DNA of 64,000 bases from Myxococcus eversor. Lineage in GTDB: Bacteria > Myxococcota > Myxococcia > Myxococcales > Myxococcaceae. The notes under the pieces were generated by a model. That model was not told the origin of the DNA. It was given only the letters and a program-made list of their open reading frames with translations, and did no database searches. Where the stretch lies: positions 62,001 to 126,000 of the forward strand of contig NZ_JAAIXY010000007.1 in the NCBI RefSeq assembly GCF_010894455.1, read 5' to 3'. The position numbers and the translations under genes are program-made. Below, in pieces: positions 1-64,000 of the stretch (its first letter is position 1; the number at the start of each line of letters is the position of its first letter).

Positions 1-1669
1 GCAGCAGCCTCGCTCGCGTCAGCGCATCCATGACGTCACGAGCGAGCGAGTCCAGCTCCATGCGCTTGACCTTGAGGTCCTCGGAGATGCGCGCGGCCAT
101 GAGGTAGCCGCGCTGCTCGTCCATGATGCGCTTGAGCTCCTCTTCCGTGAGCCCGCTGGATGCGGTGACGGTGATGGACTGGCGAAGGCCCGTCTCCCTG
201 TCTCGCGCGGAGACGGAGACGATGCCCTCCGCGTTGATGTCGAACGTCACCTCTATCTCCACCTGCCCGCGAGGCGCCTCGCGCAGCCCGGTGAGGACGA
301 ACTCGCCCAACAGCTCGTTCTGGTGCGCCAGCTCGTGCTCGCCCTGGAGCACCATGATCTTCACCAGTCGCTGGAAGTCCTTCGACGTCGCGAAGACCTC
401 CGTCGCCGACGTGGGCACCGTCGTGTTCTTCGGGATGATGCGCCGCACGTAACCACCGGCGATGGCCACGCCCAGGCTCTGCGGCGTGACGTCCAGGAGC
501 AGCAGCTCGCCCTCCTGCGCCAGCAGCGCGTGTGCCTGCACCGCGGCGCCCAGCGCCACCACCTCGTCCGGATGCACGCCCTTGCACGGCTCGCGACGGA
601 AATAGCCGCGCACCGCCTCGATGATTTTCGGCATGCGCGACATGCCGCCGACGAGGATGACTTCCTTCAGCTCCGAGGCCCGCACACCCGCCTCGCCCAG
701 CACCTCCGTGGTGATGCCCACCACGCGCTCGGCCAGGTCCGCCGTCAGGTCATCCAGCTTCTCGCGCGACAGCGCGGCCTGGAGGTGCAGCGCCGCGCCA
801 CCCCCGGGCGGCGTGCTGATGAACGGCAGGTTGAGCTGCGTCTCCTTCACGCTGGACAGCTCCACCTTCGCCTTCTCCGCCGCGTCCTTGAGCCGCTGCA
901 ACGCCATGCGGTCCTTGCGCAGGTCGATGCCATGCTCCTTCGCGAAGCCGAAGACGAGCCACTCGATGATGCGGTTGTCCCAGTCCTCGCCGCCCAGGTA
1001 CGTGTCGCCGCCGGTGCCCACCACGTCGAAGACGCCCTGGTTGATCTCCAGCACCGACACGTCGAAGGTGCCACCGCCCAAATCGAGCACGGCCACGCGG
1101 CCATTCACGGTGCGGCTGAAGCCATACGCCAGCGCCGCCGCCGTGGGCTCGTTGATGATGCGCAGCACGTCCAGCCCGGCGATGCGCCCCGCGTCCTTGG
1201 TGGCCTGCCGCTGGGCGTCGTTGAAGTACGCCGGCACCGTGACGACGGCCTTGCTCACCGGCCTGCCGAAGTGCGCCTCCGCGTCCGCCTTCAGCTCCTG
1301 GAGAATCATGGCGCTGATCTCCGGAACCGACAGGTCCTTGCCCCCCATGCGGATGCGCAGGTCATCGTGCTGCCCCGGCACCACTTCGTAGGGCAGCGAG
1401 CGCAGCGCGTCCTGCACCTCGTGCGAGGAGAACTTCCGGCCGATGAGCCGCTTGGCCGCGTACACCGTCTCCTGGGGATTGGTGATGGCCTGACGCTTGG
1501 CGATGCCGCCCACCAGCCGCTTGCCATTCTTGGCCATGGCGATGACCGACGGCGTCAGCGCCTGGCCCGTGCGGTTCTTGATGACGACGGGCTGGCCGTC
1601 CTGGACGGTGGCGACGATGCTGTTCGTCGTCCCCAGGTCGATGCCTATGAGGGGTTCGGACTCAGCCAT
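1..1669 (-). CDS. DnaK-type Hsp70 chaperone (C-terminus beyond window edge)
   Basis: ATP-dependent Hsp70 chaperone of the cytoplasm. The start is ATG at 1669 and about 556 codons lie in the window; the rest of the substrate-binding lid lies beyond position 1. The N-terminus has the phosphate-1 loop [10 protein letters not shown]. Further on are the [10 protein letters not shown] segment, the phosphate-2 motif [11 protein letters not shown] and the adenosine motif LVGGMSRMP, so the ATPase domain looks intact. The substrate-binding domain begins near the [12 protein letters not shown] segment. The gene lies 17 bases after a J-domain/TPR gene on the same strand, and the two are probably co-transcribed as a dedicated Hsp70/Hsp40 pair. 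No grpE is adjacent, which suggests a DnaK paralogue rather than the main heat-shock dnaK. Myxobacteria have several such paralogues, including motility-related SglK, but I cannot say which this is. Confidence 0.93.
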
Positions 1670-1686
1670 GAGAGAGCGTGCTCATC

Positions 1687-3024
1687 CTAGAACGTCCAGC
1701 GCAGCTTCTTGAGCGCCGCCTTGGCCTCGGCGTTGTCCGGGTCCAACTTCGCCGCGTCTTCATAGACGCGCTTGGCCTGCTTCTTCGCTCCCGAGTCGGC
1801 GAGTACTCGTCCCAGCAACAACTGGTGCTCGATTCGCCCTCCCTGAACGTCCACGGCGCGCTGTGCCAGGACGCGCACCTCGCCCGCATCCTGGCCCTGT
1901 TGAAGTCCCAGTCTGGCCGCACGGAAGGCGGCCTCCGCGTTCTGTCCATCCAGGGAATAGGCCAGCCGGTAGGCCGCGAGCGCCCCGACGTCGTCGCCGT
2001 GCTGCTCCAATTCCTTCCCTCGAGCCACTTCGACGGACGCGCGCTGCTCGTCGTGGCGGCGGCGCGCCTCCACCAGCAACGGCGGTACCTCGCGGTTCTT
2101 CGGGTCCAACGTCTGGACCTGGTTGAAGTCCTGGTAGGCCCGCTCCCAGTCGCCTCGGGCGACGGCCGCCTTGCCGCGCGCCACCAGCTCCGACAGCCGC
2201 ACGTTGCGCGCCATGTACGGGTGCCGGGCGAGGCGCGCCTGCCGCTCCGCCTTCCGCGCCTCGGACGCCGCGTCCTGCACCGGAGGCGGCATCGACGGGG
2301 CGGGCGCCTGCAACGGGGACTCGAGGCGGAAGGGTCGCGGCGTGGGAGAGAACGGCATCAGCTCCTGGGTCGGGTCCGCCGTCGGAATGGGCGCGGGCGC
2401 GGGGGCGGGAGGCGTGGCGGCCGCGGAAGCCGTCGCGAGCGCCGGGTGCGCCTTGAGGTACGCGTCCCGCTTGTCCTGCTGGGTGAGGACGTTGTGGGCG
2501 TCCGTGAGCCTCCGGAAGATGCGCTCCATGCGCGCGCGGAAGCTGCCCAGGTTCTTTCCGAAGTAGCGGTCCGGGTGAAAGCGGCGCGACGCGTTGTAGT
2601 ACGCCTGCTTCGCCTCGGCCGCCGGGGCGCCGGGGCGCAAGCCCAGGACGGCGAAGTGGTCCATCCCGTCCAGCGCCCGCTCCAGGTCGATGATCTCCTT
2701 CTTCCGCTCCGGCTCCAGGTCCACGTCCTCGGCCAGCGCGGCGTCCACCGCGGGAGCGGGCTGGTTTCGCTGCACCACGCGCGCGGGGACGATGGCGCCC
2801 TTGGCCCGCAGCGCGAGCAGCACGGCGATGGTGCGCGCTTCACCCAGGGTGGAGCGTGACAGCACCTGGTCGATGCGCTCCACCCGGCCGACGAGCGACA
2901 GGACGGACGACTCCTCCGAGGAGAGCTGGAGGCGCGCAAAGTCCAGGTTGGGCACCGTGGCGATGTGGTCCGTCCGGGCCCCCAGGCCGACAATCGTATT
3001 TGGCGCGCTCACAGGACGGTCCAC
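1687..3024 (-). CDS. J-domain protein with TPR repeats, probable co-chaperone of the downstream Hsp70
   Basis: A 445-residue protein. Residues 1-90 form a helix-rich segment of unknown function resembling the small helical domains found in myxobacterial regulators. A J-domain spans about 121-190, with the HPD motif at 150-152 (RRFHPDRYF), which stimulates Hsp70 ATPase activity. Residues 200-250 are an Ala/Pro-rich linker. The C-terminal 200 residues are tetratricopeptide-like helical repeats. The start is GTG at 3024 without a clear ribosome binding site; a GTG four codons later is possible. With the Hsp70 gene only 17 bases downstream, the simplest role is to recruit that Hsp70 to clients bound by the TPRs. 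There is no zinc-finger or Gly/Phe region, so it is not a canonical DnaJ. Confidence 0.85.
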   Translation of the reverse strand: MDRPVSAPNTIVGLGARTDHIATVPNLDFARLQLSSEESSVLSLVGRVERIDQVLSRSTLGEARTIAVLLALRAKGAIVPARVVQRNQPAPAVDAALAEDVDLEPERKKEIIDLERALDGMDHFAVLGLRPGAPAAEAKQAYYNASRRFHPDRYFGKNLGSFRARMERIFRRLTDAHNVLTQQDKRDAYLKAHPALATASAAATPPAPAPAPIPTADPTQELMPFSPTPRPFRLESPLQAPAPSMPPPVQDAASEARKAERQARLARHPYMARNVRLSELVARGKAAVARGDWERAYQDFNQVQTLDPKNREVPPLLVEARRRHDEQRASVEVARGKELEQHGDDVGALAAYRLAYSLDGQNAEAAFRAARLGLQQGQDAGEVRVLAQRAVDVQGGRIEHQLLLGRVLADSGAKKQAKRVYEDAAKLDPDNAEAKAALKKLRWTF

Positions 3025-3121
3025 GGATGGGTTGCCGAAAGGTCGAGCCTAGGTTTTGGGGACGCGGGGCGTCAAACACCCAGTGTCCCCGCCCAGGCCC
3101 CTGCCAGGGGAAAATCCAGAC

Positions 3122-4351
3122 TCAGAGGGCGGTCAGCACCCGCTCGATGATGGCGAGGCTCTGATCCATCTCCTCCCGGGAGATGGTGAACGGAGGGGCG
3201 AAGCGGACCGTCCGCTCACCAGCCGCGTTGCCCAGCACCCCCGCCTCGCGCAGCTTGCCGAGCACCTGGGGCGCCTCCCGGTCCATCTCCAGGCCCACCA
3301 GCAGGCCCTGCCCCCGGACCTCCACCACACGGCCGGCCGGCAGCCGACCCTGAATCTCCCGCAGGCGGTCCAGGAAGTACGCGCCCTTGGACGTCACCTC
3401 ATCCAGGAAGCCCGGCTGACGGATGACCTTCAGGGCGGCGTTGGCGGCGGCGGCGGCCACCAGGTTGCCACCGAACGTGGAGCCGTGGCTGCCCGGGGAC
3501 AGGCTGGCGCCCACGTCCTCGCGGCACAACATGGCGCCAATGGGCAGGCCGTTGCCGAGCGCCTTCGCCATGCTGATGGCGTCCGGCTGGATGCCGTCGC
3601 GCATGAAGCCGAAGGGGATGCCGGTGCGGCCCATGCCCGTCTGGATTTCATCGACGAGGAGCAACAGGCCCTTCTCGTCGCACAGGGCGCGCAGCCCCTT
3701 GAGGAAGCCCGCGGGAGCCAGGCGCACGCCACCCTCGCCCTGGATGGGCTCCACCAGGATGGCGGCGGTGGCGGGACCGATGGCGCGGCGCACGGCGTCC
3801 ACGTCACCGTAGGGCACGTGCTGGAAGCCCGCCGGCAGCGGCTCGAAGCCCGCATGGTACTTCGGCTGCCCCGTCGCGGTGACGGTGGCGAGGGTGCGGC
3901 CGTGGAAGCTGCGCTCGAAGGTGATGACCTCATAGCGCTCCGGGGTGCCCCGGTCCTTCATCACCTTGCGGGCCAGCTTCAGCAGCGCCTCGTTGGCCTC
4001 CGCGCCGGAGTTGCAGAAGAAGGCGCGCTGGAACCCACTCCACTCACACAGCTGCGCCGCCAGGTCGATCTGCGGCTGCGAGTAGAACGCGTTCGACACA
4101 TGCCACAGCGAGTCCAGCTGCGCGTGCGCCGCCGCCACCAGGTCCGGATGACAATGCCCCAGCGCGCACGTCGCCACCCCGCCGATGAGGTCCAGATACT
4201 CACGGCCATCCGCGTCCCACACGCGCGTACCCCGACCTTTGACCAGGACGATGGGCTGCTGCTTGTAGTTCTGCAGCAGGTGGCTCTTGGCCTTGGAGAT
4301 GAGGGTGTCGTTGGAAGTCGAGTCGGCGGCGGAGGGCACGGGCTGCGGCAA
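3122..4351 (-). CDS. argD: Acetylornithine / succinyl-diaminopimelate aminotransferase
   Basis: A class III PLP-dependent aminotransferase of 409 residues, the usual ArgD length. It catalyses acetylornithine to N-acetylglutamate semialdehyde interconversion in arginine synthesis, and ArgD enzymes often also serve lysine/DAP synthesis. Visible signatures are the N-terminal YLDLIGGVAT-ALGHCHP segment, FFCNSGAEANEAL, the PLP-contacting LLLLVDEIQTGMGRTG and the Schiff-base Lys in SMAKALGNGLPIGA. The start is TTG at 4351, chosen because AAGGAAGG (minus strand, 4361-4368) sits nine bases upstream. It lies 56 bases after hslU on the same strand. Its presence downstream of hslVU does not suggest a functional link. 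Confidence 0.9.
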   Translation of the reverse strand: MPQPVPSAADSTSNDTLISKAKSHLLQNYKQQPIVLVKGRGTRVWDADGREYLDLIGGVATCALGHCHPDLVAAAHAQLDSLWHVSNAFYSQPQIDLAAQLCEWSGFQRAFFCNSGAEANEALLKLARKVMKDRGTPERYEVITFERSFHGRTLATVTATGQPKYHAGFEPLPAGFQHVPYGDVDAVRRAIGPATAAILVEPIQGEGGVRLAPAGFLKGLRALCDEKGLLLLVDEIQTGMGRTGIPFGFMRDGIQPDAISMAKALGNGLPIGAMLCREDVGASLSPGSHGSTFGGNLVAAAAANAALKVIRQPGFLDEVTSKGAYFLDRLREIQGRLPAGRVVEVRGQGLLVGLEMDREAPQVLGKLREAGVLGNAAGERTVRFAPPFTISREEMDQSLAIIERVLTAL

Positions 4352-4407
4352 GGCTGTCTACCTTCCTTGGTGGTGAGGGAGCGGCTGCGAACGCGCCATA
4401 TACCGCG

Positions 4408-5811
4408 CTAGAGGATGTAGCGCGACAGGTCCTCGTCCTGGACGATGGAACTCAAGCGCTCACGCACATAATTGCCGTCCACCTGGAAGTCTCGAGGCCC
4501 CAGCTCACTGGCGGCGAAGGACACCTCGTCGAGCAGTCGCTCCAGCACGGTGTGCAGGCGGCGAGCGCCGATGTCCTGCGTGCGCTCGTTCGCCTGCTGG
4601 GCGATGCGCGCCAGCTCCGTCACCGCGTCGTCGGTGAAGGACAGGCGCACGCCCTCGGTGTGGAGCAGCGCGGTGTACTGGCGCAGGAGGGAGTTCTTCG
4701 GCTCGCGGAGGATGCGGATGAGGTCGTCACCGGAGAGCGGCTCCAGCTCCACGCGGATGGGGAAGCGCCCCTGCAGCTCCGGAATCAAGTCGCTGGGCTT
4801 GGAGACGTGGAAGGCGCCCGCGGCGATGAAGAGCATGTGGTCCGTCTTCACCATGCCGTACTTGGTGTTGACGGTGGAGCCCTCGACGATGGGCAGGATG
4901 TCGCGTTGCACGCCCTCGCGCGAGACGTCCGGGCCGCCGCTGCCCTTGGCGCCCTCGCGGCTGGCGATCTTGTCGATTTCATCGATGAAGACGATGCCGC
5001 TCGACTCGGCGCGGACGACGGCCTCGCGCTGCACGCGGTCCGGGTCCACCAGCTTCTGGGCCTCTTCCTGACGCAGCAGTTGCAGTGCCTCTGGCACGCG
5101 CACGCGACGTCGACGCGTCTTGCTCATGCCCGGCATGTTCTTGAAGAGGTCCTGCAGGTTGACGCCAATCTCCTCCATGCCCTGGCCGGAGAAGCCGCGC
5201 ATGAACGTCTGCCCGCTGTCGCTCGTCTCCACGTCCACGTACTGGTCATCCAACGTGCCCGTGCGGAGCTGGGCGCGGAGCTTCTCCCGCTCGGACTCTC
5301 CCAGGCGCTGCGGCGCGGGCGGAGGAGGCGGCGGGGGCGAGAAACCGAAGGGCGGCGGCGGGGGTGGAGGAGGACGGGAACCGCTGTGGAGCAGCTCCAT
5401 CAACCGGTCCTCGGCCAGCTCCTCGGCACGGGGGCGGACCTTCTCTGTCTCCTCCTCGCGCACCAGGGCGATGGCGTTCTCGACGAGGTCGCGAATCATC
5501 GACTCCACGTCGCGGCCCACGTAGCCGACCTCGGTGAACTTGGAGGCCTCCACCTTCACGAAGGGCGCCTGCGCGAGCTTCGCCAGCCGGCGGGCAATCT
5601 CCGTCTTCCCCACGCCGGTGGGGCCAATCATGATGATGTTCTTCGGGTGGATTTCGTCGCGCAGGTCGTCGTTGACCTGCTGACGGCGCCACCGGTTGCG
5701 CAGGGCGATGGCCACCGCGCGCTTGGCGGCGTTCTGCCCGACGATGTAACGGTCCAGCTCGCTCACCACCTCGCGAGGCGTGAAGGCGGACGGCTTGCGC
5801 GATTCGGCCAC
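4408..5811 (-). CDS. hslU: HslU (ClpY), ATPase subunit of the HslVU protease
   Basis: AAA+ unfoldase that feeds substrates into the HslV peptidase. It is 467 residues long, slightly longer than the E. coli protein. Walker A is GPTGVGKT at 63-70; the Walker B region is [12 protein letters not shown]; sensor and C-terminal domains are complete, ending in DEDLSRYIL, the C-terminal tail that docks into HslV. The start is GTG at 5811, with AGGAG seven bases upstream; a longer frame reaches into hslV but lacks HslU-like sequence. The inserted I domain carries an unusual proline-rich stretch at about 147-167. The gene begins 10 bases after hslV ends and is surely translated with it. Confidence 0.95.
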
Positions 5812-5821
5812 GGGGTGGCTC

Positions 5822-6349
5822 CTAGAGCTCTTCGAGGGAGATGTTGGAGTTGGTGTAGATGTCGATTTCGCCGGCGATGGAGAGCGACTCCCGCGCCACG
5901 TCGCGAGCGGGCATCTGCGTGTGCGCCATGAGGGCGCGCGCGGCGGCGAGCGCGTACGGGCCTCCGCTGCCCACCGCGGCGATGCCGTAGTCGGGCTCAA
6001 TCACGTCGCCGGCGCCGGAGAGGATGAACGTCTTGTCCTTGTCCGCGACGACGAGCAGGGCCTCCAGGCGGCGCAGGAATCTGTCGGTGCGCCAGTCCTT
6101 GCCCAGCTCCACGCAGGCGCGCGCCATGTTCTTCTGGTGCTCCTTGAGCTTGCCCTCGAAGCGCTCGAAGAGGGTGAAGGCATCGGCGGTGCTGCCCGCG
6201 AAGCCGGCGAGCACCTGGCCGTCGCCCAGCTTGCGGACCTTCTTCGCCGTGTTCTTCATCACCGTCTTGTCGAGGGAGACCTGCCCGTCGCTGGCGATGG
6301 CGACCTTCCCGTCACGCCGCACACAGAGGATGGTGGTTCCGTGGAACAT
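5822..6349 (-). CDS. hslV: HslV (ClpQ), threonine peptidase subunit of the HslVU protease
   Basis: Proteasome-beta-like peptidase of 175 residues. The N-terminus reads [10 protein letters not shown]: removal of MFHG would expose the catalytic Thr, as in Gram-positive ClpQ, which also has a short propeptide (E. coli loses only Met). The [14 protein letters not shown] segment and ASDGQVSL motif are typical. It forms a dodecamer that is gated and fed by HslU, encoded 10 bases downstream. The upstream 50 bases carry a weak promoter-like pair (TTGGAA, 17-base spacer, TTAAAC) close to the start. The gap to the end of xerC is 99 bases, so xerC read-through may contribute. Confidence 0.95.
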
Positions 6350-6448
6350 GGAGCGGGTTTAACAAGCCGCGCCCCGCGTTTCCAAGGAACACCGCCTGCC
6401 TGTCCGCTCCCGCACCGTTTCCTCGTGCTTTCGGAAGCGGCGCGCGCC

Positions 6449-7351
6449 TCACGCCCGGGGATGGGCGGCGTCGTAGACCTGCTGGAGCTGCTCCCAGCTC
6501 ACGTGGGTATACCGCTGCGTGGTGGACAGGCTCGCGTGGCCCAGCAGCTCCTGGATGCTGCGGATGTCCGCGCCCCCGCCGAGCAGGTGCGTGGCGAAGG
6601 AGTGACGCAGCGCGTGCGGACTCACCTTGCGCGCCAGCGCGCACTTGAGCACGTGCGCGTCCAGGTGCCGCCGGATGCTCCGGGGCGTCAGCCGTCCCCC
6701 TCGGAAGTTGAGGAAGATGGCCTCCGGCGCCTGGTTCGGCTTCGGCTCCGCGAGCAGCTCTCCGCGCCGGGCGAGGTACGCCTCCAGCGAGCGGATGGCC
6801 TGCGCGTTGACGGGCACGAGGCGCTCCTTGCTCCCCTTGCCCATGACCCGGACGATGCGCCCGCTCCGGTCCACGGCGAGCAGGTCCAAATCACACAGCT
6901 CGCTGATGCGAAGCCCGCCGCCGTAGAGCAGCTCCAGGATGGCCTTGTCGCGAAGGCCCAGCACCGTCTTCAAGTCGTGCACGTCCAGGAGGGCGAAGAC
7001 CTCCTCCACCGGAAGCACCTTGGGCAGCGCCTTGGGCAGCTTGGGGCTCTTCACCAGCTTCGCGGGACTGGCGGGCAGGAGCTTCTGGCGCACCAGGTAC
7101 TTGTAGAAGGACTTGATGGACGCGAGCCGGCGGGCGCGGCTGGCGGGGGCATGGTCCACGCTCAGCGTGCCCAGGTAGCCGCGGATGGCGGCGTGGGAGC
7201 CGGCCAGGAGCGAGAGCTTCATCCGCTCGACGAGGTAGCGCTCGTAGTCCACCAGGTCGATGAGGTAGTTGCGCACCGTGTGCGGCGACGACCCCTTCTC
7301 GTCCTCCAGGTGGACGCGGAACTTCTCCAGCAGCGGCGAGAGGGTCGTCAT
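6449..7351 (-). CDS. xerC: XerC-type tyrosine recombinase
   Basis: A 300-residue site-specific recombinase expected to act at dif to resolve chromosome dimers. Residues 1-90 form the SAM-like core-binding domain. The catalytic domain has Arg148 (GGGLRISEL), Lys172 (GKGSKERLVP), His246 and Arg249 (HALRHSFATHLL), His272 (LLGHASL) and nucleophile Tyr281 (QRYTHVS). The start is ATG at 7351, where the family N-terminus begins (MTTLSPLLEKF); an upstream in-frame extension to 7516 is not family-like. It sits directly before hslV, as codV does before clpQ in Bacillus, which supports XerC rather than a phage integrase. Confidence 0.92.
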   Translation of the reverse strand: MTTLSPLLEKFRVHLEDEKGSSPHTVRNYLIDLVDYERYLVERMKLSLLAGSHAAIRGYLGTLSVDHAPASRARRLASIKSFYKYLVRQKLLPASPAKLVKSPKLPKALPKVLPVEEVFALLDVHDLKTVLGLRDKAILELLYGGGLRISELCDLDLLAVDRSGRIVRVMGKGSKERLVPVNAQAIRSLEAYLARRGELLAEPKPNQAPEAIFLNFRGGRLTPRSIRRHLDAHVLKCALARKVSPHALRHSFATHLLGGGADIRSIQELLGHASLSTTQRYTHVSWEQLQQVYDAAHPRA

Positions 7352-7410
7352 GGCGAGGCCAGCGTAGGGGGCCCGGAGAGGCTCGCAAGATTCCGGGCCC
7401 CGCGAAACCC

Positions 7411-9651
7411 CTACTTCGTCGGCGCGGCGGGTGGCACGGCGGGAGCAACGGGCGTCGGCGCGGGCAGCAGCGCGACACACGTGGCGTCCGACAGCCAGGA
7501 CTTCCCACACATCCACGTGAGGACAGGGTTGCGCACCTGCCAGAGCAGCACGAAGAAGATGAGCGCTCCGAGCCCGAACCGCGCCCAGCCGGACAGCCCC
7601 TCCGTCTCGCCATCCTCGTCCTGCTGGGCGAGCATCGCCGGACGAATCATGTCGCGACGGTCCACGCGCGCGCCCTTGGGGAGCCGGGGACGCCGAGTCA
7701 CCAGCGTGGACAGTCCGTGCGTCAACATCAGGCGGTCATTGAGCGCCCAGCCGGAGCCCTCCAGGAGCAGCGCCAGGTTGCGCCGACGCAGCTTCAGCCA
7801 GCCGAGCAGTCCCGCTGGCGCCATGACGACGATGGCGATGAGGGACGTGGCGGTGATGACGTCCCCCATCGTCAACGACTTCACCTGCGTGACGATGAAC
7901 GCGAAGGACGAGCCCAGCGCCGCCGCCGCGATGCTGCCCGCCGCGATGACGCCCGCGAGTCCACCGGGAGACGGGGCCGGGGCCGCCGCCGGGGCAGGAG
8001 CCGGAGCGGGAGCCGCCGCCACGGTCTGCGCGTAACCCTGCTCCAGCGTCGAGTCGAAGGTCTTCTCCCCCGCCGACGCGAGCCCTTCAATCTTGCCGGT
8101 GATGAACGAGGCCATGCGCGTGAAGGGCATGGTCATCGACTCCCACAGCGACACGGGCTGGCGGACGATATGCGTCACCGTGGCGTCGTGCTCCTGGCCC
8201 TCCACGTCGTAGAAGACGCCGCGCTTGCCCACGATGAGGTCCGTGCTCCGACCGCGCGTCACGGGCACCGCGACTTCGTAGCCGGGCGTGCCATCCTTGG
8301 GAGCGACGAGCACGTAGAGGATGCACGTGGTGCCCTGGCTCGTCAGCGCCGCGTGCTCCGCGCGGTTCTTCGCGAGCACCGACAGCGTGTACTTGCGCCC
8401 ACCGAGGATGAGCGTCCCCTTCTCCATCAGCGCGGGCGCCTTGGGGAGATAGAGGTTGGGCATGCTGATGAAGTTGTTGGCGAACACCAGGAGCCAGCGC
8501 TGGTAGAGCACCAGGCGCTCCAACTCGACGATGGCGGCCAGCGTGGGCGCCAGCGCGAGGTCCGCCTGCGAGGCCGCGTCGATGGCGTCCAGGTCCGTCG
8601 GCGACACGGTGGCCAGTGAGTCGGCCAGCTTGTGCACCGGGTTGGCGTCACGCGCGGCGAACCACGCGAGCACCGCGTCCGCCTTGGCCACCAGTTCGCG
8701 CCACGCCGTGTCCGACAAGCGCTCCGAGTCACCCGTCACCGGAGTAGCGACATCGCGACGGAAGGCCTGGAGCTGCTCGTAGGAGGGACCGCGCAGCAGC
8801 TTGGACCACTCCAGCACGCCCGACGCGTCAGGCATGGCGATGGGCAGGTCGCCCGCGGCCTTGCCCAGCGCGGCCGTGTCGCCCAGCGAGCTCTCCACCC
8901 GCTCCGCGCGCAGCCGCAGACTCGCCGCCGCCTCCGGCTGCACCGCCACCAGTCGGCACTGGAGGAAGTAGGTGTCCAGCAGCGGAGCCACCTCGCGGAT
9001 GCGACGCGCGCGCGTCTCGCTGTCCTCGCCCCACACGAAGACCTCGCCGCGCTTGCCCACGTGGGACAGCAGGGCCTCGCGAGCCTCACGGAAGCGCTGC
9101 AACATCGGCTTGTCCACACCCGCCTCGCCCGAGCGGTTCTTCAGCTCGGGGAAGGACGCCATGACGTCCTTGGCGAGCGGGCGCAGCGACTCCGGCAGGC
9201 GCTCCGGGGCGATGATGCCATCGCCGTTCTGCCCGGACTTGCGCAGCTCCTGGTCGCTCGCGCGCACCTGGGCCAGGGAGATGCGTCCCATGTCGGGCGC
9301 GCCCACCGTGCGCAGAATCATCTCCGCCGCCACGCGCAGGGACGCCGCATCCGCGGACAGCGCGCTCAGCTCCAGCACGTCACTGCTGGCGTCCGCGCCG
9401 CGCCTGTCCTTCAAGTGCTTCGCGGCCCAGGCCACGGCGGCGCGAACCTCCGCGACGCGGATGCGGGTATTGCCGTCCGTGTCCAGGAACTTGAGGAAGG
9501 CGGGGTCGCAGCTCAGCCCCTCCAACGGACACGCCGTGGCGATCCACTGCGTCTCGGGAATGGTCGCTGCCTCCACGAGCACGTCGAAGGAGGGAATGTC
9601 GACCTGGAGCGAGCCGCCATAGCGGCGATAGGTGAGCGGAGTCGAAGTCAT
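7411..9651 (-). CDS. Large protein with EF-hand-like loops and two C-terminal membrane segments; function unknown
   Basis: About 746 residues from ATG 9651. A GTG at 9684 with GGAG nine bases upstream is a real alternative. Residues 57-68 (DTDGNTRIRVAE) fit the canonical EF-hand calcium loop, with ligands at loop positions 1, 3, 5 and 12; a second, degenerate loop (GQNGDGIIAPE) follows near residue 160. The middle is soluble and mixed alpha/beta. An Ala/Pro linker rich in PAPAPA leads to two hydrophobic helices (about 605-635 and 700-720) flanking a basic cytoplasmic stretch. I recognise no named family. The calcium loops and membrane tail suggest a membrane-tethered sensor or structural protein, but this is inference. 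It lies 59 bases upstream of xerC on the same strand. Confidence 0.75.
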   Translation of the reverse strand: MTSTPLTYRRYGGSLQVDIPSFDVLVEAATIPETQWIATACPLEGLSCDPAFLKFLDTDGNTRIRVAEVRAAVAWAAKHLKDRRGADASSDVLELSALSADAASLRVAAEMILRTVGAPDMGRISLAQVRASDQELRKSGQNGDGIIAPERLPESLRPLAKDVMASFPELKNRSGEAGVDKPMLQRFREAREALLSHVGKRGEVFVWGEDSETRARRIREVAPLLDTYFLQCRLVAVQPEAAASLRLRAERVESSLGDTAALGKAAGDLPIAMPDASGVLEWSKLLRGPSYEQLQAFRRDVATPVTGDSERLSDTAWRELVAKADAVLAWFAARDANPVHKLADSLATVSPTDLDAIDAASQADLALAPTLAAIVELERLVLYQRWLLVFANNFISMPNLYLPKAPALMEKGTLILGGRKYTLSVLAKNRAEHAALTSQGTTCILYVLVAPKDGTPGYEVAVPVTRGRSTDLIVGKRGVFYDVEGQEHDATVTHIVRQPVSLWESMTMPFTRMASFITGKIEGLASAGEKTFDSTLEQGYAQTVAAAPAPAPAPAAAPAPSPGGLAGVIAAGSIAAAALGSSFAFIVTQVKSLTMGDVITATSLIAIVVMAPAGLLGWLKLRRRNLALLLEGSGWALNDRLMLTHGLSTLVTRRPRLPKGARVDRRDMIRPAMLAQQDEDGETEGLSGWARFGLGALIFFVLLWQVRNPVLTWMCGKSWLSDATCVALLPAPTPVAPAVPPAAPTK

Positions 9652-9868
9652 ACAGGCGGCGGACCTAAGCACACCCGACGTCACCTCGCACGGCTCCGCA
9701 GCAGCGTCACTTCATGCGGCCAGCCGCTCGGCTTTCACATGGGACCGGGTGTCTCGACACCCGGACGACGGCGCGAGCCAAGGCACCGGAACGACACGCC
9801 CATGCGAGTGGCGAGTCCCCTGCAATCGGCGCGGCGGCACACCAGCCCTCCACCCCGAAGGGGAGACG

Positions 9869-10174
9869 ATGCACACCGCCGCCGAATACGACGACCGCTT
9901 CCACCTGAGCCGCAAGCGCTACTACCAACTGCTCGCGCTCTCCACCCTCTGGTTCACGGTGAACGAGACGCCGCTGCTGCCCATTGGTCTGCTCTTCGCC
10001 CTGCGCTTCGTGGGGGCGAACTACGAGACGACGTTCTTCCACTCCCTGCGCACGGGCCGGAAGGTCGCCCTCGCCTGCCTGGGCCTGGCCCTGTTCTCCC
10101 TGCTCCTCTTCGGGCCCCACGCGGGCTTCAGCGTCGGGCCCGGAGGCGTGAGCTTCGACCTCACGCTCCGGTGA
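9869..10174 (+). CDS. Small two-helix membrane protein, function unknown
   Basis: A 101-residue protein starting at ATG 9869, with GGGGAG a few bases upstream. Two hydrophobic segments are visible: about 20-48 (LLALSTLWF to ALRFVG) and about 64-85 (KVALACLGLALFSLLLF). The loop between them is basic (HSLRTGRK), which suggests it is cytoplasmic. It stands alone between two minus-strand genes. No family is recognised. Confidence 0.6.
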   Translation: MHTAAEYDDRFHLSRKRYYQLLALSTLWFTVNETPLLPIGLLFALRFVGANYETTFFHSLRTGRKVALACLGLALFSLLLFGPHAGFSVGPGGVSFDLTLR

Positions 10175-10192
10175 ACCCGCAGCAACAGACGA

Positions 10193-11863
10193 CTACGGCA
10201 GGGCCGACACGCTGTAGACACCGGCCTTGGGGCCCTGGGCGATGATGTACACGGCGCGCGCGTCGTCCTTGCCACCGAAGTACACCGGCACCTGGACGCC
10301 CTGGTCCAGCGGCTTCCGCGCCTGCGTCTTCGCGTCGTACACGGCGATGTCGTACGTGTCCGAGTCCATCCGCGCCGACGTCGCCAGCACGCGCTGCCCA
10401 TCCGCGGACAGCTTGTAGCTGAAGATGCCCTGGAGCCACGTCTTCGGGTCCTCCTTCTGCGGCAGCTCCAGCGCCTTGAAGTCGCACGCGCGTCCGTTGC
10501 GGATGCAGTTGGCGCGGAACACCACCTGCCCGTTGCCCGGCACGAAGCCGTAGCCGAAGACACCCCGGTGCACCTTCTCCGCCTTCTCCGCGCCCAGCGG
10601 ATAGAGCATCAGGTCCACCGAGTACTCCGGCTTGAGGAAGCGCGAGAGGAAGGCCACGTAGCGCGCGTCCGAGCCCCACACGAAGTTGGGCACGCGGTCC
10701 CCGACCCGCTTCGGCGCGCCATCCGGCAATGAGGCCACGGCCATCAACCCCGCGCGCGCCGTCACGTCGTACTTGTCCAGGAAGCCCACCGCCTGCGAGT
10801 CCGGGGAGAAGGAGAAGATCTCCACGCGCTCGCCCACCTTGCGGCCGGGGCCACCGGAGGCGGGGCCCACGTACAAGTCACCCGGCACGTCCGGCTTGCC
10901 GTTCTCCGAGCGCGCCAGCCACTTGCCATCCGGAGAAAACCCGAAGGCCTGCGCCGCCACGGCCAGCCGCTTCGGCTTCTGCGCCGGCAGCTCCGCCAGG
11001 TACAAGTCGTAGAGGCCGCGCACCGACTCGCTGCGCACCTGGAAGGCCACGCGCTGGCCATCCGGAGACACGGCATAGTCGCCCACCTGGTCCGCCAGCT
11101 TGCGCGGTGCCTCCTCGGGCTTGTCCACCGACACCGCCGCCAGTCCACCCGCCGCGGTCAGCCGGCGCTTGAGCAGCAGCGTCTTGCTGTCGGAGGTGAA
11201 CTGCGCGGTGCTCACCTCGGCCGCCACGTCGACGAACGGCCCCGAGGGCAGCGGCCCCAGCTTCAGCTTGCCGCCGTCCACGAAGGCCAGCTTCGTCCCG
11301 TCCGGGGACGGCAGCATGTAGCTGACCGCCGTGCCCAGCACCGACGGCTCCGCCTTCGGGTCATCCAGCACCGCCACGTTGAGCGTGCCGGACTGCGAGG
11401 CCGGGTTGTAGCCCGTGAGGTACAGCGCGTGCTTCGAGTCCGTCGAGAAGAGAAGCCCGCCCGGCACGTTCGTCACGCTGTCGCCCAGCTTGCGAGGCTC
11501 GCCCCCGTCCACGGCCACCACGTACAGCGCTCCGAGCAACATCTGCGGAGGCACGCCATCCAGCCGGGGCTTCTGCCCGTTCAGCAGATAGGTGGCGAAG
11601 CGGCCATCGGACGTCAGCCTCAGGTCCGCCGCGCGACCCGCGGCCAGCAGCAAGCCCTGCCCCGCCCCAGCGGGCGCGCCCCGTCCCGCGCTGCTCGGCG
11701 CGGATGCACGGCTCGGCGCCGCGGACCCACTCGAGGCCGGCGTGGCGGCGGGCGCACCCGACTTCGCGCCGCTGTCCTCGCCCTTCTTGCACCCCGTACC
11801 CGCCAGCATGAGCGAGGCCACCAGCCCCGCGCCCAGAAGTCGTCCCAGCCTCGGCCGCATCAT
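10193..11863 (-). CDS. Lipoprotein with TolB/WD40-like beta-propeller repeats
   Basis: A 556-residue exported lipoprotein. The signal peptide ends in the lipobox LAGTGC (Cys at about 25), followed by a Gly/Ser/Ala-rich linker to about 75. The rest is a series of beta-propeller (PD40-like) blades marked by repeated SPDG/SPDS elements followed by strand and loop (for example [35 protein letters not shown]). Such propellers usually bind proteins or peptides at the cell envelope, and TolB is the best known. The start overlaps the trmFO stop as ATGA, so translation is probably coupled to trmFO, although no functional link is obvious. A second ATG follows immediately. Confidence 0.8.
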
Positions 11864-13236
11864 GCGCTCCTCTGCTCCTCAAGCTCCGGGGTGCCCGACG
11901 TGGGGACACCCGCGTGCGGCAGCCACGCCGCCAGGTCCTGCTTCGCGCGGGCCGAGTACGCCGCCCGCTTGTCCGCCTTCTTCATCCGCCCGGTCAGCGG
12001 CGGGAAGAGGCCATAGATGATGTTGGAGGGCTGATGCGGGTAGTCCGGCGGGTGCGCTTCGCCCGTCACATGACGGAACAGCGAGCCCAGCGCCGTCGTC
12101 GCCGGGGGCGGCACCCACTCCTTCCCGCTCAGCCGCGCATGCAGCGCCAGCGCCACCAGGTAGCCGCACGCCGCGCTCTCCACATAGCCCTCCACGCCGG
12201 AGACCTGCCCCGCGAAGAACACCCGGGGCTCCGTCTTCAGGGACAAGTCAGCCGACAGCAGCCGGGGCGAGTCGATGAAGGTATTGCGGTGGATCTGCCC
12301 CATCCGGAGGAACTCCGCGTTCTGCAGGCCCGGGATGCAGGAGACGAAGATGCGCTTCTGCTCACCCCACGTCAGGCGCGTCTGGAAGCCCACCATGTTC
12401 CAGGACGTGCCAGCGCGGTCCTCCATGCGCAACTGCACCACCGCGTGGGGCTCCTGGCCCGTGCGCGGGTCCCGGAGTCCCACCGGCTTCATCGGCCCAT
12501 AGGCCAGGGTGTCGTCGCCGCGTTCCGCCATGACCTCGATGGGCAGACAGCCTTCGAAGTACTTCGGTTCCTCGAAACTGTGCGGAACCACCTTCTGCCC
12601 CGCCTTCAGCTCGGCGATGAAGCGGTAGTACTCCTCCCGGTTCATCGGCAGGTTCAGGTAGTCGTCCCCGCCGCCCTTGCCGTAGCGGCTCTGCCGGAAG
12701 GCCACCGTCAGGTCGATGGAGTCCCCGGAGAGGATGGGGGCGATGGAGTCGTAGAAATAGAGCTTCTGCCCCACGTGCCGCTCCAGCTCGCGCGTGAGGG
12801 CGTCCGACGTCAGGGGTCCGGTGGCCACGACGACGGGGCCCTCCTCCGGCAGCGTCTCCACCTCGCCCGCCACGAACTCCACGCCCGCCTGGCGCAGCAG
12901 GGCGTCGGTAATCGCCTTGGAGAAGCCCTCGCGCTCCACCGCCAGCGCGTCTCCGGCGGGCACCCGGTGGGCATCCGCGCTGCCCAGAATCAGCGAGCCC
13001 AGCGAGCGCAGCTCCGCGTGCAGCAGGCCAATGGCGCTCTCCGGGTTGTCCGAGCGCAGCGAGTTGCTGCACACCAGCTCCGCGAGCTGATCCGTCTTGT
13101 GCGCCGGAGAACGCTTGTGGGGCTTCATCTCGCGCAGCACCACCGGCACGCCCCGGCGGGCAAGCTGGTATGCGCACTCCGTACCGGCCAGGCCGCCGCC
13201 AATCACCGTCACCCGCTGCTGCTTCACGTCCGCCAT
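11860..13236 (-). CDS. trmFO: TrmFO, folate/FAD-dependent tRNA (uracil-54-C5) methyltransferase
   Basis: A 458-residue flavoprotein that makes ribothymidine at position 54 of tRNA using methylenetetrahydrofolate. The N-terminal dinucleotide fold is [17 protein letters not shown], followed by the typical REMKP segment and the family block [19 protein letters not shown]. The [18 protein letters not shown] region and the flavin-binding [18 protein letters not shown] are also characteristic. The start is ATG at 13236 with GGGAGGAACAGG immediately upstream. In Bacillus this gene lies between topA and the xerC homologue codV; here it keeps that relative order, but the TolQRR operon and other genes separate it from topA and xerC. 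Confidence 0.95.
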
Positions 13237-13518
13237 CCTGTTCCTCCCGGGAGCGCCGAGCGCAAGCCCGTCAGCGAACAGTTAGCAGGACTGGCACGCC
13301 CTGTCCCACTCGCGAAGCCATGGGCGTCAACCCGGTGTCCTGTCCAGGGCCCCATGTCCGGCAGCCTGCTCCCCGAGCCACCTTCCCCCCCGGTGGGAAG
13401 GCGCGGTTTCCCCACCTGGGTTGAACCCCTACGTTTCTCGCGTTCATCGCTCGAGGCAGCGTTCATCCGAGCGAGCGCACAACGCACTCGAAGACAGCAA
13501 CACGGAAACGAGGCCACC

Positions 13519-13905
13519 ATGAGCCGAGCCCAAGACTTGCTGAAGGTTCGCGAGATTCTTCAGCGCCGCAGGCGGGACATCCTCACCACCAGCAGCGGCA
13601 CGCACCGGGAGCTGACCGCGCTCAAGGACCAGGAGAGGGATCCCGAGTACGAGGAGAACGCCCAGTCGGAGCTGGCGGACTACACCCTGTCCAGCCTGAT
13701 GGAGGCCCAGCGCCGAGAGGTCATGCTCATCGACGCCGCGCTGCTGCGCATGGACACGGGCGTCTTCGGTGAGTGCGTGGACTGCGGCCTGGAGATCTCC
13801 ATGGACCGCCTGGAGGCCATGCCCTTCGCCATCCGCTGCGCGGAGGACGCCGAGCAGCACGAGCAGGACATTCGCGGCGGACACTACGCGACGCCGTCGC
13901 TGTAG
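13519..13905 (+). CDS. DksA/TraR-family regulator with an incomplete zinc-finger Cys set
   Basis: A 128-residue protein of the DksA/TraR family, which reaches through the RNA polymerase secondary channel to modulate transcription with ppGpp. The first two thirds are a helical coiled coil with acidic residues near the expected tip (about 41-54). The C-terminal finger has CVDC (86, 89), but the second half reads RCAED, so only Cys107 remains and the fourth ligand is Asp110. It therefore belongs with the Cys-poor DksA variants or uses Asp as a ligand. It is monocistronic and convergent with the TolQRR operon, and a hairpin separates them. Confidence 0.85.
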   Translation: MSRAQDLLKVREILQRRRRDILTTSSGTHRELTALKDQERDPEYEENAQSELADYTLSSLMEAQRREVMLIDAALLRMDTGVFGECVDCGLEISMDRLEAMPFAIRCAEDAEQHEQDIRGGHYATPSL

Positions 13906-13930
13906 CCCGGCTTCGCTGACGTGACGGGCG

Positions 13931-13959
13931 GGCGCTCCCTGGTTCCGCCGGGGAGCGCC
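13931..13959. terminator. Hairpin between convergent genes, probable bidirectional terminator
   Basis: GGCGCTCCC at 13931-13939 pairs perfectly with GGGAGCGCC at 13951-13959 around an 11-base loop. It lies between the stop of the DksA-like gene and the stop of the TolR gene, which face each other. No run of T follows on either strand, so termination is inferred from position and stem strength. Confidence 0.5.
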
Positions 13960-13965
13960 GCGCGT

Positions 13966-14553
13966 TCAGTCGCCCTCTTTCTTGAGGACGACGAAGCGGT
14001 AGTTCTCCAGCTCGTTCTGTCCCGCCGTGTAGAGCACGCTCAGGAGCATGTCGTAGGGGACCTTTCGGTCCGCGATGACGGACAGCTCCTTGCTGAAGGG
14101 CGCCTGCGGGTTGCGCTCGGCGATGTACTTCAGCTTCTCCACTTCCTTCTTGAACCGCGCGTCGAGCGGGAGCACCAGCCGGCCCTGGAGGGCCTCGGCG
14201 GGGAGCTGACCGTTCACCAGGCGCAGCACCTCACGCTCACCCACCAGCACGCTCTTGGACGTAATCGTCACGGCGATGGTGTCCTGCGGCGTGGCGCGGG
14301 TGGTGGAGATGGGCGGCCGCACGTCCTCGGACGCCGTCACCGCGGCGGAGGACGAGGCGAAGGACTTGAGCAGGAACACCAGGAGGATGGTCATCATGTC
14401 CATCATCGCGGTGATGTTCAGCTCCTTGATCTCCCCCGCCGCGTCGCGCTCCTTGCGCTTCTTGCGCGCCAGGGCCCGGCGATAGCGCAGCCGCGCCAGG
14501 GCCTCCTCGTCGACGGCGTCCGGCACGGGCGACATGGGCTCGGAAGACGACAT
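13966..14553 (-). CDS. ExbD/TolR-family proton-channel protein (second of two)
   Basis: A 195-residue single-pass inner-membrane protein. A basic cytoplasmic N-terminus (about 20-45) precedes the transmembrane helix at 50-66, which contains Asp52 (ITAMMDMMTILLVF), the expected proton-carrying residue. The remainder is periplasmic and has the TolR-like fold pattern ending in YRFVVLKKEGD. With the TolR and TolQ proteins encoded immediately upstream it completes a TolQ-TolR-TolR set. That composition matches the AglR-AglQ-AglS gliding motor of Myxococcus xanthus, where this gene would correspond to AglS, but other ExbBDD paralogues exist in these genomes. Confidence 0.85.
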   Translation of the reverse strand: MSSSEPMSPVPDAVDEEALARLRYRRALARKKRKERDAAGEIKELNITAMMDMMTILLVFLLKSFASSSAAVTASEDVRPPISTTRATPQDTIAVTITSKSVLVGEREVLRLVNGQLPAEALQGRLVLPLDARFKKEVEKLKYIAERNPQAPFSKELSVIADRKVPYDMLLSVLYTAGQNELENYRFVVLKKEGD

Positions 14554-14556
14554 GGC

Positions 14557-15078
14557 TCAGGTCCCCGCCAGGGTGACGTCGGGGAACAGCAACCGGCGCT
14601 GGGGGCCCAGTTCCTCGCGCAGCGCATCCATCGTCTGGATGAGCGCCTCGTAGGGCACGTCCGCGTCCGCGCCGACGATGACCTTCGTCTCCTTGGGAAA
14701 CTCCGTCTTGATCTTCACCATCCACGCGTTGAGCGCGGCGTAGTCGTAGTCGCCCGCCGCGTTCGTCGGCACCGTGGGCGCGCCGCCCTCACCGAGGATG
14801 GCGTTCTCGCTGCTGACGAAGTGGCCCTTGCGGGAGATGAGCACGGACAGCGTGAGCTTCGGCTCGTCGGAAGGCGAGTCCGGCGTCATCCCCGTGGACG
14901 GCGCGCCGTAGCCCGGCGCGCTCACGTTGAGGATGCCGAACGAGGTCAGCCCCGTGATCGACAGCAGCATGAAGATGATGAGGTTCATGAGGATGTCGAG
15001 GTACGGGACGACGTTCAGCTCGCCCGACTCTTCTTCCTCGCGGACCTTCAGCTTGCGGCGGGAGTAGTGGAACGCCAT
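14557..15078 (-). CDS. ExbD/TolR-family proton-channel protein (first of two)
   Basis: A 173-residue single-pass membrane protein. The start is ATG at 15078 (MAFHYSRRKLK), where the family N-terminus begins; an in-frame extension upstream is unlikely. The transmembrane helix follows ELNVVPYLDILMNLII, with Asp28 in the position that carries protons in ExbD/TolR/MotB channels. From memory, the published proton-site mutant of M. xanthus AglQ is also at Asp28. The periplasmic part is a small TolR-like domain. It ends three bases before the next tolR gene and begins 19 bases after the tolQ gene, so the three are one operon. Confidence 0.85.
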   Translation of the reverse strand: MAFHYSRRKLKVREEEESGELNVVPYLDILMNLIIFMLLSITGLTSFGILNVSAPGYGAPSTGMTPDSPSDEPKLTLSVLISRKGHFVSSENAILGEGGAPTVPTNAAGDYDYAALNAWMVKIKTEFPKETKVIVGADADVPYEALIQTMDALREELGPQRRLLFPDVTLAGT

Positions 15079-15097
15079 GGCGCGCGCTCGCCCCGCC

Positions 15098-15838
15098 CTA
15101 CGACGCGCGGGCTTCGAGCTCCGTGGAGGCAGGGTCCACACTGCCGCGACGCGACAGGAGGTTCTCCAGCTTCAGCGCGTTGAGCTCCAGGCTCTCCACC
15201 ATGCTCTTCGCGTACGACGTGAGGAACAGGTGGAAGATGATGCACACCACCGCGATGGAGAGCGCGAAGGCGGTGTTGTTCATCGCCTTGGAGATACCGT
15301 CCGACAGCAGCCGCTGCTTCTGGTCCGCCGGCACGTCACCGAGCGCCTGGAAGGTGCCGATGAGGCCGAAGATGGTGCCCACCAGGCCCACCAGCGTGGC
15401 GATGTTCGCCAGGGACCACAGCCAGGGGATGCGCTTCGAGACATGCGGGCTGTGCTCGATGATGGCCTCCTCCACTGCCTTGGCCACCTCGATTTCACCC
15501 CGGTTCGCGTTCACCAGCCCCGCGCGGATGATCTTGGCCAGGGGCGCGGTGGGCGCCATGCCGCACACCTTCACCGCGCGGTCCAGGTTGCCGCCCCGCA
15601 CCAGCTTGGAGATCTGCTCCATGAAGGGCGCCGGGTTGAGGTTGTAACGGAACACCAGCGTGACGATGCGCTCGATGGACACCGCCAGCGCGCATGCCAG
15701 CCAGAACAGGTTCACGAACATGAACGGACCGCCATCCTTGAAGAACTTGATGACGGAGTCCGTGACGCCGAGCTTTCCGGCGTCCGCGGCCGCGAGGCTC
15801 GCGTTGACCAGCAACTCGCTGACCACCGAGGAAATCAT
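15098..15838 (-). CDS. TolQ/ExbB/MotA-family proton-channel protein
   Basis: A 246-residue inner-membrane protein with three hydrophobic helices: about 39-62 (PFMFVNLFWLACALAVSIERI), about 136-165 (NIATLVGLVGTIFGLIGTF) and about 185-210 (NNTAFALSIAVVCIIFHLF). This is the TolQ/ExbB topology with a long cytoplasmic loop. It would form the pentameric channel that encloses the TolR-type dimer and converts proton flow into motion or envelope work. It heads the three-gene operon, with a good promoter ending only a few bases before the ATG. Candidate partners are gliding, Tol-like or Ton-like machines; no tonB, tolB or pal lies nearby. Confidence 0.88.
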   Translation of the reverse strand: MISSVVSELLVNASLAAADAGKLGVTDSVIKFFKDGGPFMFVNLFWLACALAVSIERIVTLVFRYNLNPAPFMEQISKLVRGGNLDRAVKVCGMAPTAPLAKIIRAGLVNANRGEIEVAKAVEEAIIEHSPHVSKRIPWLWSLANIATLVGLVGTIFGLIGTFQALGDVPADQKQRLLSDGISKAMNNTAFALSIAVVCIIFHLFLTSYAKSMVESLELNALKLENLLSRRGSVDPASTELEARAS

Positions 15839-15845
15839 TGCCCGG

Positions 15846-15875
15846 GTTGTAGGGCGGGCCCGCCGAAGCTGTCAA
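15846..15875 (-). promoter_or_regulatory. Sigma-70-type promoter of the TolQ-TolR-TolR operon
   Basis: On the minus strand a perfect -35 box TTGACA (15870-15875) is followed, after 18 bases, by TACAAC (15846-15851), which has four of six consensus bases. Transcription would start near 15839, next to the ATG at 15838, so the message would be leaderless or nearly so. Confidence 0.5.
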
Positions 15876-15913
15876 GCCACGGACGGGCCAGCCCCCCGTA
15901 AACACTTGGGTTT

Positions 15914-18496
15914 TCAGGCCGCCGACGACGTTCCCGGGTCCGTGGGGGCACCTGCCTGCTCAGCGACCTCCCGCCGGTAGCCGCACTCCTTGTTCGGGCA
16001 GGCGACGAACGCGCCGTCCCGCTTGGAGAACTTCTGCAGGAGGTACGGCGACGCGCAGTCCGGGCACGCCTCCGCCAGGGGCCGGTCCCACGCGGCGAAG
16101 CGGCAGTCCGGGTAGCGGTTGCAGCCGAAGAAGATCTTCCCGCGGCCGCTGCGGCGCTCGGTCAGGTAGCCCTGCTTGCACTCCGGGCACCCCACGCCGA
16201 TGGAGATGGGCTTGGACGTCTTGCAGTCCGGGTAGCCCGAGCACGCCATGAAGCGGCCGAACCGGCCCCGCTTGATGACCATGGGCTTGGTGCACTTCTC
16301 GCACAGCTCGTCCGTCGTCTCTTCCTCGACGATGACGATCTTCCCCTCGGCGTCCCGCTTGAAGTCCTTGGTGTTCTTGCAGTCGGGGTAGTTCGAACAG
16401 GCGAGGAAGTGCCCCATCTTTCCGAACTTGATGACGAAGTGGTTGCCGCACTTCTCACAGGCGATGTCGGTCTTGATCTCCTCGCGCTTGACGTCGCGCA
16501 TCTCCGCCTTCGCCTTCTCGAGCGTGTCCTTGAAGGGCCCGTAGAAGTCGCGCAGCACCGACACCCACTTCGCTTCGCCCTCGGAGATCTGATCGAGCTT
16601 CTCCTCCATCGTCGCCGTGAAGGTGACGTCCAGCTCATGGGGGAAGTGCTTGACCAACATCTCGTTGGTCATCTGCCCCAGGTCCGTGGGCCGGAAGCGG
16701 CTCTCCAGCTTCTCCACGTACTTCTTGTCCTGGATGGTGGACAGAATCGCCGCGTAGGTGGACGGGCGGCCAATGCCCTTCTCTTCCAGCTCCTTCACCA
16801 GCGTGGCCTCGCTGAAGCGCGGGGGCGGCTGGGTGAAGTGCTGCTCGTGCAGGATCTTCTGCAGGCCCAGCTTGTCGTTGTCGTTGAGCAACGGCAGGTC
16901 GCCCACGGCGTCGGCGCCATCCGCGCCCTCTTCGCCCGCGGCCTTGGCCTTCTCCTTCTCCGACTCCTCTTCCGGCGTCAGGCCCGCGCCGTACACCGCG
17001 AGGTAGCCGGGGAACTTCAGCGTGCTGCCGGAGGCGCGGAACGTGGCCCGGCCCGCGGCGATGTCCGCGCTCGTCTGGTCATACACGGCGGGCTTCATCT
17101 GGCACGCCACGAAGCGGTTGTAGATGAGCTCGTAGAGCCGGAACATGTCCTGCTCGTCCATCGCGTCGAAGAAGGGACGCACCCGCTCCGGCGGGTACTC
17201 CAGCGACGTGGGGCGGATGGCCTCGTGCGCGTCCTGCGCGCTCTTCCGCGACTTGTAGACCACGGCCTCTTCCGGCAGGTACTCCGCGCCGTACTTGGAG
17301 CCGATCATCTCCCGCACCTGCTTCACGGCGTCGTCCGACAGACGCGTGGAGTCCGTGCGCATATAGGTGATGAGCGCCGTCTGGCCTTCCTCGCCGAGGG
17401 GCACGCCCTCGTAGAGCTTCTGCGCCAGCGTCATCGTCTTCTTCGCGGTGAAGGACAGCCGGTTGGCCGCCTCCTGCTGGAGCTTGGAGGTGATGAAGGG
17501 CGCGGGCGCGTTGCGGCGCCGCTCGCGGCGGTCCACCTTGGACACGGAGAACGCGGCGTCCTTCAGCTCGTTGACCAGGCCCTCGGTGATGGCCCGGTCC
17601 TTCAGCTCCACCTTCTTGCCGTCGACCTTGGACAGCTTGGCCTTGAACGGCGGCGGGCCGGAGGGGCCCTCCAACAGCGCGTCCAGCGTCCAGTACTCCA
17701 CGGGGACGAAGGCCTTGATCTCCGCCTCGCGCTCCACGATGAGCCGCACCGCGACCGACTGCACGCGTCCGGCCGACAGGCCCCGGCGGATCTTCTGCCA
17801 GAGCAGCGGCGAGATTTGATAGCCCACCAGCCGGTCCAGGATGCGACGCGTCTGCTGCGAGTCGTAGTTGTCCTGGTTCAGCTCGCGCGGCTGGGCGATG
17901 GCCTCCTGGATGGCCTTCTTGGTGATTTCGTTGAAGGTCACCCGCATCGCGTCCGGATGCGCCAGCTCTTCCTTGATGTGCCACGCAATGGCCTCGCCCT
18001 CGCGGTCGGGGTCCGTGGCCAGGAAGACCTTGTCGGCGGACTTCGCCATCTTCTTCAGCTCGTTGAGCACCTTCTCCTTGCCCTTGATGACCTCGTACTC
18101 GGGCTGGAAGTCGTGCTCCACGTCGACGCCAATCTTGCTCTTGGGCAAATCCTTCACGTGCCCCACGGACGCCTTCACCGTGTAGCCGGAGCCCAGGTAC
18201 TTCTTGATGGTCTTCGCCTTGGCGGGCGACTCCACGACGACCAGGTAGTGCGGCCCCTTGCCGCGCGGCGTGGCCTCTTCCTCGGCGTCCGCGTCCACGG
18301 CGGGCAGCGAGTCGTCATCACCCTTCTTGGTGGTGCGCCGGCGGGCCGCGGTCTTCTTGGCCGCGGCCTTCTTGGCCGCGGGCTTCTTCTTGGCCGCAGT
18401 CTTCTTCTTGGCGGCCGTGCGACCGGTCGCCTCGCGGGGCGCCTTCTCCTCGGTCGCCTCGGTCTCTTCCGCCTTCTTCTTCGTCCGCGTGGCCAT
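15914..18496 (-). CDS. topA: DNA topoisomerase I with a basic histone-like N-terminal tail
   Basis: A type IA topoisomerase of 860 residues that relaxes negative supercoils. Residues 1-75 are an added tail rich in Lys/Ala/Thr (AAKKK and KKTAA units) resembling histone H1 tails. The Toprim domain follows (HYLVVVESPAKAKTIKKYL, then the acidic ATDPDREGEAIAWH). The cleavage Tyr378 lies in ITYMRTDSTRLS. The C-terminus has several Cys4 zinc ribbons (for example CEKCGN-CSNYPDC and CPECKQG-CNRYPDC), as in E. coli TopA. It follows dprA by 11 bases, the order seen in many bacteria, and is followed by the TolQ gene after 75 bases. Confidence 0.96.
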   Translation of the reverse strand: MATRTKKKAEETEATEEKAPREATGRTAAKKKTAAKKKPAAKKAAAKKTAARRRTTKKGDDDSLPAVDADAEEEATPRGKGPHYLVVVESPAKAKTIKKYLGSGYTVKASVGHVKDLPKSKIGVDVEHDFQPEYEVIKGKEKVLNELKKMAKSADKVFLATDPDREGEAIAWHIKEELAHPDAMRVTFNEITKKAIQEAIAQPRELNQDNYDSQQTRRILDRLVGYQISPLLWQKIRRGLSAGRVQSVAVRLIVEREAEIKAFVPVEYWTLDALLEGPSGPPPFKAKLSKVDGKKVELKDRAITEGLVNELKDAAFSVSKVDRRERRRNAPAPFITSKLQQEAANRLSFTAKKTMTLAQKLYEGVPLGEEGQTALITYMRTDSTRLSDDAVKQVREMIGSKYGAEYLPEEAVVYKSRKSAQDAHEAIRPTSLEYPPERVRPFFDAMDEQDMFRLYELIYNRFVACQMKPAVYDQTSADIAAGRATFRASGSTLKFPGYLAVYGAGLTPEEESEKEKAKAAGEEGADGADAVGDLPLLNDNDKLGLQKILHEQHFTQPPPRFSEATLVKELEEKGIGRPSTYAAILSTIQDKKYVEKLESRFRPTDLGQMTNEMLVKHFPHELDVTFTATMEEKLDQISEGEAKWVSVLRDFYGPFKDTLEKAKAEMRDVKREEIKTDIACEKCGNHFVIKFGKMGHFLACSNYPDCKNTKDFKRDAEGKIVIVEEETTDELCEKCTKPMVIKRGRFGRFMACSGYPDCKTSKPISIGVGCPECKQGYLTERRSGRGKIFFGCNRYPDCRFAAWDRPLAEACPDCASPYLLQKFSKRDGAFVACPNKECGYRREVAEQAGAPTDPGTSSAA

Positions 18497-18507
18497 GACT
18501 CTCCTAC

Positions 18508-19629
18508 CTAGATCTTCTCGTACAGCCTGCCCGGGTGCTGGACGACCAGCCCCGTCATCTCCAGCTCCACCAGCGCGCTGACGAGCGCCGCGGGTGAGAG
18601 GGTGCTCCCGGTCAGCACCTCATCGAACGTCCGGGGAATCCGGTCCAACACCGCATAGGCGCCCCGCGCTTCCGGGGAGAGCCCATCCCACGAATCAACC
18701 TTTCCCGGCGCCACCATCCACCCGGGGTCAACACCCACCGCCCGCCAGACGTCCTTCGCATCCAGGCACGCACTCGCGTGCCCCTCTCGCAGCAGGGCGT
18801 TGCAGCCTGCCGCATCCGCCTGACGTACATCCCCCGGCATCGCCAGCACGGGCCGCCCCTGCGCCCGCCCCGCCTTCGCCGTGTGCAAACTGCCCGACTC
18901 CGCCCCCGCCCTCATCACCAGGACCGCATCCGATGCGCCGGAGATGAGCCGGTTGCGCCGGGGAAACGTGGAGGTGCTTGCCCGCACCCCAGGCGGCAGC
19001 TCGCTGAAGAACACCCCGCCCCTCTCCAAAAAGTGAGGCAGCAGGCGGGCTTGCGCCGGATCCAACGCATCCAGCGCGGACCCCAGAAAAGCCCACGTCT
19101 CCGCGCCCACGTCCAGTGCACCCCAGTGGCACGCCCTGTCCACCCCCGCCGCCGCGCCCGACACCACCCCCACCCCACCCTCGGCCACCTGACGGGCGAA
19201 GGCACGGGCAAAAGGCAGGAACCCCTGGTCCGGATGTCGGCTGCCCACCATGGCCACCCGCCTGCGCGGCGGCCCAGGCTGGCCCCGGTGGAAGAGCAGG
19301 GGCGGCGCGTCCTCCACCTGCCTGAGGCGCTCCGGATAGGCCCGTTGCTCGGCGAACGCCACCCGCATGCCTCCGCCGCGACACGCCTCCTGCAGCCGCT
19401 CCGCGACGACGGGGAGCCGCTCCAGCGTCGCCAGCCGTCGACGGACCTGTGGGGAAACCGGCGCTTCGGACACCCAGTCTCCTACCGGAGTCGTGGCCAG
19501 CGGGGCGAGCCGGCCGTCGGCGAATGCGCGCAAGGCGGCCAGCGTCCTCGGCCCCAGGCCGGGAACGGCCCAGAGCGCCAGGCATGCCTGCTGCTCCGCC
19601 GTGAGGCTGTCCGTCTCAGCGTCCGCCAT
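18508..19629 (-). CDS. dprA: DprA (Smf), DNA-processing protein for natural transformation
   Basis: A 373-residue protein that loads RecA on incoming single-stranded DNA. The N-terminal helical region contains a helix-hairpin-helix-like VPGLGPRTLAAL. The Rossmann-type core runs from VAMVGSRHPD through VVSGAAAGVDRACHWGAL to STFPRRNRLISGASDAVLV and AGAESGSLHTA. A C-terminal winged-helix domain (about 310-373) ends the protein. The start is ATG at 19629, preceded by a G-run ribosome site; an in-frame upstream extension of 29 codons is not family-like. It is first in a dprA-topA unit. Confidence 0.93.
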   Translation of the reverse strand: MADAETDSLTAEQQACLALWAVPGLGPRTLAALRAFADGRLAPLATTPVGDWVSEAPVSPQVRRRLATLERLPVVAERLQEACRGGGMRVAFAEQRAYPERLRQVEDAPPLLFHRGQPGPPRRRVAMVGSRHPDQGFLPFARAFARQVAEGGVGVVSGAAAGVDRACHWGALDVGAETWAFLGSALDALDPAQARLLPHFLERGGVFFSELPPGVRASTSTFPRRNRLISGASDAVLVMRAGAESGSLHTAKAGRAQGRPVLAMPGDVRQADAAGCNALLREGHASACLDAKDVWRAVGVDPGWMVAPGKVDSWDGLSPEARGAYAVLDRIPRTFDEVLTGSTLSPAALVSALVELEMTGLVVQHPGRLYEKI

Positions 19630-19652
19630 ACCGACCCCCCTCGATTCCCGCC

Positions 19653-19658
19653 TATATA
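19653..19658 (-). promoter_or_regulatory. Possible -10 element for dprA-topA
   Basis: TATATA stands out in a GC-rich 135-base gap, about 25 bases before the dprA ATG on the minus strand. No convincing -35 box lies 16-18 bases further upstream, so this is a weak call. Confidence 0.3.
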
Positions 19659-19764
19659 GAAGATGGGGTCCGCAGGGAGGGGCGCGACACATAAACACCG
19701 GACCGCCACCGGTCAAGCACTCAACCCCTCCTGGACGGGAGGGGATGCACTTTTCCTGCCGGAG

Positions 19765-20982
19765 CTACCGGCTGGCGGTGGGGGCGGAGTTCACGCGCAT
19801 GTACGCGCGGTCGCCGGTGTTGATCTCCTCGGTGGAGCGCATCATCAGACAGTTGTTGGTGCGCTCCTTCACCTCGGTGACCATGCACATGCCGATGTTC
19901 TCCCACGGCAGCGCCTTGTCGGACGCGGGCGGGGGCGGCAGCTCCGGCTTGCCCAGCACCTGCCGGGACGGGTCGCCCTGGCGGAGGATGAGGAAGGTGT
20001 TGCCCAGCTGGACGCCGTCCGCGCTGCCCTTGTCCAGCACCACGGTGTTGTGCTCACCGAGCAGCGACAGGTAGGGCACCAGCGCCGTCACGACGGTGGC
20101 GTTGAGCTCCTTCGTGTTGGGCCGGGGGGCGACGCGCTCGCTGAGCTTCTCGCCGTAGGGGCCCACCAGGTCGCCACGCTCGATGCCGTCCCAGGTGTCG
20201 ACGATCTGCGCGGTGACGACGCCCTTGTCCACGCGCACCACGCGCAGCGTGCCCACGAAGTCCGTGAGGTAGCCGAGCTGCTTGTGCGAGCGCGGGTGCT
20301 TCACCGCCTGCGTGGTGTGGAAGACGACGTAGCGGTCACCGACCTTGGCGGTGGCGTTGCGCTTGAACCGCACGTAGACGTTGTCCGGGAAGGACAGCAT
20401 CAGCGCGCCGTTCGGAGAGCCCTCGATGCGGCCCGCCTCCTCCAGCTCGCGCGGGGTGACGAAGCCCTGCGTCGTCACCGGCCGCGATGAGGACACGTCG
20501 TAGCCAATCTTGCCCGACACGGTGACCATGTCCCCACCGGACAGGTCCGTGGGCGCGGCCACGTCGACGGTGTCGTCGGTCTCCACGCGCTGGGGCACTT
20601 CCTCGCCCCCACCGAAGAAGCTCACCTGGTTGCCCGGGTAGATCCAATGCGGGTTGGCGATCTCCGGGTTGTAGGACCAGACCTTCGGCCAGTACCAGGG
20701 GCTGCCCAGGTAGCGCTGGGACAAATCCCACAGCGTGTCACCGGACTCGACGGTGTGGACCACGCCGGGGGCGCTCTCACGGCCCTTGGCGGCGCCCGGG
20801 GGCAGCGTCACGTTGGTGCCGGAGGGACGCTCGGGCGCCACCTCGTCCATGACCTCGGCGCCTTCCGTCTCGCTGCCAGCCTCGGTCTCGTCCGGGTCGC
20901 CGCCCTCCTGCTGCGCGAGTGCGCTCCAGGCGGGGGCGACGGCGAGGCTCAGCATCAGCGAGGTGAGGATCCGGGAGCGCAT
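19765..20982 (-). CDS. Secreted LysM-domain protein
   Basis: A 405-residue exported protein. The start is ATG at 20982 with AAGGA upstream; a signal peptide (MRSRILTSLMLSLAVAPAWSALAQ) is followed by an acidic low-complexity stretch rich in Glu and Thr. A LysM domain lies at about 75-125 (HTVESGDTLWDLSQRYLG, then NPEIANPHWIYPGNQV). The remaining 270 residues are mostly beta-strand, with two similar halves (VTVSGKIGYD and GTLRVVRVDKGVVTAQIV) and no enzyme motif that I recognise. LysM would anchor it to peptidoglycan. Similar LysM proteins occur in bacterial envelope and motility clusters. It lies 26 bases after the CpoB-like gene and is probably co-transcribed with it. Confidence 0.8.
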   Translation of the reverse strand: MRSRILTSLMLSLAVAPAWSALAQQEGGDPDETEAGSETEGAEVMDEVAPERPSGTNVTLPPGAAKGRESAPGVVHTVESGDTLWDLSQRYLGSPWYWPKVWSYNPEIANPHWIYPGNQVSFFGGGEEVPQRVETDDTVDVAAPTDLSGGDMVTVSGKIGYDVSSSRPVTTQGFVTPRELEEAGRIEGSPNGALMLSFPDNVYVRFKRNATAKVGDRYVVFHTTQAVKHPRSHKQLGYLTDFVGTLRVVRVDKGVVTAQIVDTWDGIERGDLVGPYGEKLSERVAPRPNTKELNATVVTALVPYLSLLGEHNTVVLDKGSADGVQLGNTFLILRQGDPSRQVLGKPELPPPPASDKALPWENIGMCMVTEVKERTNNCLMMRSTEEINTGDRAYMRVNSAPTASR

Positions 20983-21008
20983 CGCACGACATCCTTTCGA
21001 AGAAGACT

Positions 21009-21875
21009 TCACTGCGGGAGCGCGGCGAGCCGCTGCTCCGCCTGCGTGGCGGCGGCCGTCCCCGGAAACTGGGTGACGACGCGCGTGTAGAGAGCCCGGG
21101 CATCCGCGGCCTGGTTGAGCCGCATCCGGCACTCGGCGAGCCGGAGCATGCCGTCCAGCATGGCATCCCCGGCGGGATAGGTGGCGATCAGCCGCTCGAA
21201 CGTCCTGGCGGCGTCCTTGAACTCGTTGAGCCCCATCTGCCCCAGCCCGCTGAAGTACAGCGCGTTGTCCGCGCGCGGGTGGCGGGGGTTCTCCTCGGAG
21301 AAGCGGCGCAGGCGCTGCACGCCGCCCTCCACGTTGCCGGTGCGCAGGAGCGACACGGACTTCTCGTAGTCCGCCTCCAGCACGTCGGGGTCCGGCTGAT
21401 CCGCCGGGTCATCCTCGCGCGTGGTCACCATCGTGGCCCCGCCCGACCCGGACTCCGGCGCGCCGTCCGGCACATTGCTGATGAACATCTCCACCTGCTC
21501 GGACTCGGGCTCCACCACGGCCACCTGCGTGGCCAGTCTGGGCGCGGGCTCGAAGCGCGGCTTGAGCTTCACCACCGACAACTCCGGAGTCATCGTCAGC
21601 GCCTCATCCTGCGCGGGGGCGGCGACTCGCACGGACGCGGGGATGGCCTGCTTCGTCGCGGGGGAGGAACCCGGGGTCCGTGCGCGCTCGACGGCGGCAT
21701 GGGCCTCCAGCCGCTCCAGCCGGTCGACGAGGCGGGTCTGCGACTCGCGCAGCGCGCGAAGCTCCGCCTGCAGGGCCCCGACCTCCGCCTGGGAGGCGGA
21801 AGTCGTGGCACAGGCGCACAGCGCGCAGAGCGGCGCTGCGGCGAGCAATCGGAAGATGGCGGAGCGCTCGAGCAC
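21009..21875 (-). CDS. CpoB/YbgF-like TPR lipoprotein
   Basis: A 288-residue protein. The N-terminal signal ends in the lipobox-like LCALCAC. Residues 27-65 form a coiled coil (QAEVGALQAELRALRESQ and following), the trimerisation element seen in CpoB/YbgF. A low-complexity stretch links to TPR repeats in the last 120 residues (NALYFSGLGQMGLNEFKDA; AECRMRLNQAADARALYTR). CpoB coordinates peptidoglycan synthesis with Tol-Pal constriction. The TolQ-TolR-TolR operon is nearby but in a separate transcription unit with dprA and topA between, so a link to it is only a possibility. Confidence 0.75.
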   Translation of the reverse strand: MLERSAIFRLLAAAPLCALCACATTSASQAEVGALQAELRALRESQTRLVDRLERLEAHAAVERARTPGSSPATKQAIPASVRVAAPAQDEALTMTPELSVVKLKPRFEPAPRLATQVAVVEPESEQVEMFISNVPDGAPESGSGGATMVTTREDDPADQPDPDVLEADYEKSVSLLRTGNVEGGVQRLRRFSEENPRHPRADNALYFSGLGQMGLNEFKDAARTFERLIATYPAGDAMLDGMLRLAECRMRLNQAADARALYTRVVTQFPGTAAATQAEQRLAALPQ

Positions 21876-21955
21876 GGGCCTCGACGGATGAAAGTCCCTT
21901 GCGAGGATAGGAAGGCACGTCGGAGAGCGTCAAGAAAACGGCCGTCGCTCCCCTT

Positions 21956-22735
21956 CTAGAACCGGTTTACCACCAGGTTGAGGTGCCGTCCGGTCCGCCC
22001 CGCATCACGCCGGTGGGAGAAGAACCGCGAGGGCTCACACGCGGTACAGACCTGTAGCACGTCCACATGGGCCGCCCGCAGCCCCGCGCCCAGCAGCGTC
22101 AGCCGCACCGCGCGTGACAGGTCCAACCGGATGCGCCCGCCCTCCTCCACCACCACTTCCGAGCCGAAGCGCGCCGTGAAGCGCTGTCCCAACTCGGCGG
22201 AGACTTCATAGCAACAGCGCTGAATCGCCGGCCCCACGGCGGCGAGCAGCCGCTCCGGCCGGGCCCCCCGCGCCACCAGCGCCTCCACGGCACGTGCGCT
22301 GATGTCCGCGTCCGTCCCCTTCCACCCCGAGTGCACCGCGGCCACGCGCCGCCCGTCCGGGTCCACCAGCAACACCGGGACGCAGTCCGCCGTGCCCACC
22401 GCCACCCACGTCCCGGGCACGCCGGTCCATAGCGCGTCCGCCTCGCCCTCGGGAGGCCGCAGCGTGTCGGCGCCCTCCTCCGCCACCAGAGCCTCCTCCA
22501 CTCGAGCCTCCAGCACCCGGTCTCCGTGCACCTGGGACACGCGCGACAGCAAGCCCAGCGGAGCGCCCGCCGCCACGGCGAGCCTGCGGAGGTTCTCCTC
22601 CACCTTCTCCCGGTCGTCTCCCGTGGAGAAGCCGAGGTTGAGCGAGGCGAAGGGCCCCTCCGACACACCGCCCGCGCGCGTCGCGAAGCCGTGTGGAACG
22701 GGGAGCAGCGAGGACGTGAGCAGCTCGGTTGCCAT
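21956..22735 (-). CDS. pgeF: PgeF/YfiH family (multicopper polyphenol oxidase fold, peptidoglycan editing factor)
   Basis: A 259-residue protein of the YfiH/LACC1 family. The E. coli member edits peptidoglycan precursors by acting on L-Ser containing UDP-MurNAc; other members have purine nucleoside or oxidase activity. Metal-site motifs are visible: VSQVHGDRVL (His), GTADCVPVLL (Cys), HSGWKGT (His) and the CCYEVSAELGQRF region. The start is ATG at 22735, with AAGGA seven bases upstream; an ATG five codons earlier lacks a ribosome site. It is divergent from the diguanylate cyclase gene. Confidence 0.85.
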   Translation of the reverse strand: MATELLTSSLLPVPHGFATRAGGVSEGPFASLNLGFSTGDDREKVEENLRRLAVAAGAPLGLLSRVSQVHGDRVLEARVEEALVAEEGADTLRPPEGEADALWTGVPGTWVAVGTADCVPVLLVDPDGRRVAAVHSGWKGTDADISARAVEALVARGARPERLLAAVGPAIQRCCYEVSAELGQRFTARFGSEVVVEEGGRIRLDLSRAVRLTLLGAGLRAAHVDVLQVCTACEPSRFFSHRRDAGRTGRHLNLVVNRF

Positions 22736-22839
22736 GAGGAGGTCCTTCATATCCGTCAGGCCTGGCGCGACGCATGCGGACGTCGACGTGCGTCAGCTGG
22801 ATGCGCCAACGGAATGATAAAATTCCCATGCAAGTACGT

Positions 22840-22868
22840 TTGACAGTCCGCGTCAGCCCATTGACAAT
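22840..22868 (+). promoter_or_regulatory. Sigma-70-type promoter for the diguanylate cyclase gene
   Basis: TTGACA at 22840-22845 is followed, after 17 bases, by GACAAT at 22863-22868 (four of six -10 bases). The stretch from about 22815 to 22870 is clearly richer in A/T than its surroundings. A second TTGACA at 22861-22866 overlaps the -10 box and has no good -10 of its own. The leader to the ATG at 22929 would be about 54 bases. Confidence 0.45.
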
Positions 22869-22928
22869 TCCTCTGACTCTTCGTGAAACGGGTTGAATCC
22901 TTTCGAACGAAGTGACGCGAACGCGCGC

Positions 22929-24854
22929 ATGCCCCTGGGTCCCGACACCGTAGGCCGCAAGCTCCTCTGGAGCATCGCTCTGCCTGGGTTGGTGGTGACG
23001 TTGCTGGGCGTGGGCCACTTCTGGCGCGAGGCGCGGGTGGCGGTGCAGGACGCCACACAGGTGGAGTCGCTCGCACTCGCGGAGTTCGTCGCCTCGACGT
23101 TCCTGTTGCCGCAGGGTCCCGGTTCCCACGCGCATGGCGCGGTGACGGAGGTGCTCCACTCGGACACGCGGTTGTTCCGCTCGGTGGCGGATGTGCGCGT
23201 GCTGACGCCGGATGGACGGGTGCGCTGGTCCCGCGCGCCCTCCGAGATTGGCACCGTGCACCCGGAGGCCTCGCGCCTCACCCGCCCCGGCCCTGAGACG
23301 GCGCGCTCCGCGGACGGGGTGACGGAGGTGGTGCGGCCCCTGGGCGGTCCGGAGTGCGGGAGCTGTCACTCGCGCGGAGAAGTGCCCGGCGCCAGTGTCC
23401 TGCAGATGCGGATGACGGAGCCCGCGCTGCACCAGCAACTGACGCGGGTGTTCGGTGGCGCGCTGGGGTCCATGGCGGTGTTCGCCGTCATCCTCGCGCT
23501 CGTCATCGCGCTGTCCTTGCACTTCAACCTGACGCGTCCGCTGCGCCGGCTGAGCGCGGCCATGGGGCGCGCGGAGGCGGGAGACCTCTTGGTGCGCGCG
23601 GACGTGCGCGGCACGGATGAAATCGCGCGCCTGGGCGCGGCCTTCAACCAGATGCTGGCGCGGCTCACCACCATGAAGGCGGAGGAGATCGACACCCACC
23701 GGGACTTGGAGCTGGTGAAGGAGAAGCTCGCGCTCAAGGACGAGCTGGAAGAGCGCCTGCGCGAGCTGTCGCTGCTGTTCGACGTGACGCGCTCCCTCAG
23801 CTCCACGCTGGAGCTGGACGAGCTGCTGGAGGGTGTCACGCGGCTGGTGGTGGAGCGGCTCCAGATTCCGGAGTTCTCCATCATGCTCGTCAGCGCGGAG
23901 GGCACGCTGGAGGTGCGCCAGGCGTGGCCGGAGGGGCGTGGCTCGGAGGGCCTCATCTTCTCGGTGGGCGAAGGCGCCTGTGGCCGGGCGGCGCAGACGC
24001 ACAAGGCGGTGTACCTGCCGGACGTCGGGGACCCCACCAGCATCTTCGCGCGCCGGGGACTGGAGAAGGACGCGCTCGTCACGGGCGCGCTGCTCGCGGT
24101 GCCCATGGTGCATGCGGGCACGCTCATGGGCGTGGTGAACTTCCAGCGTCCGCTCATCGCCAGCTTCTCCGCGGGGGAAATCGAGCTGCTCACCGCCGTG
24201 GCGGACATCGCGGCGGCGGCGGTGAAGAACGCTCGGCTGCACGCGGAGACGGTGAAGCTCACCATGACGGACCCGCTGACGGGGGTGCCCAACCGCCGTC
24301 ACCTCTTCCAGCGAATGGAGCTGGAGCTGGCGCGCGCGCAGCGCTTCGGCACGCCGCTGGGGCTGCTCATGGTGGACGTGGACCACTTCAAGCGCCTCAA
24401 CGACCTGGCCGGCCACCGGGCGGGTGACGAGACGCTCCGCCGCGTCTGCGACATCCTCCGCTCGCGCGTGCGCAAGGTGGACACGCTCGCGCGCTACGGC
24501 GGCGAGGAGTTCGTGCTCCTGCTTCCCCATGCCACCAAGCAGGACGCGGTGGAGGTGGCGGAGAAGCTGCGCCGCGCGGTGGCGGAGACCATCGTCCTCT
24601 CGCAGCCGGGCCTCCCGGGCGGCCACGTCACCGTGTCCGTGGGCGTGTCCCACTTCCCCACGGACGCCAACACGCAGGAGGGGCTCGTCGACAGCGCGGA
24701 CGCGGCCCTCTATTGCAGCAAGCGCACGGGCCGCAACCGCACCACGCCGTTCGAGATGGGGATGGAAATCCACCCCGGCCGCGAGCGCGGGCCCCACACG
24801 CCTCCCGCCGAGGCCACCGGCCCCGTTCCTCCGAGCGGCGTGGCCAAGGCGTAG
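22929..24854 (+). CDS. Membrane diguanylate cyclase with heme-c motif sensor, HAMP, GAF and GGDEF domains
   Basis: About 641 residues from ATG 22929 (a TTG at 22893 adds 12). A membrane helix (about 11-30) is followed by a periplasmic sensor to about 175 that contains CGSCH (Cys143, Cys146, His147; bases 23355-23369), a single c-type heme-binding motif. A second helix (about 178-198) leads to a HAMP domain, a short coiled coil and a GAF domain (about 280-440). The C-terminal domain has GGEEF in ARYGGEEFVLLL and an inhibitory RxxD site five residues before it (RKVD). It should make cyclic di-GMP and be product-inhibited. The heme motif suggests sensing of redox state, oxygen or NO, which is inference. 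Confidence 0.9.
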   Translation: MPLGPDTVGRKLLWSIALPGLVVTLLGVGHFWREARVAVQDATQVESLALAEFVASTFLLPQGPGSHAHGAVTEVLHSDTRLFRSVADVRVLTPDGRVRWSRAPSEIGTVHPEASRLTRPGPETARSADGVTEVVRPLGGPECGSCHSRGEVPGASVLQMRMTEPALHQQLTRVFGGALGSMAVFAVILALVIALSLHFNLTRPLRRLSAAMGRAEAGDLLVRADVRGTDEIARLGAAFNQMLARLTTMKAEEIDTHRDLELVKEKLALKDELEERLRELSLLFDVTRSLSSTLELDELLEGVTRLVVERLQIPEFSIMLVSAEGTLEVRQAWPEGRGSEGLIFSVGEGACGRAAQTHKAVYLPDVGDPTSIFARRGLEKDALVTGALLAVPMVHAGTLMGVVNFQRPLIASFSAGEIELLTAVADIAAAAVKNARLHAETVKLTMTDPLTGVPNRRHLFQRMELELARAQRFGTPLGLLMVDVDHFKRLNDLAGHRAGDETLRRVCDILRSRVRKVDTLARYGGEEFVLLLPHATKQDAVEVAEKLRRAVAETIVLSQPGLPGGHVTVSVGVSHFPTDANTQEGLVDSADAALYCSKRTGRNRTTPFEMGMEIHPGRERGPHTPPAEATGPVPPSGVAKA

Positions 24855-24871
24855 GACGAACCGCGCACGGC

Positions 24872-25465
24872 TCAGCGGGACACGAGCGTGCGCACCGTGG
24901 GAAGCATCAGGTCCGCCCACTCCTCGTAACCTTCCGCGGACGGGTGGAAGCCGTCGCCCGAGAAGAACCGCGGCGCGCGGGGAAACATCTCCTGGCTCGC
25001 GGTGTACAGGTCCACCAGGTGCAACCCCTCCGTGCGCGCCACCTGGGCGATGGCGGCGTTGAAGGGCTCGATGCGGCCTTCGTAGAGGGCACTGGGCACC
25101 AGCTTCGCGACGGGTGCCAGGGCCAGGTCCGCGATGTTCACCAGCACCAGCGGCGAGCCCGTCTGCTTCAGCCGGCGGGCGATGCGCTCCAGGTCCTCCT
25201 GGAAGTCCTCCACCGCAGTGCCACGCCAGATGTCGTTGGTGCCCACGCCCAGCGTCACCAGCGTGGGGTGCGCGGCCACCGCGGCCTTCACCTGCCCGGT
25301 GAAGACGTCGCGGATGCGCGCCCCGCTGACGCCCAGGTTGGTGAGGCCCACGGAGAGCCCGTCCTTGCGCAGTCGCGAGGCGAGGCGCTCGGGGTAGCCG
25401 CCGCCGCGCGTCGCTCCCACGCCCACGGCCGTGCTGTCTCCGAGCGCGACGTAGTTGACGCTCAT
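24872..25465 (-). CDS. SGNH/GDSL-family hydrolase
   Basis: A 197-residue cytoplasmic-looking esterase/lipase of the SGNH fold. Block I is VALGDSTAVGVG with nucleophile Ser11. Block III Gly/Asn are in GVGTNDIW, and the Asp/His pair is in SGDGFHPSAEGY near the C-terminus. No signal peptide is visible. It starts 13 bases after the HtrA protease gene ends and is probably co-transcribed. The substrate cannot be read from sequence; related enzymes remove acyl or acetyl groups from lipids or carbohydrates. Confidence 0.85.
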   Translation of the reverse strand: MSVNYVALGDSTAVGVGATRGGGYPERLASRLRKDGLSVGLTNLGVSGARIRDVFTGQVKAAVAAHPTLVTLGVGTNDIWRGTAVEDFQEDLERIARRLKQTGSPLVLVNIADLALAPVAKLVPSALYEGRIEPFNAAIAQVARTEGLHLVDLYTASQEMFPRAPRFFSGDGFHPSAEGYEEWADLMLPTVRTLVSR

Positions 25466-25478
25466 GTCCGTCGCTCCA

Positions 25479-26945
25479 CTACGGCATGCGCAGCGCGCGC
25501 AGCATGCGACCGCCTCCGGGAGTCGCCACGCGCAACAGCAACGTGCTGCCCTCGGGCGCGGCGCGAATCGACTTGGCCAGGTCGTCCGCGTTCTTCACCG
25601 GCTTGCGGTTGGCTTCCACCACCACCATGCCCGGCTCGAGCTGCGCGCGGTCCGCCGGAGAGCCCGGAATCACGTCGGTGATGAGGGCGCCCTGGCGCTC
25701 GTTGAAGCCCGCCTGCTGCGCGGTGCGCGCATCCAGGTTCTGGAGGCTGACGCCCACGCGGCGAGAGCTCTCCTGCGAGTCCTCCCCCTGCGGCTTGCGC
25801 GCGGTGACGCCCTCCAGGTCGGGCCGGGTGCCGAGCATCACCTTCACGTCCTGCTTCTTGCCCTCGCGGAACAACGTCAGCGTGGAGGTGCTGCCCGGAC
25901 GCTTGAGCGCCACGGTGCGCGTGAGCTGGCCACTGGACGTCACCGTCTGCCCGTCGATGGCGGTGACGACGTCGTCCGACTTCAGGCCCGCCTTCGCCGC
26001 CGGAGAGTCCGGATTGACTTGCGTGAGGATGGCCCCCTCCGTCACCGGCAGCTTGAGTGCGCTCGCCAGGTCCCGCGTCAAGTCCTGGATGCCCACGCCC
26101 AGCCACGCGCGCGTGACGGAGCCTTCCTTCTCCAGCGCCGGCACCAGCGCCTTCACCAGGTTGCTGGGCACCGCGAAGCCGATGCCCGTGCCACCGCCGA
26201 CGATGGCCGTGTTGATGCCGACGACCTCGCCTCGCATGTTGAACAGCGGACCGCCGGAGTTGCCCGGGTTGATGGCCGCGTCCGTCTGGAGGAACTCGTC
26301 GTACGGCCCCGCGCCGATGTCGCGCGCGCGAGCGGAGACGATGCCCAGGCTCACGCTGGACGCGAGTCCGAAGGGATTGCCGATGGCGACGACCCAGTCC
26401 CCCACGCGCAGTCCGTCGGAGTCGCCCAGCTTCACCGTGGGCAGGCCCTCCACCTTGTCCTTGATCTTCACCACCGCGACGTCGGTGAGAGGATCTCTTC
26501 CCACCACCGAAGCGGAGAACGAGCGCCCGTCATCCAGTCGCACGGTGATGGAGACGGCGTCCTCCACCACGTGGTTGTTGGTGAGGACGATGCCCGTCGG
26601 CTCGATGATGAAGCCGGAGCCCGCGCCCTGACGGAGCTGCTCCTTGCCTCCCCTGCCCCCCGCGCCTCCACCGAAGAACCGGTCGAAGAGCGGGTTGTCC
26701 TCCATGCCCCTCGCGCCTCCACCGCCGCGCGCCTGCACGTCCACGTTGACGACGGCCGACTTCACCGAGTCCACCAGCGGCGCCAGCGACGGAAGCGCCT
26801 GCGCCTCGCGCGTGGCCGGCTGGAGGTTGCCGGGCCGGCCTTGCGCGGGAGCGGGCGCCGCGGTCTGCGCCCACGAAGCCGACGGGACGGCGAGGAGCAG
26901 CGCGGTGGCCAGGGCGCTCCGGAACGCGACGGAAGAACGGGTCAT
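25479..26945 (-). CDS. HtrA/DegP-type periplasmic serine protease with two PDZ domains
   Basis: A 488-residue protein for quality control of envelope proteins. The signal peptide is cleaved after about residue 27 (PSASWAQT). Catalytic His125 is in LTNNHVVEDA, Asp155 in DPLTDVAVV and Ser230 in NPGNSGGPLF. A Gly-rich loop with a FDRFFGG element at about 88-94 is typical of the DegP/DegQ LA loop. PDZ1 begins near WLGVGIQDLT and PDZ2 near VGVSLQNLD; both have their peptide-binding loops. It is 99 bases downstream of the GH57 gene and precedes the SGNH hydrolase gene. Confidence 0.93.
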   Translation of the reverse strand: MTRSSVAFRSALATALLLAVPSASWAQTAAPAPAQGRPGNLQPATREAQALPSLAPLVDSVKSAVVNVDVQARGGGGARGMEDNPLFDRFFGGGAGGRGGKEQLRQGAGSGFIIEPTGIVLTNNHVVEDAVSITVRLDDGRSFSASVVGRDPLTDVAVVKIKDKVEGLPTVKLGDSDGLRVGDWVVAIGNPFGLASSVSLGIVSARARDIGAGPYDEFLQTDAAINPGNSGGPLFNMRGEVVGINTAIVGGGTGIGFAVPSNLVKALVPALEKEGSVTRAWLGVGIQDLTRDLASALKLPVTEGAILTQVNPDSPAAKAGLKSDDVVTAIDGQTVTSSGQLTRTVALKRPGSTSTLTLFREGKKQDVKVMLGTRPDLEGVTARKPQGEDSQESSRRVGVSLQNLDARTAQQAGFNERQGALITDVIPGSPADRAQLEPGMVVVEANRKPVKNADDLAKSIRAAPEGSTLLLRVATPGGGRMLRALRMP

Positions 26946-27044
26946 ATGCTCCCCAAGCTAAAGCCGAAATGCGGTCCGGCAAGCGAAACGGCCGACGGTC
27001 ATCCACCGAAACAATCGGGGCCCGACACCCGCGAGCCCCTGAGT

Positions 27045-28634
27045 TCATCCCAGTCGATAGAGGCGGTAGTCGAGCTCCGGGAAGAGATTGTCGCGCCCTT
27101 CCAACTGAGCAAGCCAGCCCTCGTCGATGGTGCCCGCCCTCAGCTCGTCATGCAGCCGGAGGAAGTGCTGGACGTGCTCCTGGGTGCGCCGCTTCGCGTA
27201 CTCCACCATGGTGCCCGTCTTCAGGATGAAGGCCCAGTCGGAGCTCTGCGCGAGCAACAGCTCCCGCGCGGCCTGGTTGAGCGCACGACGCTGGAGCGCC
27301 GGAGCGTCCGGAAAGTCACGCGCGAGCTCCACCATCTTCCGCGCGCAGTGGGTCAGATGGCGGTAGACCCAGTCGTTGGTGCCATCCAGCCACATGTGGG
27401 CATAGCCCCCCGCGCCCCACGAGGACATCGGCGGCGTGGCCACCTGGTTCTCTGGGTTCTCTCGCAGGTCATCCAACGGCGTCACCAGGTCGAAGGTGGA
27501 CTGCTCGCGTGCCGCCTTGCGGATGAAGGCCTCCAGGAACCACGGCCCCTCGAACCACCAGTGGCCGAACAGCTCCGCGTCGTAGGGCGAGACGACCACG
27601 GGCTTGCGACCGCCAAGGCGCGAGGCCAGGTGCTCTATCTGCCGCTGCCGGTTGAAGAGGAAGTTGCCGGCATGCACGGCGGCGCGCTCTCGCGCCAGCG
27701 CGGGGTCATAGGGGCGCTTGTCGTCCGTCTTCCCGGTGATGCGGTAGTACTTGAAGCCCGTGTTCTTCCGGTCGCCCGTCGGCTGGATGAAGGGACGGAT
27801 GTAGTCGAGGTCCAGGTCCCAGCCGATGTCCCGATAGAACTCGCGGTAGTCCGGGTCGCCGGGATAGCCGTACTCGGAGCTCCAGACCTGCTGGCTGCTC
27901 TCGGGGTCCCGCGCGAAGGCGGCGACACCGGCCTCGGTGAAGATGGGCGCGTAGGGGCCGTGCAGCGGACGCGGCGTGGCGTCCGTCAGGCCATGCGTGT
28001 CCACGAAGAAGTAGCGGATGCGCTCGGCGGCGAGGATGCGCTCCAGGCCCGGGTAGTAGCCACACTCGGCCAGCCAGATGCCGGCCGGGTCTCTTCCGAA
28101 GTGCTGACGGTAGTGGTTGGAGGCCACCATCACCTGGGCGCGCACGGCCTCGGGCACCTGCTGCATGAGCGGCAGGAACCCGTGCGTCGCGTTGCACGTG
28201 AGGATGTCCAGATATCCCGCGTCCTGGAGGCGCCGGAACGCGGCGACGAGGTCTCCGCGGTAGCGGTCGTGGAAGGCGCGGCGCAGCGTCTCGAAGTGGT
28301 CCCGATAGAAGCGCGCCAGGGCCCCGAAGGTCGCGTCGGTCCGGGTGCGGTGGACCTCGCGCGCGCCCAGTTCGCAGAGCTGGTCCAGCTTCCGTGCGTA
28401 GCGCGTCATCAAAAGCTCGTCGCGCAGCATGGTGACGAGCGTGGGCGACAGCGTCATCGCCAGTCGGAACGGGACGCCATCCTCCGCCAGGGAGTCGAAG
28501 GCGAGGAGCAGCGGGAGGTACGTCTCGGAGATGGCCTCGTAGAGCCAGTCTTCCTCGAGGAAGTCCTCGTGCTCGGGGTGTCGGACGAACGGGAGATGCG
28601 CGTGAAGGACGAGTGAGAGGGAGCCCAGGCTCAT
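27045..28634 (-). CDS. GH57-family 1,4-alpha-glucan branching enzyme (DUF1957 type)
   Basis: A 529-residue cytoplasmic glycoside hydrolase family 57 protein. The N-terminal motif is LVLHAHLPFVRHP; the nucleophile Glu is in IWLAECGYYPG and the acid/base Asp in VVSPYDAELFGHWWFEGP. A C-terminal helical domain (about 430-529) matches the length of Thermus- and Thermococcus-type GH57 branching enzymes. It would introduce alpha-1,6 branches into a glycogen-like polymer. It begins 25 bases after the DUF4912 gene, and a GT4 glycosyltransferase is divergent beyond that, so the three probably work on one alpha-glucan or related polymer. Confidence 0.88.
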   Translation of the reverse strand: MSLGSLSLVLHAHLPFVRHPEHEDFLEEDWLYEAISETYLPLLLAFDSLAEDGVPFRLAMTLSPTLVTMLRDELLMTRYARKLDQLCELGAREVHRTRTDATFGALARFYRDHFETLRRAFHDRYRGDLVAAFRRLQDAGYLDILTCNATHGFLPLMQQVPEAVRAQVMVASNHYRQHFGRDPAGIWLAECGYYPGLERILAAERIRYFFVDTHGLTDATPRPLHGPYAPIFTEAGVAAFARDPESSQQVWSSEYGYPGDPDYREFYRDIGWDLDLDYIRPFIQPTGDRKNTGFKYYRITGKTDDKRPYDPALARERAAVHAGNFLFNRQRQIEHLASRLGGRKPVVVSPYDAELFGHWWFEGPWFLEAFIRKAAREQSTFDLVTPLDDLRENPENQVATPPMSSWGAGGYAHMWLDGTNDWVYRHLTHCARKMVELARDFPDAPALQRRALNQAARELLLAQSSDWAFILKTGTMVEYAKRRTQEHVQHFLRLHDELRAGTIDEGWLAQLEGRDNLFPELDYRLYRLG

Positions 28635-28659
28635 GGTTGGTGGAGGTGTCCTTGCGGGT

Positions 28660-30912
28660 TCACGAGCGGCCCCCGCCCGAGGGCGGCTTCCGGTTCGAGT
28701 CCTGGTCCGAGCTGCCTGTCCCCATCGTCACCGGCTCTGGACTCGAGCCTCCCACCAGGTCCGAGTAGCGCCGGTCCGAAGCTCCGGGAGCGCGGGGCGG
28801 CGACTCGAAGTAGCGCATGTCAGAGGCACCGGGCGCACGCGCGGGGGCCTCGAAGTAGTGCAGCTCCGTGGAGCCCGTGGTGCCCGTGGGGCGAAGAGGT
28901 GCCTCGAGGCCACCTGCGTCCATGGGTCCGGCGGACCTGGGAGGAGGCTCGGCGTAGCGCATGTCCGAGGCGCCCGGCGCGCGAGCGATGTCCAGGTACT
29001 GGTACGGAGGACGGGCGTCCTTTTGCGAGGCCTGTGCCGCGCCTTCCGAATAGCGCTGTTCGGAGGAGCCCGGTGCACGCACCTGCCCGAGTTCGAGGTA
29101 TTCGAACGCACGCGGCGACGACGCGGGGCGCACCGTGCCTTCGCCGTACCGCATGTCCGAGGCGCCGGGCGCGCGCTCCTGTGCATCCAGGTAGCGATGC
29201 GAGGCGAGATAGCGCTGGTCCGAGGCACCCGGCGCGCGCTCGATGCCTTGCAGATAGGTGCCGGAGCCCGCCTGGGAGCCGGGGCCCTCGGGTGAGGGAG
29301 GAGCACCGGGACCGACACCTTCGCGGTGGACCACGGGGATGTCCTTCACTCCCGCGCTCCCGGGCAGGTTGACCCGGTGCCACGTGATGTACTCGCGCTC
29401 GTGATTCTCCGGCGCCAGCGTGGGGACTGGGGCTACAGCGACGGGGGCCTCGGGCTCCACCGGGACGGGCCGACGCAGGAAGCGCACGGACGTGTCCGTC
29501 GATACGCCCGAGGGAGGGAGCGCCACGCGATTGCTGGAGGGGCCGATGCGATGCGCCTTGCCATCGCGGCCGACGAAATGGGCTTCGACGCGGTACGGGC
29601 GCCCCGGTGGAAGTCCATGGATGTAGTAACTGCGTGACTCCAGTGAGCAGTCCACCTCGCGCACGAGGGACTCCCCATCGAAGACACGCAGGACGGACCG
29701 CGGCTCCTCCAGTCCCTGCATCGCGCGAGACCTCGTCGCGGGGCTGAAATCCCAGAGGGCGAAGAGGGTATGCGGGTCGCGCGGGAGCAGCAGCGCGGTG
29801 TCGTCGTGGTACTCGCGGGAAAGCGGCTCCTGCGCTTCGGGCTCCGGCGCGGCGAGGAGGGACGCTTCCGGCGTGGGCGCGGGTGGCTGCTGGAGGTGAT
29901 GGCGACGGGCCTCGGCCTCGCCTCGGACGCGCGCGACGAAGAAGCCCTCGACGAGCGGCTCGGCGGGGTGCTGTTCCACGGGCTCGTCTGGTGGAGCCTC
30001 GGTGCTGGAGGCGGACGGGCTGAAGGGCCGCGCCGCGTCAGGGTTGGAACCGAGCACGGCTTCGGGCTCGGTCGACGTCACGGTGTCGCGCGAACCACGA
30101 GGCTTGGGAGGGAAGTTCACGATGTGGGCCGGGCGTGCGGAAGGTGAGCTGTCGGACTTCTCTGAGGCGCGCTTGGCCGCCACGCGCTTGGGTGCGGTGA
30201 CACGTCCCTGCTCCGACATCTCGGTGGCCGCCTTTCGTGGAGTCTTTGCACGCGGCGTGTCCGTGGCGAGTGGGGCCGAGGACGTTCTCGCCTCGACGAG
30301 GGGGGCGATGGGGGGCGCCGCGACCTTCCCAGGGAGCTTGCCCAAGGCCCTGGACGCCGCCGCCGCGACCTTCGCGGGGAGCTTGCCCAGCGCCTTGGCT
30401 GCCGCCGCCACGACCTTCGATGGAGAATCGCGCGGGGCCTTCTCCTTGGATGCCGCCGCAGCGACCTTCGCCGGGGCCTTCTCCCTGGATGGCGTGGCCG
30501 GAACTTTCACCGGGCCCTGTGCCTTCGCCCGGGCTGGTGTCGCCCCAGCCGTCGCCGCGCCCTTCGCCTTTGCCGCCGCCGCCCTCCCCTTCACCGTGGG
30601 TTCGGCCTTGGCCTTGGAAGCCTTCGCGGAGACTTTCACCGAGGGAGCGGCCTTGGGCGCGCTCCGGGTCACCTGCTTGGACCTGGCGGAGGGCGTCACG
30701 GGCCGGGCGGGCCCGGAAGAGGACTTTTTCGCGGCGGGGCCCTTGCGAGGAAGCTCGATGCCGACCAACCGGGCAAGCCTGGCGAGCGAGGGCACGAACC
30801 CGGCCAGGGCGGCAATCAACTCCTCCTTATTGAGCTTGCTGTATCCGCTCCCCAGGTGCTTCCGGGCCAGCTCTCTCAGGGAGCCGACGGTGACGCTCTT
30901 GAGGTCGTCCAT
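28660..30912 (-). CDS. DUF4912 protein with Rho-N-like start, Ala/Lys linker and C-terminal RAPGASD repeats
   Basis: About 750 residues from ATG 30912 (a TTG two codons earlier is possible). Residues 1-40 resemble the small helical Rho N-terminal/SAP-like domain (LRELARKHLGSGYSKLNKEE). Residues 50-330 are low-complexity Ala/Lys/Pro. The DUF4912 domain at about 360-470 contains DTALLLPRDPHTLFALWDF and the SYYIHGLPPGRPYRVEAHF segment, an immunoglobulin-like fold often found near GH57 and glycosyltransferase genes. The last 200 residues contain the repeat listed separately. The function is unknown; a scaffold or carbohydrate-binding role for the neighbouring GH57 enzyme is a guess from context. 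Confidence 0.8.
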   Translation of the reverse strand: MDDLKSVTVGSLRELARKHLGSGYSKLNKEELIAALAGFVPSLARLARLVGIELPRKGPAAKKSSSGPARPVTPSARSKQVTRSAPKAAPSVKVSAKASKAKAEPTVKGRAAAAKAKGAATAGATPARAKAQGPVKVPATPSREKAPAKVAAAASKEKAPRDSPSKVVAAAAKALGKLPAKVAAAASRALGKLPGKVAAPPIAPLVEARTSSAPLATDTPRAKTPRKAATEMSEQGRVTAPKRVAAKRASEKSDSSPSARPAHIVNFPPKPRGSRDTVTSTEPEAVLGSNPDAARPFSPSASSTEAPPDEPVEQHPAEPLVEGFFVARVRGEAEARRHHLQQPPAPTPEASLLAAPEPEAQEPLSREYHDDTALLLPRDPHTLFALWDFSPATRSRAMQGLEEPRSVLRVFDGESLVREVDCSLESRSYYIHGLPPGRPYRVEAHFVGRDGKAHRIGPSSNRVALPPSGVSTDTSVRFLRRPVPVEPEAPVAVAPVPTLAPENHEREYITWHRVNLPGSAGVKDIPVVHREGVGPGAPPSPEGPGSQAGSGTYLQGIERAPGASDQRYLASHRYLDAQERAPGASDMRYGEGTVRPASSPRAFEYLELGQVRAPGSSEQRYSEGAAQASQKDARPPYQYLDIARAPGASDMRYAEPPPRSAGPMDAGGLEAPLRPTGTTGSTELHYFEAPARAPGASDMRYFESPPRAPGASDRRYSDLVGGSSPEPVTMGTGSSDQDSNRKPPSGGGRS
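28760..29250 (-). repeat. Protein repeat RAPGASDxRY, six good copies, in the DUF4912 protein
   Basis: Read on the minus strand, the decapeptide RAPGASDxRY occurs five times (x = Q, M, M, M, R), with one close variant (RAPGSSEQRY) and one degenerate copy (STELHY). Spacing is irregular, about 12 to 45 residues. The final four copies have aromatic or acidic residues after the Tyr (FES, FEA, AEP, SDL). It looks like a set of short linear binding motifs displayed on a disordered tail. Confidence 0.8.
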
Positions 30913-30966
30913 GGGCAAGGTCGCCTTTAGGTCGCCGGCCGTGGTGGGTCAACGTGCCAGCATTGC

Positions 30967-33900
30967 TTGTGTTCGTCGCCCGACCCCCTTCCCACCACCT
31001 CACCCGATGACACCCAGGATGCACCTCGGTATTCTGCTCCCGCTTTGAGCGACCTGCCCAGACTGCTCCTGTGCAGCTTCGACGTCATCCCCGGCCCTTC
31101 CGGCTCGTCACGTCGTTTGACCGAGTACCTCAAGGCGTTACCGGATCGCTTCTCCGTGGTGGTGCTGTCGGCGAAGACGCCCGACCACTCCCATATCGAG
31201 AAGTACCAGGGTGCTCGACTGCTGCGCGTCCCAGTAGGCTCGGGAGACCTTGCCTCGCGAATCCAGGCGTTCGAGCGGGCCGTGCGCCGTCAGCTCGAGA
31301 GCGAGGACTACGCGCTCTGCCACTTCACTGACCCCTTCGGCGGCTATGCCCTGTGCGAGCTGAAGGGGGACTACGGCTACCGCCTCATCTATGAGGCGCA
31401 GACGTTCCCCTCGCAGGAGCTGCGCTACACGCATCCGCAGACGGAGGGCGACCGGCGCTTCCTGTCGAAGGTCCGCAGGCAGGAGCTGTTCTGCCTGATG
31501 AACGCGGACCTCATCGTCACCGGCTCCCAGACGACGCGCTCGTACATCCAGTCGCTCGGCGCGAGCGAGGAGCTCATCCGGGTCGTCCGCGCGCCGGTGG
31601 ACCTGGCGCCCTACGTCCCCGACGCGCTGGGGGCGCCGGATGGCGAGCCCCTGCGGTTGATGTACCTGGGCAGCCACGTGGGCTGGCAGGGCCTGCCGAC
31701 GCTGCTGCGCGCGGTCGCGCTTGCGGCGAAGCAGGTCGAGGTGCGCCTCACCCTGGTGGGAGCGCAGCACCCGGACTGGCAGCCCCATCTGGACGAGCTC
31801 GTGAAGGAGCTGGGGCTCAAGGACCGGGTGGAGTTCCAGCCGCCCGTGCACCATGACGACGTGGCCAAGGTGCTCGCGCTGGCGGACGTGGGCGTGCTCG
31901 CGCTCGACGACGTGGAGCGCAACCGGCTCCAGGGAGGACCCCTGGCGAAGGTGTCCGAGTACTTCGCCGCGGGCCGCCCGGTCATCGCCGCCGACCTGCC
32001 TGTCTGCCGGGAGCTGATTCCGGAGGACGCCGCCCTCTTCTTCCCGGCAGGGGACAGCCGGGCCATGGCCGACCGCATCATCGAGCTGGCGCGCGACATT
32101 CCGCGCCGCGTCGAGCTGGGCAATCGGGCCCGTGAGCATGCCGAGGCCGCGCTCGACGCCGGCGTCATCCGAGGTCAGTTGCTGGACCTCTACGACTCGC
32201 TGCTGGAGAAGCGCACGGGTCCGGTGACAAGCACGAGCGAGGACGATCTCCCGGCGGCGACGATGGTGACGGGGACGCCGACCAGCCGGCTCGCGACGCT
32301 GCTGCCTCCGGACAGCGGTCGGGTGAAGATTCCCCAGCCGGAGAAGCGGGAGCCCGTCGCGGAGAACACGGCGCCGTCGTCGGACGACGCCCCCAGCGAC
32401 GACCCGCCCGTGGTGATGGGGATGGTTCTGGAGGACGGGTTCGATACGCGGCTCGTCAAGACGGAGCCGGACGCACGTCCCATTGAGCCGCCCGTCGTGA
32501 TGGGCCTGCCCCTGCGCGAGCGAGCGGCCCCGCCCGCCGCGACGACGTCGAGCACGGAGTCCTCGGCGTCGAATGGAATGGCGGCGCCCTCGCATTCCGA
32601 GCCGACACCCCTCGCCACCCCGGCGATGACGGCGGATCCGACACCTGTCACGCCCACTCGCGCGGTGTCGCCCGAGGTGGTGGGAGCCGACGAGAAGTCT
32701 TCCGCGGATCCGGTGGAGGCACGCGAGGAGCGCGCGCAGGACGAGAAGGACGAGGTGTCCAGCAAGTCCGCGACACCGCTGCTGGAGGATGCGCCCCCTG
32801 GCCCGACGCCGGTGGAGCCGCAGTCCTCGAAGTCCTCTGATGAATCCCGCGCGCGCTCTGAGGCGGGCTCACCCGTGGAGGAGAGTGAGCGCACGGGGGA
32901 ATCGCCCTCACCCACGCCGGTCGTCCGCGCACCGGCCGCGCTGGGCATCGACGAGGCGCCTTCGCCCACGCCAGTTGTACGGACGCCCGCACCGCTTCCG
33001 CTCGACGAGCCGCCTTCGCCTACGCCCATCGTTCGGGCGCCCGCGCCCCTTCAGCGGGACGAGCCGCCTTCGCCTACGCCCATCGTTCGGGCGCCCGCGC
33101 CGATTCCTCGCGAAGAACCTCCTTCACCTACGCCCATCGTTCGGGCGCCCGCGCCGATTCCTCGCGAAGAGCCGCCCTCGCCTACCCCCATCGTTCGAGC
33201 GCCTGCGCCGCTTCCGTTCGACGAGCATCCTTCGCCAACGCCCATCGTCCGGGCACCCGCGCCGCTTCAGCGGGACGAGCCGCCTTCGCCTACGCCCATC
33301 GTCCGCAGCCCCATCGCGGCGAGGCACGATGACGAAGCGCCCGCGCCGACGCCGATCATCCCAGCGCGCTCTGTGCTCGCCAGCCGCAGCACCTCGTCGA
33401 GAGTGGAGACACCGTCCCGTCGGATGTCGTCCCTCACCACGCCGACGAAGGGGACTCAGTCCCTCGACTCGGAACGCGGCGCGGATCGCCCATCGGGACG
33501 TACGCACTCGGTCTCCGACGCTGAGCGTTCAACGGGTCGCACGAGTTCCTCTACCGACTCGGAGCGTCCGTCGGCGCGCGGTACACCGGTCCCCGAGCCT
33601 GAGCGGCCCTCGACCCGCTCGGGCTCCTCTACCGACTCGGAGCGTCCGTCAGCTCGCGGTACACCGGTCCCCGAACCCGAGCGGCCCTCGGGCCGGACCT
33701 CTTCCGTGGTCGACGCGGAGCGCGCTTCGGCTCACACGGGTACGACCACCGACCCCGAGCGTCCGTCGGGCCGCACGGCCGTCCCCGAGCTTCCGCCACG
33801 AGCCACGGATCCCGAGCGCCGCACGCCACGCCCCTCGGGAGTCGTCGAGCCCGAACGCCCGCGAGGGACCTCGGACACCGATCGCCTCCCTCCACTGGTT

Positions 33901-34686
33901 CGCCCCACCCCACCCACCGAGCCCGGCCGCGCCGTCTCGCTCCGTGGAAGCGCCTCCGACCCGGAGCGTCCGCCTCCCGTCCTGACCCCAGGCCCCGTCC
34001 CCGCCATCACGGATCGTCCGGCCCTCGGAGACCACGCGCCAGACACGGAGCGCGGCCCACAGATGCTCCGACCTGGCGGCCCGAGCGAGGTTGATCGCCC
34101 GCCGGCACTCCCCCCTCGCGCCAGCGCCCCGCCTCCCGTCCCCCCTCGCCAGCGTCCGCCTCGCCTGATGTCCGTGGACGGGCCGCCCCGGCTGGAACCC
34201 ATCGAAGGGGCCGCCGCCCGCCCCTCCCTGAAGCCCGCCGAGCCCGAGGACGAGCCCGAGGAGATCTCCGAAGACGAAGCCCAGGCCATCGAGGATGGTG
34301 ACGAAGCAGGACCTACCCCATCCCACTCGCACCCACGTCTCGACGAACCCGACGAAATCAGCAGCGACGAGGTCGAGGAGGCCGAGGTCTCCGTCAGCAG
34401 CGCCGCCCAGCTGATCGAAGACGAGGACGACCTCCAGGAGGCCGAACCCGACGAGGCCCTCCCCGAGGAGACGGCGGAAGAAGACGGCCCCGCCCCCGAG
34501 CCGCTCTCCTCGACGCTCAACCCCTGGTTCGCCCAGCTCGCCCACGGGTACTGTCCGCCGGAAGGCACTCGGTTCGCCCGTCACACTCCCCCCACCACCT
34601 TCCCGGGGCGGGACGACGACACGGATCCGTCCAGGTTGCCCCCCACGCCCCGTGCACAAGGCACCGTTCGCGGCAAGGGCTCGTGA
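30967..34686 (+). CDS. GT4 glycosyltransferase fused to an ~820-residue repetitive low-complexity tail
   Basis: A 1239-residue protein. Residues 27-415 are a GT-B glycosyltransferase: an N-terminal Rossmann half (LLLCSFDVIPGPSGSSRRL) and a C-terminal half with RLMYLGSHVGWQGLPTLL, LTLVGAQHPDW and the nucleotide-sugar contact region SEYFAAGRPVIAADLPVCRELI. The remaining residues are Pro/Ser/Thr/Glu-rich: eight 18-residue repeats, then an arginine/serine-rich repeat block, then an acidic stretch, and a distinctive end (NPWFAQLAHGYCPPEG). No in-frame ATG precedes the GT domain. TTG at 30967 or TTG at 31045 must serve, neither with a clear ribosome site. It is divergent from the DUF4912 gene (54 bases) and 99 bases upstream of aglZ. 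Confidence 0.85.
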   Translation: MCSSPDPLPTTSPDDTQDAPRYSAPALSDLPRLLLCSFDVIPGPSGSSRRLTEYLKALPDRFSVVVLSAKTPDHSHIEKYQGARLLRVPVGSGDLASRIQAFERAVRRQLESEDYALCHFTDPFGGYALCELKGDYGYRLIYEAQTFPSQELRYTHPQTEGDRRFLSKVRRQELFCLMNADLIVTGSQTTRSYIQSLGASEELIRVVRAPVDLAPYVPDALGAPDGEPLRLMYLGSHVGWQGLPTLLRAVALAAKQVEVRLTLVGAQHPDWQPHLDELVKELGLKDRVEFQPPVHHDDVAKVLALADVGVLALDDVERNRLQGGPLAKVSEYFAAGRPVIAADLPVCRELIPEDAALFFPAGDSRAMADRIIELARDIPRRVELGNRAREHAEAALDAGVIRGQLLDLYDSLLEKRTGPVTSTSEDDLPAATMVTGTPTSRLATLLPPDSGRVKIPQPEKREPVAENTAPSSDDAPSDDPPVVMGMVLEDGFDTRLVKTEPDARPIEPPVVMGLPLRERAAPPAATTSSTESSASNGMAAPSHSEPTPLATPAMTADPTPVTPTRAVSPEVVGADEKSSADPVEAREERAQDEKDEVSSKSATPLLEDAPPGPTPVEPQSSKSSDESRARSEAGSPVEESERTGESPSPTPVVRAPAALGIDEAPSPTPVVRTPAPLPLDEPPSPTPIVRAPAPLQRDEPPSPTPIVRAPAPIPREEPPSPTPIVRAPAPIPREEPPSPTPIVRAPAPLPFDEHPSPTPIVRAPAPLQRDEPPSPTPIVRSPIAARHDDEAPAPTPIIPARSVLASRSTSSRVETPSRRMSSLTTPTKGTQSLDSERGADRPSGRTHSVSDAERSTGRTSSSTDSERPSARGTPVPEPERPSTRSGSSTDSERPSARGTPVPEPERPSGRTSSVVDAERASAHTGTTTDPERPSGRTAVPELPPRATDPERRTPRPSGVVEPERPRGTSDTDRLPPLVRPTPPTEPGRAVSLRGSASDPERPPPVLTPGPVPAITDRPALGDHAPDTERGPQMLRPGGPSEVDRPPALPPRASAPPPVPPRQRPPRLMSVDGPPRLEPIEGAAARPSLKPAEPEDEPEEISEDEAQAIEDGDEAGPTPSHSHPRLDEPDEISSDEVEEAEVSVSSAAQLIEDEDDLQEAEPDEALPEETAEEDGPAPEPLSSTLNPWFAQLAHGYCPPEGTRFARHTPPTTFPGRDDDTDPSRLPPTPRAQGTVRGKGS
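32896..33327 (+). repeat. Eight tandem 54-base units encoding an 18-residue PSPTPIVRAPAP repeat
   Basis: Eight in-register units of 18 residues follow the pattern (D/E)EPPSPTPIVRAPAPxxx. Units 3 to 7 are nearly identical at the protein level and very similar in DNA; units 1, 2 and 8 are diverged. The exact 54-base period and the central homogeneity suggest expansion by unequal crossing-over or slippage, so copy number may vary between strains. Confidence 0.9.
33460..33890 (+). repeat. Second repeat block in the glycosyltransferase tail (ERPSxRT/G units)
   Basis: After the first repeat the protein continues with repeated DSERPSARGTPVPEPERPS-like units: DAERSTGRT, DSERPSARG, EPERPSTRS, DSERPSARG, EPERPSGRT, DAERASAHT and DPERPSGRT. 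Two 75-base DNA segments around 33555 and 33630 are close copies. The composition (Arg, Ser, Pro, Glu) indicates a disordered region. Confidence 0.75.
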
Positions 34687-34785
34687 AGCAGCCAACCGAG
34701 CACCCTCCGGAAACTTTCCAAGCCTCGGGCCCGCCCAGTAGGATGTTGCGGTTTTCACTGCACTTTTTGCGGGTGGAAGGGCTTC

Positions 34786-37700
34786 ATGGAGCGCCGCGTC
34801 CTCATCGTTGAAAGCCAAAACGACTTCGCCCTCAGCATGGCGACCGTGCTCAAGAGCGCGGGCTACCAGACCGCCATGGCGGCGACTGCCACGGATGCGC
34901 AGCGCGAGCTGGAGAAACGCCGGCCGGATCTCGTCGTCCTCCGAGCCGAGCTGCCGGATCAATCCGGGTTCACGCTGTGCGGGCAGATCAAGAAGGGCAA
35001 GTGGGGCCAGAATCTCAAGGTCCTGCTCCTGTCCTCCGACACGGGAGTCGAAGGCTTGACGCAGCACCGGCAGACGCCGGGCGCCGCGGACGGCTACCTC
35101 GTCATCCCCTTCGAAATGGGAGAGCTCGCCTCGTTGAGCACCGGCATCGTCCCCACGGGTGCGGAGGAATCCGACGCGGACCTCGACGCCGCGCTCTCCG
35201 GCAACCCGCGCGAGGCTCCGCCTCCGATGCCCGCCATCCGCACCAGTCCCGGCGGCCCACCCAAGCTCCCCAAGCGCGAACGACGCAGTGCGATGACGGA
35301 AGAGGACCGCGCGTTCCTCGACCGCGCGTTCCAATCCATCGCCGACCGCAAGGCGGAGCTGCTGGCGGAGTCGCGTCAGCTCAAGCGCCCGCCTCCTCGC
35401 CGCGAGCTGATGGGCACGCCGGAGGGGAAGATCCAAATCCTCCGCGACGAGCTCAAGACGCGCGAGGCCCAGCTCGCCCGCCTCTCCGAAATCTGGAGCG
35501 TGCGCGAGCGCGAGCTCCTGTCCGGCGAGGACCGGCTCCACGAGAAGGACGTGGAGCTGCAAGGCCTCAAGATGCAGGTGGACGACCTGCTGCGCCGCTT
35601 CAATGAAGCGCAGCAAGCCATGCTCCAGAAGGAACGCGAGCACGGCGCCACCGTCGATGACCTGCTGCTGCAGAAGTTCTCCTCGGAGAAGGACCTCATC
35701 GAGGTCGTCGCATCCAAGGAGAAGGACATCAACGTGCTCCGCAAGGAGGTCCACAACCGCGAGGACGAAATCGCGCGGCGTGGCACCGACCTGGAGCACC
35801 TGCGAGCCGAGTTCGACAAGCTCGAGAAGCTCCACAACGTCGTCACGCTGGAGTTCGAGGTCAAGGAGCAGAAGCTCCAGGACACCGTCCGCGCGAACGA
35901 GGCGGAGATCGCCCAGTTGGGCAAGCGCGGCGACGACTTCGAGTCGGAGCTGGGCCGCACCGTCAGCGAGCGGGATCAGCGCTATGCCGAGCTGGACGGA
36001 GAGATTCAGGCCCTCCAGGAGCGGCTGCAGCAGACGGAGCAGGAGCGCGACACCACCGTCCGCGGCCTGGAGACCCGGGCCGCCTCCGCCGAGGAGCACG
36101 GCGCCCGGGGCGACGCGGAGATCATCCGGCTGAACGCGGAGCGCGACTCGCTGGAGGCGCGCCTCAGTCAGCAGGTGGCGGATCTGGAGGCGGACCTCGC
36201 GCGCACCACGAGCGAGCGCGAGCAGCTCCGGATGGACAAGGACGCGCAGGAGACGGAGCTCAATCAGCGCGTCGATGACCGCGACGCGAAGATCTCCTCC
36301 CTGGACCGCGAGCTGGCGGAGGCCATCGAGCGCAACGAGCGCACCGAGGCCGACCTCAACTCCAACATCCAGCAGCAACTGGAGCGCATCGGCGAGTTGG
36401 AGGGCGAGGTCGAGGCCGTCAAGGCGCACCTGGCCGACCGCGAAGCCGAGCTGTCCGGCGAACTCCAGGCGCTCACCGACGCGAAGAACGCGCTGGAAGA
36501 GGACCTCACCGGCCGTCTCGAGGCGCTTCAAATCGCCAAGGACGCGCTGGACGAGGACCTCACCCGGCAGCTCGAGGAGCTTCGCGCGGCGAAGGCCGAG
36601 CTGGAGGCCGACCTCACCGGCCAGATTCAAGCCCTCACCTCGCAGCTCGAGGAGTCGCAGCGCATTGGAGATCAGCTCCAGGCGCGCGTCGTGTCGCTGG
36701 AGGACACCGTCGCCCAGCGCGAGTCCACCATCGAGGGGCTCCAGGGCGACGTCGCGGCGAGGGATCAGCGCATCTCCGAGCTGACGGGAGACCTGGAAGC
36801 CACCAGCCAGACGCTCTCGCAGACGCAGGACACGCTGGCCCGCACCGAGCAGCAGCTCGCGGACACGCAGAACACCCTGGCGAGCACGGAGCAGTCGCTC
36901 TCCGAGACGCGGGGCGAGCTGGAGGCCACCAGCCAGTCGCTGAGCGAGACGCAGACGCGGCTGGCCCAGACGGAAGAGGCGCTGTCGACGACGCGCGGCG
37001 AGTTGGAGGCCACCAGCCAGACGCTCTCGCAGACGCAGGACACGCTGTCGCGCACGGAGCAGCAGCTCGCGGACACGCAAGGCACGCTGGCCCAGACAGA
37101 GGGCACGCTGGCCGAGACGCGCGGCGAGCTGGAGGCCACCAGCCAGACGCTCACCCAGACGCAGAACACGCTGGAGGAGACGCGCGACGCGCTGGGCACC
37201 ACCACCGCGCAGCGCGACGGCCTCAAGGTCGAGCTGGATGACACGCACGAGACGCTGCGGACGACCCAGGCCGCGCTGGCCAGGACGACGGGCGAGCGGG
37301 ACCAGCGCATCGCCGAGCTGCAGGCCCTGAGCGAGGCCAAGGACGCTCTGGAGCAACTGCTCACCGGCCAGATCGGGAATCTGCGCGGAGAGCTCGCGGA
37401 GACGCTGGGCAACTACGAGGCGGAGCGGGCCGCGCACGAGAAGCTCGCCGCCGAGACGAGCGCGAGCATCGAGGCGCTCACGGGTGAGCGCGACGGGCTG
37501 CGCTCGGAGCTGGAGGCCACCAGCCAGTCGCTGGAGCAGGTGCAGGGACAGCTCGCCGCGACGAGCGACGCCCTGTCGCGCGAGCAGCAGGCCCACTCCA
37601 ACAGCCGTCAGCAGGCCGCCAACACCCAGGCCGCGCTGGAAGCGGACCTCAACGAAACGCGCAACCAGGTGGAGGAGCTGGGCGAACAGCTCACCATCAC

Positions 37701-39009
37701 CAAGCACGAGCTGGGCGCCCGGGTGGCGGAAGTCACCCAGTTGTCCTCCCAGCTCGCGCAGGTGGAGGACACACGGGCGACCCTCAAGGAGCGGCTGGAC
37801 GCGCTCACCGAGGAGTCCCAGCGCCGCGAGGAGCTGCTCCAGAACGACCTGGCCACCAAGGGCAAGGAGCTGTCGGACACGCTGCGCAAGCTCACCCAGG
37901 TGACGCAGGAGAAGATGCGTCAGGCCGAGGTGCTCAACCGCGAGGTCGCCACCCGCACCGAGCAGCTCAAGGCGATGGAGACCAAGCTCCAGACCCAGGC
38001 CGCCGACGCCAAGCGCCACGCGGACGGACTCGGCCAGCAGATGGCCGGGCTCAACAACCAGTTCGAGCTGGCGAAGAAGACGCTCGGCGAGCGCGAGGAG
38101 CAGCTGCGCGCGGCGGGTGCCCAGCACCAGAAGCTGACGCAGGAGCGCGACGGCATCAACGGTCAGCTCCAGCAATCCGAGGCCCGCCTCCAGCAGCAGG
38201 CACAGCAGGCGCAGCAGGAGCGCGCCGAGGCGAAGCGCGCCTCCGACGAGCTGGCGGCGAAGCTGGCCAAGTCCGAGCAGCGCGTCGCGCAGCTCACCCA
38301 GGAGGCCCAGGCGAAGGCCGCCGACGCCGAGGCGAAGGCCAAGGACATGCAGGCCCAGCTCGCCACCCGCGCCAAGAAGGCGCAGGACCTGGAGCTGGCA
38401 CTGGAGAACGCCCAGGGCGCCAAGGCCCGCGCGGAGAAGGACCTGGCCGCCAAGGTCGCCGCCGCCGAGGGCAAGGCCAACGAGGCCGCCGCCCGACTGG
38501 CCACCGCCCAGAAGGAGCGCAAGGACCTGGAGACGCGGCAGCTGCGCGAAATCGAGGAGCTGGGCGCCAAGCAGAAGGCGGAGCTGGAACGCCGCGAGGC
38601 CATCAAGACGCAGGAAGTCACCCGCCTGCAGCAGTCCGTGCAGGAGAAGAGCAAGGCGCTCAAGGTCGCGGAGCTGGAACTGGCTCGATTCAAGAGCAAG
38701 TCACCCGCCACGCCCGCCCCGGTGGCCGCCAAGGCCGCCAAGGCCGCTCCAGCCCCCGAGGACGACGAGCTCGCGACCAGGCCGCAGCTCAATCAGGTCA
38801 TCCCCGCCGCGGCGGCGGCTCCCGCCAAGGCCGCCAAGGCCGCCGCGAAGCCCGCCCCCGCCGCCAAGAAGGCCGCCGCCCCCGCCCCCGCACCGCTGGG
38901 TGGCGACGAGTCGGAGCCCACCGACCGCACCATGGTCATGCAGATCCCCGTCGGCGGCGTGAAGGAAGACGACGACTGGACGGCGCTGGTGGACGAGCTG
39001 GACAAGTAG
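34786..39009 (+). CDS. aglZ: AglZ-type protein: pseudo-receiver domain plus very long coiled coil
   Basis: A 1407-residue protein that matches the architecture and length of Myxococcus xanthus AglZ (about 1395 residues), a filament-forming regulator that localises at gliding focal adhesions. Residues 1-125 form a receiver-like domain (RRVLIVESQNDFALSMA). The phospho-acceptor position is Arg53 (VVLRAELPDQSG) rather than Asp, so it cannot be phosphorylated there. Residues 125-200 are a Pro-rich linker. About 205-1310 is an almost continuous coiled coil with regular heptads, including an exact heptad-multiple repeat block. The end is an Ala/Lys/Pro-rich tail closing with an acidic WTALVDELDK. 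FrzS has the same plan but is far shorter. The start is ATG 34786 after GGGTGGAAGGGCTTC. Confidence 0.85.
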   Translation: MERRVLIVESQNDFALSMATVLKSAGYQTAMAATATDAQRELEKRRPDLVVLRAELPDQSGFTLCGQIKKGKWGQNLKVLLLSSDTGVEGLTQHRQTPGAADGYLVIPFEMGELASLSTGIVPTGAEESDADLDAALSGNPREAPPPMPAIRTSPGGPPKLPKRERRSAMTEEDRAFLDRAFQSIADRKAELLAESRQLKRPPPRRELMGTPEGKIQILRDELKTREAQLARLSEIWSVRERELLSGEDRLHEKDVELQGLKMQVDDLLRRFNEAQQAMLQKEREHGATVDDLLLQKFSSEKDLIEVVASKEKDINVLRKEVHNREDEIARRGTDLEHLRAEFDKLEKLHNVVTLEFEVKEQKLQDTVRANEAEIAQLGKRGDDFESELGRTVSERDQRYAELDGEIQALQERLQQTEQERDTTVRGLETRAASAEEHGARGDAEIIRLNAERDSLEARLSQQVADLEADLARTTSEREQLRMDKDAQETELNQRVDDRDAKISSLDRELAEAIERNERTEADLNSNIQQQLERIGELEGEVEAVKAHLADREAELSGELQALTDAKNALEEDLTGRLEALQIAKDALDEDLTRQLEELRAAKAELEADLTGQIQALTSQLEESQRIGDQLQARVVSLEDTVAQRESTIEGLQGDVAARDQRISELTGDLEATSQTLSQTQDTLARTEQQLADTQNTLASTEQSLSETRGELEATSQSLSETQTRLAQTEEALSTTRGELEATSQTLSQTQDTLSRTEQQLADTQGTLAQTEGTLAETRGELEATSQTLTQTQNTLEETRDALGTTTAQRDGLKVELDDTHETLRTTQAALARTTGERDQRIAELQALSEAKDALEQLLTGQIGNLRGELAETLGNYEAERAAHEKLAAETSASIEALTGERDGLRSELEATSQSLEQVQGQLAATSDALSREQQAHSNSRQQAANTQAALEADLNETRNQVEELGEQLTITKHELGARVAEVTQLSSQLAQVEDTRATLKERLDALTEESQRREELLQNDLATKGKELSDTLRKLTQVTQEKMRQAEVLNREVATRTEQLKAMETKLQTQAADAKRHADGLGQQMAGLNNQFELAKKTLGEREEQLRAAGAQHQKLTQERDGINGQLQQSEARLQQQAQQAQQERAEAKRASDELAAKLAKSEQRVAQLTQEAQAKAADAEAKAKDMQAQLATRAKKAQDLELALENAQGAKARAEKDLAAKVAAAEGKANEAAARLATAQKERKDLETRQLREIEELGAKQKAELERREAIKTQEVTRLQQSVQEKSKALKVAELELARFKSKSPATPAPVAAKAAKAAPAPEDDELATRPQLNQVIPAAAAAPAKAAKAAAKPAPAAKKAAAPAPAPLGGDESEPTDRTMVMQIPVGGVKEDDDWTALVDELDK
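36787..37206 (+). repeat. Heptad-phased repeat block in the AglZ coiled coil
   Basis: The phrase G(D/E)LEATSQ(T/S)L recurs at 36787, 36913, 36997 and 37123, that is at intervals of 126, 84 and 126 bases (42, 28 and 42 residues). All intervals are whole numbers of heptads, and nearly every heptad inside reads xxLxxTx. The spacing keeps the hydrophobic seam in register, so repeat gain or loss would change rod length without breaking the coil. Confidence 0.9.
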
Positions 39010-39021
39010 CCCGCTTCCCGG

Positions 39022-39045
39022 GGGCCGCCGCCATGGTGGCGGCCC
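39022..39045 (+). terminator. Strong hairpin just after aglZ
   Basis: GGGCCGCCGCC (39022-39032) pairs with GGTGGCGGCCC (39035-39045), with one G-T wobble, 13 bases after the aglZ stop. A further hairpin (GGCACCC at 39084 with GGGTGCC at 39114) follows. There is no T-run, so this is a structure-based call. Confidence 0.45.
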
Positions 39046-39178
39046 TCCGCTGGAAATCCCCACCTCGTGCTGTCTGGAATCCCGGCACCCGCCGGAAGGC
39101 CGGCACGGGGCCGGGGTGCCTCGGGCAGCGTCGCGAGCCGTCCGGCCGCGACATCCATGCCCTACCGAGGCGGAAAAC

Positions 39179-39400
39179 TCAGAGGGCCGCGCGCGCGTCG
39201 CGCACCAGCTCCTTGAAGTGCAGCGTGGCGAGGACGTCGCGGAGGGAAGCCTCGCGGCCGACGCTGTGCGCCTGCGACTGCGCCTCCCGCCAGCGGCTCA
39301 CCAGCGTCCGCACGGCGATGTACGACAACAGCAGGGGGAAACCACCCGGCAACAGGATGATTGCCACCGCCATCACCATCCTCATCCACGCCCACACCAT
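39179..39400 (-). CDS. Small single-pass membrane protein, function unknown
   Basis: A 73-residue frame starting at ATG 39400, with GAGG nine bases upstream. Residues 7-33 are a hydrophobic helix (VMAVAIILLPGGFPLLLSYI). The rest is a charged, probably helical tail (SRWREAQSQ; REASLRDVLATLHFKEL). The plausible protein composition and ribosome site argue for a real gene between convergent hairpins and the divergent MoxR gene, but small GC-rich frames can mislead. Confidence 0.5.
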   Translation of the reverse strand: MVWAWMRMVMAVAIILLPGGFPLLLSYIAVRTLVSRWREAQSQAHSVGREASLRDVLATLHFKELVRDARAAL

Positions 39401-39596
39401 GACCACGGACCTCGCTGCTTTCCTTCGTGAGTTGCGCCGTAGAGATGCATGACGTGTGCCCACGGTGCGCAAATAATTTCCCCGCGTTTTTCCGCAGGGT
39501 TGGAGGGCAGCGGGGCAGGAAGGTTGGGGACCGGGTCCACGGACCCTGGCATTTTTGCCGCAGTCGCCTGGGGGGCCGTCGGTTAAGTTCAGCCGG

Positions 39597-40535
39597 GTGA
39601 GCCCCCCTTCGACGGCAGAAATCCGCACCTTCACCAGCGTGGCGGACGCGGAGAAACACCTGGAGCAGGTGGGATACCTGCCCTCCCCGGAGATCGCCAC
39701 GGCGGCCTTCCTGGCCGACCGGATGGACAAGCCCATCCTCGTCGAAGGACCCGCGGGCGTGGGCAAGACGGAGCTGGCGCGGGCCATGGCCACGGCGCTG
39801 GGCCGCGAACTCATCCGCCTCCAGTGCTACGAGGGCCTGGACGAGGCCAAGGCTCTCTACGAGTGGGAGTACGCCAAGCAGCTGCTCTACACCCAGCTCC
39901 TCAAGGACAAGATTGGGGAGATGGTGCAGGGCACGTCCACGCTGTCGGAGGCGGCGGACCGGCTGGCCTCGAGCGACGCCGTCTTCTTCTCCGAGCGCTT
40001 CCTCCTGCCGCGTCCCATCCTCCGCGCCCAGCTCTCCGAGCGCCCCGCCCTGCTGCTGGTGGACGAAATCGACAAGGCGGACCCGGAGTTCGAGGCCTTC
40101 CTGCTGGAGGTCCTCTCCGACAACGCCGTCACCATCCCCGAGCTGGGCACCTTCCACGCGAAGCACATCCCCCGGGTGCTGCTGACGTCCAACAACGCGC
40201 GCGAGCTGTCCGACGCGCTCAAGCGCCGCTGCCTGCACCTGCACATCGACTTCCCGGACCGGGAGCGGGAGCTGCGCATCGTCCGCTCGCGGCTGCCCCA
40301 CGTGCCGCAGGTGCTGGCCGAGCAGGTGGTGGAAGCCGTCGCCGCCATCCGCGCGCTCGACTTGAAGAAGGCGCCCTCCATCAGCGAGACGCTGGACTGG
40401 GCGCAGAGCCTGGTGCTGCTCAACGCGGAGCAGCTCACCTCGGACGTCGTGGCCTCCACGCTCAATCTCGTCCTCAAGTACGAGGGCGACATCGAGAAGG
40501 CCCGCGCCAACCTGCCGCAGATCGCCCAGGCGTGA
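39597..40535 (+). CDS. MoxR-family AAA+ ATPase
   Basis: About 312 residues from GTG 39597 (a TTG at 39555 would add 14). Walker A is GPAGVGKTELA, Walker B is ALLLVDEIDKADPEFEAFLLEVL, and the sensor-1 Asn lies in VLLTSNNARELSDALKRRCL, a typical MoxR signature. These ATPases act as chaperones that insert cofactors or mature protein complexes, usually with a von Willebrand-A partner. No VWA gene is adjacent here; the next gene, 58 bases on, is a patatin-like lipase. The role is therefore unassigned. Confidence 0.88.
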   Translation: MSPPSTAEIRTFTSVADAEKHLEQVGYLPSPEIATAAFLADRMDKPILVEGPAGVGKTELARAMATALGRELIRLQCYEGLDEAKALYEWEYAKQLLYTQLLKDKIGEMVQGTSTLSEAADRLASSDAVFFSERFLLPRPILRAQLSERPALLLVDEIDKADPEFEAFLLEVLSDNAVTIPELGTFHAKHIPRVLLTSNNARELSDALKRRCLHLHIDFPDRERELRIVRSRLPHVPQVLAEQVVEAVAAIRALDLKKAPSISETLDWAQSLVLLNAEQLTSDVVASTLNLVLKYEGDIEKARANLPQIAQA

Positions 40536-40593
40536 GGTCCTTCATGACGCCCGCCCTCCCGAGGGCGGCGGGAGGAGGTCCGACGCGCGGTGT

Positions 40594-42048
40594 ATGCTCG
40601 GGGTTCGCGCCCACCGAGGCCCTGGCCCACCCGTGCTCCTGAAGGAACGCTTCCAGATCACCCGGCCGCTCGAGGAGCTGGAGCTGTCGCTCGTGCGCGC
40701 CTCCCTGGCGTCCCCCGGCCTGCTCGACGCGCGCGAGGAGGCCATCCTTCGCACGGCGCTATCCCTCGCCCGGCTCTACAAGGTTCAGCACGGAGGACTC
40801 GACGTGGGCGTGGGCGCGCTGCTCACGCCGTTCCGCGAAGAGGTGGAGCGCCGCCTCACGCCCGTGCTGGGAGGACTCCGGCCTCCGACGAGAGACAGGC
40901 TGGTGCCCCACGTGAGGGACTTGCGCGAGCACGCCGCGAAGGCGCGTGACGGAGTGGTGGCGAGGCTGCGCGGACGCGTGCCACCCGAGGCGTTGGACCG
41001 CGAGCTGCGTCACAAGGAGCTGGTGATGGTGACGGGCGGCGGCGGCGGCACCGCCTTCGTGTACCTGGGGGTGATGAGCCTTCTGGCCGAGCACGGCCTG
41101 GAGCCGAAGCTGCTCGCGGGCGCGTCCATGGGCGCCATCCTCGCCATCATGCGCTCGCGCATGGCCCGCTTCGACCCCACGGAGATGACCAACATCGTCC
41201 GGGGGCTGTCCTTCCGGAAGCTCTTCCGCTTCATCTCCACGGAGAGCCGCTACGGCCTGCCCGCGGCGCTGCGCCTGTTCCTGCGCGCGGGTCTGGGACG
41301 CTTCTTCGGCGCGGGGCCCGAGGGCAGCGGCATGCGCCTCAAGGACCTTCCGGTGCCCACCATCATCACCGTGGGCGGCATCCGCCGAGGCATGCTCCCC
41401 CGCCCGCTCGAGTATTACGAGCGCCTGCTGGGCACCAGCCCCCTGGGCCTGCTCAACCCCGCGGGCGTGGCGCGCAGAATCCAGGCCGCCATGGGCGCGA
41501 TTGGAGAGCTGTTCACCCGCCCCGAAATCACCGTGCGCCTGCACCTGGGCGCAGACGACGCCACCGGCGAATTCGACGCGCTGGACGCCGCGGGCTTCTC
41601 CTCCGCCCTGCCCGGCGTCATCCACTACGACGTGCTGCGCGAGGACCCTCGCATGCACTCGCTCCTGGACGGGATGCTCGCCCACCACGGCGTGGCGCGC
41701 CTCATCGACGGGGGCCTCGTGGACAACCTGCCGGCGAAGGCCGCGTGGAAGGCCGTCGCGCGCGGACGCATCGGCACGCGCAACACGCTCATCCTCGCGT
41801 TGGATGGCTTCGCGCCCCGGCTCACCACGCCGTTCTGGCTTCCGCTCCAACGCCTGGCCGCCATGACGGTGGCGCCCAACCTGCCCTACGCGCATCACAT
41901 CAAGCGCTTCTCGCGCACGCTGTCACCACTGGATGTCGTGCCCTCCGTGGAGCTTGCCTCCAAGGCGCTGCACTTGGGTCGCAAGGCACTCGCCGAGGAC
42001 CTGCCATTCCTTCGACGCATGCTGGCCCCACTGCCACACGTGCTCTGA
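40594..42048 (+). CDS. Patatin-like phospholipase
   Basis: About 484 residues from ATG 40594; a GTG at 40633 is an alternative and neither has an ideal ribosome site. Residues 1-140 are a helical N-terminal region without recognised motif. The patatin domain has the oxyanion Gly-rich VTGGGGGTAFVYLGV, nucleophile Ser178 in LLAGASMGAI and Asp372 in LIDGGLVDNLP, forming the Ser-Asp dyad. It should hydrolyse acyl esters of phospholipids or other lipids. No signal peptide is visible. Confidence 0.88.
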   Translation: MLGVRAHRGPGPPVLLKERFQITRPLEELELSLVRASLASPGLLDAREEAILRTALSLARLYKVQHGGLDVGVGALLTPFREEVERRLTPVLGGLRPPTRDRLVPHVRDLREHAAKARDGVVARLRGRVPPEALDRELRHKELVMVTGGGGGTAFVYLGVMSLLAEHGLEPKLLAGASMGAILAIMRSRMARFDPTEMTNIVRGLSFRKLFRFISTESRYGLPAALRLFLRAGLGRFFGAGPEGSGMRLKDLPVPTIITVGGIRRGMLPRPLEYYERLLGTSPLGLLNPAGVARRIQAAMGAIGELFTRPEITVRLHLGADDATGEFDALDAAGFSSALPGVIHYDVLREDPRMHSLLDGMLAHHGVARLIDGGLVDNLPAKAAWKAVARGRIGTRNTLILALDGFAPRLTTPFWLPLQRLAAMTVAPNLPYAHHIKRFSRTLSPLDVVPSVELASKALHLGRKALAEDLPFLRRMLAPLPHVL

Positions 42049-42072
42049 TTTCCCTGAAGTGGCTTTCACGCT

Positions 42073-42101
42073 TTGACCTCATAGGGACCTGTGGCTAGAA
42101 G
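42073..42101 (+). promoter_or_regulatory. Probable promoter of ilvE
   Basis: TTGACC (42073-42078) is followed, after 17 bases, by TAGAAG (42096-42101). The match is five of six and four of six to the vegetative consensus. Transcription would begin near 42108, giving a leader of about 36 bases that contains the AAGGAA ribosome site before ATG 42144. Confidence 0.45.
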
Positions 42102-42143
42102 GGGCGGGCAGTCCCACTTCTTACAGGCCGAAGGAACCCCCGC

Positions 42144-43094
42144 ATGAGCTCGACCTCGACCAGTGTTTTGCGTGCCGACCAGATATGGCTCGACGGCAAA
42201 TTGGTGAAATGGGACGAGGGCCAGGTGCATGTGATGACGCACGCCCTCCACTACGGGCTGGGCGTCTTCGAGGGCATCCGCGCCTACAAGACGCATGATG
42301 GCCGGCTCGCGGTGTTCCGCCTGCGCGAGCACATCCGCCGGCTGCTCGACTCGGCGCACATCATCATGTTGAAGATGCCGTACTCCGAGGACGAGCTCGT
42401 CGAGGCGTGCCTGGACCTCTTGCGCAAGCAGAAGGCGCAGTTCGCCAACGGCGCGTACCTGCGGCCGGTGGCCTTCATGGGCGACGGCGCCATGGGCCTG
42501 GGCGCGGTGAACCCCACACGCGTGGCCGTGACGGCGTGGGATTGGGGCGCGTACCTGGGCGACAAGGGCATCCGCGAGGGCATCCGCGCCAAGGTGAGTT
42601 CCTTCACGCGCATGCACGTCAACGTCAACATGGTGCGCGGCAAGATTTCCGGCCAGTACGTCAACTCCATCCTCGCCAAGCGCGAGGTGGTGATGGCGGG
42701 CTACGACGAGGCCATCCTCCTGGACATCAGCGGCTTCGTGGCGGAAGCGTCCGGCGAGAACCTCTTCATGGTGAACAAGAAGGGCATCATCAAGACGCCG
42801 CCCCTCTCCTCGCCCATCCTCGACGGCATCACCCGCGACACCGTCCTGAAGATTCTGCGCGACAGCGGCCGCGCCGTGGAGGAGGTCACCTTCACCCGCG
42901 ACGCGCTCTACATCTCCAACGAGATCTTCTTCACCGGCACCGCCGCGGAAATCACCCCCGTGCGCGAAGTGGACGACCGCGCCGTCGGCACCGGCAAGCC
43001 CGGCCCCATCGGCACCTTCGTGCAGGAGATGTACTTCCGCACCGTCCGGGGCCAGGAGCCGCGCTACGCCGAGTGGCTCACCTACGTCGACTGA
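42144..43094 (+). CDS. ilvE: Branched-chain amino acid aminotransferase
   Basis: A class IV PLP aminotransferase of 316 residues that interconverts Leu, Ile and Val with their keto acids. Signatures are the N-terminal VMTHALHYGLGVFEGIRAY, the Schiff-base Lys167 in RGKISGQYVNSILA (Gln replaces the more usual Asn after the Gly), GYDEAILLD, the EASGENLFMV segment and the C-terminal EIFFTGTAAEITPV. In myxobacteria branched keto acids also feed iso-branched fatty acids. It is a single gene with its own promoter. Confidence 0.93.
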   Translation: MSSTSTSVLRADQIWLDGKLVKWDEGQVHVMTHALHYGLGVFEGIRAYKTHDGRLAVFRLREHIRRLLDSAHIIMLKMPYSEDELVEACLDLLRKQKAQFANGAYLRPVAFMGDGAMGLGAVNPTRVAVTAWDWGAYLGDKGIREGIRAKVSSFTRMHVNVNMVRGKISGQYVNSILAKREVVMAGYDEAILLDISGFVAEASGENLFMVNKKGIIKTPPLSSPILDGITRDTVLKILRDSGRAVEEVTFTRDALYISNEIFFTGTAAEITPVREVDDRAVGTGKPGPIGTFVQEMYFRTVRGQEPRYAEWLTYVD

Positions 43095-43220
43095 TGCCCC
43101 TACGCGCCGGGTCTCCGGCGCCCCCGGGGTGGGGAGCCTGCCTCCTCGCCCCTCGGGTCTCCCGGGAATGACCATCCCTTCTGCCCTCCCAGGACGGGTT
43201 TTGGGCTAGAAAGGGCCCCG

Positions 43221-44558
43221 ATGGCTCCCGCCGGACACGCCTACGACGACAATCCGTTCAAGCTCGAGAACCCGTCCATCCTCGACATCGCTCCCGCCGA
43301 GCCGAAGTCGGTGGAGGAGACGGGGCTCAAGATGGGACTGCTCGCGGACATCGCGCTGAAGTTCCTCTATTACACCGGCACCGGCACCGGCATGGTCATC
43401 GCGGACGAGATGCGCCTGCCGTGGTCGGGCGTCATCGAGCACGTGGTGGACTTCATCGCCACGGAGAAGCTGGTGGACCTGCGTGGCGGCAAGGGCTTCG
43501 GCCGCGCCTCCGTGGAGTTCATCCTCACGGAGAAGGGCCGCGAGTACGCGCGCGACGCGCTCACCCGCACGACGTACGTGGGCCCCGCACCCGTGCCGAT
43601 TGAGCAGTACAACGCGCTCATCACCAGCCAGACCGAGGAGACGCCCGTCGTCAGCCAGGAGGAGCTGGTGATGGCGCTCAGCCACCTCACCGTCCCCGCG
43701 GAGCTGATGGACAAGCTGGGCCCCGCGGTGAACTCCGGGCGCTCGCTCTTCCTCTACGGTCCCCCTGGCAACGGCAAGACGAGCCTCGCGGAGGCCGTCT
43801 CACACATGTTCGGCGGCGAGGTCTTCGTGCCGCACTGCCTGGAGATCGGCAATCAGATCATCCAGGTGCACGACCACCTCATCCACACCCCCGTCAAGCT
43901 GGAGATGGGCGGAGATGCGTCCGGCCGCCGGCAGTCCTTCGAGATGGACAACCGGTGGATGCTCTGCCGCCGCCCCGCCGTCGTCGTCGGTGGCGAGCTC
44001 ACGCTGGAGACGCTGGACCTCATCTACTCGGAGAGCACCCGCTTCTACGAAGCCCCGTTCCAGGTGAAGGCCAACGGCGGCATGCTCCTCATCGACGACT
44101 TCGGCCGCCAGAAGGTCCACCCGACAGACCTTCTCAACCGGTGGATCGTTCCCCTCGAAAAGCGGGTGGACTTCCTCACCCTCCACACCGGCAAGAAGTT
44201 CGAAATCCCGTTTGATCAGCTTCTCGTCTTTTCCACGAATTTGGACCCCAAGGAGCTGGTCGACGAGGCGTTCCTGCGCCGCATCAAGTACAAAATCGAG
44301 GTGGGCAATCCCGACGAAGAGTCCTACCGGGAGATCTTCCGCCGGGTGTGCGAGGCGGCGGGCATCCCCTATGTGGACCAGGCCGTCACGTACCTTGTCG
44401 AGCACTACTACAAGCCCCGGACGATGCAGCTTCGCGCGTGCCATCCCCGCGATTTGGTGGGGCTCATCAAGGACGCGGCCCGGTACCGGCAGATACCGCC
44501 GGCCCTGTCCAAGGACCTGCTCGACCAGGCGTGCGAGGTCTTCCTCGTCAATCTCTAG
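43221..44558 (+). CDS. AAA ATPase with N-terminal winged-helix region
   Basis: A 445-residue protein. Residues 45-125 look like a winged helix (DEMRLPWSGVIEHVVDFIATE, LTEKGREYARDAL). The ATPase domain has Walker A YGPPGNGKTSLAEA near 180, the Walker B-like GGMLLIDDFGRQ and a sensor Asn in LVFSTNLDPKELVDEAFLRRI. A C-terminal helical lid follows (MQLRACHPRDLVGLIKDAARY). It resembles MoxR/RuvB-like remodelling ATPases, but the client is unknown. TAGAAA sits nine bases before the ATG, so the transcript may have almost no leader. It ends 116 bases before the Fic gene, which has its own promoter. Confidence 0.8.
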   Translation: MAPAGHAYDDNPFKLENPSILDIAPAEPKSVEETGLKMGLLADIALKFLYYTGTGTGMVIADEMRLPWSGVIEHVVDFIATEKLVDLRGGKGFGRASVEFILTEKGREYARDALTRTTYVGPAPVPIEQYNALITSQTEETPVVSQEELVMALSHLTVPAELMDKLGPAVNSGRSLFLYGPPGNGKTSLAEAVSHMFGGEVFVPHCLEIGNQIIQVHDHLIHTPVKLEMGGDASGRRQSFEMDNRWMLCRRPAVVVGGELTLETLDLIYSESTRFYEAPFQVKANGGMLLIDDFGRQKVHPTDLLNRWIVPLEKRVDFLTLHTGKKFEIPFDQLLVFSTNLDPKELVDEAFLRRIKYKIEVGNPDEESYREIFRRVCEAAGIPYVDQAVTYLVEHYYKPRTMQLRACHPRDLVGLIKDAARYRQIPPALSKDLLDQACEVFLVNL

Positions 44559-44567
44559 TGGATTTCG

Positions 44568-44600
44568 TTGTTACAACCGTGCGGAATTTCTAGAATCCGC
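44568..44600 (+). promoter_or_regulatory. Promoter of the Fic-family gene with a palindrome over the -10 box
   Basis: TTGTTA (44568-44573), a 17-base spacer and TAGAAT (44591-44596) form a good vegetative-type promoter. The 20 bases 44581-44600 form an inverted repeat: GCGGA at the left pairs with TCCGC at the right, and the centre TTCTAGAA is itself palindromic. A repressor bound there would block the -10 region, so it is a candidate operator. Confidence 0.45.
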
Positions 44601-44674
44601 ATGCCGTTGTATCGCTCGGCCGCACGCTTCGGTCTTCGCTCGCGAAGATACGACGCAAGAAGGAGCCGCAGTCC

Positions 44675-45517
44675 GTGAAGGAACGCTACCAGGACATCGA
44701 CGAGAAGAACGAGGCGCTGCGCGAGTACCTCGACATCTACAAGGACAAGCAGCCCGCGCGTGAGTTCCTCGAGCAGTTCGAGATGTCGTGGATCTACCAC
44801 GACGCCGCGCTGGAAGGCGTGGTCTACACCCATCAGGAACTGAAGGCGGCGCTGTTCCCCGGACGGGCCAGCGCCGAGGCCTCCATGATTCCGGTGGTGC
44901 TTGAGATTCGGAATCACAAGGCGGTCTGCGACTTCCTTCGCGAAGAAGCCGCGGGCGCCAAGAAGCAGGCGCAGATCACCCTCACCACCATCAAGCGGAT
45001 GCACGACCTCTTCCTGGGGAACACCCCGGAGGCACTGGCCGAGCGCGCGCGCATGGAGCGACGGGAGCGCACGGAGAAGGAGCTCGCCAAGGAGCGCGAG
45101 CGCTCGGGACTGCGCAAGGACATGCCGCTGCACCGCACGTACTTCCACGACATCCACCAGCCCGTGAAGATCCAACCGGCGCTGGAGAAGCTCGTGGACT
45201 ACACGGCCAGCGCCGAGTTCCGCGAGTTCCATCCGATAAAGCAGGCCGCCACCGTGCAGCACAGCTTCCTGCAGATCTTCCCCTTCACCGAGCACAGCGG
45301 GAAGGTGGGGCGCATGTGCAGCAACCTCATCCTGCTGCGCAACGGCTACATGCCCGCCGTCATCCACTCCATCGACCGGCAGCGCTACTACGAGTGCTTC
45401 CGCGGCCCCGTGGCGCAGTTCCGCACGGTGCTGATGGACGCCATGGAGAACTCGCTCGACAACGGGGTGAAGTACTTCAGGGACCTCGGCCGCAAGTACA
45501 AGGCCATCAACAACTAG
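44675..45517 (+). CDS. Fic-family protein with degenerate catalytic motif (probable pseudo-AMPylase)
   Basis: A 280-residue protein. The start is GTG at 44675, with AAGGAG nine bases upstream. The N-terminal helix carries a Fic_N-like element (YHDAALEGVVYTHQEL) resembling the inhibitory motif of Fic enzymes. The core motif region reads QIFPFTEHSGKVGRM, where active Fic proteins have HPFx(D/E)GNGRxxR. The catalytic His is Phe202, Gly/Asn are His/Ser and the first Arg is Lys; only the acidic residue and final Arg are kept. The fold is therefore Fic but AMP transfer is unlikely. It has its own promoter with an operator-like palindrome and a terminator-like hairpin afterwards. Confidence 0.8.
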   Translation: MKERYQDIDEKNEALREYLDIYKDKQPAREFLEQFEMSWIYHDAALEGVVYTHQELKAALFPGRASAEASMIPVVLEIRNHKAVCDFLREEAAGAKKQAQITLTTIKRMHDLFLGNTPEALAERARMERRERTEKELAKERERSGLRKDMPLHRTYFHDIHQPVKIQPALEKLVDYTASAEFREFHPIKQAATVQHSFLQIFPFTEHSGKVGRMCSNLILLRNGYMPAVIHSIDRQRYYECFRGPVAQFRTVLMDAMENSLDNGVKYFRDLGRKYKAINN

Positions 45518-45543
45518 TTGGACCTCCTCAAGTTGGAACCCAA

Positions 45544-45599
45544 GGGGGCAGGAAGGCGTCCGGGCACACGGCCTTCCGCCCCTCCGTGAACGTCGGAGG
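45544..45599 (+). terminator. Tandem hairpins after the Fic-family gene
   Basis: GGGGGCAGGAAGGC (45544-45557) pairs with GCCTTCCGCCCC (45571-45582) with one bulged base. A second hairpin, CCTCCG with CGGAGG (45581-45599), follows. They lie 27 bases after the Fic stop. No T-run is present. Confidence 0.45.
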
Positions 45600-45705
45600 G
45601 GGCGTTTGCACCATTGGTGTGCGGGTGACACCGCGCCCTCGATGTCGAGCAGACAACATCCGGCATCTCGAAACCCGAGGCCGGAGGAAGTAAAGAAGAC
45701 TCTCC

Positions 45706-46827
45706 ATGCCCGTGACCCAGTCCTTCAACAGCCGCCGTGCCCAGGCAACCCTCGGGGGCGAGCTGACGGAGCCTCCGCCACCACGCCTGGCCCAGCTGTC
45801 CGCTCGCGACAAGCTGGACCGGCTGCTCCAGGTGGCCAAGGGGCACCGCAAGGCGCTCATCCTCACGCACGACAACCCGGACCCGGACTCGCTGGCCGCC
45901 GCGGTGGCACTCGCCCACCTGCTGGAGCGCCGAGCGGACGTGGAGGCCCACGTGGGCTACGGGGGCATCATCGGCCGGGCGGAGAACATCGCCTTCGTGA
46001 AGGTGCTGCGGCTGCCGATTTCGCACGTGTCGCAGATCGACTTCGACGAGTACGACCTCTTCGGCCTGGTGGATACGCAGCCGAAGGTGGGCAACCACTC
46101 GCTGCCCGCGCGGCTGGAGGCGCACCTCGTGGTGGACCACCACCCGCTGCGTGAGGAGAGCCTGGCGTCGCCCTTCGCGGACGTGGGCGGTGACTTTGGA
46201 GCGACGTCCACGATGCTGGTGGAGTACCTGCGCGCCGCGCGCGTGGAGCCCTCCGTCGAAGTGGCCACCGCGCTGTTCTACGGAATCAAGGCGGACACGC
46301 GGGACTTGGGCCGCGAGACGACCCAGACGGACATCGACAGCTACCTGTGGCTGTTCCCGCGCATGGACAAGTCGATGCTCGCGCAGATCGAGCACCCGGA
46401 GCTGCCGGCGCGCTACTTCCAGCTCTACCACACGGCCTTCGAGCGGGCGAAAGTCTACGGCACCGCCATCGTCACCGACCTGGAGGAGGTCTACTCCCCG
46501 GACATGGTGGCGGAGGTCGCCGAGCGGCTGATGTTCCTGGAGGGCACGAAGTGGTCGCTGGCCTTCGGCACGTACCGCAACCAGCTCTACTTCAGCCTGC
46601 GCGTGAAGGACCGGCGGATGAACGCGGGCCGGCTCATCCGCGAAATCTTCGAGGACTACGGCGGCTCGTCCGGAGGCCACGGCAGCATGGCGGGCGCGAG
46701 GCTTCCGCTGTCGGGCAAGGCCGCGCAGCGCAAGGCGCTCAAGCGTGAGCTGGTGAGTCGCTTCCTGGAGGCGTTCGGCGTCTCGGACGAGCGGCCCGTG
46801 TCGCTGCTCTCCGCGCAGGACTCGTGA
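45706..46827 (+). CDS. DHH/DHHA1-family phosphoesterase
   Basis: A 373-residue protein of the NrnA/RecJ-like DHH superfamily. The metal-binding motifs are THDNPDPDSLAAAVAL (motif I), the Asp of GLVDTQP, VVDHHPL (the DHH motif) and KADTRDLG. A DHHA1 substrate-binding domain with SLRVKDRRMNAGRLIRE and GGHGSMAGARLPL follows. Family members degrade short oligonucleotides, cyclic dinucleotide products or phosphoadenosine phosphate. The neighbouring diguanylate cyclase makes a pGpG-degrading role thinkable but not shown. Its stop overlaps the start of the cysteine desulfurase gene as GTGA. Confidence 0.87.
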   Translation: MPVTQSFNSRRAQATLGGELTEPPPPRLAQLSARDKLDRLLQVAKGHRKALILTHDNPDPDSLAAAVALAHLLERRADVEAHVGYGGIIGRAENIAFVKVLRLPISHVSQIDFDEYDLFGLVDTQPKVGNHSLPARLEAHLVVDHHPLREESLASPFADVGGDFGATSTMLVEYLRAARVEPSVEVATALFYGIKADTRDLGRETTQTDIDSYLWLFPRMDKSMLAQIEHPELPARYFQLYHTAFERAKVYGTAIVTDLEEVYSPDMVAEVAERLMFLEGTKWSLAFGTYRNQLYFSLRVKDRRMNAGRLIREIFEDYGGSSGGHGSMAGARLPLSGKAAQRKALKRELVSRFLEAFGVSDERPVSLLSAQDS

Positions 46828-47969
46828 TCTACTGGGACTACAACGCCGCCGCGCCGGTGCGCTCGGAAGTCCTGACTGAGCTGGCGCGCGCGCTCGTGCA
46901 CGGTGGCCATGGCAATGCCTCCAGCGTGCACGCCGCCGGACGTGAGGCCCGGGCCCGGCTGGACGCCGCGCGAGCCCGGGTGGCGCGGGTGCTGGGCTGC
47001 GAGCCGAAGGAAGTGACGTTCACCGCGTCGGGCAGCGAGGCGGACGCGCTGGCCCTGGTGGGCGCGTGGCATGCGCGTCCCTCGCCGGAGCGACGACGAG
47101 TGGTGACCTCCACCATCGAGCACCCTGCCCTGCTGGGCGCGGCGGCGCAGCTCGAGCGGGAAGGCGCGCAGGTGGTGCGCGTGGAGCCCGGTCCGGAGGG
47201 CCGCGTGCGCGTGGAGGACGTGCTCGCGGCGCTGACGCCGGACACGGCGCTGTGCTCGCTGATGTGGGCCAACAACGAGACGGGCGTGGTGCAGCCCGTG
47301 GCGGAAGTCGCTCGGGCGTGCCGCAAGCAGGGCGTGCTCTTCCACACGGACGCGGTGCAGGTGGCGGGCAAGGTGCCGCTGTCGCTGCGCGAGGTGGACG
47401 CGGACCTGCTCTCGTTGTCGGCGCACAAGTTCGGCGGGCCCGCGGGCGTGGGCGTGCTGGTGGTGCGCAAGGGCGTGGACGTGCGGGCCCTCACGCCCGG
47501 ACACCAGGAAGGGGGCCGGCGGGGGGGAACGCAGAACATCCCCTACGCGGAGGCGCTCGCGCTCGCGTTGGAGCTGGCGACGCGGGAGCAGCCCGCGTTG
47601 GAGGCGCGAGTCGGCGCGCTGCGGGACGACTTCGAGCGCGCGGTGCTGGAGGCGGTGACGGGCGTGACGGTGAACGGTGCGGGGGTGCCCCGCGTGCCCA
47701 ACACCAGCAACCTGCGCTTCGACGGCGCGGAGGGCGAGGCGCTGCTCATCGCGTTGGACCTGGATGGCATCTGCGTGTCGATGGGCGCGGCCTGCGCGTC
47801 CGGAACGTTGACCCCCTCGCACGTGCTCCGAGCCATGGGCCTGTCCGCGGCCCAGGCGCGTGGAAGCCTCCGCTTCAGCCTGGGGCCCGACACCCGCGAG
47901 GACGATGTGCGCCGCGTCGTCGACGCACTCCGTCATCACCTCCCCCGGGTTCGCGCCCTCGCGGGCTGA
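46824..47969 (+). CDS. Cysteine desulfurase (NifS/IscS family)
   Basis: A class V PLP enzyme of 381 residues that releases sulfur from cysteine for Fe-S clusters, tRNA thiolation or other uses. PLP contacts are in TASGSEADALAL, TSTIEHPALL and HTDAVQVAGK; the Schiff-base Lys is in SLSAHKFGGPAGVG, and the sulfur-accepting Cys in GAACASGTLTPSHVL. No iscU, iscA or mnmA lies nearby, so its sulfur acceptor is unclear. The start is GTG at 46824, overlapping the upstream stop by four bases, so translation is coupled to the DHH phosphoesterase. Confidence 0.92.
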   Translation: MIYWDYNAAAPVRSEVLTELARALVHGGHGNASSVHAAGREARARLDAARARVARVLGCEPKEVTFTASGSEADALALVGAWHARPSPERRRVVTSTIEHPALLGAAAQLEREGAQVVRVEPGPEGRVRVEDVLAALTPDTALCSLMWANNETGVVQPVAEVARACRKQGVLFHTDAVQVAGKVPLSLREVDADLLSLSAHKFGGPAGVGVLVVRKGVDVRALTPGHQEGGRRGGTQNIPYAEALALALELATREQPALEARVGALRDDFERAVLEAVTGVTVNGAGVPRVPNTSNLRFDGAEGEALLIALDLDGICVSMGAACASGTLTPSHVLRAMGLSAAQARGSLRFSLGPDTREDDVRRVVDALRHHLPRVRALAG

Positions 47970-48149
47970 AGCCCGTTCCGGCCCGCGCCGCTACGTACGC
48001 CGGGTGCACTTGACGGAAGGCCGCGCCCGCCGAACCCCGAGCATCCTCCTGTGAATGCCGCGTCCCCCTTGGGGGCATGAGCGCTTGATGAAGCCACCTC
48101 CGGTGGAAAGCATCTCCCCCACTGCCGACACACCCGAGGGGGGCTGCAC

Positions 48150-49739
48150 ATGGGTCAGGGTTCGAAGGGGCTGGGGTTTTTGAGGAATCGGTTCGCGGTG
48201 CTCGTGTACGGGCTCGCGCTGGCATGCGGCCCCAGCCCTCAGGAGCGCGGTGGCGATGACGCGCGGCCCGAGTCCACGGAGTCGGGCTCAACGCGAGCCC
48301 TGTCACATCCAGGTGACGCGAGCACGAGCACCACTGCCGGGGGCTCGGTGCTGTGGGAGGAGCAGATGACGCCGCTCAACGCGGAGGAGCGTTTCCGGCA
48401 GCGCTGCCCCTCCGCGGACGATGCGCAAGGGCCCACGCTGTACGTCGCGAACACCGGACCGCGGGATTTCGAGGCCCCGCTGGGCTCCGTGGCCAACCCC
48501 TTCTTCACCATCATGGCGGCGGTGAAGGTGGCGCAGCCGGGTTACGTCATCCAGGTCCGCGAGGGGACCTATCCCGAGCAGGTCGCCATCAATCCGCTGA
48601 AGGCGCGCCCCGGCACGGCCACGGCGCCCATCGTCCTGCGTGGAGAGCAGTACCGCCGCCCCCGCATCGTCCCCTCCTCCACCGACGTGGGCAGCTTGCT
48701 GGTGGTGAGCCAGCCCTACTGGATTGTCCAGGCCGTCGAGGTGGACGTGGAGGAGCGCCCCTCCTTCGCCGCGCTCTTCGAGGACAGCACCACGTGCTCG
48801 CAGCTGACCGACTCCGTGCTCCATGGAGGCAGGGCGGGCGGAGGCGTCGTCGTCAGTGACGCGAGCCGGGTGCTCATCGACGGCAATTCGATATTCGACT
48901 TCTCCAGGACGGGCCTCGACTCCCACGGCGTCGCGGTGAAGGGCGTCTCACGCGAAGTCTTCATCACGGAGAACAACATCCACGATGCCTCGGGTGACGG
49001 AGTGCAGTGCCAGCCCAACCTGGGCAGGCCGTCCACCGTCTTCATCGAGCGCAACCAGATGTACGACTGCGGGGAGAACGGCATCGACGTGAAGGCCTGC
49101 GACGACGTCGCCATCCACGAGAACGTGCTCTTCGGCTTCCCCAACCTGGAGCGATACCCGTGGCAGGCCACGACGTCCGCCGCCGAGGCGGTGCTGGTCC
49201 ACGAGGACGCGACGAACATCCAGATTGTCGGCAACCTCGTCTTCCAGGCCGGCCGCGGCATCTCCATCGGAGGGCTGGCCCTGGTGGACACCCCCGTCAA
49301 CGTGCTGGTGCAGGGCAACGTCGTGACGGACATCTACAACTTCGCGAATCGGGGCAACGGCCAGGGCATCCGCATCGCGAGGGCGCATGGGGTGCGCGTG
49401 CTCGGCAACCTCATCGAGCGCACCGTGGACTCGGGCCTGCGGCTGGCCGCGGATGAGCCTCTCGTCGTCACGAATCTCACGGTCCTCGACAACACGCTGC
49501 GGGACATGCGCAGCTTCGTGAAGCTGGGCCGCGACACCGCCCGCCCCGGCCTTCGGATGGACCGCAACCGCTACGAGGGCGCCACCGGAAGGTTCAGCGC
49601 CTTCGGGCTCCTGTCCGACGGCGACTTCACGGCCTGGCGCGAACGGCTCACGCCCTACGGCTTCGAAAAGAACTCCGTGCGCGTCACCCCGGGAGACGAC
49701 CCGGACGAAGAACCCCTACCAATGCTGGTCGGGGAGTGA
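48150..49739 (+). CDS. Lipoprotein with right-handed parallel beta-helix
   Basis: A 529-residue exported protein starting at ATG 48150. The signal ends in the lipobox LALAC (Cys near 29), then a Ser/Thr/Gly linker to about 75. From about 95 the sequence shows beta-helix coils with repeated short strands and Asn-rich turns (VLIDGNSIFDFSRTGLDSHG, VFITENNIHDASGDGVQC, VFIERNQMYDCGENGIDV, IQIVGNLVFQAGRGISI). This is the fold of pectate lyases and other polysaccharide-acting proteins. I see no clear catalytic set, so it could be an enzyme or a surface adhesin. The last 24 bases overlap the convergent small gene. Confidence 0.82.
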   Translation: MGQGSKGLGFLRNRFAVLVYGLALACGPSPQERGGDDARPESTESGSTRALSHPGDASTSTTAGGSVLWEEQMTPLNAEERFRQRCPSADDAQGPTLYVANTGPRDFEAPLGSVANPFFTIMAAVKVAQPGYVIQVREGTYPEQVAINPLKARPGTATAPIVLRGEQYRRPRIVPSSTDVGSLLVVSQPYWIVQAVEVDVEERPSFAALFEDSTTCSQLTDSVLHGGRAGGGVVVSDASRVLIDGNSIFDFSRTGLDSHGVAVKGVSREVFITENNIHDASGDGVQCQPNLGRPSTVFIERNQMYDCGENGIDVKACDDVAIHENVLFGFPNLERYPWQATTSAAEAVLVHEDATNIQIVGNLVFQAGRGISIGGLALVDTPVNVLVQGNVVTDIYNFANRGNGQGIRIARAHGVRVLGNLIERTVDSGLRLAADEPLVVTNLTVLDNTLRDMRSFVKLGRDTARPGLRMDRNRYEGATGRFSAFGLLSDGDFTAWRERLTPYGFEKNSVRVTPGDDPDEEPLPMLVGE

Positions 49740-49901
49740 CTTCTCCCGGACCTCTTCGTCCGGCTGTCCGTAGCCCGGCATTCCATCCTCGCGAGGTTCC
49801 TCCGGCTTGGGAGGAAGCCGCTGGGGCAGGTCCTCGCGCGCCTTGCGCTCGGGGGCGGGCTCTTCGGGCTGGGGCTTCGGTGGCTGAGGCTGGGTGGCCA
49901 T
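49716..49901 (-). CDS. Small proline- and glutamate-rich protein, function unknown
   Basis: A 61-residue frame. ATG at 49901 is preceded by GAGGA at an ideal distance (six-base spacer). The protein is soluble, rich in Pro, Glu, Arg and Gln, without hydrophobic segments, and ends EKSLPDQHW; it is predicted to be disordered. A longer in-frame start upstream lacks a ribosome site. It is convergent with, and overlaps by 24 bases, the beta-helix lipoprotein gene. Confidence 0.6.
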   Translation of the reverse strand: MATQPQPPKPQPEEPAPERKAREDLPQRLPPKPEEPREDGMPGYGQPDEEVREKSLPDQHW

Positions 49902-50011
49902 GGCGATTCCTCGGGGGCGCGGACCTGCGCGCTCGACAGGAAATCTCGCCATCCCCCTGGCCGGAGGGGACTGGGGGACGCGACGCACCGGGCAGGCACG
50001 TGCCCGCTCGT

Positions 50012-51004
50012 CTACTCCACGCGCGAGGTGCCGGTGGGCGCCGCCGGAGGCGTGCTCGCGGGCGCTTCGTCACTGGCGCCGAACAGGCCTCGCACCACGG
50101 CGGCGATGGCCAGGGGCGTCCCCACGCGCTCGTCGTAGTGCGGCGCGAGCGCCTGGGCGAAGGACTCGGCGGAGGTGAAGCGGTCCTCGGGGCGCTCCGA
50201 GAAGGCGCGTCGAACCACGTCCTCGAGCGCCTCCGGGACGTCCGGGCGCAGCTCGCGCAACGGCCGGTAGCGCCGGGAGCGGATGGCCTGGAACACCTCG
50301 TCCGGCGTGGCGCCGGTGAAGGGGCGCTCCAGCGTCAACAGCTCGTAGAGCACCACCGTCGCCGCCCAGAGGTCGGCCTCTGGACTCACCTGGCCGAGCA
50401 GCGACTCCGGAGAGAGGTAGTACGGCTTGCCCAGCACCTCGCCCTCCTGGAGCTTGCCGTCGACGAGCACACGGGAGACGCCGAAGTCGCCCAGCTTGAT
50501 CTCCCCCACGCGGGAGATGAAGAGGTTGGAGGGGGACACGTCACAGTGGACGATGCCCAGCGGCTCACCCTGCGGTCCGGTGGCGGCGTGCGCGTATGCG
50601 AGCGCCTCCAGCAGCACCTTGCCCAGGTACACCGCGAAGTCCAACGGCAGGGGGATTCCTCGCACCTTGCAGCGGCGGAGAATCTGGCCAAGGTCCCGGC
50701 CATCCACCAGCTCCATGACGATGAAGTAGATGCCCTCCAGCTCACCAGCATCCAGCACCGTCACGATGTTGGGGTGGTGCAGTTGCTTGGAGAGCTGCGC
50801 CTCGCGCGAGAACAGCGACACCGACTCGGGATCCGCCGTCAGCGCCGGCAAGAGCCGCTTGAGCGCGACGGTCCAACCCTCGCGAGACCCGGACAACACC
50901 CGCGCCCGGTACACCTCCGCCATGCCGCCCTTGCCCAGCACGGAGAGAATCTCGTAGTGGCCGAAGACCCGCTGGGTCTTGGGGGGCGAGGGCGTCTGAG
51001 TCAC
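50012..51004 (-). CDS. Hanks-type serine/threonine protein kinase, soluble
   Basis: A 330-residue kinase. The Gly-rich loop is VLGKGGMAEVYRA, the ATP-anchoring Lys is in VALKRLLPAL, the catalytic loop is IVHCDVSPSNLFI (HCD instead of HRD, with Asp and Asn kept), the magnesium motif is DFGVSRV, and SPE replaces the usual APE. All residues needed for phosphotransfer are present. The C-terminal 40 residues are Ala/Pro/Thr-rich with no membrane segment. It overlaps the upstream TPR gene by ATGA, so the two are co-translated and likely functional partners. Confidence 0.92.
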   Translation of the reverse strand: MTQTPSPPKTQRVFGHYEILSVLGKGGMAEVYRARVLSGSREGWTVALKRLLPALTADPESVSLFSREAQLSKQLHHPNIVTVLDAGELEGIYFIVMELVDGRDLGQILRRCKVRGIPLPLDFAVYLGKVLLEALAYAHAATGPQGEPLGIVHCDVSPSNLFISRVGEIKLGDFGVSRVLVDGKLQEGEVLGKPYYLSPESLLGQVSPEADLWAATVVLYELLTLERPFTGATPDEVFQAIRSRRYRPLRELRPDVPEALEDVVRRAFSERPEDRFTSAESFAQALAPHYDERVGTPLAIAAVVRGLFGASDEAPASTPPAAPTGTSRVE

Positions 51005-51984
51005 GGGCTCGTGCTTCCGGATCCCACCGGCGCGCGCTTGCGGTTCTTCACCTGCTCGATGTCACTCCCCAGCGCATTCACCAGCGCGCGCTCCCAGGCC
51101 TTGGGCTCCTCGGGCGTCCAGCCCTGGTCCAGCGCCCTTCTCAGCAGGGGCGCGACGCGGCCCTTGTTGCCCACCATGTTGTGCGCGTACGCCTGCCACG
51201 CGTAGACATCCGGACGTCCAGCGGGCACCGGCGAAATCCGGCCCAGCCACTCCAGCGCCTTGCTGGCGTTGTTCGCCCCCAGGCTGCAGGCGGCCATTCC
51301 CACCAGCGCATCCACGCTGCGCCCATCTTCCTTGAGCGCGGCCTCGAAGCGCGGGCGGGCAATCTCCCACTTGCTCAACGCGAGCCACTTGAGCCCCTCG
51401 CTCACATGGCCCGTCGTCACCATGGGGGGCTGGGCCTGGGCGGCCTTTGCCTCCGCGCCGCCCTTGGGTGCCGCGGCGGCCTCTGCCGCCGGCGCGGCGG
51501 CGGGCTCCGGCTCGCCCTCCTCGGCCTCGGTCGCGGACTCCTTCAGCGCCTCGTCCTCCCGCTCGTCCGGCACCCCACCCTGGCCCCGCAGGAGCAGCTG
51601 CGAGTCCTTCAAGCCGGGCGAGTGACACCCCGACGGGAGCCGGAAGCGCCCGGTGAGCACCGAGGTCTGCGGGTTGTAGATGGCCAGCACCGGGAAGCTC
51701 CGGGCGCCCACGCACTCAGGCACCCCGGACAGGCACACCTGCATCGTGGCGACCAGGACGTTGCCCTGGAACTCACCGGAGAGGACCTCGGTGCCCGGAG
51801 GGAACTTGCAGCCACCTCCAGAACCGGCGGACGTGCCAACCAGGCGCTCGCCCTCCATGTGCAGGTCGACCTGCCCGTAGGTATCCCCCACATAGGGGCC
51901 TGCGAGCTTCGGTCCCGCCCAGGCGAGGCCGGAGGTGACGGAAAGAGCCGTCACGAGTGCCTTGTTTAGAAGCGAGAGCGGCAT
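51001..51984 (-). CDS. Secreted protein with TPR-like C-terminus, partner gene of the kinase
   Basis: A 327-residue protein from ATG 51984; ATGs at 52008 and 52011 would add eight or nine residues. A signal peptide (LLNKALVTALSVTSGLAWAGP) is present. Residues 25-135 form a compact, Cys-containing, beta-rich domain (DLHMEGERLVGTSAGSGGG; MQVCLSGVPECVGARSFPV). An Ala/Glu-rich linker (about 145-205) follows, then TPR-like helices (WEIARPRFEAALKED; ALVGMAACSLGANNASKAL). It is the first gene of a two-gene unit with the kinase. An exported TPR protein and a cytoplasmic kinase cannot meet directly, so the coupling is puzzling. Function unknown. Confidence 0.72.
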   Translation of the reverse strand: MPLSLLNKALVTALSVTSGLAWAGPKLAGPYVGDTYGQVDLHMEGERLVGTSAGSGGGCKFPPGTEVLSGEFQGNVLVATMQVCLSGVPECVGARSFPVLAIYNPQTSVLTGRFRLPSGCHSPGLKDSQLLLRGQGGVPDEREDEALKESATEAEEGEPEPAAAPAAEAAAAPKGGAEAKAAQAQPPMVTTGHVSEGLKWLALSKWEIARPRFEAALKEDGRSVDALVGMAACSLGANNASKALEWLGRISPVPAGRPDVYAWQAYAHNMVGNKGRVAPLLRRALDQGWTPEEPKAWERALVNALGSDIEQVKNRKRAPVGSGSTSP

Positions 51985-52050
51985 GTGCGGGGTGTGGGGG
52001 GCTCCCATCATAGGGGGGCCGTGCTTGCCTTGTAAACGCGCGAGGATGCC

Positions 52051-52079
52051 TTGACCGCGACGCTTCCCATCCTTATCAT
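52051..52079 (+). promoter_or_regulatory. Sigma-70-type promoter of the 6S RNA gene
   Basis: TTGACC (52051-52056), a 17-base spacer and TATCAT (52074-52079) match the vegetative consensus at five of six positions in both boxes, the best promoter seen in the window. Transcription should start at about 52085-52087. No reading frame follows closely, which fits a non-coding RNA gene. Confidence 0.7.
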
Positions 52080-52085
52080 TTCAGA

Positions 52086-52300
52086 AGGTGGTCGCGAGAT
52101 TTCTCAGTTATTTCGAGGCCTTGGTGGCACTGTAGCTTTGTTTCAAGGGCTGTCCCCTGCGGGGCGCGTGATGCTCAGCAGAAATTCGAACCGATACGTC
52201 CGTTCCGGGGTCCGTTTCGGCTTCCATGTGCAAGCCCTCCCCTCTCACGAGGGATGAGGGAAGCCTGCGGAGGCATGATTTCGGTCCCCACCTGGCTTTT
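52086..52300 (+). ncRNA. ssrS: 6S RNA
   Basis: A roughly 215-base transcript that imitates an open promoter and binds the housekeeping RNA polymerase. The closing stem pairs GGTGG (52087-52091 region) with CCACC near 52288-52292, and CGAGAT with ATTTCG (52278-52283). The apical arm is closed by AGGGCT near 52150 with AGCCCT near 52232, leaving the large central bubble typical of 6S RNA. The 3' segment GCCTGCGGAGGCATGA is strikingly like the E. coli 6S RNA 3' arm. The gene lies just upstream of the 5-formyl-THF cyclo-ligase gene, the classical ssrS-ygfA arrangement. The 3' end is estimated. Confidence 0.85.
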
Positions 52301-52364
52301 AGGGTTCAATGGACGCTGGGCACACGGCCATGCGGCGGGGGACTTTTTCTGCGGAGCGGCGGCG

Positions 52365-53012
52365 GTGAGCGAGACTGTGGTGGAAGAGGCGGCGGCGGCG
52401 AGGAAGCAGACTCAGCGAGACGAATTGACGGCGCGCCGCAAGGCGATGACGCCTGAAATCGTCGATTCGCGGGGTCTCAAGGTGCAGTCTCGGTTCCTGG
52501 CGACCCAGTATTACCAAAATGCGAAGACAGTGGCGCTCTACGCGCCCATCAGGGGTGAGGTGCCCACTCGGGACATCCTCATCGCGGCGCTGCAAGACGG
52601 GAAGATCGTCTGTTACCCGCTGTCCCATGTGCACGGGCGCATCCTCTCCTTCCGGGCCATCAAGTCCGAGGCGGAGCTGGAGCCTGGGCGGCTGGGTGTC
52701 CGGGAGCCGACAAACAGCGCGGACCTGGTCGATGTGAAGGATATCCACCTCTTCGTCGTTCCCGGTCTGGGCTTCACTCGGGACGGCAAGCGCCTGGGAC
52801 GCGGAGGCGGCTACTACGACGCCACCCTGCGCTCGGCGGATGATCGCAGTCGCCGGGTGGGGTTGGCCTTCAGTGATCAGCTCGTCGAGTCCCTGCCTAC
52901 GACAGGGGACGACGTGGACATGGACCTCATCGTCACGGAGTCCGAGTCCTGCCGCGGCCTGTCCCGCGAGGCGAACTTCCCGAGTACGTGGCCGAGCTTC
53001 CTGAATACGTGA
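52365..53012 (+). CDS. 5-formyltetrahydrofolate cyclo-ligase
   Basis: A 215-residue enzyme that converts 5-formyl-THF to 5,10-methenyl-THF, recycling a folate that inhibits folate enzymes. The N-terminus carries basic residues for ATP binding (RDELTARRKAM). The family signature is VPGLGFTRDGKRLGRGGGYYDATL, with the Gly-rich substrate loop. The start is GTG at 52365 with GGAG eight bases upstream; the longer in-frame reading would run through the 6S RNA and is rejected. The stop overlaps a GTG of the next gene as GTGA. Pairing with 6S RNA upstream is conserved across many bacteria. Confidence 0.92.
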   Translation: MSETVVEEAAAARKQTQRDELTARRKAMTPEIVDSRGLKVQSRFLATQYYQNAKTVALYAPIRGEVPTRDILIAALQDGKIVCYPLSHVHGRILSFRAIKSEAELEPGRLGVREPTNSADLVDVKDIHLFVVPGLGFTRDGKRLGRGGGYYDATLRSADDRSRRVGLAFSDQLVESLPTTGDDVDMDLIVTESESCRGLSREANFPSTWPSFLNT

Positions 53013-53800
53013 AGGTCCTGTTCATGGGAGACGTGGTGGGTCGTCCGGGGCTTCAGGCCGTCCGAGCGCTCCTGCCACGTCTGAAGGCCACCCATGGCGT
53101 GGACATCACCATCGCCAACGCGGAGAACAGCGACCAGGGTGCCGGCATCTCTCCGGAGACGGCCGACACCCTGCTCTCCGCGGGAGTGAATCTGCTGACC
53201 AGCGGCAACCACTTCTGGTCCAAGAAGGCCATCATCCCCTGGGTGACGGCCCATCCGGACAAGCTGCTGCGGCCGGCCAACTACCCCAAGGACACTCCAG
53301 GACGAGGCCATGGCGTGGTGACGCTCCCGGACGGGCGCGCGCTGGGCGTCATCAACCTGGAGGGCCGCGTCTTCATGCGCGCGCACGACAACCCCTTCGA
53401 GGTGGTGCAGGGGCTGGTGGAGGAATTGCGCGCGCGCACGCCGTGCATCCTCGTGGACATGCACTGCGAGGCCTCCAGCGAGAAGAACGCCATGGGGGCG
53501 CACCTGGACGGGCGGGTGTCCGTCGTCGTGGGCACCCATACCCACGTGCAGACGGCGGATGAGCGCATCCTCCCCGGCGGCACGGCCTTCATCACCGACG
53601 TGGGCATGTGCGGCCCGCTCGACTCGGTCATCGGGATGAAGAAGGAGCAGTCCCTGGCGCGGTTCCTGGGGCAGAAGCACGCGCCCTATGAAGTCGCCGA
53701 GCGGCTCGTCTATCTCCAGGGTGTGGTGGTGGACATCGACGATGCCTCCGGACGCGGCAAGAGCATCGAGCGTGTCCGAGTGCACCTTCCGGGCACCTGA
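53009..53800 (+). CDS. YmdB-type metallophosphoesterase (cyclic nucleotide phosphodiesterase family)
   Basis: About 263 residues from GTG 53009, which overlaps the preceding stop as GTGA; a GTG at 52988 is the alternative. Metal ligands are visible in LFMGDVVGRPG, IANAENSDQGAGIS, SGNHFWSKK, VDMHCEASSEKNAMG and GTHTHVQTADE, all diagnostic of the TIGR00282/YmdB family. Bacillus YmdB cleaves 2',3'-cyclic nucleotides and affects biofilm and motility switching; Deinococcus DR1281 is similar. It is translationally coupled to the folate enzyme. Confidence 0.9.
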   Translation: MKVLFMGDVVGRPGLQAVRALLPRLKATHGVDITIANAENSDQGAGISPETADTLLSAGVNLLTSGNHFWSKKAIIPWVTAHPDKLLRPANYPKDTPGRGHGVVTLPDGRALGVINLEGRVFMRAHDNPFEVVQGLVEELRARTPCILVDMHCEASSEKNAMGAHLDGRVSVVVGTHTHVQTADERILPGGTAFITDVGMCGPLDSVIGMKKEQSLARFLGQKHAPYEVAERLVYLQGVVVDIDDASGRGKSIERVRVHLPGT

Positions 53801-53857
53801 AAGTCGCGGTGGAAGGGCCGTTCGCGCAGGCCCGCTTTCGGCTAAGGTCCGCCGCCC

Positions 53858-55120
53858 ATGAATCCGGACGCGCTGCGCAAGGCGACCCCCGAGGAGCAGT
53901 TCGAAGAAGTCACCCGAGGCACGGTGGATCTCCACTCGCCCGAGGACCTGAAGAAGAAGCTCAAGTACTCGTATGACTCGGGCAAGCCCCTGGTCATCAA
54001 GGCGGGGTTCGACCCGAGCCGGCCGGACCTGCACCTGGGGCACTCGCTGCTGCTCACGCGCATGCGCCGCTTCCAGGACTTCGGGCACTCGGTGGTGTTC
54101 CTCATCGGCGACTTCACCGCGCTGATTGGAGACCCCACGGGCCGCAACGCCACGCGCCCCGCCCTCACCCGCGACGAGGTGAAGGCCAACGCGGAGACGT
54201 ACAAGCAGCAGGTCTTCAAGGTGCTCGACGAGGCGAAGACGACGGTGCGCTTCAACTCCGAGTGGTTGGACAAGCTCGGCACCGAGGGGATGATCCGCCT
54301 GGCGTCGCGCTACTCGCTGCAGCGGATGCTGGAGCGGGACGACTTCAAGAAGCGCTTCCGGGAGCAGGTCTCCATCGCCATCCACGAGATGCTCTACCCG
54401 CTCCTGCAGGGCTACGACTCCGTGGCGCTGAAGTCGGACGTGGAGCTGGGCGCGACGGACCAGCTCTTCAACCTGCTGGTGGGCCGGCAACTGATGCGCG
54501 AGGAGAACCTGGCGCCCCAGGTCATCATGACGGGCCCCATCCTGGAGGGCCTCAACGCGACGCTCGTCGACGGCAAGATCGTCGGCGACAAGATGTCCAA
54601 GAGCCTGGACAACTACGTGGGCGTCAGCGAGGCGCCGGACATGATGTTCGGCAAGCTGATGAGCATCACCGACGACCTGATGTGGCGCTACTACCAGCTC
54701 CTGTCGTCTCTGACGCTCACCGAGCTGGGGGAGCTGCAGGCCAAGGTCGCCTGCGGCGAGGTGCACCCCAAGGCCGCCAAGGTGGGCTTCGCGCGGGAGA
54801 TGACGGCGCGATTCCACGGCGCCGAGGCGGGCCGCAAGGCGGAGGAGGACTTCGAGAAGCGCTTCGCCAAGAAGGAGCTCTCAGCGGATGAGTTGCCTCA
54901 GGTGGAGCTGTCCTTGGCCGGCGCGGCGACGATGCCGGTGACGAAGTTGCTGGCCGAGGCGAAGCTGGTGGCCTCGTCGACCGAGGGGCGGAAGATGATC
55001 ACCCAGGGTGGCGTCAAGGTGAACGGCGAGAAGGTTCAGGACGTCAAGGCGGACCTGGGCCCCGGCGAGTACACCGTGCAGGTGGGCAAGTTGAAGGCCG
55101 CCCGCGTCAAGCTGGCGTGA
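53858..55120 (+). CDS. tyrS: Tyrosyl-tRNA synthetase
   Basis: A class I aminoacyl-tRNA synthetase of 420 residues. The HIGH motif is HLGH in [15 protein letters not shown], the KMSKS loop is [13 protein letters not shown], and the tyrosine/ATP pocket segments [13 protein letters not shown] and [16 protein letters not shown] are intact. The C-terminal 65 residues form an S4 RNA-binding domain ([15 protein letters not shown]). The length and KMSKS form fit the TyrZ-like bacterial branch, which differs from E. coli TyrS. The start is ATG 53858. A strong hairpin follows the stop. Confidence 0.96.
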
Positions 55121-55163
55121 ATTCCCGGGGGCGGCCCTCCGTCCCTGGAGCCCGAGGAGCCCT

Positions 55164-55194
55164 CCACCCGCCCCTGTTTCGAGGGGCGGGGTGG
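55164..55194 (+). terminator. Hairpin after tyrS
   Basis: CCACCCGCCCCT (55164-55175) pairs with AGGGGCGGGGTGG (55182-55194) around the six-base loop GTTTCG, with one extra G. It is 43 bases after the tyrS stop and followed by GATTGG rather than a T-run. Confidence 0.55.
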
Positions 55195-55216
55195 GATTGG
55201 GATAGAGTCACGCGCC

Positions 55217-56386
55217 ATGCGTTTTCCCGCCCTGAGCCTCGGCCTGCTGCTGACCGCCCTTCCCGCGCTGGCGGGTCCCGGCGCGTTCGTGTCCGACGTC
55301 TCCGTGGACGCGGTGGAGCAGCCGGAGTCGTCCAAGGTCGTCTTCACGGTGGAGGCCGGGACGACATATCCCCTGCTCAAGAAGGGCGGACCCGGCAGGG
55401 CCTGGTGCAAGCTGCGCGGCGTCTCCACCGAGGGCTGGGTGTTGTGCGAGGGCGCCCAGGAGACCACGGTGCAGGCGGCGCCGAGTTCGACGTTGCTGGC
55501 GGCGGCGGACCGGGCGGACGCGGCGCAGCGCGCGAAGGCACGCGAGCAGATGTTCGCGGCCCGCGCGGATGAGTCGGACGAGGAGAGTGCCGAGCCCGTC
55601 GTCGTCTCTGCGCCCAGCGGCGCGGCCCCGCGTTACGAGGGAGCTGCCCCGGCCGCGAGCGCGCCCCCCTCGACGGTGGCGGTGACGTGGAAGGCCGCCA
55701 CGGGCTGCGCGACGACGTGCTCCAGGAAGCCGCTCTTCGACAAGCGCCCCACGCTGTCCGCGATGGACAAGGAAGTGCTCGCGTTGTGCCCCGCGCGCCC
55801 GGATGTGAGCGTGAGCGCGAACGACGTGCGGCGCTTCATCACCCGTTACTACGATGACCCGCGCCTCCAACTGGCCCTGTCCGCGGCGGGGCGTCCGGGC
55901 AAGAAGCAGGCGAACATCGACTGGCTGACCAGCCTGTGGGTGAGCACGGGCCCGCGCAACGCCTTCACGCACGTGTTCTGCGGAGATGATTGGGACCGAG
56001 GCCCCATCGGCGGCCTGCACTTCCTGCCGCGTTATGCGCAGCTCGAGGCCGAGGGAAAGCTCTGCTACGGCGGCCCGGCGCGCGGCGGCTCCGCGAAGAC
56101 GCAGGACCAGTACCTCATCCGGTTCCAGGGCGTGGCTCCCTGGTCTTGTGGGGAGAAGCGAATTGGCGGCTTCTCCGAATCACCGGACGCGGTGGGCCTG
56201 ATGTCGATTGGCACGCGGGCCTTCGCACGGTGCTGCGCCCGTGACGGCGCGAAGAAGGAAGGCGGCGTCTACAGCGCGAAGGACCTGGGCGGCACGCGCT
56301 GGCAGGTCTGGTGCGGCACGCGCAACGGCACCTACGGCATCGCCACGCTCCACCCCACCGACGACGCCGCCACCTGCGGCGAGTGA
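55217..56386 (+). CDS. Secreted SH3-like protein with a C-terminal EndoU-like domain (tentative)
   Basis: A 389-residue exported protein (signal peptide MRFPALSLGLLLTALPALAG). Residues 30-80 look like a bacterial SH3 domain (VFTVEAGTTYPLLKK, CKLRGVSTEGWVLC). A low-complexity linker covers about 85-155. The Cys-rich C-terminal domain contains FTHVFCGDDWDRG and GGLHFLPRY, placing two His residues (252 and 268) in a spacing reminiscent of bacterial EndoU ribonucleases. It lacks any toxin-delivery domain or obvious immunity partner. If not EndoU, it is an uncharacterised secreted domain rich in disulfides. Confidence 0.65.
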   Translation: MRFPALSLGLLLTALPALAGPGAFVSDVSVDAVEQPESSKVVFTVEAGTTYPLLKKGGPGRAWCKLRGVSTEGWVLCEGAQETTVQAAPSSTLLAAADRADAAQRAKAREQMFAARADESDEESAEPVVVSAPSGAAPRYEGAAPAASAPPSTVAVTWKAATGCATTCSRKPLFDKRPTLSAMDKEVLALCPARPDVSVSANDVRRFITRYYDDPRLQLALSAAGRPGKKQANIDWLTSLWVSTGPRNAFTHVFCGDDWDRGPIGGLHFLPRYAQLEAEGKLCYGGPARGGSAKTQDQYLIRFQGVAPWSCGEKRIGGFSESPDAVGLMSIGTRAFARCCARDGAKKEGGVYSAKDLGGTRWQVWCGTRNGTYGIATLHPTDDAATCGE

Positions 56387-56525
56387 GCACGAGCCCTTCT
56401 CCTTGCCGTAGGGGGCACATGCATACCGGGCTTGCCCTTCCCTCCTCCGCACCCGCCGAGGCAGACGAAGCGCGAGCCACCGCGTCGAAGCAAAGCCAGG
56501 GTGTGACGCGCCCCCCGAAAACGAC

Positions 56526-56558
56526 CAGGGCCCGCTCGTGCATCCGAGTCGGGCCCTG
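56526..56558. terminator. Strong hairpin between convergent genes
   Basis: CAGGGCCCGCTCG (56526-56538) pairs with CGAG, one bulged T, and CGGGCCCTG (56545-56558) around the six-base loop TGCATC. It separates the convergent EndoU-like and alpha-2-macroglobulin genes and could act in both directions. The rest of the 206-base gap shows nothing else that I recognise. Confidence 0.55.
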
Positions 56559-56592
56559 AATCGAAACTCCGCCTGCCGCCGCTGCGTCCTCG

Positions 56593-59500
56593 CTACTTCG
56601 CCGGCCCCACGGTGAGCATCGCGCCCGTCGAGTACGCGGTGAACTCCGGCGCGTACATGGACTGCACGGTGGCCGGCCCCACACGGAAGGTGCCCGCCAT
56701 GTTCGCGCGCACCCGGTACTTGAAGGTGTACTCACCCGCGGGCAGCCACTCGAAGAAGAAGTTGGTGCCCGAGTCGCGCGTCTCCTCGTACCAGACGATG
56801 CCCAGGTCATACTTGTGGCGGGACTGCGCGTTCTCCGGCTCCAGGCCCGCCGCGCGTGGGTCTCTCAAGTGGACGTACTCCGCCGCGTGCTTCGTGCGCA
56901 GCGAAATCTGCACCTCCACCTCATCACCTGGATTGAGCACCGTCCCTTCGGCGAGCGGCTGGAGCACGGCCTCGCGGCCCTCGCGTTCGCGGCGGAAGTA
57001 GCGACGGGAGACCTGGAAGAAGTCTCCCCGGTCCTCGTCCGGCAGCTTTTCCGTGGAGAAGTGCCACGTGGCCGAGGCGAAGGCGAAGCCCTTCGTCGTC
57101 TTCTCCACCACCACGGAGCTCATCGTCTCCGGCTGGAGCTCCGGCCCCGGCACCACCACCTGGTTCTTCTTCCCCGTGTACACGTCCGGAGCGAACTCCA
57201 TCTGGACCACGCGCGGGCCCACCGTCACCTTCGCGTCCTCACGGATGCCCAGCGCGCCTTCCGCCTCCAGGTATTTCACCAGCGCGTAGAGCGCCTCGGC
57301 CGTGGCGCGCGTGGACTTCCAGTGGTTGAGCTTCTTGTCGAGGAGCAACCACTGCACCAGCCCCTCACGCCGCTCGTCCTTCGGCTTCAGCTCCGTCAGC
57401 ACGCGCAGGGCGAAGGCCTGCGTCTCCGTGGTGTCGTTGTACCAGAGCCAGCTCCGGTCCTCGGGGGCCCAGTACGTGCCCAGCTCCTCCGTCGTCTTCG
57501 CCGAGTCCATCACACTGTCCCAGACCTTCAGCGCATCCGTCTGGCGTCCCGCGCGCTTCAGCGTCAGCGCCAGGTAGCCCTTGAGATAGGGCGAGTGCTT
57601 CTTCCAATGCGTGAAGCTGAACGCGAGCATCTCCTTGCGCTCGTCCGCGGTCAGCGCCTCGCCCGTGTAGCTCGCATCCGGGTATGCGGAGGCCACGTAG
57701 TTGAGGAAGGTGATGAACTCCCAGCTCTGGCCCTTCTTCGCCAGCTTCGGCGCGTACTCCTCGCGGTAGTGCCGGGCCAGGTAGCCCCACGCGTCGCGCG
57801 TCATGTCCTGCGGCACCTCCACTCCGTACTCCATGGCGCGCGACAGGCCGTGGACGATGTAGAGCGTCATGTACGGTGACGGCGGACCACCCGGCCACCA
57901 GGGGAAACCACCGCTGGACGTCTGCGCCTTGCGCAGCTTGCCCATGGCCGCGTCGCGCTCCGCGCGGGCCACCTTCGGGTCCAACACCTTCACCAGGTCC
58001 TGGTCCGAATCCGCGCCGCCCTTGGCCATCTCCAGCCAGGGCGTCTCCTCCAGCGTCATCTTCCGGTTCGGGTCCACCGAGTCCCACGTCTCGAAGCGCG
58101 TGGGACGCTGGCTCATCTCCTTCGCCATCTTCGCCACGGCCGGATACTTCGCGTAGAGACTGGCGAGGATGCCGGAGGACACGAAGCGGTTGAGCGTCTG
58201 CTCCGAGCACTCGTAGGGGTAGTTCACCAGGTACGGCAGCGACTGGAGCGCCGCGTAGAACAACTGCGTATCCACGGTGACGACGAGCTGCTCGTTCACT
58301 CGCGTCGGGTCTCCCCCCTTCTTCAAGTCGTCGAAGCGCATCGTCTTGGAGCCGGGCCCCTTCAACGTGACGAAGCGCGACTGCGCCAGATGCATGCGGC
58401 CTGGCAGCACGGGCAACGGCCGCAGCTCGCCATCGCTCAAGTTGCCCGCACGGGCCTCCACGCGGAAGGCCACGGTGCCCACGCGCGCGGGCGTGGTGAG
58501 CGGGAAGCGCAGGTTCGTCCCCTTCCCCGGCGCCACCGTGAAGTTCTGCGACGCTCCCTTCACTCCGAACTCCGACAGCAGGCTCTTCTTCGTCTCCGGG
58601 TCGATGATGTCCAGCGTGAGCGTGCCCTGACGCGCCTGCTCCGACGCATTGTTCACCACCACCTCCAGCACCGCGCGGTCTCCCTCGCGCAGGAAGCGCG
58701 GCACGTAGGGCCGCACCATCAACTCCTTCACGCTGCGGGTGGTGCGCTGCACCGAGCCACCTTCCAGGTCACGCGTCAGGCCGTGGACCCACACGCTCCA
58801 CGCCGTCACCGAGTCCGGCACGGTGAACTCCAACGTCGCGGACCCGTCAGCCCCCGTGAGGAGCTGCGGCACCCAGAACGCCGTCTCGGCGAAGTTGGAG
58901 CGCAGCGCGGCCGGGGCGGCCTCGGCCTGCGCGGGGCCGCCAGCCTGAGCCTGCAGCTTGTCCGAGGCCTTGGCCTTCTCCTCCATCGGCGGCGCGCCAG
59001 GAGGAGGCGGCGGCGCCGCATCGGACTCCCGCATCGCCCTCGATTCAGAGCGAGCCACCGGCGCGGGACGCGGCGCGGAGACACCGCCGAAGGACTCCAT
59101 GGACCGGGTGTTCCCATTCCGGTAGCGCCTGTACCCGGGGCCACCCAGGCCGTAGTTGTCCTCGAACTTGAGTCGGTCCGACGACGGGGGCTCCCACTGG
59201 TAGACCGCGCCGTAGCCATGGGACACGAGCCACTGCGTCTGTCCCACCGCCAGGGACGACTGGAGATCCACCGATGACATGCGCGGCGGGTAGAGCGACG
59301 AGACACTCGGCGGCGAGTGCGGCGCGAACAGGTCCAACGACTGGTCGTACATATACGCGAGCAGCTCGGCCGCGCCCGCCTCCACCTTCGCGCCTTTGGG
59401 GCCCTTCACCGTCACGCGGAAGGTCTCCTTCGCGCCCGGGCGGATCTTGTCGCGGAAGGTGGCGAACTCCAGGCTCAGCTCCTTGTTGTCCCACGGGACA

Positions 59501-62500
59501 AACACGTTCTCGGAGAAGCGGACCCACTGCCAGTCGCGCACGAGCGTCAGCACGGCGGTAAAACCTCCACGCAGCGCCTCCGTCACCGGCACCTCCACCA
59601 CCGCGGGCGTCTGGCCGCCCACCAGCGACTTGCGCAGGACGCGCGTGTCCCCCTGATACAGGTCCAGCAGCATCGGCTGGCCCTCGAAGCCGGAGATGGC
59701 CAGCAGGCGAGCCACTTCACCGACGCGCACGCTCGACCTCTCCGCCACCAGCGTCGACGCCAGCGAGACGGGCGCGCGGTCGCCCGCGACGAGCAGCTCA
59801 CGCGCCACGGTGAACGGCTGCCCGAAGGCGTCCGTCGTCTCGTAGTGCAGCCGGTAGGCGCCCGCCTTCAGCGACGGCAGCTTCACGCGGGCGACGCCGT
59901 CCGCGCCGTGCTGTACGGTGCCCTTCGTCTGCTCCGCGCCATCCGCCCAGCGCGCCAGCACGGACTGCGGATTGTAGTTCTGCAGCCACCTCGGCTGGAG
60001 CGCATCGCCCGGAGTCGGCGTGCTCACCGCGTCCGGGTCCGCCTCCATGAACGGAGGCTTGGGCTGCGGCTCATCCGCCGGCATCAACGGCTGCGCGGGC
60101 TGCTTCAACGCCACCAGTCGCCAGCGTCCCGCACCGGGCTGCGGCGCGCCGTTCAGCGTGGAGCGCACCAACTGGACCTCGGCCTGCGTGCCTTCGCGCA
60201 GGAAGCCCGTGTCCGTGTCCACGCGCGCCTCCACCGCGACGAACCCCAGGCGGAAGCCCCGACTGGCCGAGCGCGTCTCGCCCCCTTCGTCCGTGGCATC
60301 CGCCTCCACGAGGTAGCGCCACGTGAGGCCCGGCGTACGCGCGGAGCGCTCATCCGCCTCCGGGGTGAAGGTCACCTTGAAGCCGCCATCCTCCTCCACC
60401 GACGACGAGCCCGCGGCCACGAGCTGCCGCTGCCGCGAGATGAAGCTGGAGTCGTACCACCACCACCAGGGCAGCACCGGCTCACGGTACGCGCGCCAGC
60501 GCACCGTGCCCGACGCCACGGGCAGCCCGAAGTAGTAGCGCGCCTCGCCCTTGAAGGTGGCCGGGCGGTTCAACCGCAGCGGCGCGTCCGGGTCCTTCAG
60601 CGTCACCTCGAAGGTCGGCCGCTTGTACTCCTCCACGCGAATCGAGGATGAGCCCCCGGACTCCACCTGCACCGTCCACACGCCCAGCAGTCGGCCGGTG
60701 GGGACGGTGAACTCGCCCGCCACGGAGCCGAAGTCATTGGTGCGCACCTGACGCCGCTCCACCTCCTGGTGGTTCGGGTCGATCAACCTCACCACCAGGC
60801 CCTGCTGCCCCTGCGTCTGGTAGCGCGCCTGGTCTCCTCGCCCCGAGTAGGCCACCACCTTCCACTGCACCTTCTGCAACGGCCGGTAGACGCTCCGGTC
60901 CGTGAAGACCAGGGATGACGTCTGCTCGCTGGGCGAGACGCGGTTGTAGAAGGCCAGGCCATTGGGAAGCAGCAAGGCCCCGCGTCCCTCGCCCACCACC
61001 ATCAGGTACGTGCGATAGCCCTGTCCCGGCAGCGCGGGAAAGGACACGTCGCCCTGGGGGTTGGTCCGGGCACGGGCCGCCTCGCGGAAGCCCGAGCGGT
61101 AGTCCATCTGGATGAGCCTCACCAACACTTCCGAGGCGGGCTTGCCCGTCTCGCCCATCAGGATGCGCGCCTCCACCGACGTGCCCTCCGCGTTCCGGGT
61201 GAGGGCCACCCACGGCGTCACGGCCAGGAAGGTGGCCTCGATGCGGTTGCCCTTCTCGCGGAAGTCCTCGTGCGCGGAGGACATGATGACGTACGTGCCC
61301 TTCTCCTTCAGCGGAGGCGTGACGTAGGTGCGGTGCAGTTGGAAGTCGGGCGTCGCGGGGAGCTGCGTGGACCACGTCGCCGCGGGCTTGCGGCCCCGGA
61401 CGTAGCGCATCAGCTCGTCGCCGTAGGGCAGGACGTTGTAGTCCTCCACCTTCTTCAGCCGCGCCTCGACGTCGAGCACGAACGCGCGGAAGTAGAGCAC
61501 CGGCACGTTGCGGTGGGTCACCTCGATGGAGCGGCGGTCCGCGCCATCCGATTGCATGGAGGTGACGCGGAAATCCGGCGCCTCCAGCGACTCCGCCAGC
61601 GTGCGGCAACGCGAGGCCCCCAGCGACTTCGGGTAGGCCTGCATGCAGGCCTTCGCCAGACCATGCGCGCGCACCGCGTGGCCCGCTGCGTTCTCCTGCT
61701 CCGCGAGCAGGCCCTGCCCCATGGACCACCAGGGCACATCCCGGAACGCATTCAGGTACGCGGCCAGGTGCTGACGGATGCGCGCGCGGTCCTCCGCCTC
61801 GGAGAAGTGCTGGAACAGCACCTCGTAGCGCCGCATCCGCGCCTCCAGCGCCGCCTCACGCCGCCCGCCCGTCCGGTGCCACGCCTCCAAATCCCCCAGC
61901 ACCGCGGCCACCTTCACCAACGGGTGGATGTTGGCATCCGTCAGGTCCACCGTGGGAGAGCCCTCCAGCAGCGAGCCCAGGTCCAACCGGAACACCTCGT
62001 TGGCCTGCTCCGCCCGCCAGTGCGTGCTGTCCGCCAACAGCCCCACCCACAGGTACGAGACGGCGTCGCGCAGCGTGGAGCGGATGCCCGCGGGATAGGT
62101 GTTCGGCTCGACGTACTCGGACAGCACCTTCACCGGCTCCGCGCCCAGCGACTGCCGCTGCTTCCAGACGTCCTCGTACGCGCGCTGCGCCTCGGTGAGG
62201 ATCTGCTCGTACGTCCACGCCTTCAGGTCCACCGGCCCCGTGGACGCCACCAGCTCGCGCTTGCGCACCTCCCAGCTGTACACCTGCGCATAGGTGACGA
62301 GCGCGTTGGCGTAGTAGAGGTTCAGCGTCGCGCGAGCCAGCGCCCCCTTCGGCCAGGGCTGCTCGCGAAGGAAGCGCACCGTCGTCTCGTAGCCGTGCAG
62401 CGCCGAGCGCAGCTGCACGGTGCGAATCAGCGCGCGCGTCCACTCGGACTCGTCCGCGCCGTTGCGCGCCTGATTGAGGCGGGCCTCCGCGGCCTGCGCG

Positions 62501-62658
62501 GCGGCCTCCACCTTCTGGTTCGACACCAGCGCGTCGATGTCCTTCCACGAAGAGAGCGCCTTGGCCTGCGCCGCTCGGGCCACGGGCGTGGCGAGCAGCA
62601 ACAGGGACAAGAGCGCCAGCGCGACAGCGGATGTCCAGGTCCGGAGGGTGTGGTGCAT
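56593..62658 (-). CDS. Secreted bacterial alpha-2-macroglobulin with intact thioester motif
   Basis: A 2021-residue protein from ATG 62658. The signal peptide lacks a lipobox Cys (LLLLATPVARAAQA), unlike E. coli YfhM. Several beta-rich macroglobulin domains follow; MG2-like features include TDRSVYRPLQKVQWK and the RVGEVARLLAISGFEGQ block. A Pro/Ala/Gly/Arg-rich segment at about 1215-1280 could be the bait region. The conserved VPDSVTAWSVWVHGL and PYVPRFLREGD blocks precede the helical thioester domain with YPYECSEQTLNRF, where Cys1484 of CSEQ can form the thioester with Gln. The C-terminal receptor-like domain ends VGPAK. It is expected to trap proteases in the periplasm or outside. No pbpC is adjacent. 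Confidence 0.9.
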   Translation of the reverse strand: MHHTLRTWTSAVALALLSLLLLATPVARAAQAKALSSWKDIDALVSNQKVEAAAQAAEARLNQARNGADESEWTRALIRTVQLRSALHGYETTVRFLREQPWPKGALARATLNLYYANALVTYAQVYSWEVRKRELVASTGPVDLKAWTYEQILTEAQRAYEDVWKQRQSLGAEPVKVLSEYVEPNTYPAGIRSTLRDAVSYLWVGLLADSTHWRAEQANEVFRLDLGSLLEGSPTVDLTDANIHPLVKVAAVLGDLEAWHRTGGRREAALEARMRRYEVLFQHFSEAEDRARIRQHLAAYLNAFRDVPWWSMGQGLLAEQENAAGHAVRAHGLAKACMQAYPKSLGASRCRTLAESLEAPDFRVTSMQSDGADRRSIEVTHRNVPVLYFRAFVLDVEARLKKVEDYNVLPYGDELMRYVRGRKPAATWSTQLPATPDFQLHRTYVTPPLKEKGTYVIMSSAHEDFREKGNRIEATFLAVTPWVALTRNAEGTSVEARILMGETGKPASEVLVRLIQMDYRSGFREAARARTNPQGDVSFPALPGQGYRTYLMVVGEGRGALLLPNGLAFYNRVSPSEQTSSLVFTDRSVYRPLQKVQWKVVAYSGRGDQARYQTQGQQGLVVRLIDPNHQEVERRQVRTNDFGSVAGEFTVPTGRLLGVWTVQVESGGSSSIRVEEYKRPTFEVTLKDPDAPLRLNRPATFKGEARYYFGLPVASGTVRWRAYREPVLPWWWWYDSSFISRQRQLVAAGSSSVEEDGGFKVTFTPEADERSARTPGLTWRYLVEADATDEGGETRSASRGFRLGFVAVEARVDTDTGFLREGTQAEVQLVRSTLNGAPQPGAGRWRLVALKQPAQPLMPADEPQPKPPFMEADPDAVSTPTPGDALQPRWLQNYNPQSVLARWADGAEQTKGTVQHGADGVARVKLPSLKAGAYRLHYETTDAFGQPFTVARELLVAGDRAPVSLASTLVAERSSVRVGEVARLLAISGFEGQPMLLDLYQGDTRVLRKSLVGGQTPAVVEVPVTEALRGGFTAVLTLVRDWQWVRFSENVFVPWDNKELSLEFATFRDKIRPGAKETFRVTVKGPKGAKVEAGAAELLAYMYDQSLDLFAPHSPPSVSSLYPPRMSSVDLQSSLAVGQTQWLVSHGYGAVYQWEPPSSDRLKFEDNYGLGGPGYRRYRNGNTRSMESFGGVSAPRPAPVARSESRAMRESDAAPPPPPGAPPMEEKAKASDKLQAQAGGPAQAEAAPAALRSNFAETAFWVPQLLTGADGSATLEFTVPDSVTAWSVWVHGLTRDLEGGSVQRTTRSVKELMVRPYVPRFLREGDRAVLEVVVNNASEQARQGTLTLDIIDPETKKSLLSEFGVKGASQNFTVAPGKGTNLRFPLTTPARVGTVAFRVEARAGNLSDGELRPLPVLPGRMHLAQSRFVTLKGPGSKTMRFDDLKKGGDPTRVNEQLVVTVDTQLFYAALQSLPYLVNYPYECSEQTLNRFVSSGILASLYAKYPAVAKMAKEMSQRPTRFETWDSVDPNRKMTLEETPWLEMAKGGADSDQDLVKVLDPKVARAERDAAMGKLRKAQTSSGGFPWWPGGPPSPYMTLYIVHGLSRAMEYGVEVPQDMTRDAWGYLARHYREEYAPKLAKKGQSWEFITFLNYVASAYPDASYTGEALTADERKEMLAFSFTHWKKHSPYLKGYLALTLKRAGRQTDALKVWDSVMDSAKTTEELGTYWAPEDRSWLWYNDTTETQAFALRVLTELKPKDERREGLVQWLLLDKKLNHWKSTRATAEALYALVKYLEAEGALGIREDAKVTVGPRVVQMEFAPDVYTGKKNQVVVPGPELQPETMSSVVVEKTTKGFAFASATWHFSTEKLPDEDRGDFFQVSRRYFRREREGREAVLQPLAEGTVLNPGDEVEVQISLRTKHAAEYVHLRDPRAAGLEPENAQSRHKYDLGIVWYEETRDSGTNFFFEWLPAGEYTFKYRVRANMAGTFRVGPATVQSMYAPEFTAYSTGAMLTVGPAK

Positions 62659-62707
62659 GGTCGGCACTCTAGACACATGAGGCCGACCGAGCGTTCCACA
62701 ATGCTCC

Positions 62708-63340
62708 TCAGGAAGTGGGTGTCGCTCCCGCCTCGCCCCCCGGCGCCTTGAGACGCAGGCCCACCAGATAGACCTCCATGCTGGCGCCGCGCGTTGCTTC
62801 TGGGCGAACCACCTTCACCTCCTCGAAGAGGGCGCGCACCTGGTTGCGGAAGTCCTCGAAGTCGCCCCCCATGAACACCTTCGCCACGAAGGACGAGCCC
62901 GGCCGACCGCGCGTCGCGGCCAGCTCCAGCGCCTTGCCCGCCAGCCGCAGACTGCGCGCCTCGTCGGTGGCCTTGATGCCGCTCGTCTTCGGCGCCATGT
63001 CGGAAATCACGGCGTCGAACGGACCGTCATGCAGCGCCGTCAGCTTCGCGTCGAAGTCGTCCGCGAGCACGTCCAGCACCGCGGTGCGCACGTGCCGCTG
63101 CATGAAGGGACGGATGGCGACGATGTCCACGCCAATCACCTGGCCCGACGTGCCCACGGCCTCCGCGAGAATCTGGAGGAACCCTCCGGGCGCGGCCCCC
63201 AGGTCGAGGACCACGTGGCCCTTCTTCACCATGGGGAAGCGCTTGATGAGCTCGTCCACCTTGAAGGCGGAGCGAGCCCGCAGGCCCTCCTGCTTGGCTT
63301 TCTGGAAATAGTGGTCTTTAGGACGGTAGGGCTTGCCCAT
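62708..63340 (-). CDS. rlmE: 23S rRNA 2'-O-ribose methyltransferase RlmE (FtsJ/RrmJ)
   Basis: A SAM-dependent methyltransferase of 210 residues that modifies the ribose of U2552 (E. coli numbering) in 23S rRNA. The catalytic K-D-K-E set is visible: Lys27 (ARSAFKVDEL), Asp114 (ISDMAPKTSG), Lys154 (FVAKVFMGGDF) and Glu189 (GASMEVYLVG). The SAM loop is VLDLGAAPGGFLQ. The start is ATG 63340, as in the family (MGKPYRPKDHY); an in-frame start seven codons upstream is less likely. In this window it lies 49 bases upstream of the macroglobulin gene on the same strand, and divergent from the small membrane protein. Confidence 0.93.
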   Translation of the reverse strand: MGKPYRPKDHYFQKAKQEGLRARSAFKVDELIKRFPMVKKGHVVLDLGAAPGGFLQILAEAVGTSGQVIGVDIVAIRPFMQRHVRTAVLDVLADDFDAKLTALHDGPFDAVISDMAPKTSGIKATDEARSLRLAGKALELAATRGRPGSSFVAKVFMGGDFEDFRNQVRALFEEVKVVRPEATRGASMEVYLVGLRLKAPGGEAGATPTS

Positions 63341-63437
63341 GTCAGAGGGGCTCCCTACCATCCGCTACTGTCTTCGGGAAGCCGGAGCAGTCGTGGGTGT
63401 GCAGGCCCGCGCAATGGCGATTCCGGAGGACGTTGCG

Positions 63438-63854
63438 ATGGGCACCCGGGGCTTGACGGCTGCGCTGTGTTTCACCCTGTTGTCGGCGGGTGGAGCGGTC
63501 TACTGCTACACCCGGGCGGACGCACTCCAGGTCCAGGGCCAGTGGCTGATGGAACGCGGCACCGCCCAGGCCGAGGAGTACGCGAACCGGCTGGACGGCA
63601 AGGCCGCGGACGCCCAGCTCAAGACCTTCGCCGAGCGGCGCGGCGTGCTGGAGAAGGCCCACCTGTGGGAGCGGGGCATGATGCTCGGTGTCCTGGCCGC
63701 GGCCATGGCCCTGGTGGGCGCCTACGTCCTGTTCCTGCTCAACCGCCTGGATGACCAGCTCCTGGATGCCCTGGGCGATTTGCGCCCCACCCCGCCCCCG
63801 TCGGCCGCTCCCTCGGAGCCCACGGGAGCACTCGTGTCCAGCCTTCAACGGTAG
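63438..63854 (+). CDS. Two-helix membrane protein with periplasmic helical loop, function unknown
   Basis: A 138-residue protein. ATG 63438 is chosen because GGAGGA sits seven bases upstream; ATGs at 63414 and 63333 in the same frame lack such a site. Hydrophobic segments at about 5-24 (LTAALCFTLLSAGGAVYCY) and about 82-102 (MMLGVLAAAMALVGAYVLFLL) flank a charged helical loop. The tail is Pro-rich. No family is recognised. Confidence 0.65.
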   Translation: MGTRGLTAALCFTLLSAGGAVYCYTRADALQVQGQWLMERGTAQAEEYANRLDGKAADAQLKTFAERRGVLEKAHLWERGMMLGVLAAAMALVGAYVLFLLNRLDDQLLDALGDLRPTPPPSAAPSEPTGALVSSLQR

Positions 63855-63913
63855 GACTCCCGAGGACCTTCGCGCGCTGGCACAATGGCGCCCCTGCTCT
63901 CGCGGAGGTGGCC

Positions 63914-64000
63914 ATGCCCGGCTGTGCGCACTGTGGACACACGCTCGACATCATCGGCAATCAGGTGGGACGCGGCGACACCTGTCCGCACTGTGAAGAG
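63914..64000 (+). CDS. Zinc-ribbon protein (C-terminus beyond window edge)
   Basis: The first 29 codons are visible. ATG at 63914 has GGAGG five bases upstream. Two CxHC pairs (CAHC, then CPHC 20 residues later) form a zinc-ribbon pattern of the rubredoxin type. The rest of the gene lies outside the window, so nothing can be said about its function. Confidence 0.6.
   Translation, partial: MPGCAHCGHTLDIIGNQVGRGDTCPHCEE

Follow-up and report, generated by a model that had tools for sequence, protein, structure and literature searches.

The window, a 64,000-nucleotide stretch of the Myxococcus eversor genome, carries one unbroken forward-strand frame (30967–34686) that encodes a glycosyltransferase (GT) domain followed by a tail of ~820 residues, 1239 amino acids when counted from the first TTG. 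That GT and tail form a single protein, as the earlier note held, is borne out by this uninterrupted frame and holds across the family; the intact ORF stands, but the start given for it is probably 26 codons too early. Judging by sequence conservation, the true start is likely TTG 31045. A start codon occupies this position in 64 of the 67 relatives compared (TTG in 52, GTG in 11, ATG in 1), and in 46 of the 67 a GTATYCT box lies no more than 25 nt 5′ of it. Given the conserved codon and the box upstream, the protein is probably 1213 amino acids long. The window copy of this −10-like box (31028–31035, +) sits just 5′ of the likely start and may act as a promoter element.

Residues 1–390, counted from TTG 31045 (31045–32214, +), form a GT4-type domain with a predicted GT-B fold. 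Three Pfam GT4 models exceed their gathering scores: PF13692 (7.8e-20, 72 bits, cut-off 27), PF00534 (4.2e-16, 59.4 bits, cut-off 26.4), and PF13439 (1.1e-11, 45.5 bits, cut-off 28.5). In the AlphaFold model, mean pLDDT over residues 1–390 is 76–98 per ten-residue block, and the GT-B fold spans residues 4–390, with Z scores of 40.8 to sucrose-phosphate synthase (SPS, 6kih) and 39.4 to MshA (3c4q). The domain is thus GT4 by modelled fold and sequence family, which upholds the original GT4 reading, and the protein is probably cytoplasmic.

In GT4 enzymes, the Arg and Lys of the GR..KG motif bind diphosphate and the EX7E pair has a catalytic role. In the window GT, Arg and Lys are replaced by Ser and Gln, and the first Glu of EX7E by Gly. 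Across a 17-row family alignment, the Lys of MshA GR..KG is Gln in all 17 rows; the Arg is Ser in 13, Asn in 2, Ala in 1, and kept as Arg in 1. The second Glu is retained in 14 of 17 (exceptions L097, L066, and L069). Because Arg, Lys, and the first Glu are replaced, our GT4 assignment concerns fold and sequence-family membership, not activity. These substitutions favor an unlikely alternative, in which the domain is a pseudo-enzyme that no longer transfers sugar and serves as the folded module of a scaffold. However, a comparison of three GTs of the same genome found Arg and Lys in L001, Lys in L006, and neither in the nearest paralogue, C113; the window GT may therefore be an ordinary GT4 variant.

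Downstream, 99 bp past the end of the GT gene, begins a gene for a 1407-aa protein with a pseudo-receiver and a long coiled coil (34786–39009, +). Its product matches receiver family PF00072 (6.1e-12) and, weakly, coiled-coil families. By architecture and length, we take it as the orthologue of AglZ (MXAN_2991), a regulator of A-motility in Myxococcus xanthus. We also considered its paralogue frzS and rejected it: the window receiver matches 2gkg at only 1.9e-12, and FrzS is encoded elsewhere in the genome, by a 615-codon frame whose receiver matches 2gkg at 6.6e-62. PMC4546325 gives coiled-coil lengths of 1076 in AglZ and 235 in FrzS. Stop-codon read-through from GT into AglZ was entertained, as 43 of 57 rows, the window among them in the count, have a gap length divisible by 3, and rejected because many GT–aglZ gaps hold further in-frame stops.

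Upstream, on the reverse strand, lie genes for a divergent DUF4912 protein with repeats of its own (28660–30918, −; Pfam) and a GH57 1,4-alpha-glucan branching enzyme (27045–28634, −; domain matches). They recur on 51 and 52 of the 67 fetched pieces, respectively, and could mark the GT as an ordinary member of a glucan module whose tail is unimportant. We regard this as very unlikely, as the GT–aglZ pair persists in loci where DUF4912 was not found, and as the end of the tail is constrained as strongly as the enzyme (see below).

The pairing of the GT gene with aglZ is lasting across the family; the earlier note did not remark on it. aglZ lies immediately 3′ of the GT gene in 62 of 67 fetched loci, more than the 51 and 52 for DUF4912 and GH57, a few pieces having little upstream DNA. 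Among the five loci in which aglZ was not seen, three are open at the contig end and L063 stops 28 nt before one; in L068 it was not found though 1.1 kb of downstream sequence is present. Ten family genomes gave no GT match. In four of these aglZ was not found either, two of the four being only 82–87% complete, and three are contig breaks where the terminal motif described below remains before aglZ. The aglZ search in G062 covered 150 of its 230 receiver candidates. G086 has aglZ but neither GT nor tail. G092 has lost the GT domain, yet aglZ is still preceded there by a stop-to-stop frame of 119 codons that encodes an acidic stretch and SVLEPWLAQLLQGYCP; this remnant comes from a single fragmented assembly (910 contigs) and its start codon is unsettled. 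The loss of the GT domain with retention of the motif is what a pseudo-enzyme would allow. Those parts of the literature that our search covered held no description of a tailed GT upstream of aglZ.

The tail is rich in P, S, T, D, and E. In an AlphaFold model of residues 1–1200, which includes the C-terminal motif, most residues beyond 391 have pLDDT below 50, consistent with disorder. Eight matches to P[ST]PTP[IVL][VIL], at a spacing of 18 residues, make up the PSPTP(I/V)VR repeats (32905–33360, +), within which TRF reports 6.6 copies of a 54-bp unit with 83% matches (32949–33302). An ERPS-type repeat block follows (33466–34098, +; limits drawn by eye), with 39/78-bp repeats within 33547–33722. 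Repeats, ERPS-type block, acidic segment, and conserved-looking end are thus all present as described in the earlier note.

That note saw in these repeats a multivalent scaffold driving clustering or condensates, and a long, disordered, tandemly repeated tail of this composition would suit one. Comparison across relatives turns us away from this reading, which we consider highly improbable. Repeat type and number are lineage-specific among 63 family relatives, both the PSPTP(I/V)VR and ERPS-type blocks included: PSPTPIV is found 8 times in the window, 5 times in the closest relative, and 0 times in 41 of 63. Conserved multivalent repeats, by which a phase-separating scaffold would be recognized, were not found among the 63. 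Aromatic and other hydrophobic residues are also few (15% FWYILMVC in the window tail), and conservation lies instead in the terminal motif.

A 57-row alignment located the conserved parts of the tail: island 1, of TGTPTNR type (residues 401–420; 32245–32304, +); island 2, two PPVVMG motifs flanking DTRLVKTEP (residues 453–491; 32401–32517, +); two acidic motifs within residues 1066–1115 (34240–34389, +), PEEISEDEA and EPDEISSDEVEEAE; and, best conserved of all, the C-terminal end. There, a 36-residue motif (residues 1155–1190; 34507–34614, +) has the consensus SxLNPWFAQLAHGYCPPEGxxFARHTPPTTFPGRD. Majority identity is 0.95, 0.80, and 0.94 in the decades spanning 1161–1190, and 0.07–0.63 in those of the variable region. 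Across five pairs, pN/pS of the motif is 0, 0.04, 0.17, 0.17, and 0.06, compared with 0.07–0.22 for the GT, 0.07–0.48 for the twin acidic motifs, and 0.24–0.59 for the variable region. Hence, the C-terminal motif is under purifying selection with a constraint equal to that of the GT, with fast change between the two. The low values for the GT domain also speak against a pseudo-enzyme.

The motif is singular as well as constrained. At E ≤ 0.01, a motif model found a match in 83 of the 96 family genomes (82 without one row at E = 0.0078), and strong matches never numbered more than one per genome among the 96 searched. No second credible copy appeared in any genome searched, the window's own genome giving only E > 0.1; four family-wide rows in other proteins (E 0.005–0.009) were treated as chance. 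For island 2, the next best match in the same genome had an E of just 0.45. AlphaFold places a short helix at residues 1160–1166 within the motif, whose pLDDT in the long model is 39–47 by blocks. An AlphaFold model of the tail end fused to the AglZ receiver did not dock the two with confidence (pLDDT 47–63).

Tail length, in contrast to the terminal motif, varies widely. From 85 other genomes with a GT match we fetched 63 family loci and omitted 4 cut by contig ends. Tails are long in 56 of the 59 complete loci (181–1425 aa, median 589.5), so orthologues do keep the tail, and just 44–51 aa in the other three. GT and aglZ are present but the tail is missing in three g37 genomes and in G097. 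The tail as a ruler for AglZ was also considered: tail and AglZ lengths correlate with a Spearman coefficient of 0.59 over 57 loci, relatedness ignored and two loci with broken aglZ frames included, and without those two at 0.28 within the genus (n=19) and 0.47 in the rest (n=36). Because relatedness is ignored, we do not claim this reading.

A tail that varies everywhere but in one terminal motif and some short islands points to a tether with a docking site, not an array of stickers. We therefore favor, at a little short of even chances, a GT-B protein on a length-tolerant disordered tether whose terminal docking peptide has the AglZ/MglA complex as its partner. The C-terminal peptide, with its PWFAQLAHGYCPP core and modelled short helix, would bind one fixed protein partner, which the lasting gene pairing suggests to be AglZ or a different component of the AglZ/MglA gliding complex. 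Such binding would keep the GT domain, enzyme or ex-enzyme, close to the complex, with the variable repeats setting reach and adding no specific contact. The low confidence of the modelled docking and the loci that keep GT and aglZ with no tail, or aglZ with neither, weigh against this reading, and genes that lie side by side need not encode proteins that bind each other.

A somewhat unlikely alternative keeps the docked tether and gives it a partner older than aglZ, such as a polysaccharide-synthesis or envelope protein, with aglZ a long-standing neighbor only. In distant relatives (f11), the GT is followed by 171–246 aa, a possibly related LLGGPPF/Y motif is present in 6 of 7, and aglZ was not found beside the GT; the tail may therefore predate aglZ and bind something else. 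Three motif residues (W, G, and P) are likewise shared with f2/f3 relatives, and GH57 and DUF4912 are close by in most loci. Against this, aglZ accompanies the GT in more loci than either of those genes, and the G092 remnant retains the motif before aglZ after loss of the GT domain.

How myxobacterial gliding relates to the polysaccharide left behind and gripped is an old question. A stronger version of the AglZ reading, which we think distinctly unlikely, has a sugar-transferring GT whose terminal peptide ties it to AglZ at focal adhesions, making it a new part of the gliding machinery. If true, local slime or envelope glycan synthesis would be coupled to the place and time of the cell's grip on the surface. 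A GT4-type gene locked to aglZ, with one conserved terminal peptide, offers a sharp handle on this relation, and the family supplies a natural series of disordered tethers, from 181 to 1425 aa, with fixed ends. The coupled glycan is taken not to be the known EPS, because gliding survives EPS loss according to PMC7484181.

MshA (3c4q), SPS (6kih), and BshA (3mbo) share the GT-B fold over residues 4–390 (Z 36–41), whereas the window protein continues into an 820-aa disordered tail and, unlike GT4 enzymes such as MshA, has the GR..KG Arg/Lys and first EX7E Glu substituted. AglZ (MXAN_2991) matches the downstream gene in architecture and length; the GT itself has neither receiver nor coiled coil. 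FtsZ exemplifies a protein held to its partner through a disordered linker and a conserved terminal peptide. Although the partner is only proposed here and the likeness is one of architecture, the window protein resembles such FtsZ-like tethered proteins in all three elements: a folded domain, a fast-evolving linker of variable length, and a conserved terminal peptide.

The glycosyltransferase (GT) with a long tail described in the earlier note is real: 30967–34686 on the + strand translates as one uninterrupted open frame, and the arrangement is kept among relatives. At E ≤ 1e-40 the GT was matched in 86/96 genomes of the family Myxococcaceae, the M. eversor genome included. The set we examined comprises 67 loci: 63 belong to the family and four (L066–L069) to other families of the order; another 22 family genomes with a GT match lie outside it. 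Relatives point to a start at 31045, later than the first start in the frame, because a start codon is kept there in 64/67 loci (TTG 52, GTG 11, ATG 1) and 46/67 have GTATYCT no more than 25 nt before it. The resulting protein would have 1213 aa. In L107–L109, tailless genes of genus g37, GGTATATATAGCAT immediately precedes the GTG start, and the transcript may therefore be leaderless in that group as well.

Residues 1–390 form a GT4-type GT-B domain by Pfam and by the structure model. In that model of residues 1–1200, pLDDT falls below 50 for most residues past 391, upholding the disorder proposed for the tail, and the sole tail helix of at least four residues is 1160–1166. A 57-row family alignment divides the tail into two islands near the GT (residues 401–420 and 453–491), a variable repeat region (492–1065), twin acidic motifs (1066–1115) and a terminal motif (1155–1190), whose decades 1161–1190 reach majority identities of 0.95, 0.80 and 0.94. 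Codon comparison with five relatives gave pN/pS of 0–0.17 for the motif, 0.07–0.22 for the GT domain and 0.24–0.59 for the variable region. The islands were less constant (0–0.72 and 0.14–0.61, respectively), and the 23 residues C-terminal to the motif were loose, at up to 0.59.

Tail length ranges from 181 to 1425 aa over 56 complete family tails, a count that leaves out L066–L069 and four loci (L063, L064, L065 and L106) that reach a contig end or stop no more than 28 nt short of one. Composition is roughly constant. Within the genus alone (20 loci) the range is 619–1425 aa, and three g37 loci have just 44–51 aa. PSPTPIV occurs eight times in the window protein versus five in its closest relative, L043; at least one copy was found in 22/63 relatives and none in the other 41. 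The repeats thus lend no support to the suggestion that they drive condensates.

The motif model matched 83/96 genomes at E ≤ 0.01. The G100 match (E 0.0078) and second rows in G047, G082 and G111 are probably due to chance. Every strong match lies in the long frame of the GT gene or in a short frame. We take the short frames, found in 13 genomes, as contig-cut tails; in the three viewed directly (G012, G066 and G053) the break falls inside the tail and the motif still lies 5′ of aglZ. On these matches, the motif is private to the GT protein.

A 1407-aa receiver/coiled-coil protein is encoded 99 bp 3′ of the GT. Its receiver matches the FrzS structure only at 1.9e-12, and a true FrzS (6.6e-62, 615-codon frame) lies elsewhere in the genome. 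In PMC4546325, AglZ (MXAN_2991) and FrzS (MXAN_4149) are described as paralogous partners of MglA, the coil being 1076 residues long in AglZ and 235 in FrzS. For these reasons we call the gene aglZ, an assignment based on architecture and receiver comparison. It directly follows the GT in 62/67 loci. Three of the other five are open at a contig end (L064, L065 and L106), L063 stops 28 nt before its contig end, and in L068, from another family, aglZ was not found on the 1.1 kb available. AglZ ends in a conserved peptide of DDDWTALVDELDK type (38968–39006; L043–L104), diverging to DFTSIIDKLGE in some genera. Short aglZ frames in L058 (1014 codons) and L084 (398 codons) could be frameshifts or assembly errors. 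A 1508-aa antisense frame (33649–38175, − strand) spanning tail and aglZ is probably a high-G+C effect.

Upstream, the divergent DUF4912 and GH57 genes are present on 51/67 and 52/67 loci, with fewer than 500 bases available in L067 and L096. The DUF4912 protein (28660–30918) has its own RAPGASDMRY-type repeats and lysine/alanine-rich stretches, so three adjacent genes carry repeat-rich segments.

Ten family genomes gave no GT match, and six of them have aglZ, among these the contig-cut G012, G066 and G053. It was not found in G062, G090, G098 and G099, of which G098 and G099 are 82–87% complete and G062 was scored on part of its candidates. G062 (20 contigs, 99% complete) showed neither gene, though most of its genus, g20, has the GT. 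In G097 a tailless GT (33% identity) precedes aglZ; in G086 neither GT nor tail was found beside aglZ. G092, a single fragmented assembly, has no GT domain; before aglZ stands a stop-to-stop frame of 119 codons in which both an acidic stretch and SVLEPWLAQLLQGYCP can be read. This suggests that the tail end may be useful by itself. The record of L129 (BNCN01000003.1), titled Comamonas sp. KCTC 72670, encodes the GT at 87% identity, resembles a Myxococcus relative and is probably mistitled.

In other Myxococcota families, 113/195 genomes have GT homologues at E ≤ 1e-50, paralogues included. Relatives L066, L067, L069 and L225 of families f2/f3 have a W...GY/F.P tail end followed by an aglZ-like receiver gene. 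In family f11, six of seven loci (L210–L214, L216) carry LLGGPPF/Y in tails of 171–246 aa, and aglZ was not found adjoining the f11 homologues. The tail may therefore predate its pairing with aglZ, making AglZ a weaker candidate for the partner.

The tail fits best as a tether with a putative docking motif near its end, for which AglZ or an AglZ complex is the leading but unproven partner. Confident docking of the motif on the GT was not seen in the long model (motif blocks pLDDT 39–47). With tail end and AglZ receiver joined in one chain, per-residue confidence was good over the receiver and the tail end was at pLDDT 47–63. Our literature search found no paper describing the GT gene, the two likeliest older papers being outside its reach. 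Compared with MshA, the Lys position is Gln in all 17 rows of a family alignment, the Arg position is Ser in 13, Asn in two, Ala in one and Arg in one, and in the window protein Gly takes the place of the first Glu of EX7E; these positions are presumably catalytic. Both basic residues are likewise missing from the C113 paralogue, while L001, another GT of the M. eversor genome, has both. According to PMC7484181, mutants in five EPS biosynthesis genes keep gliding; any glycan made by the GT would therefore not be that EPS, which counts against the bolder reading.
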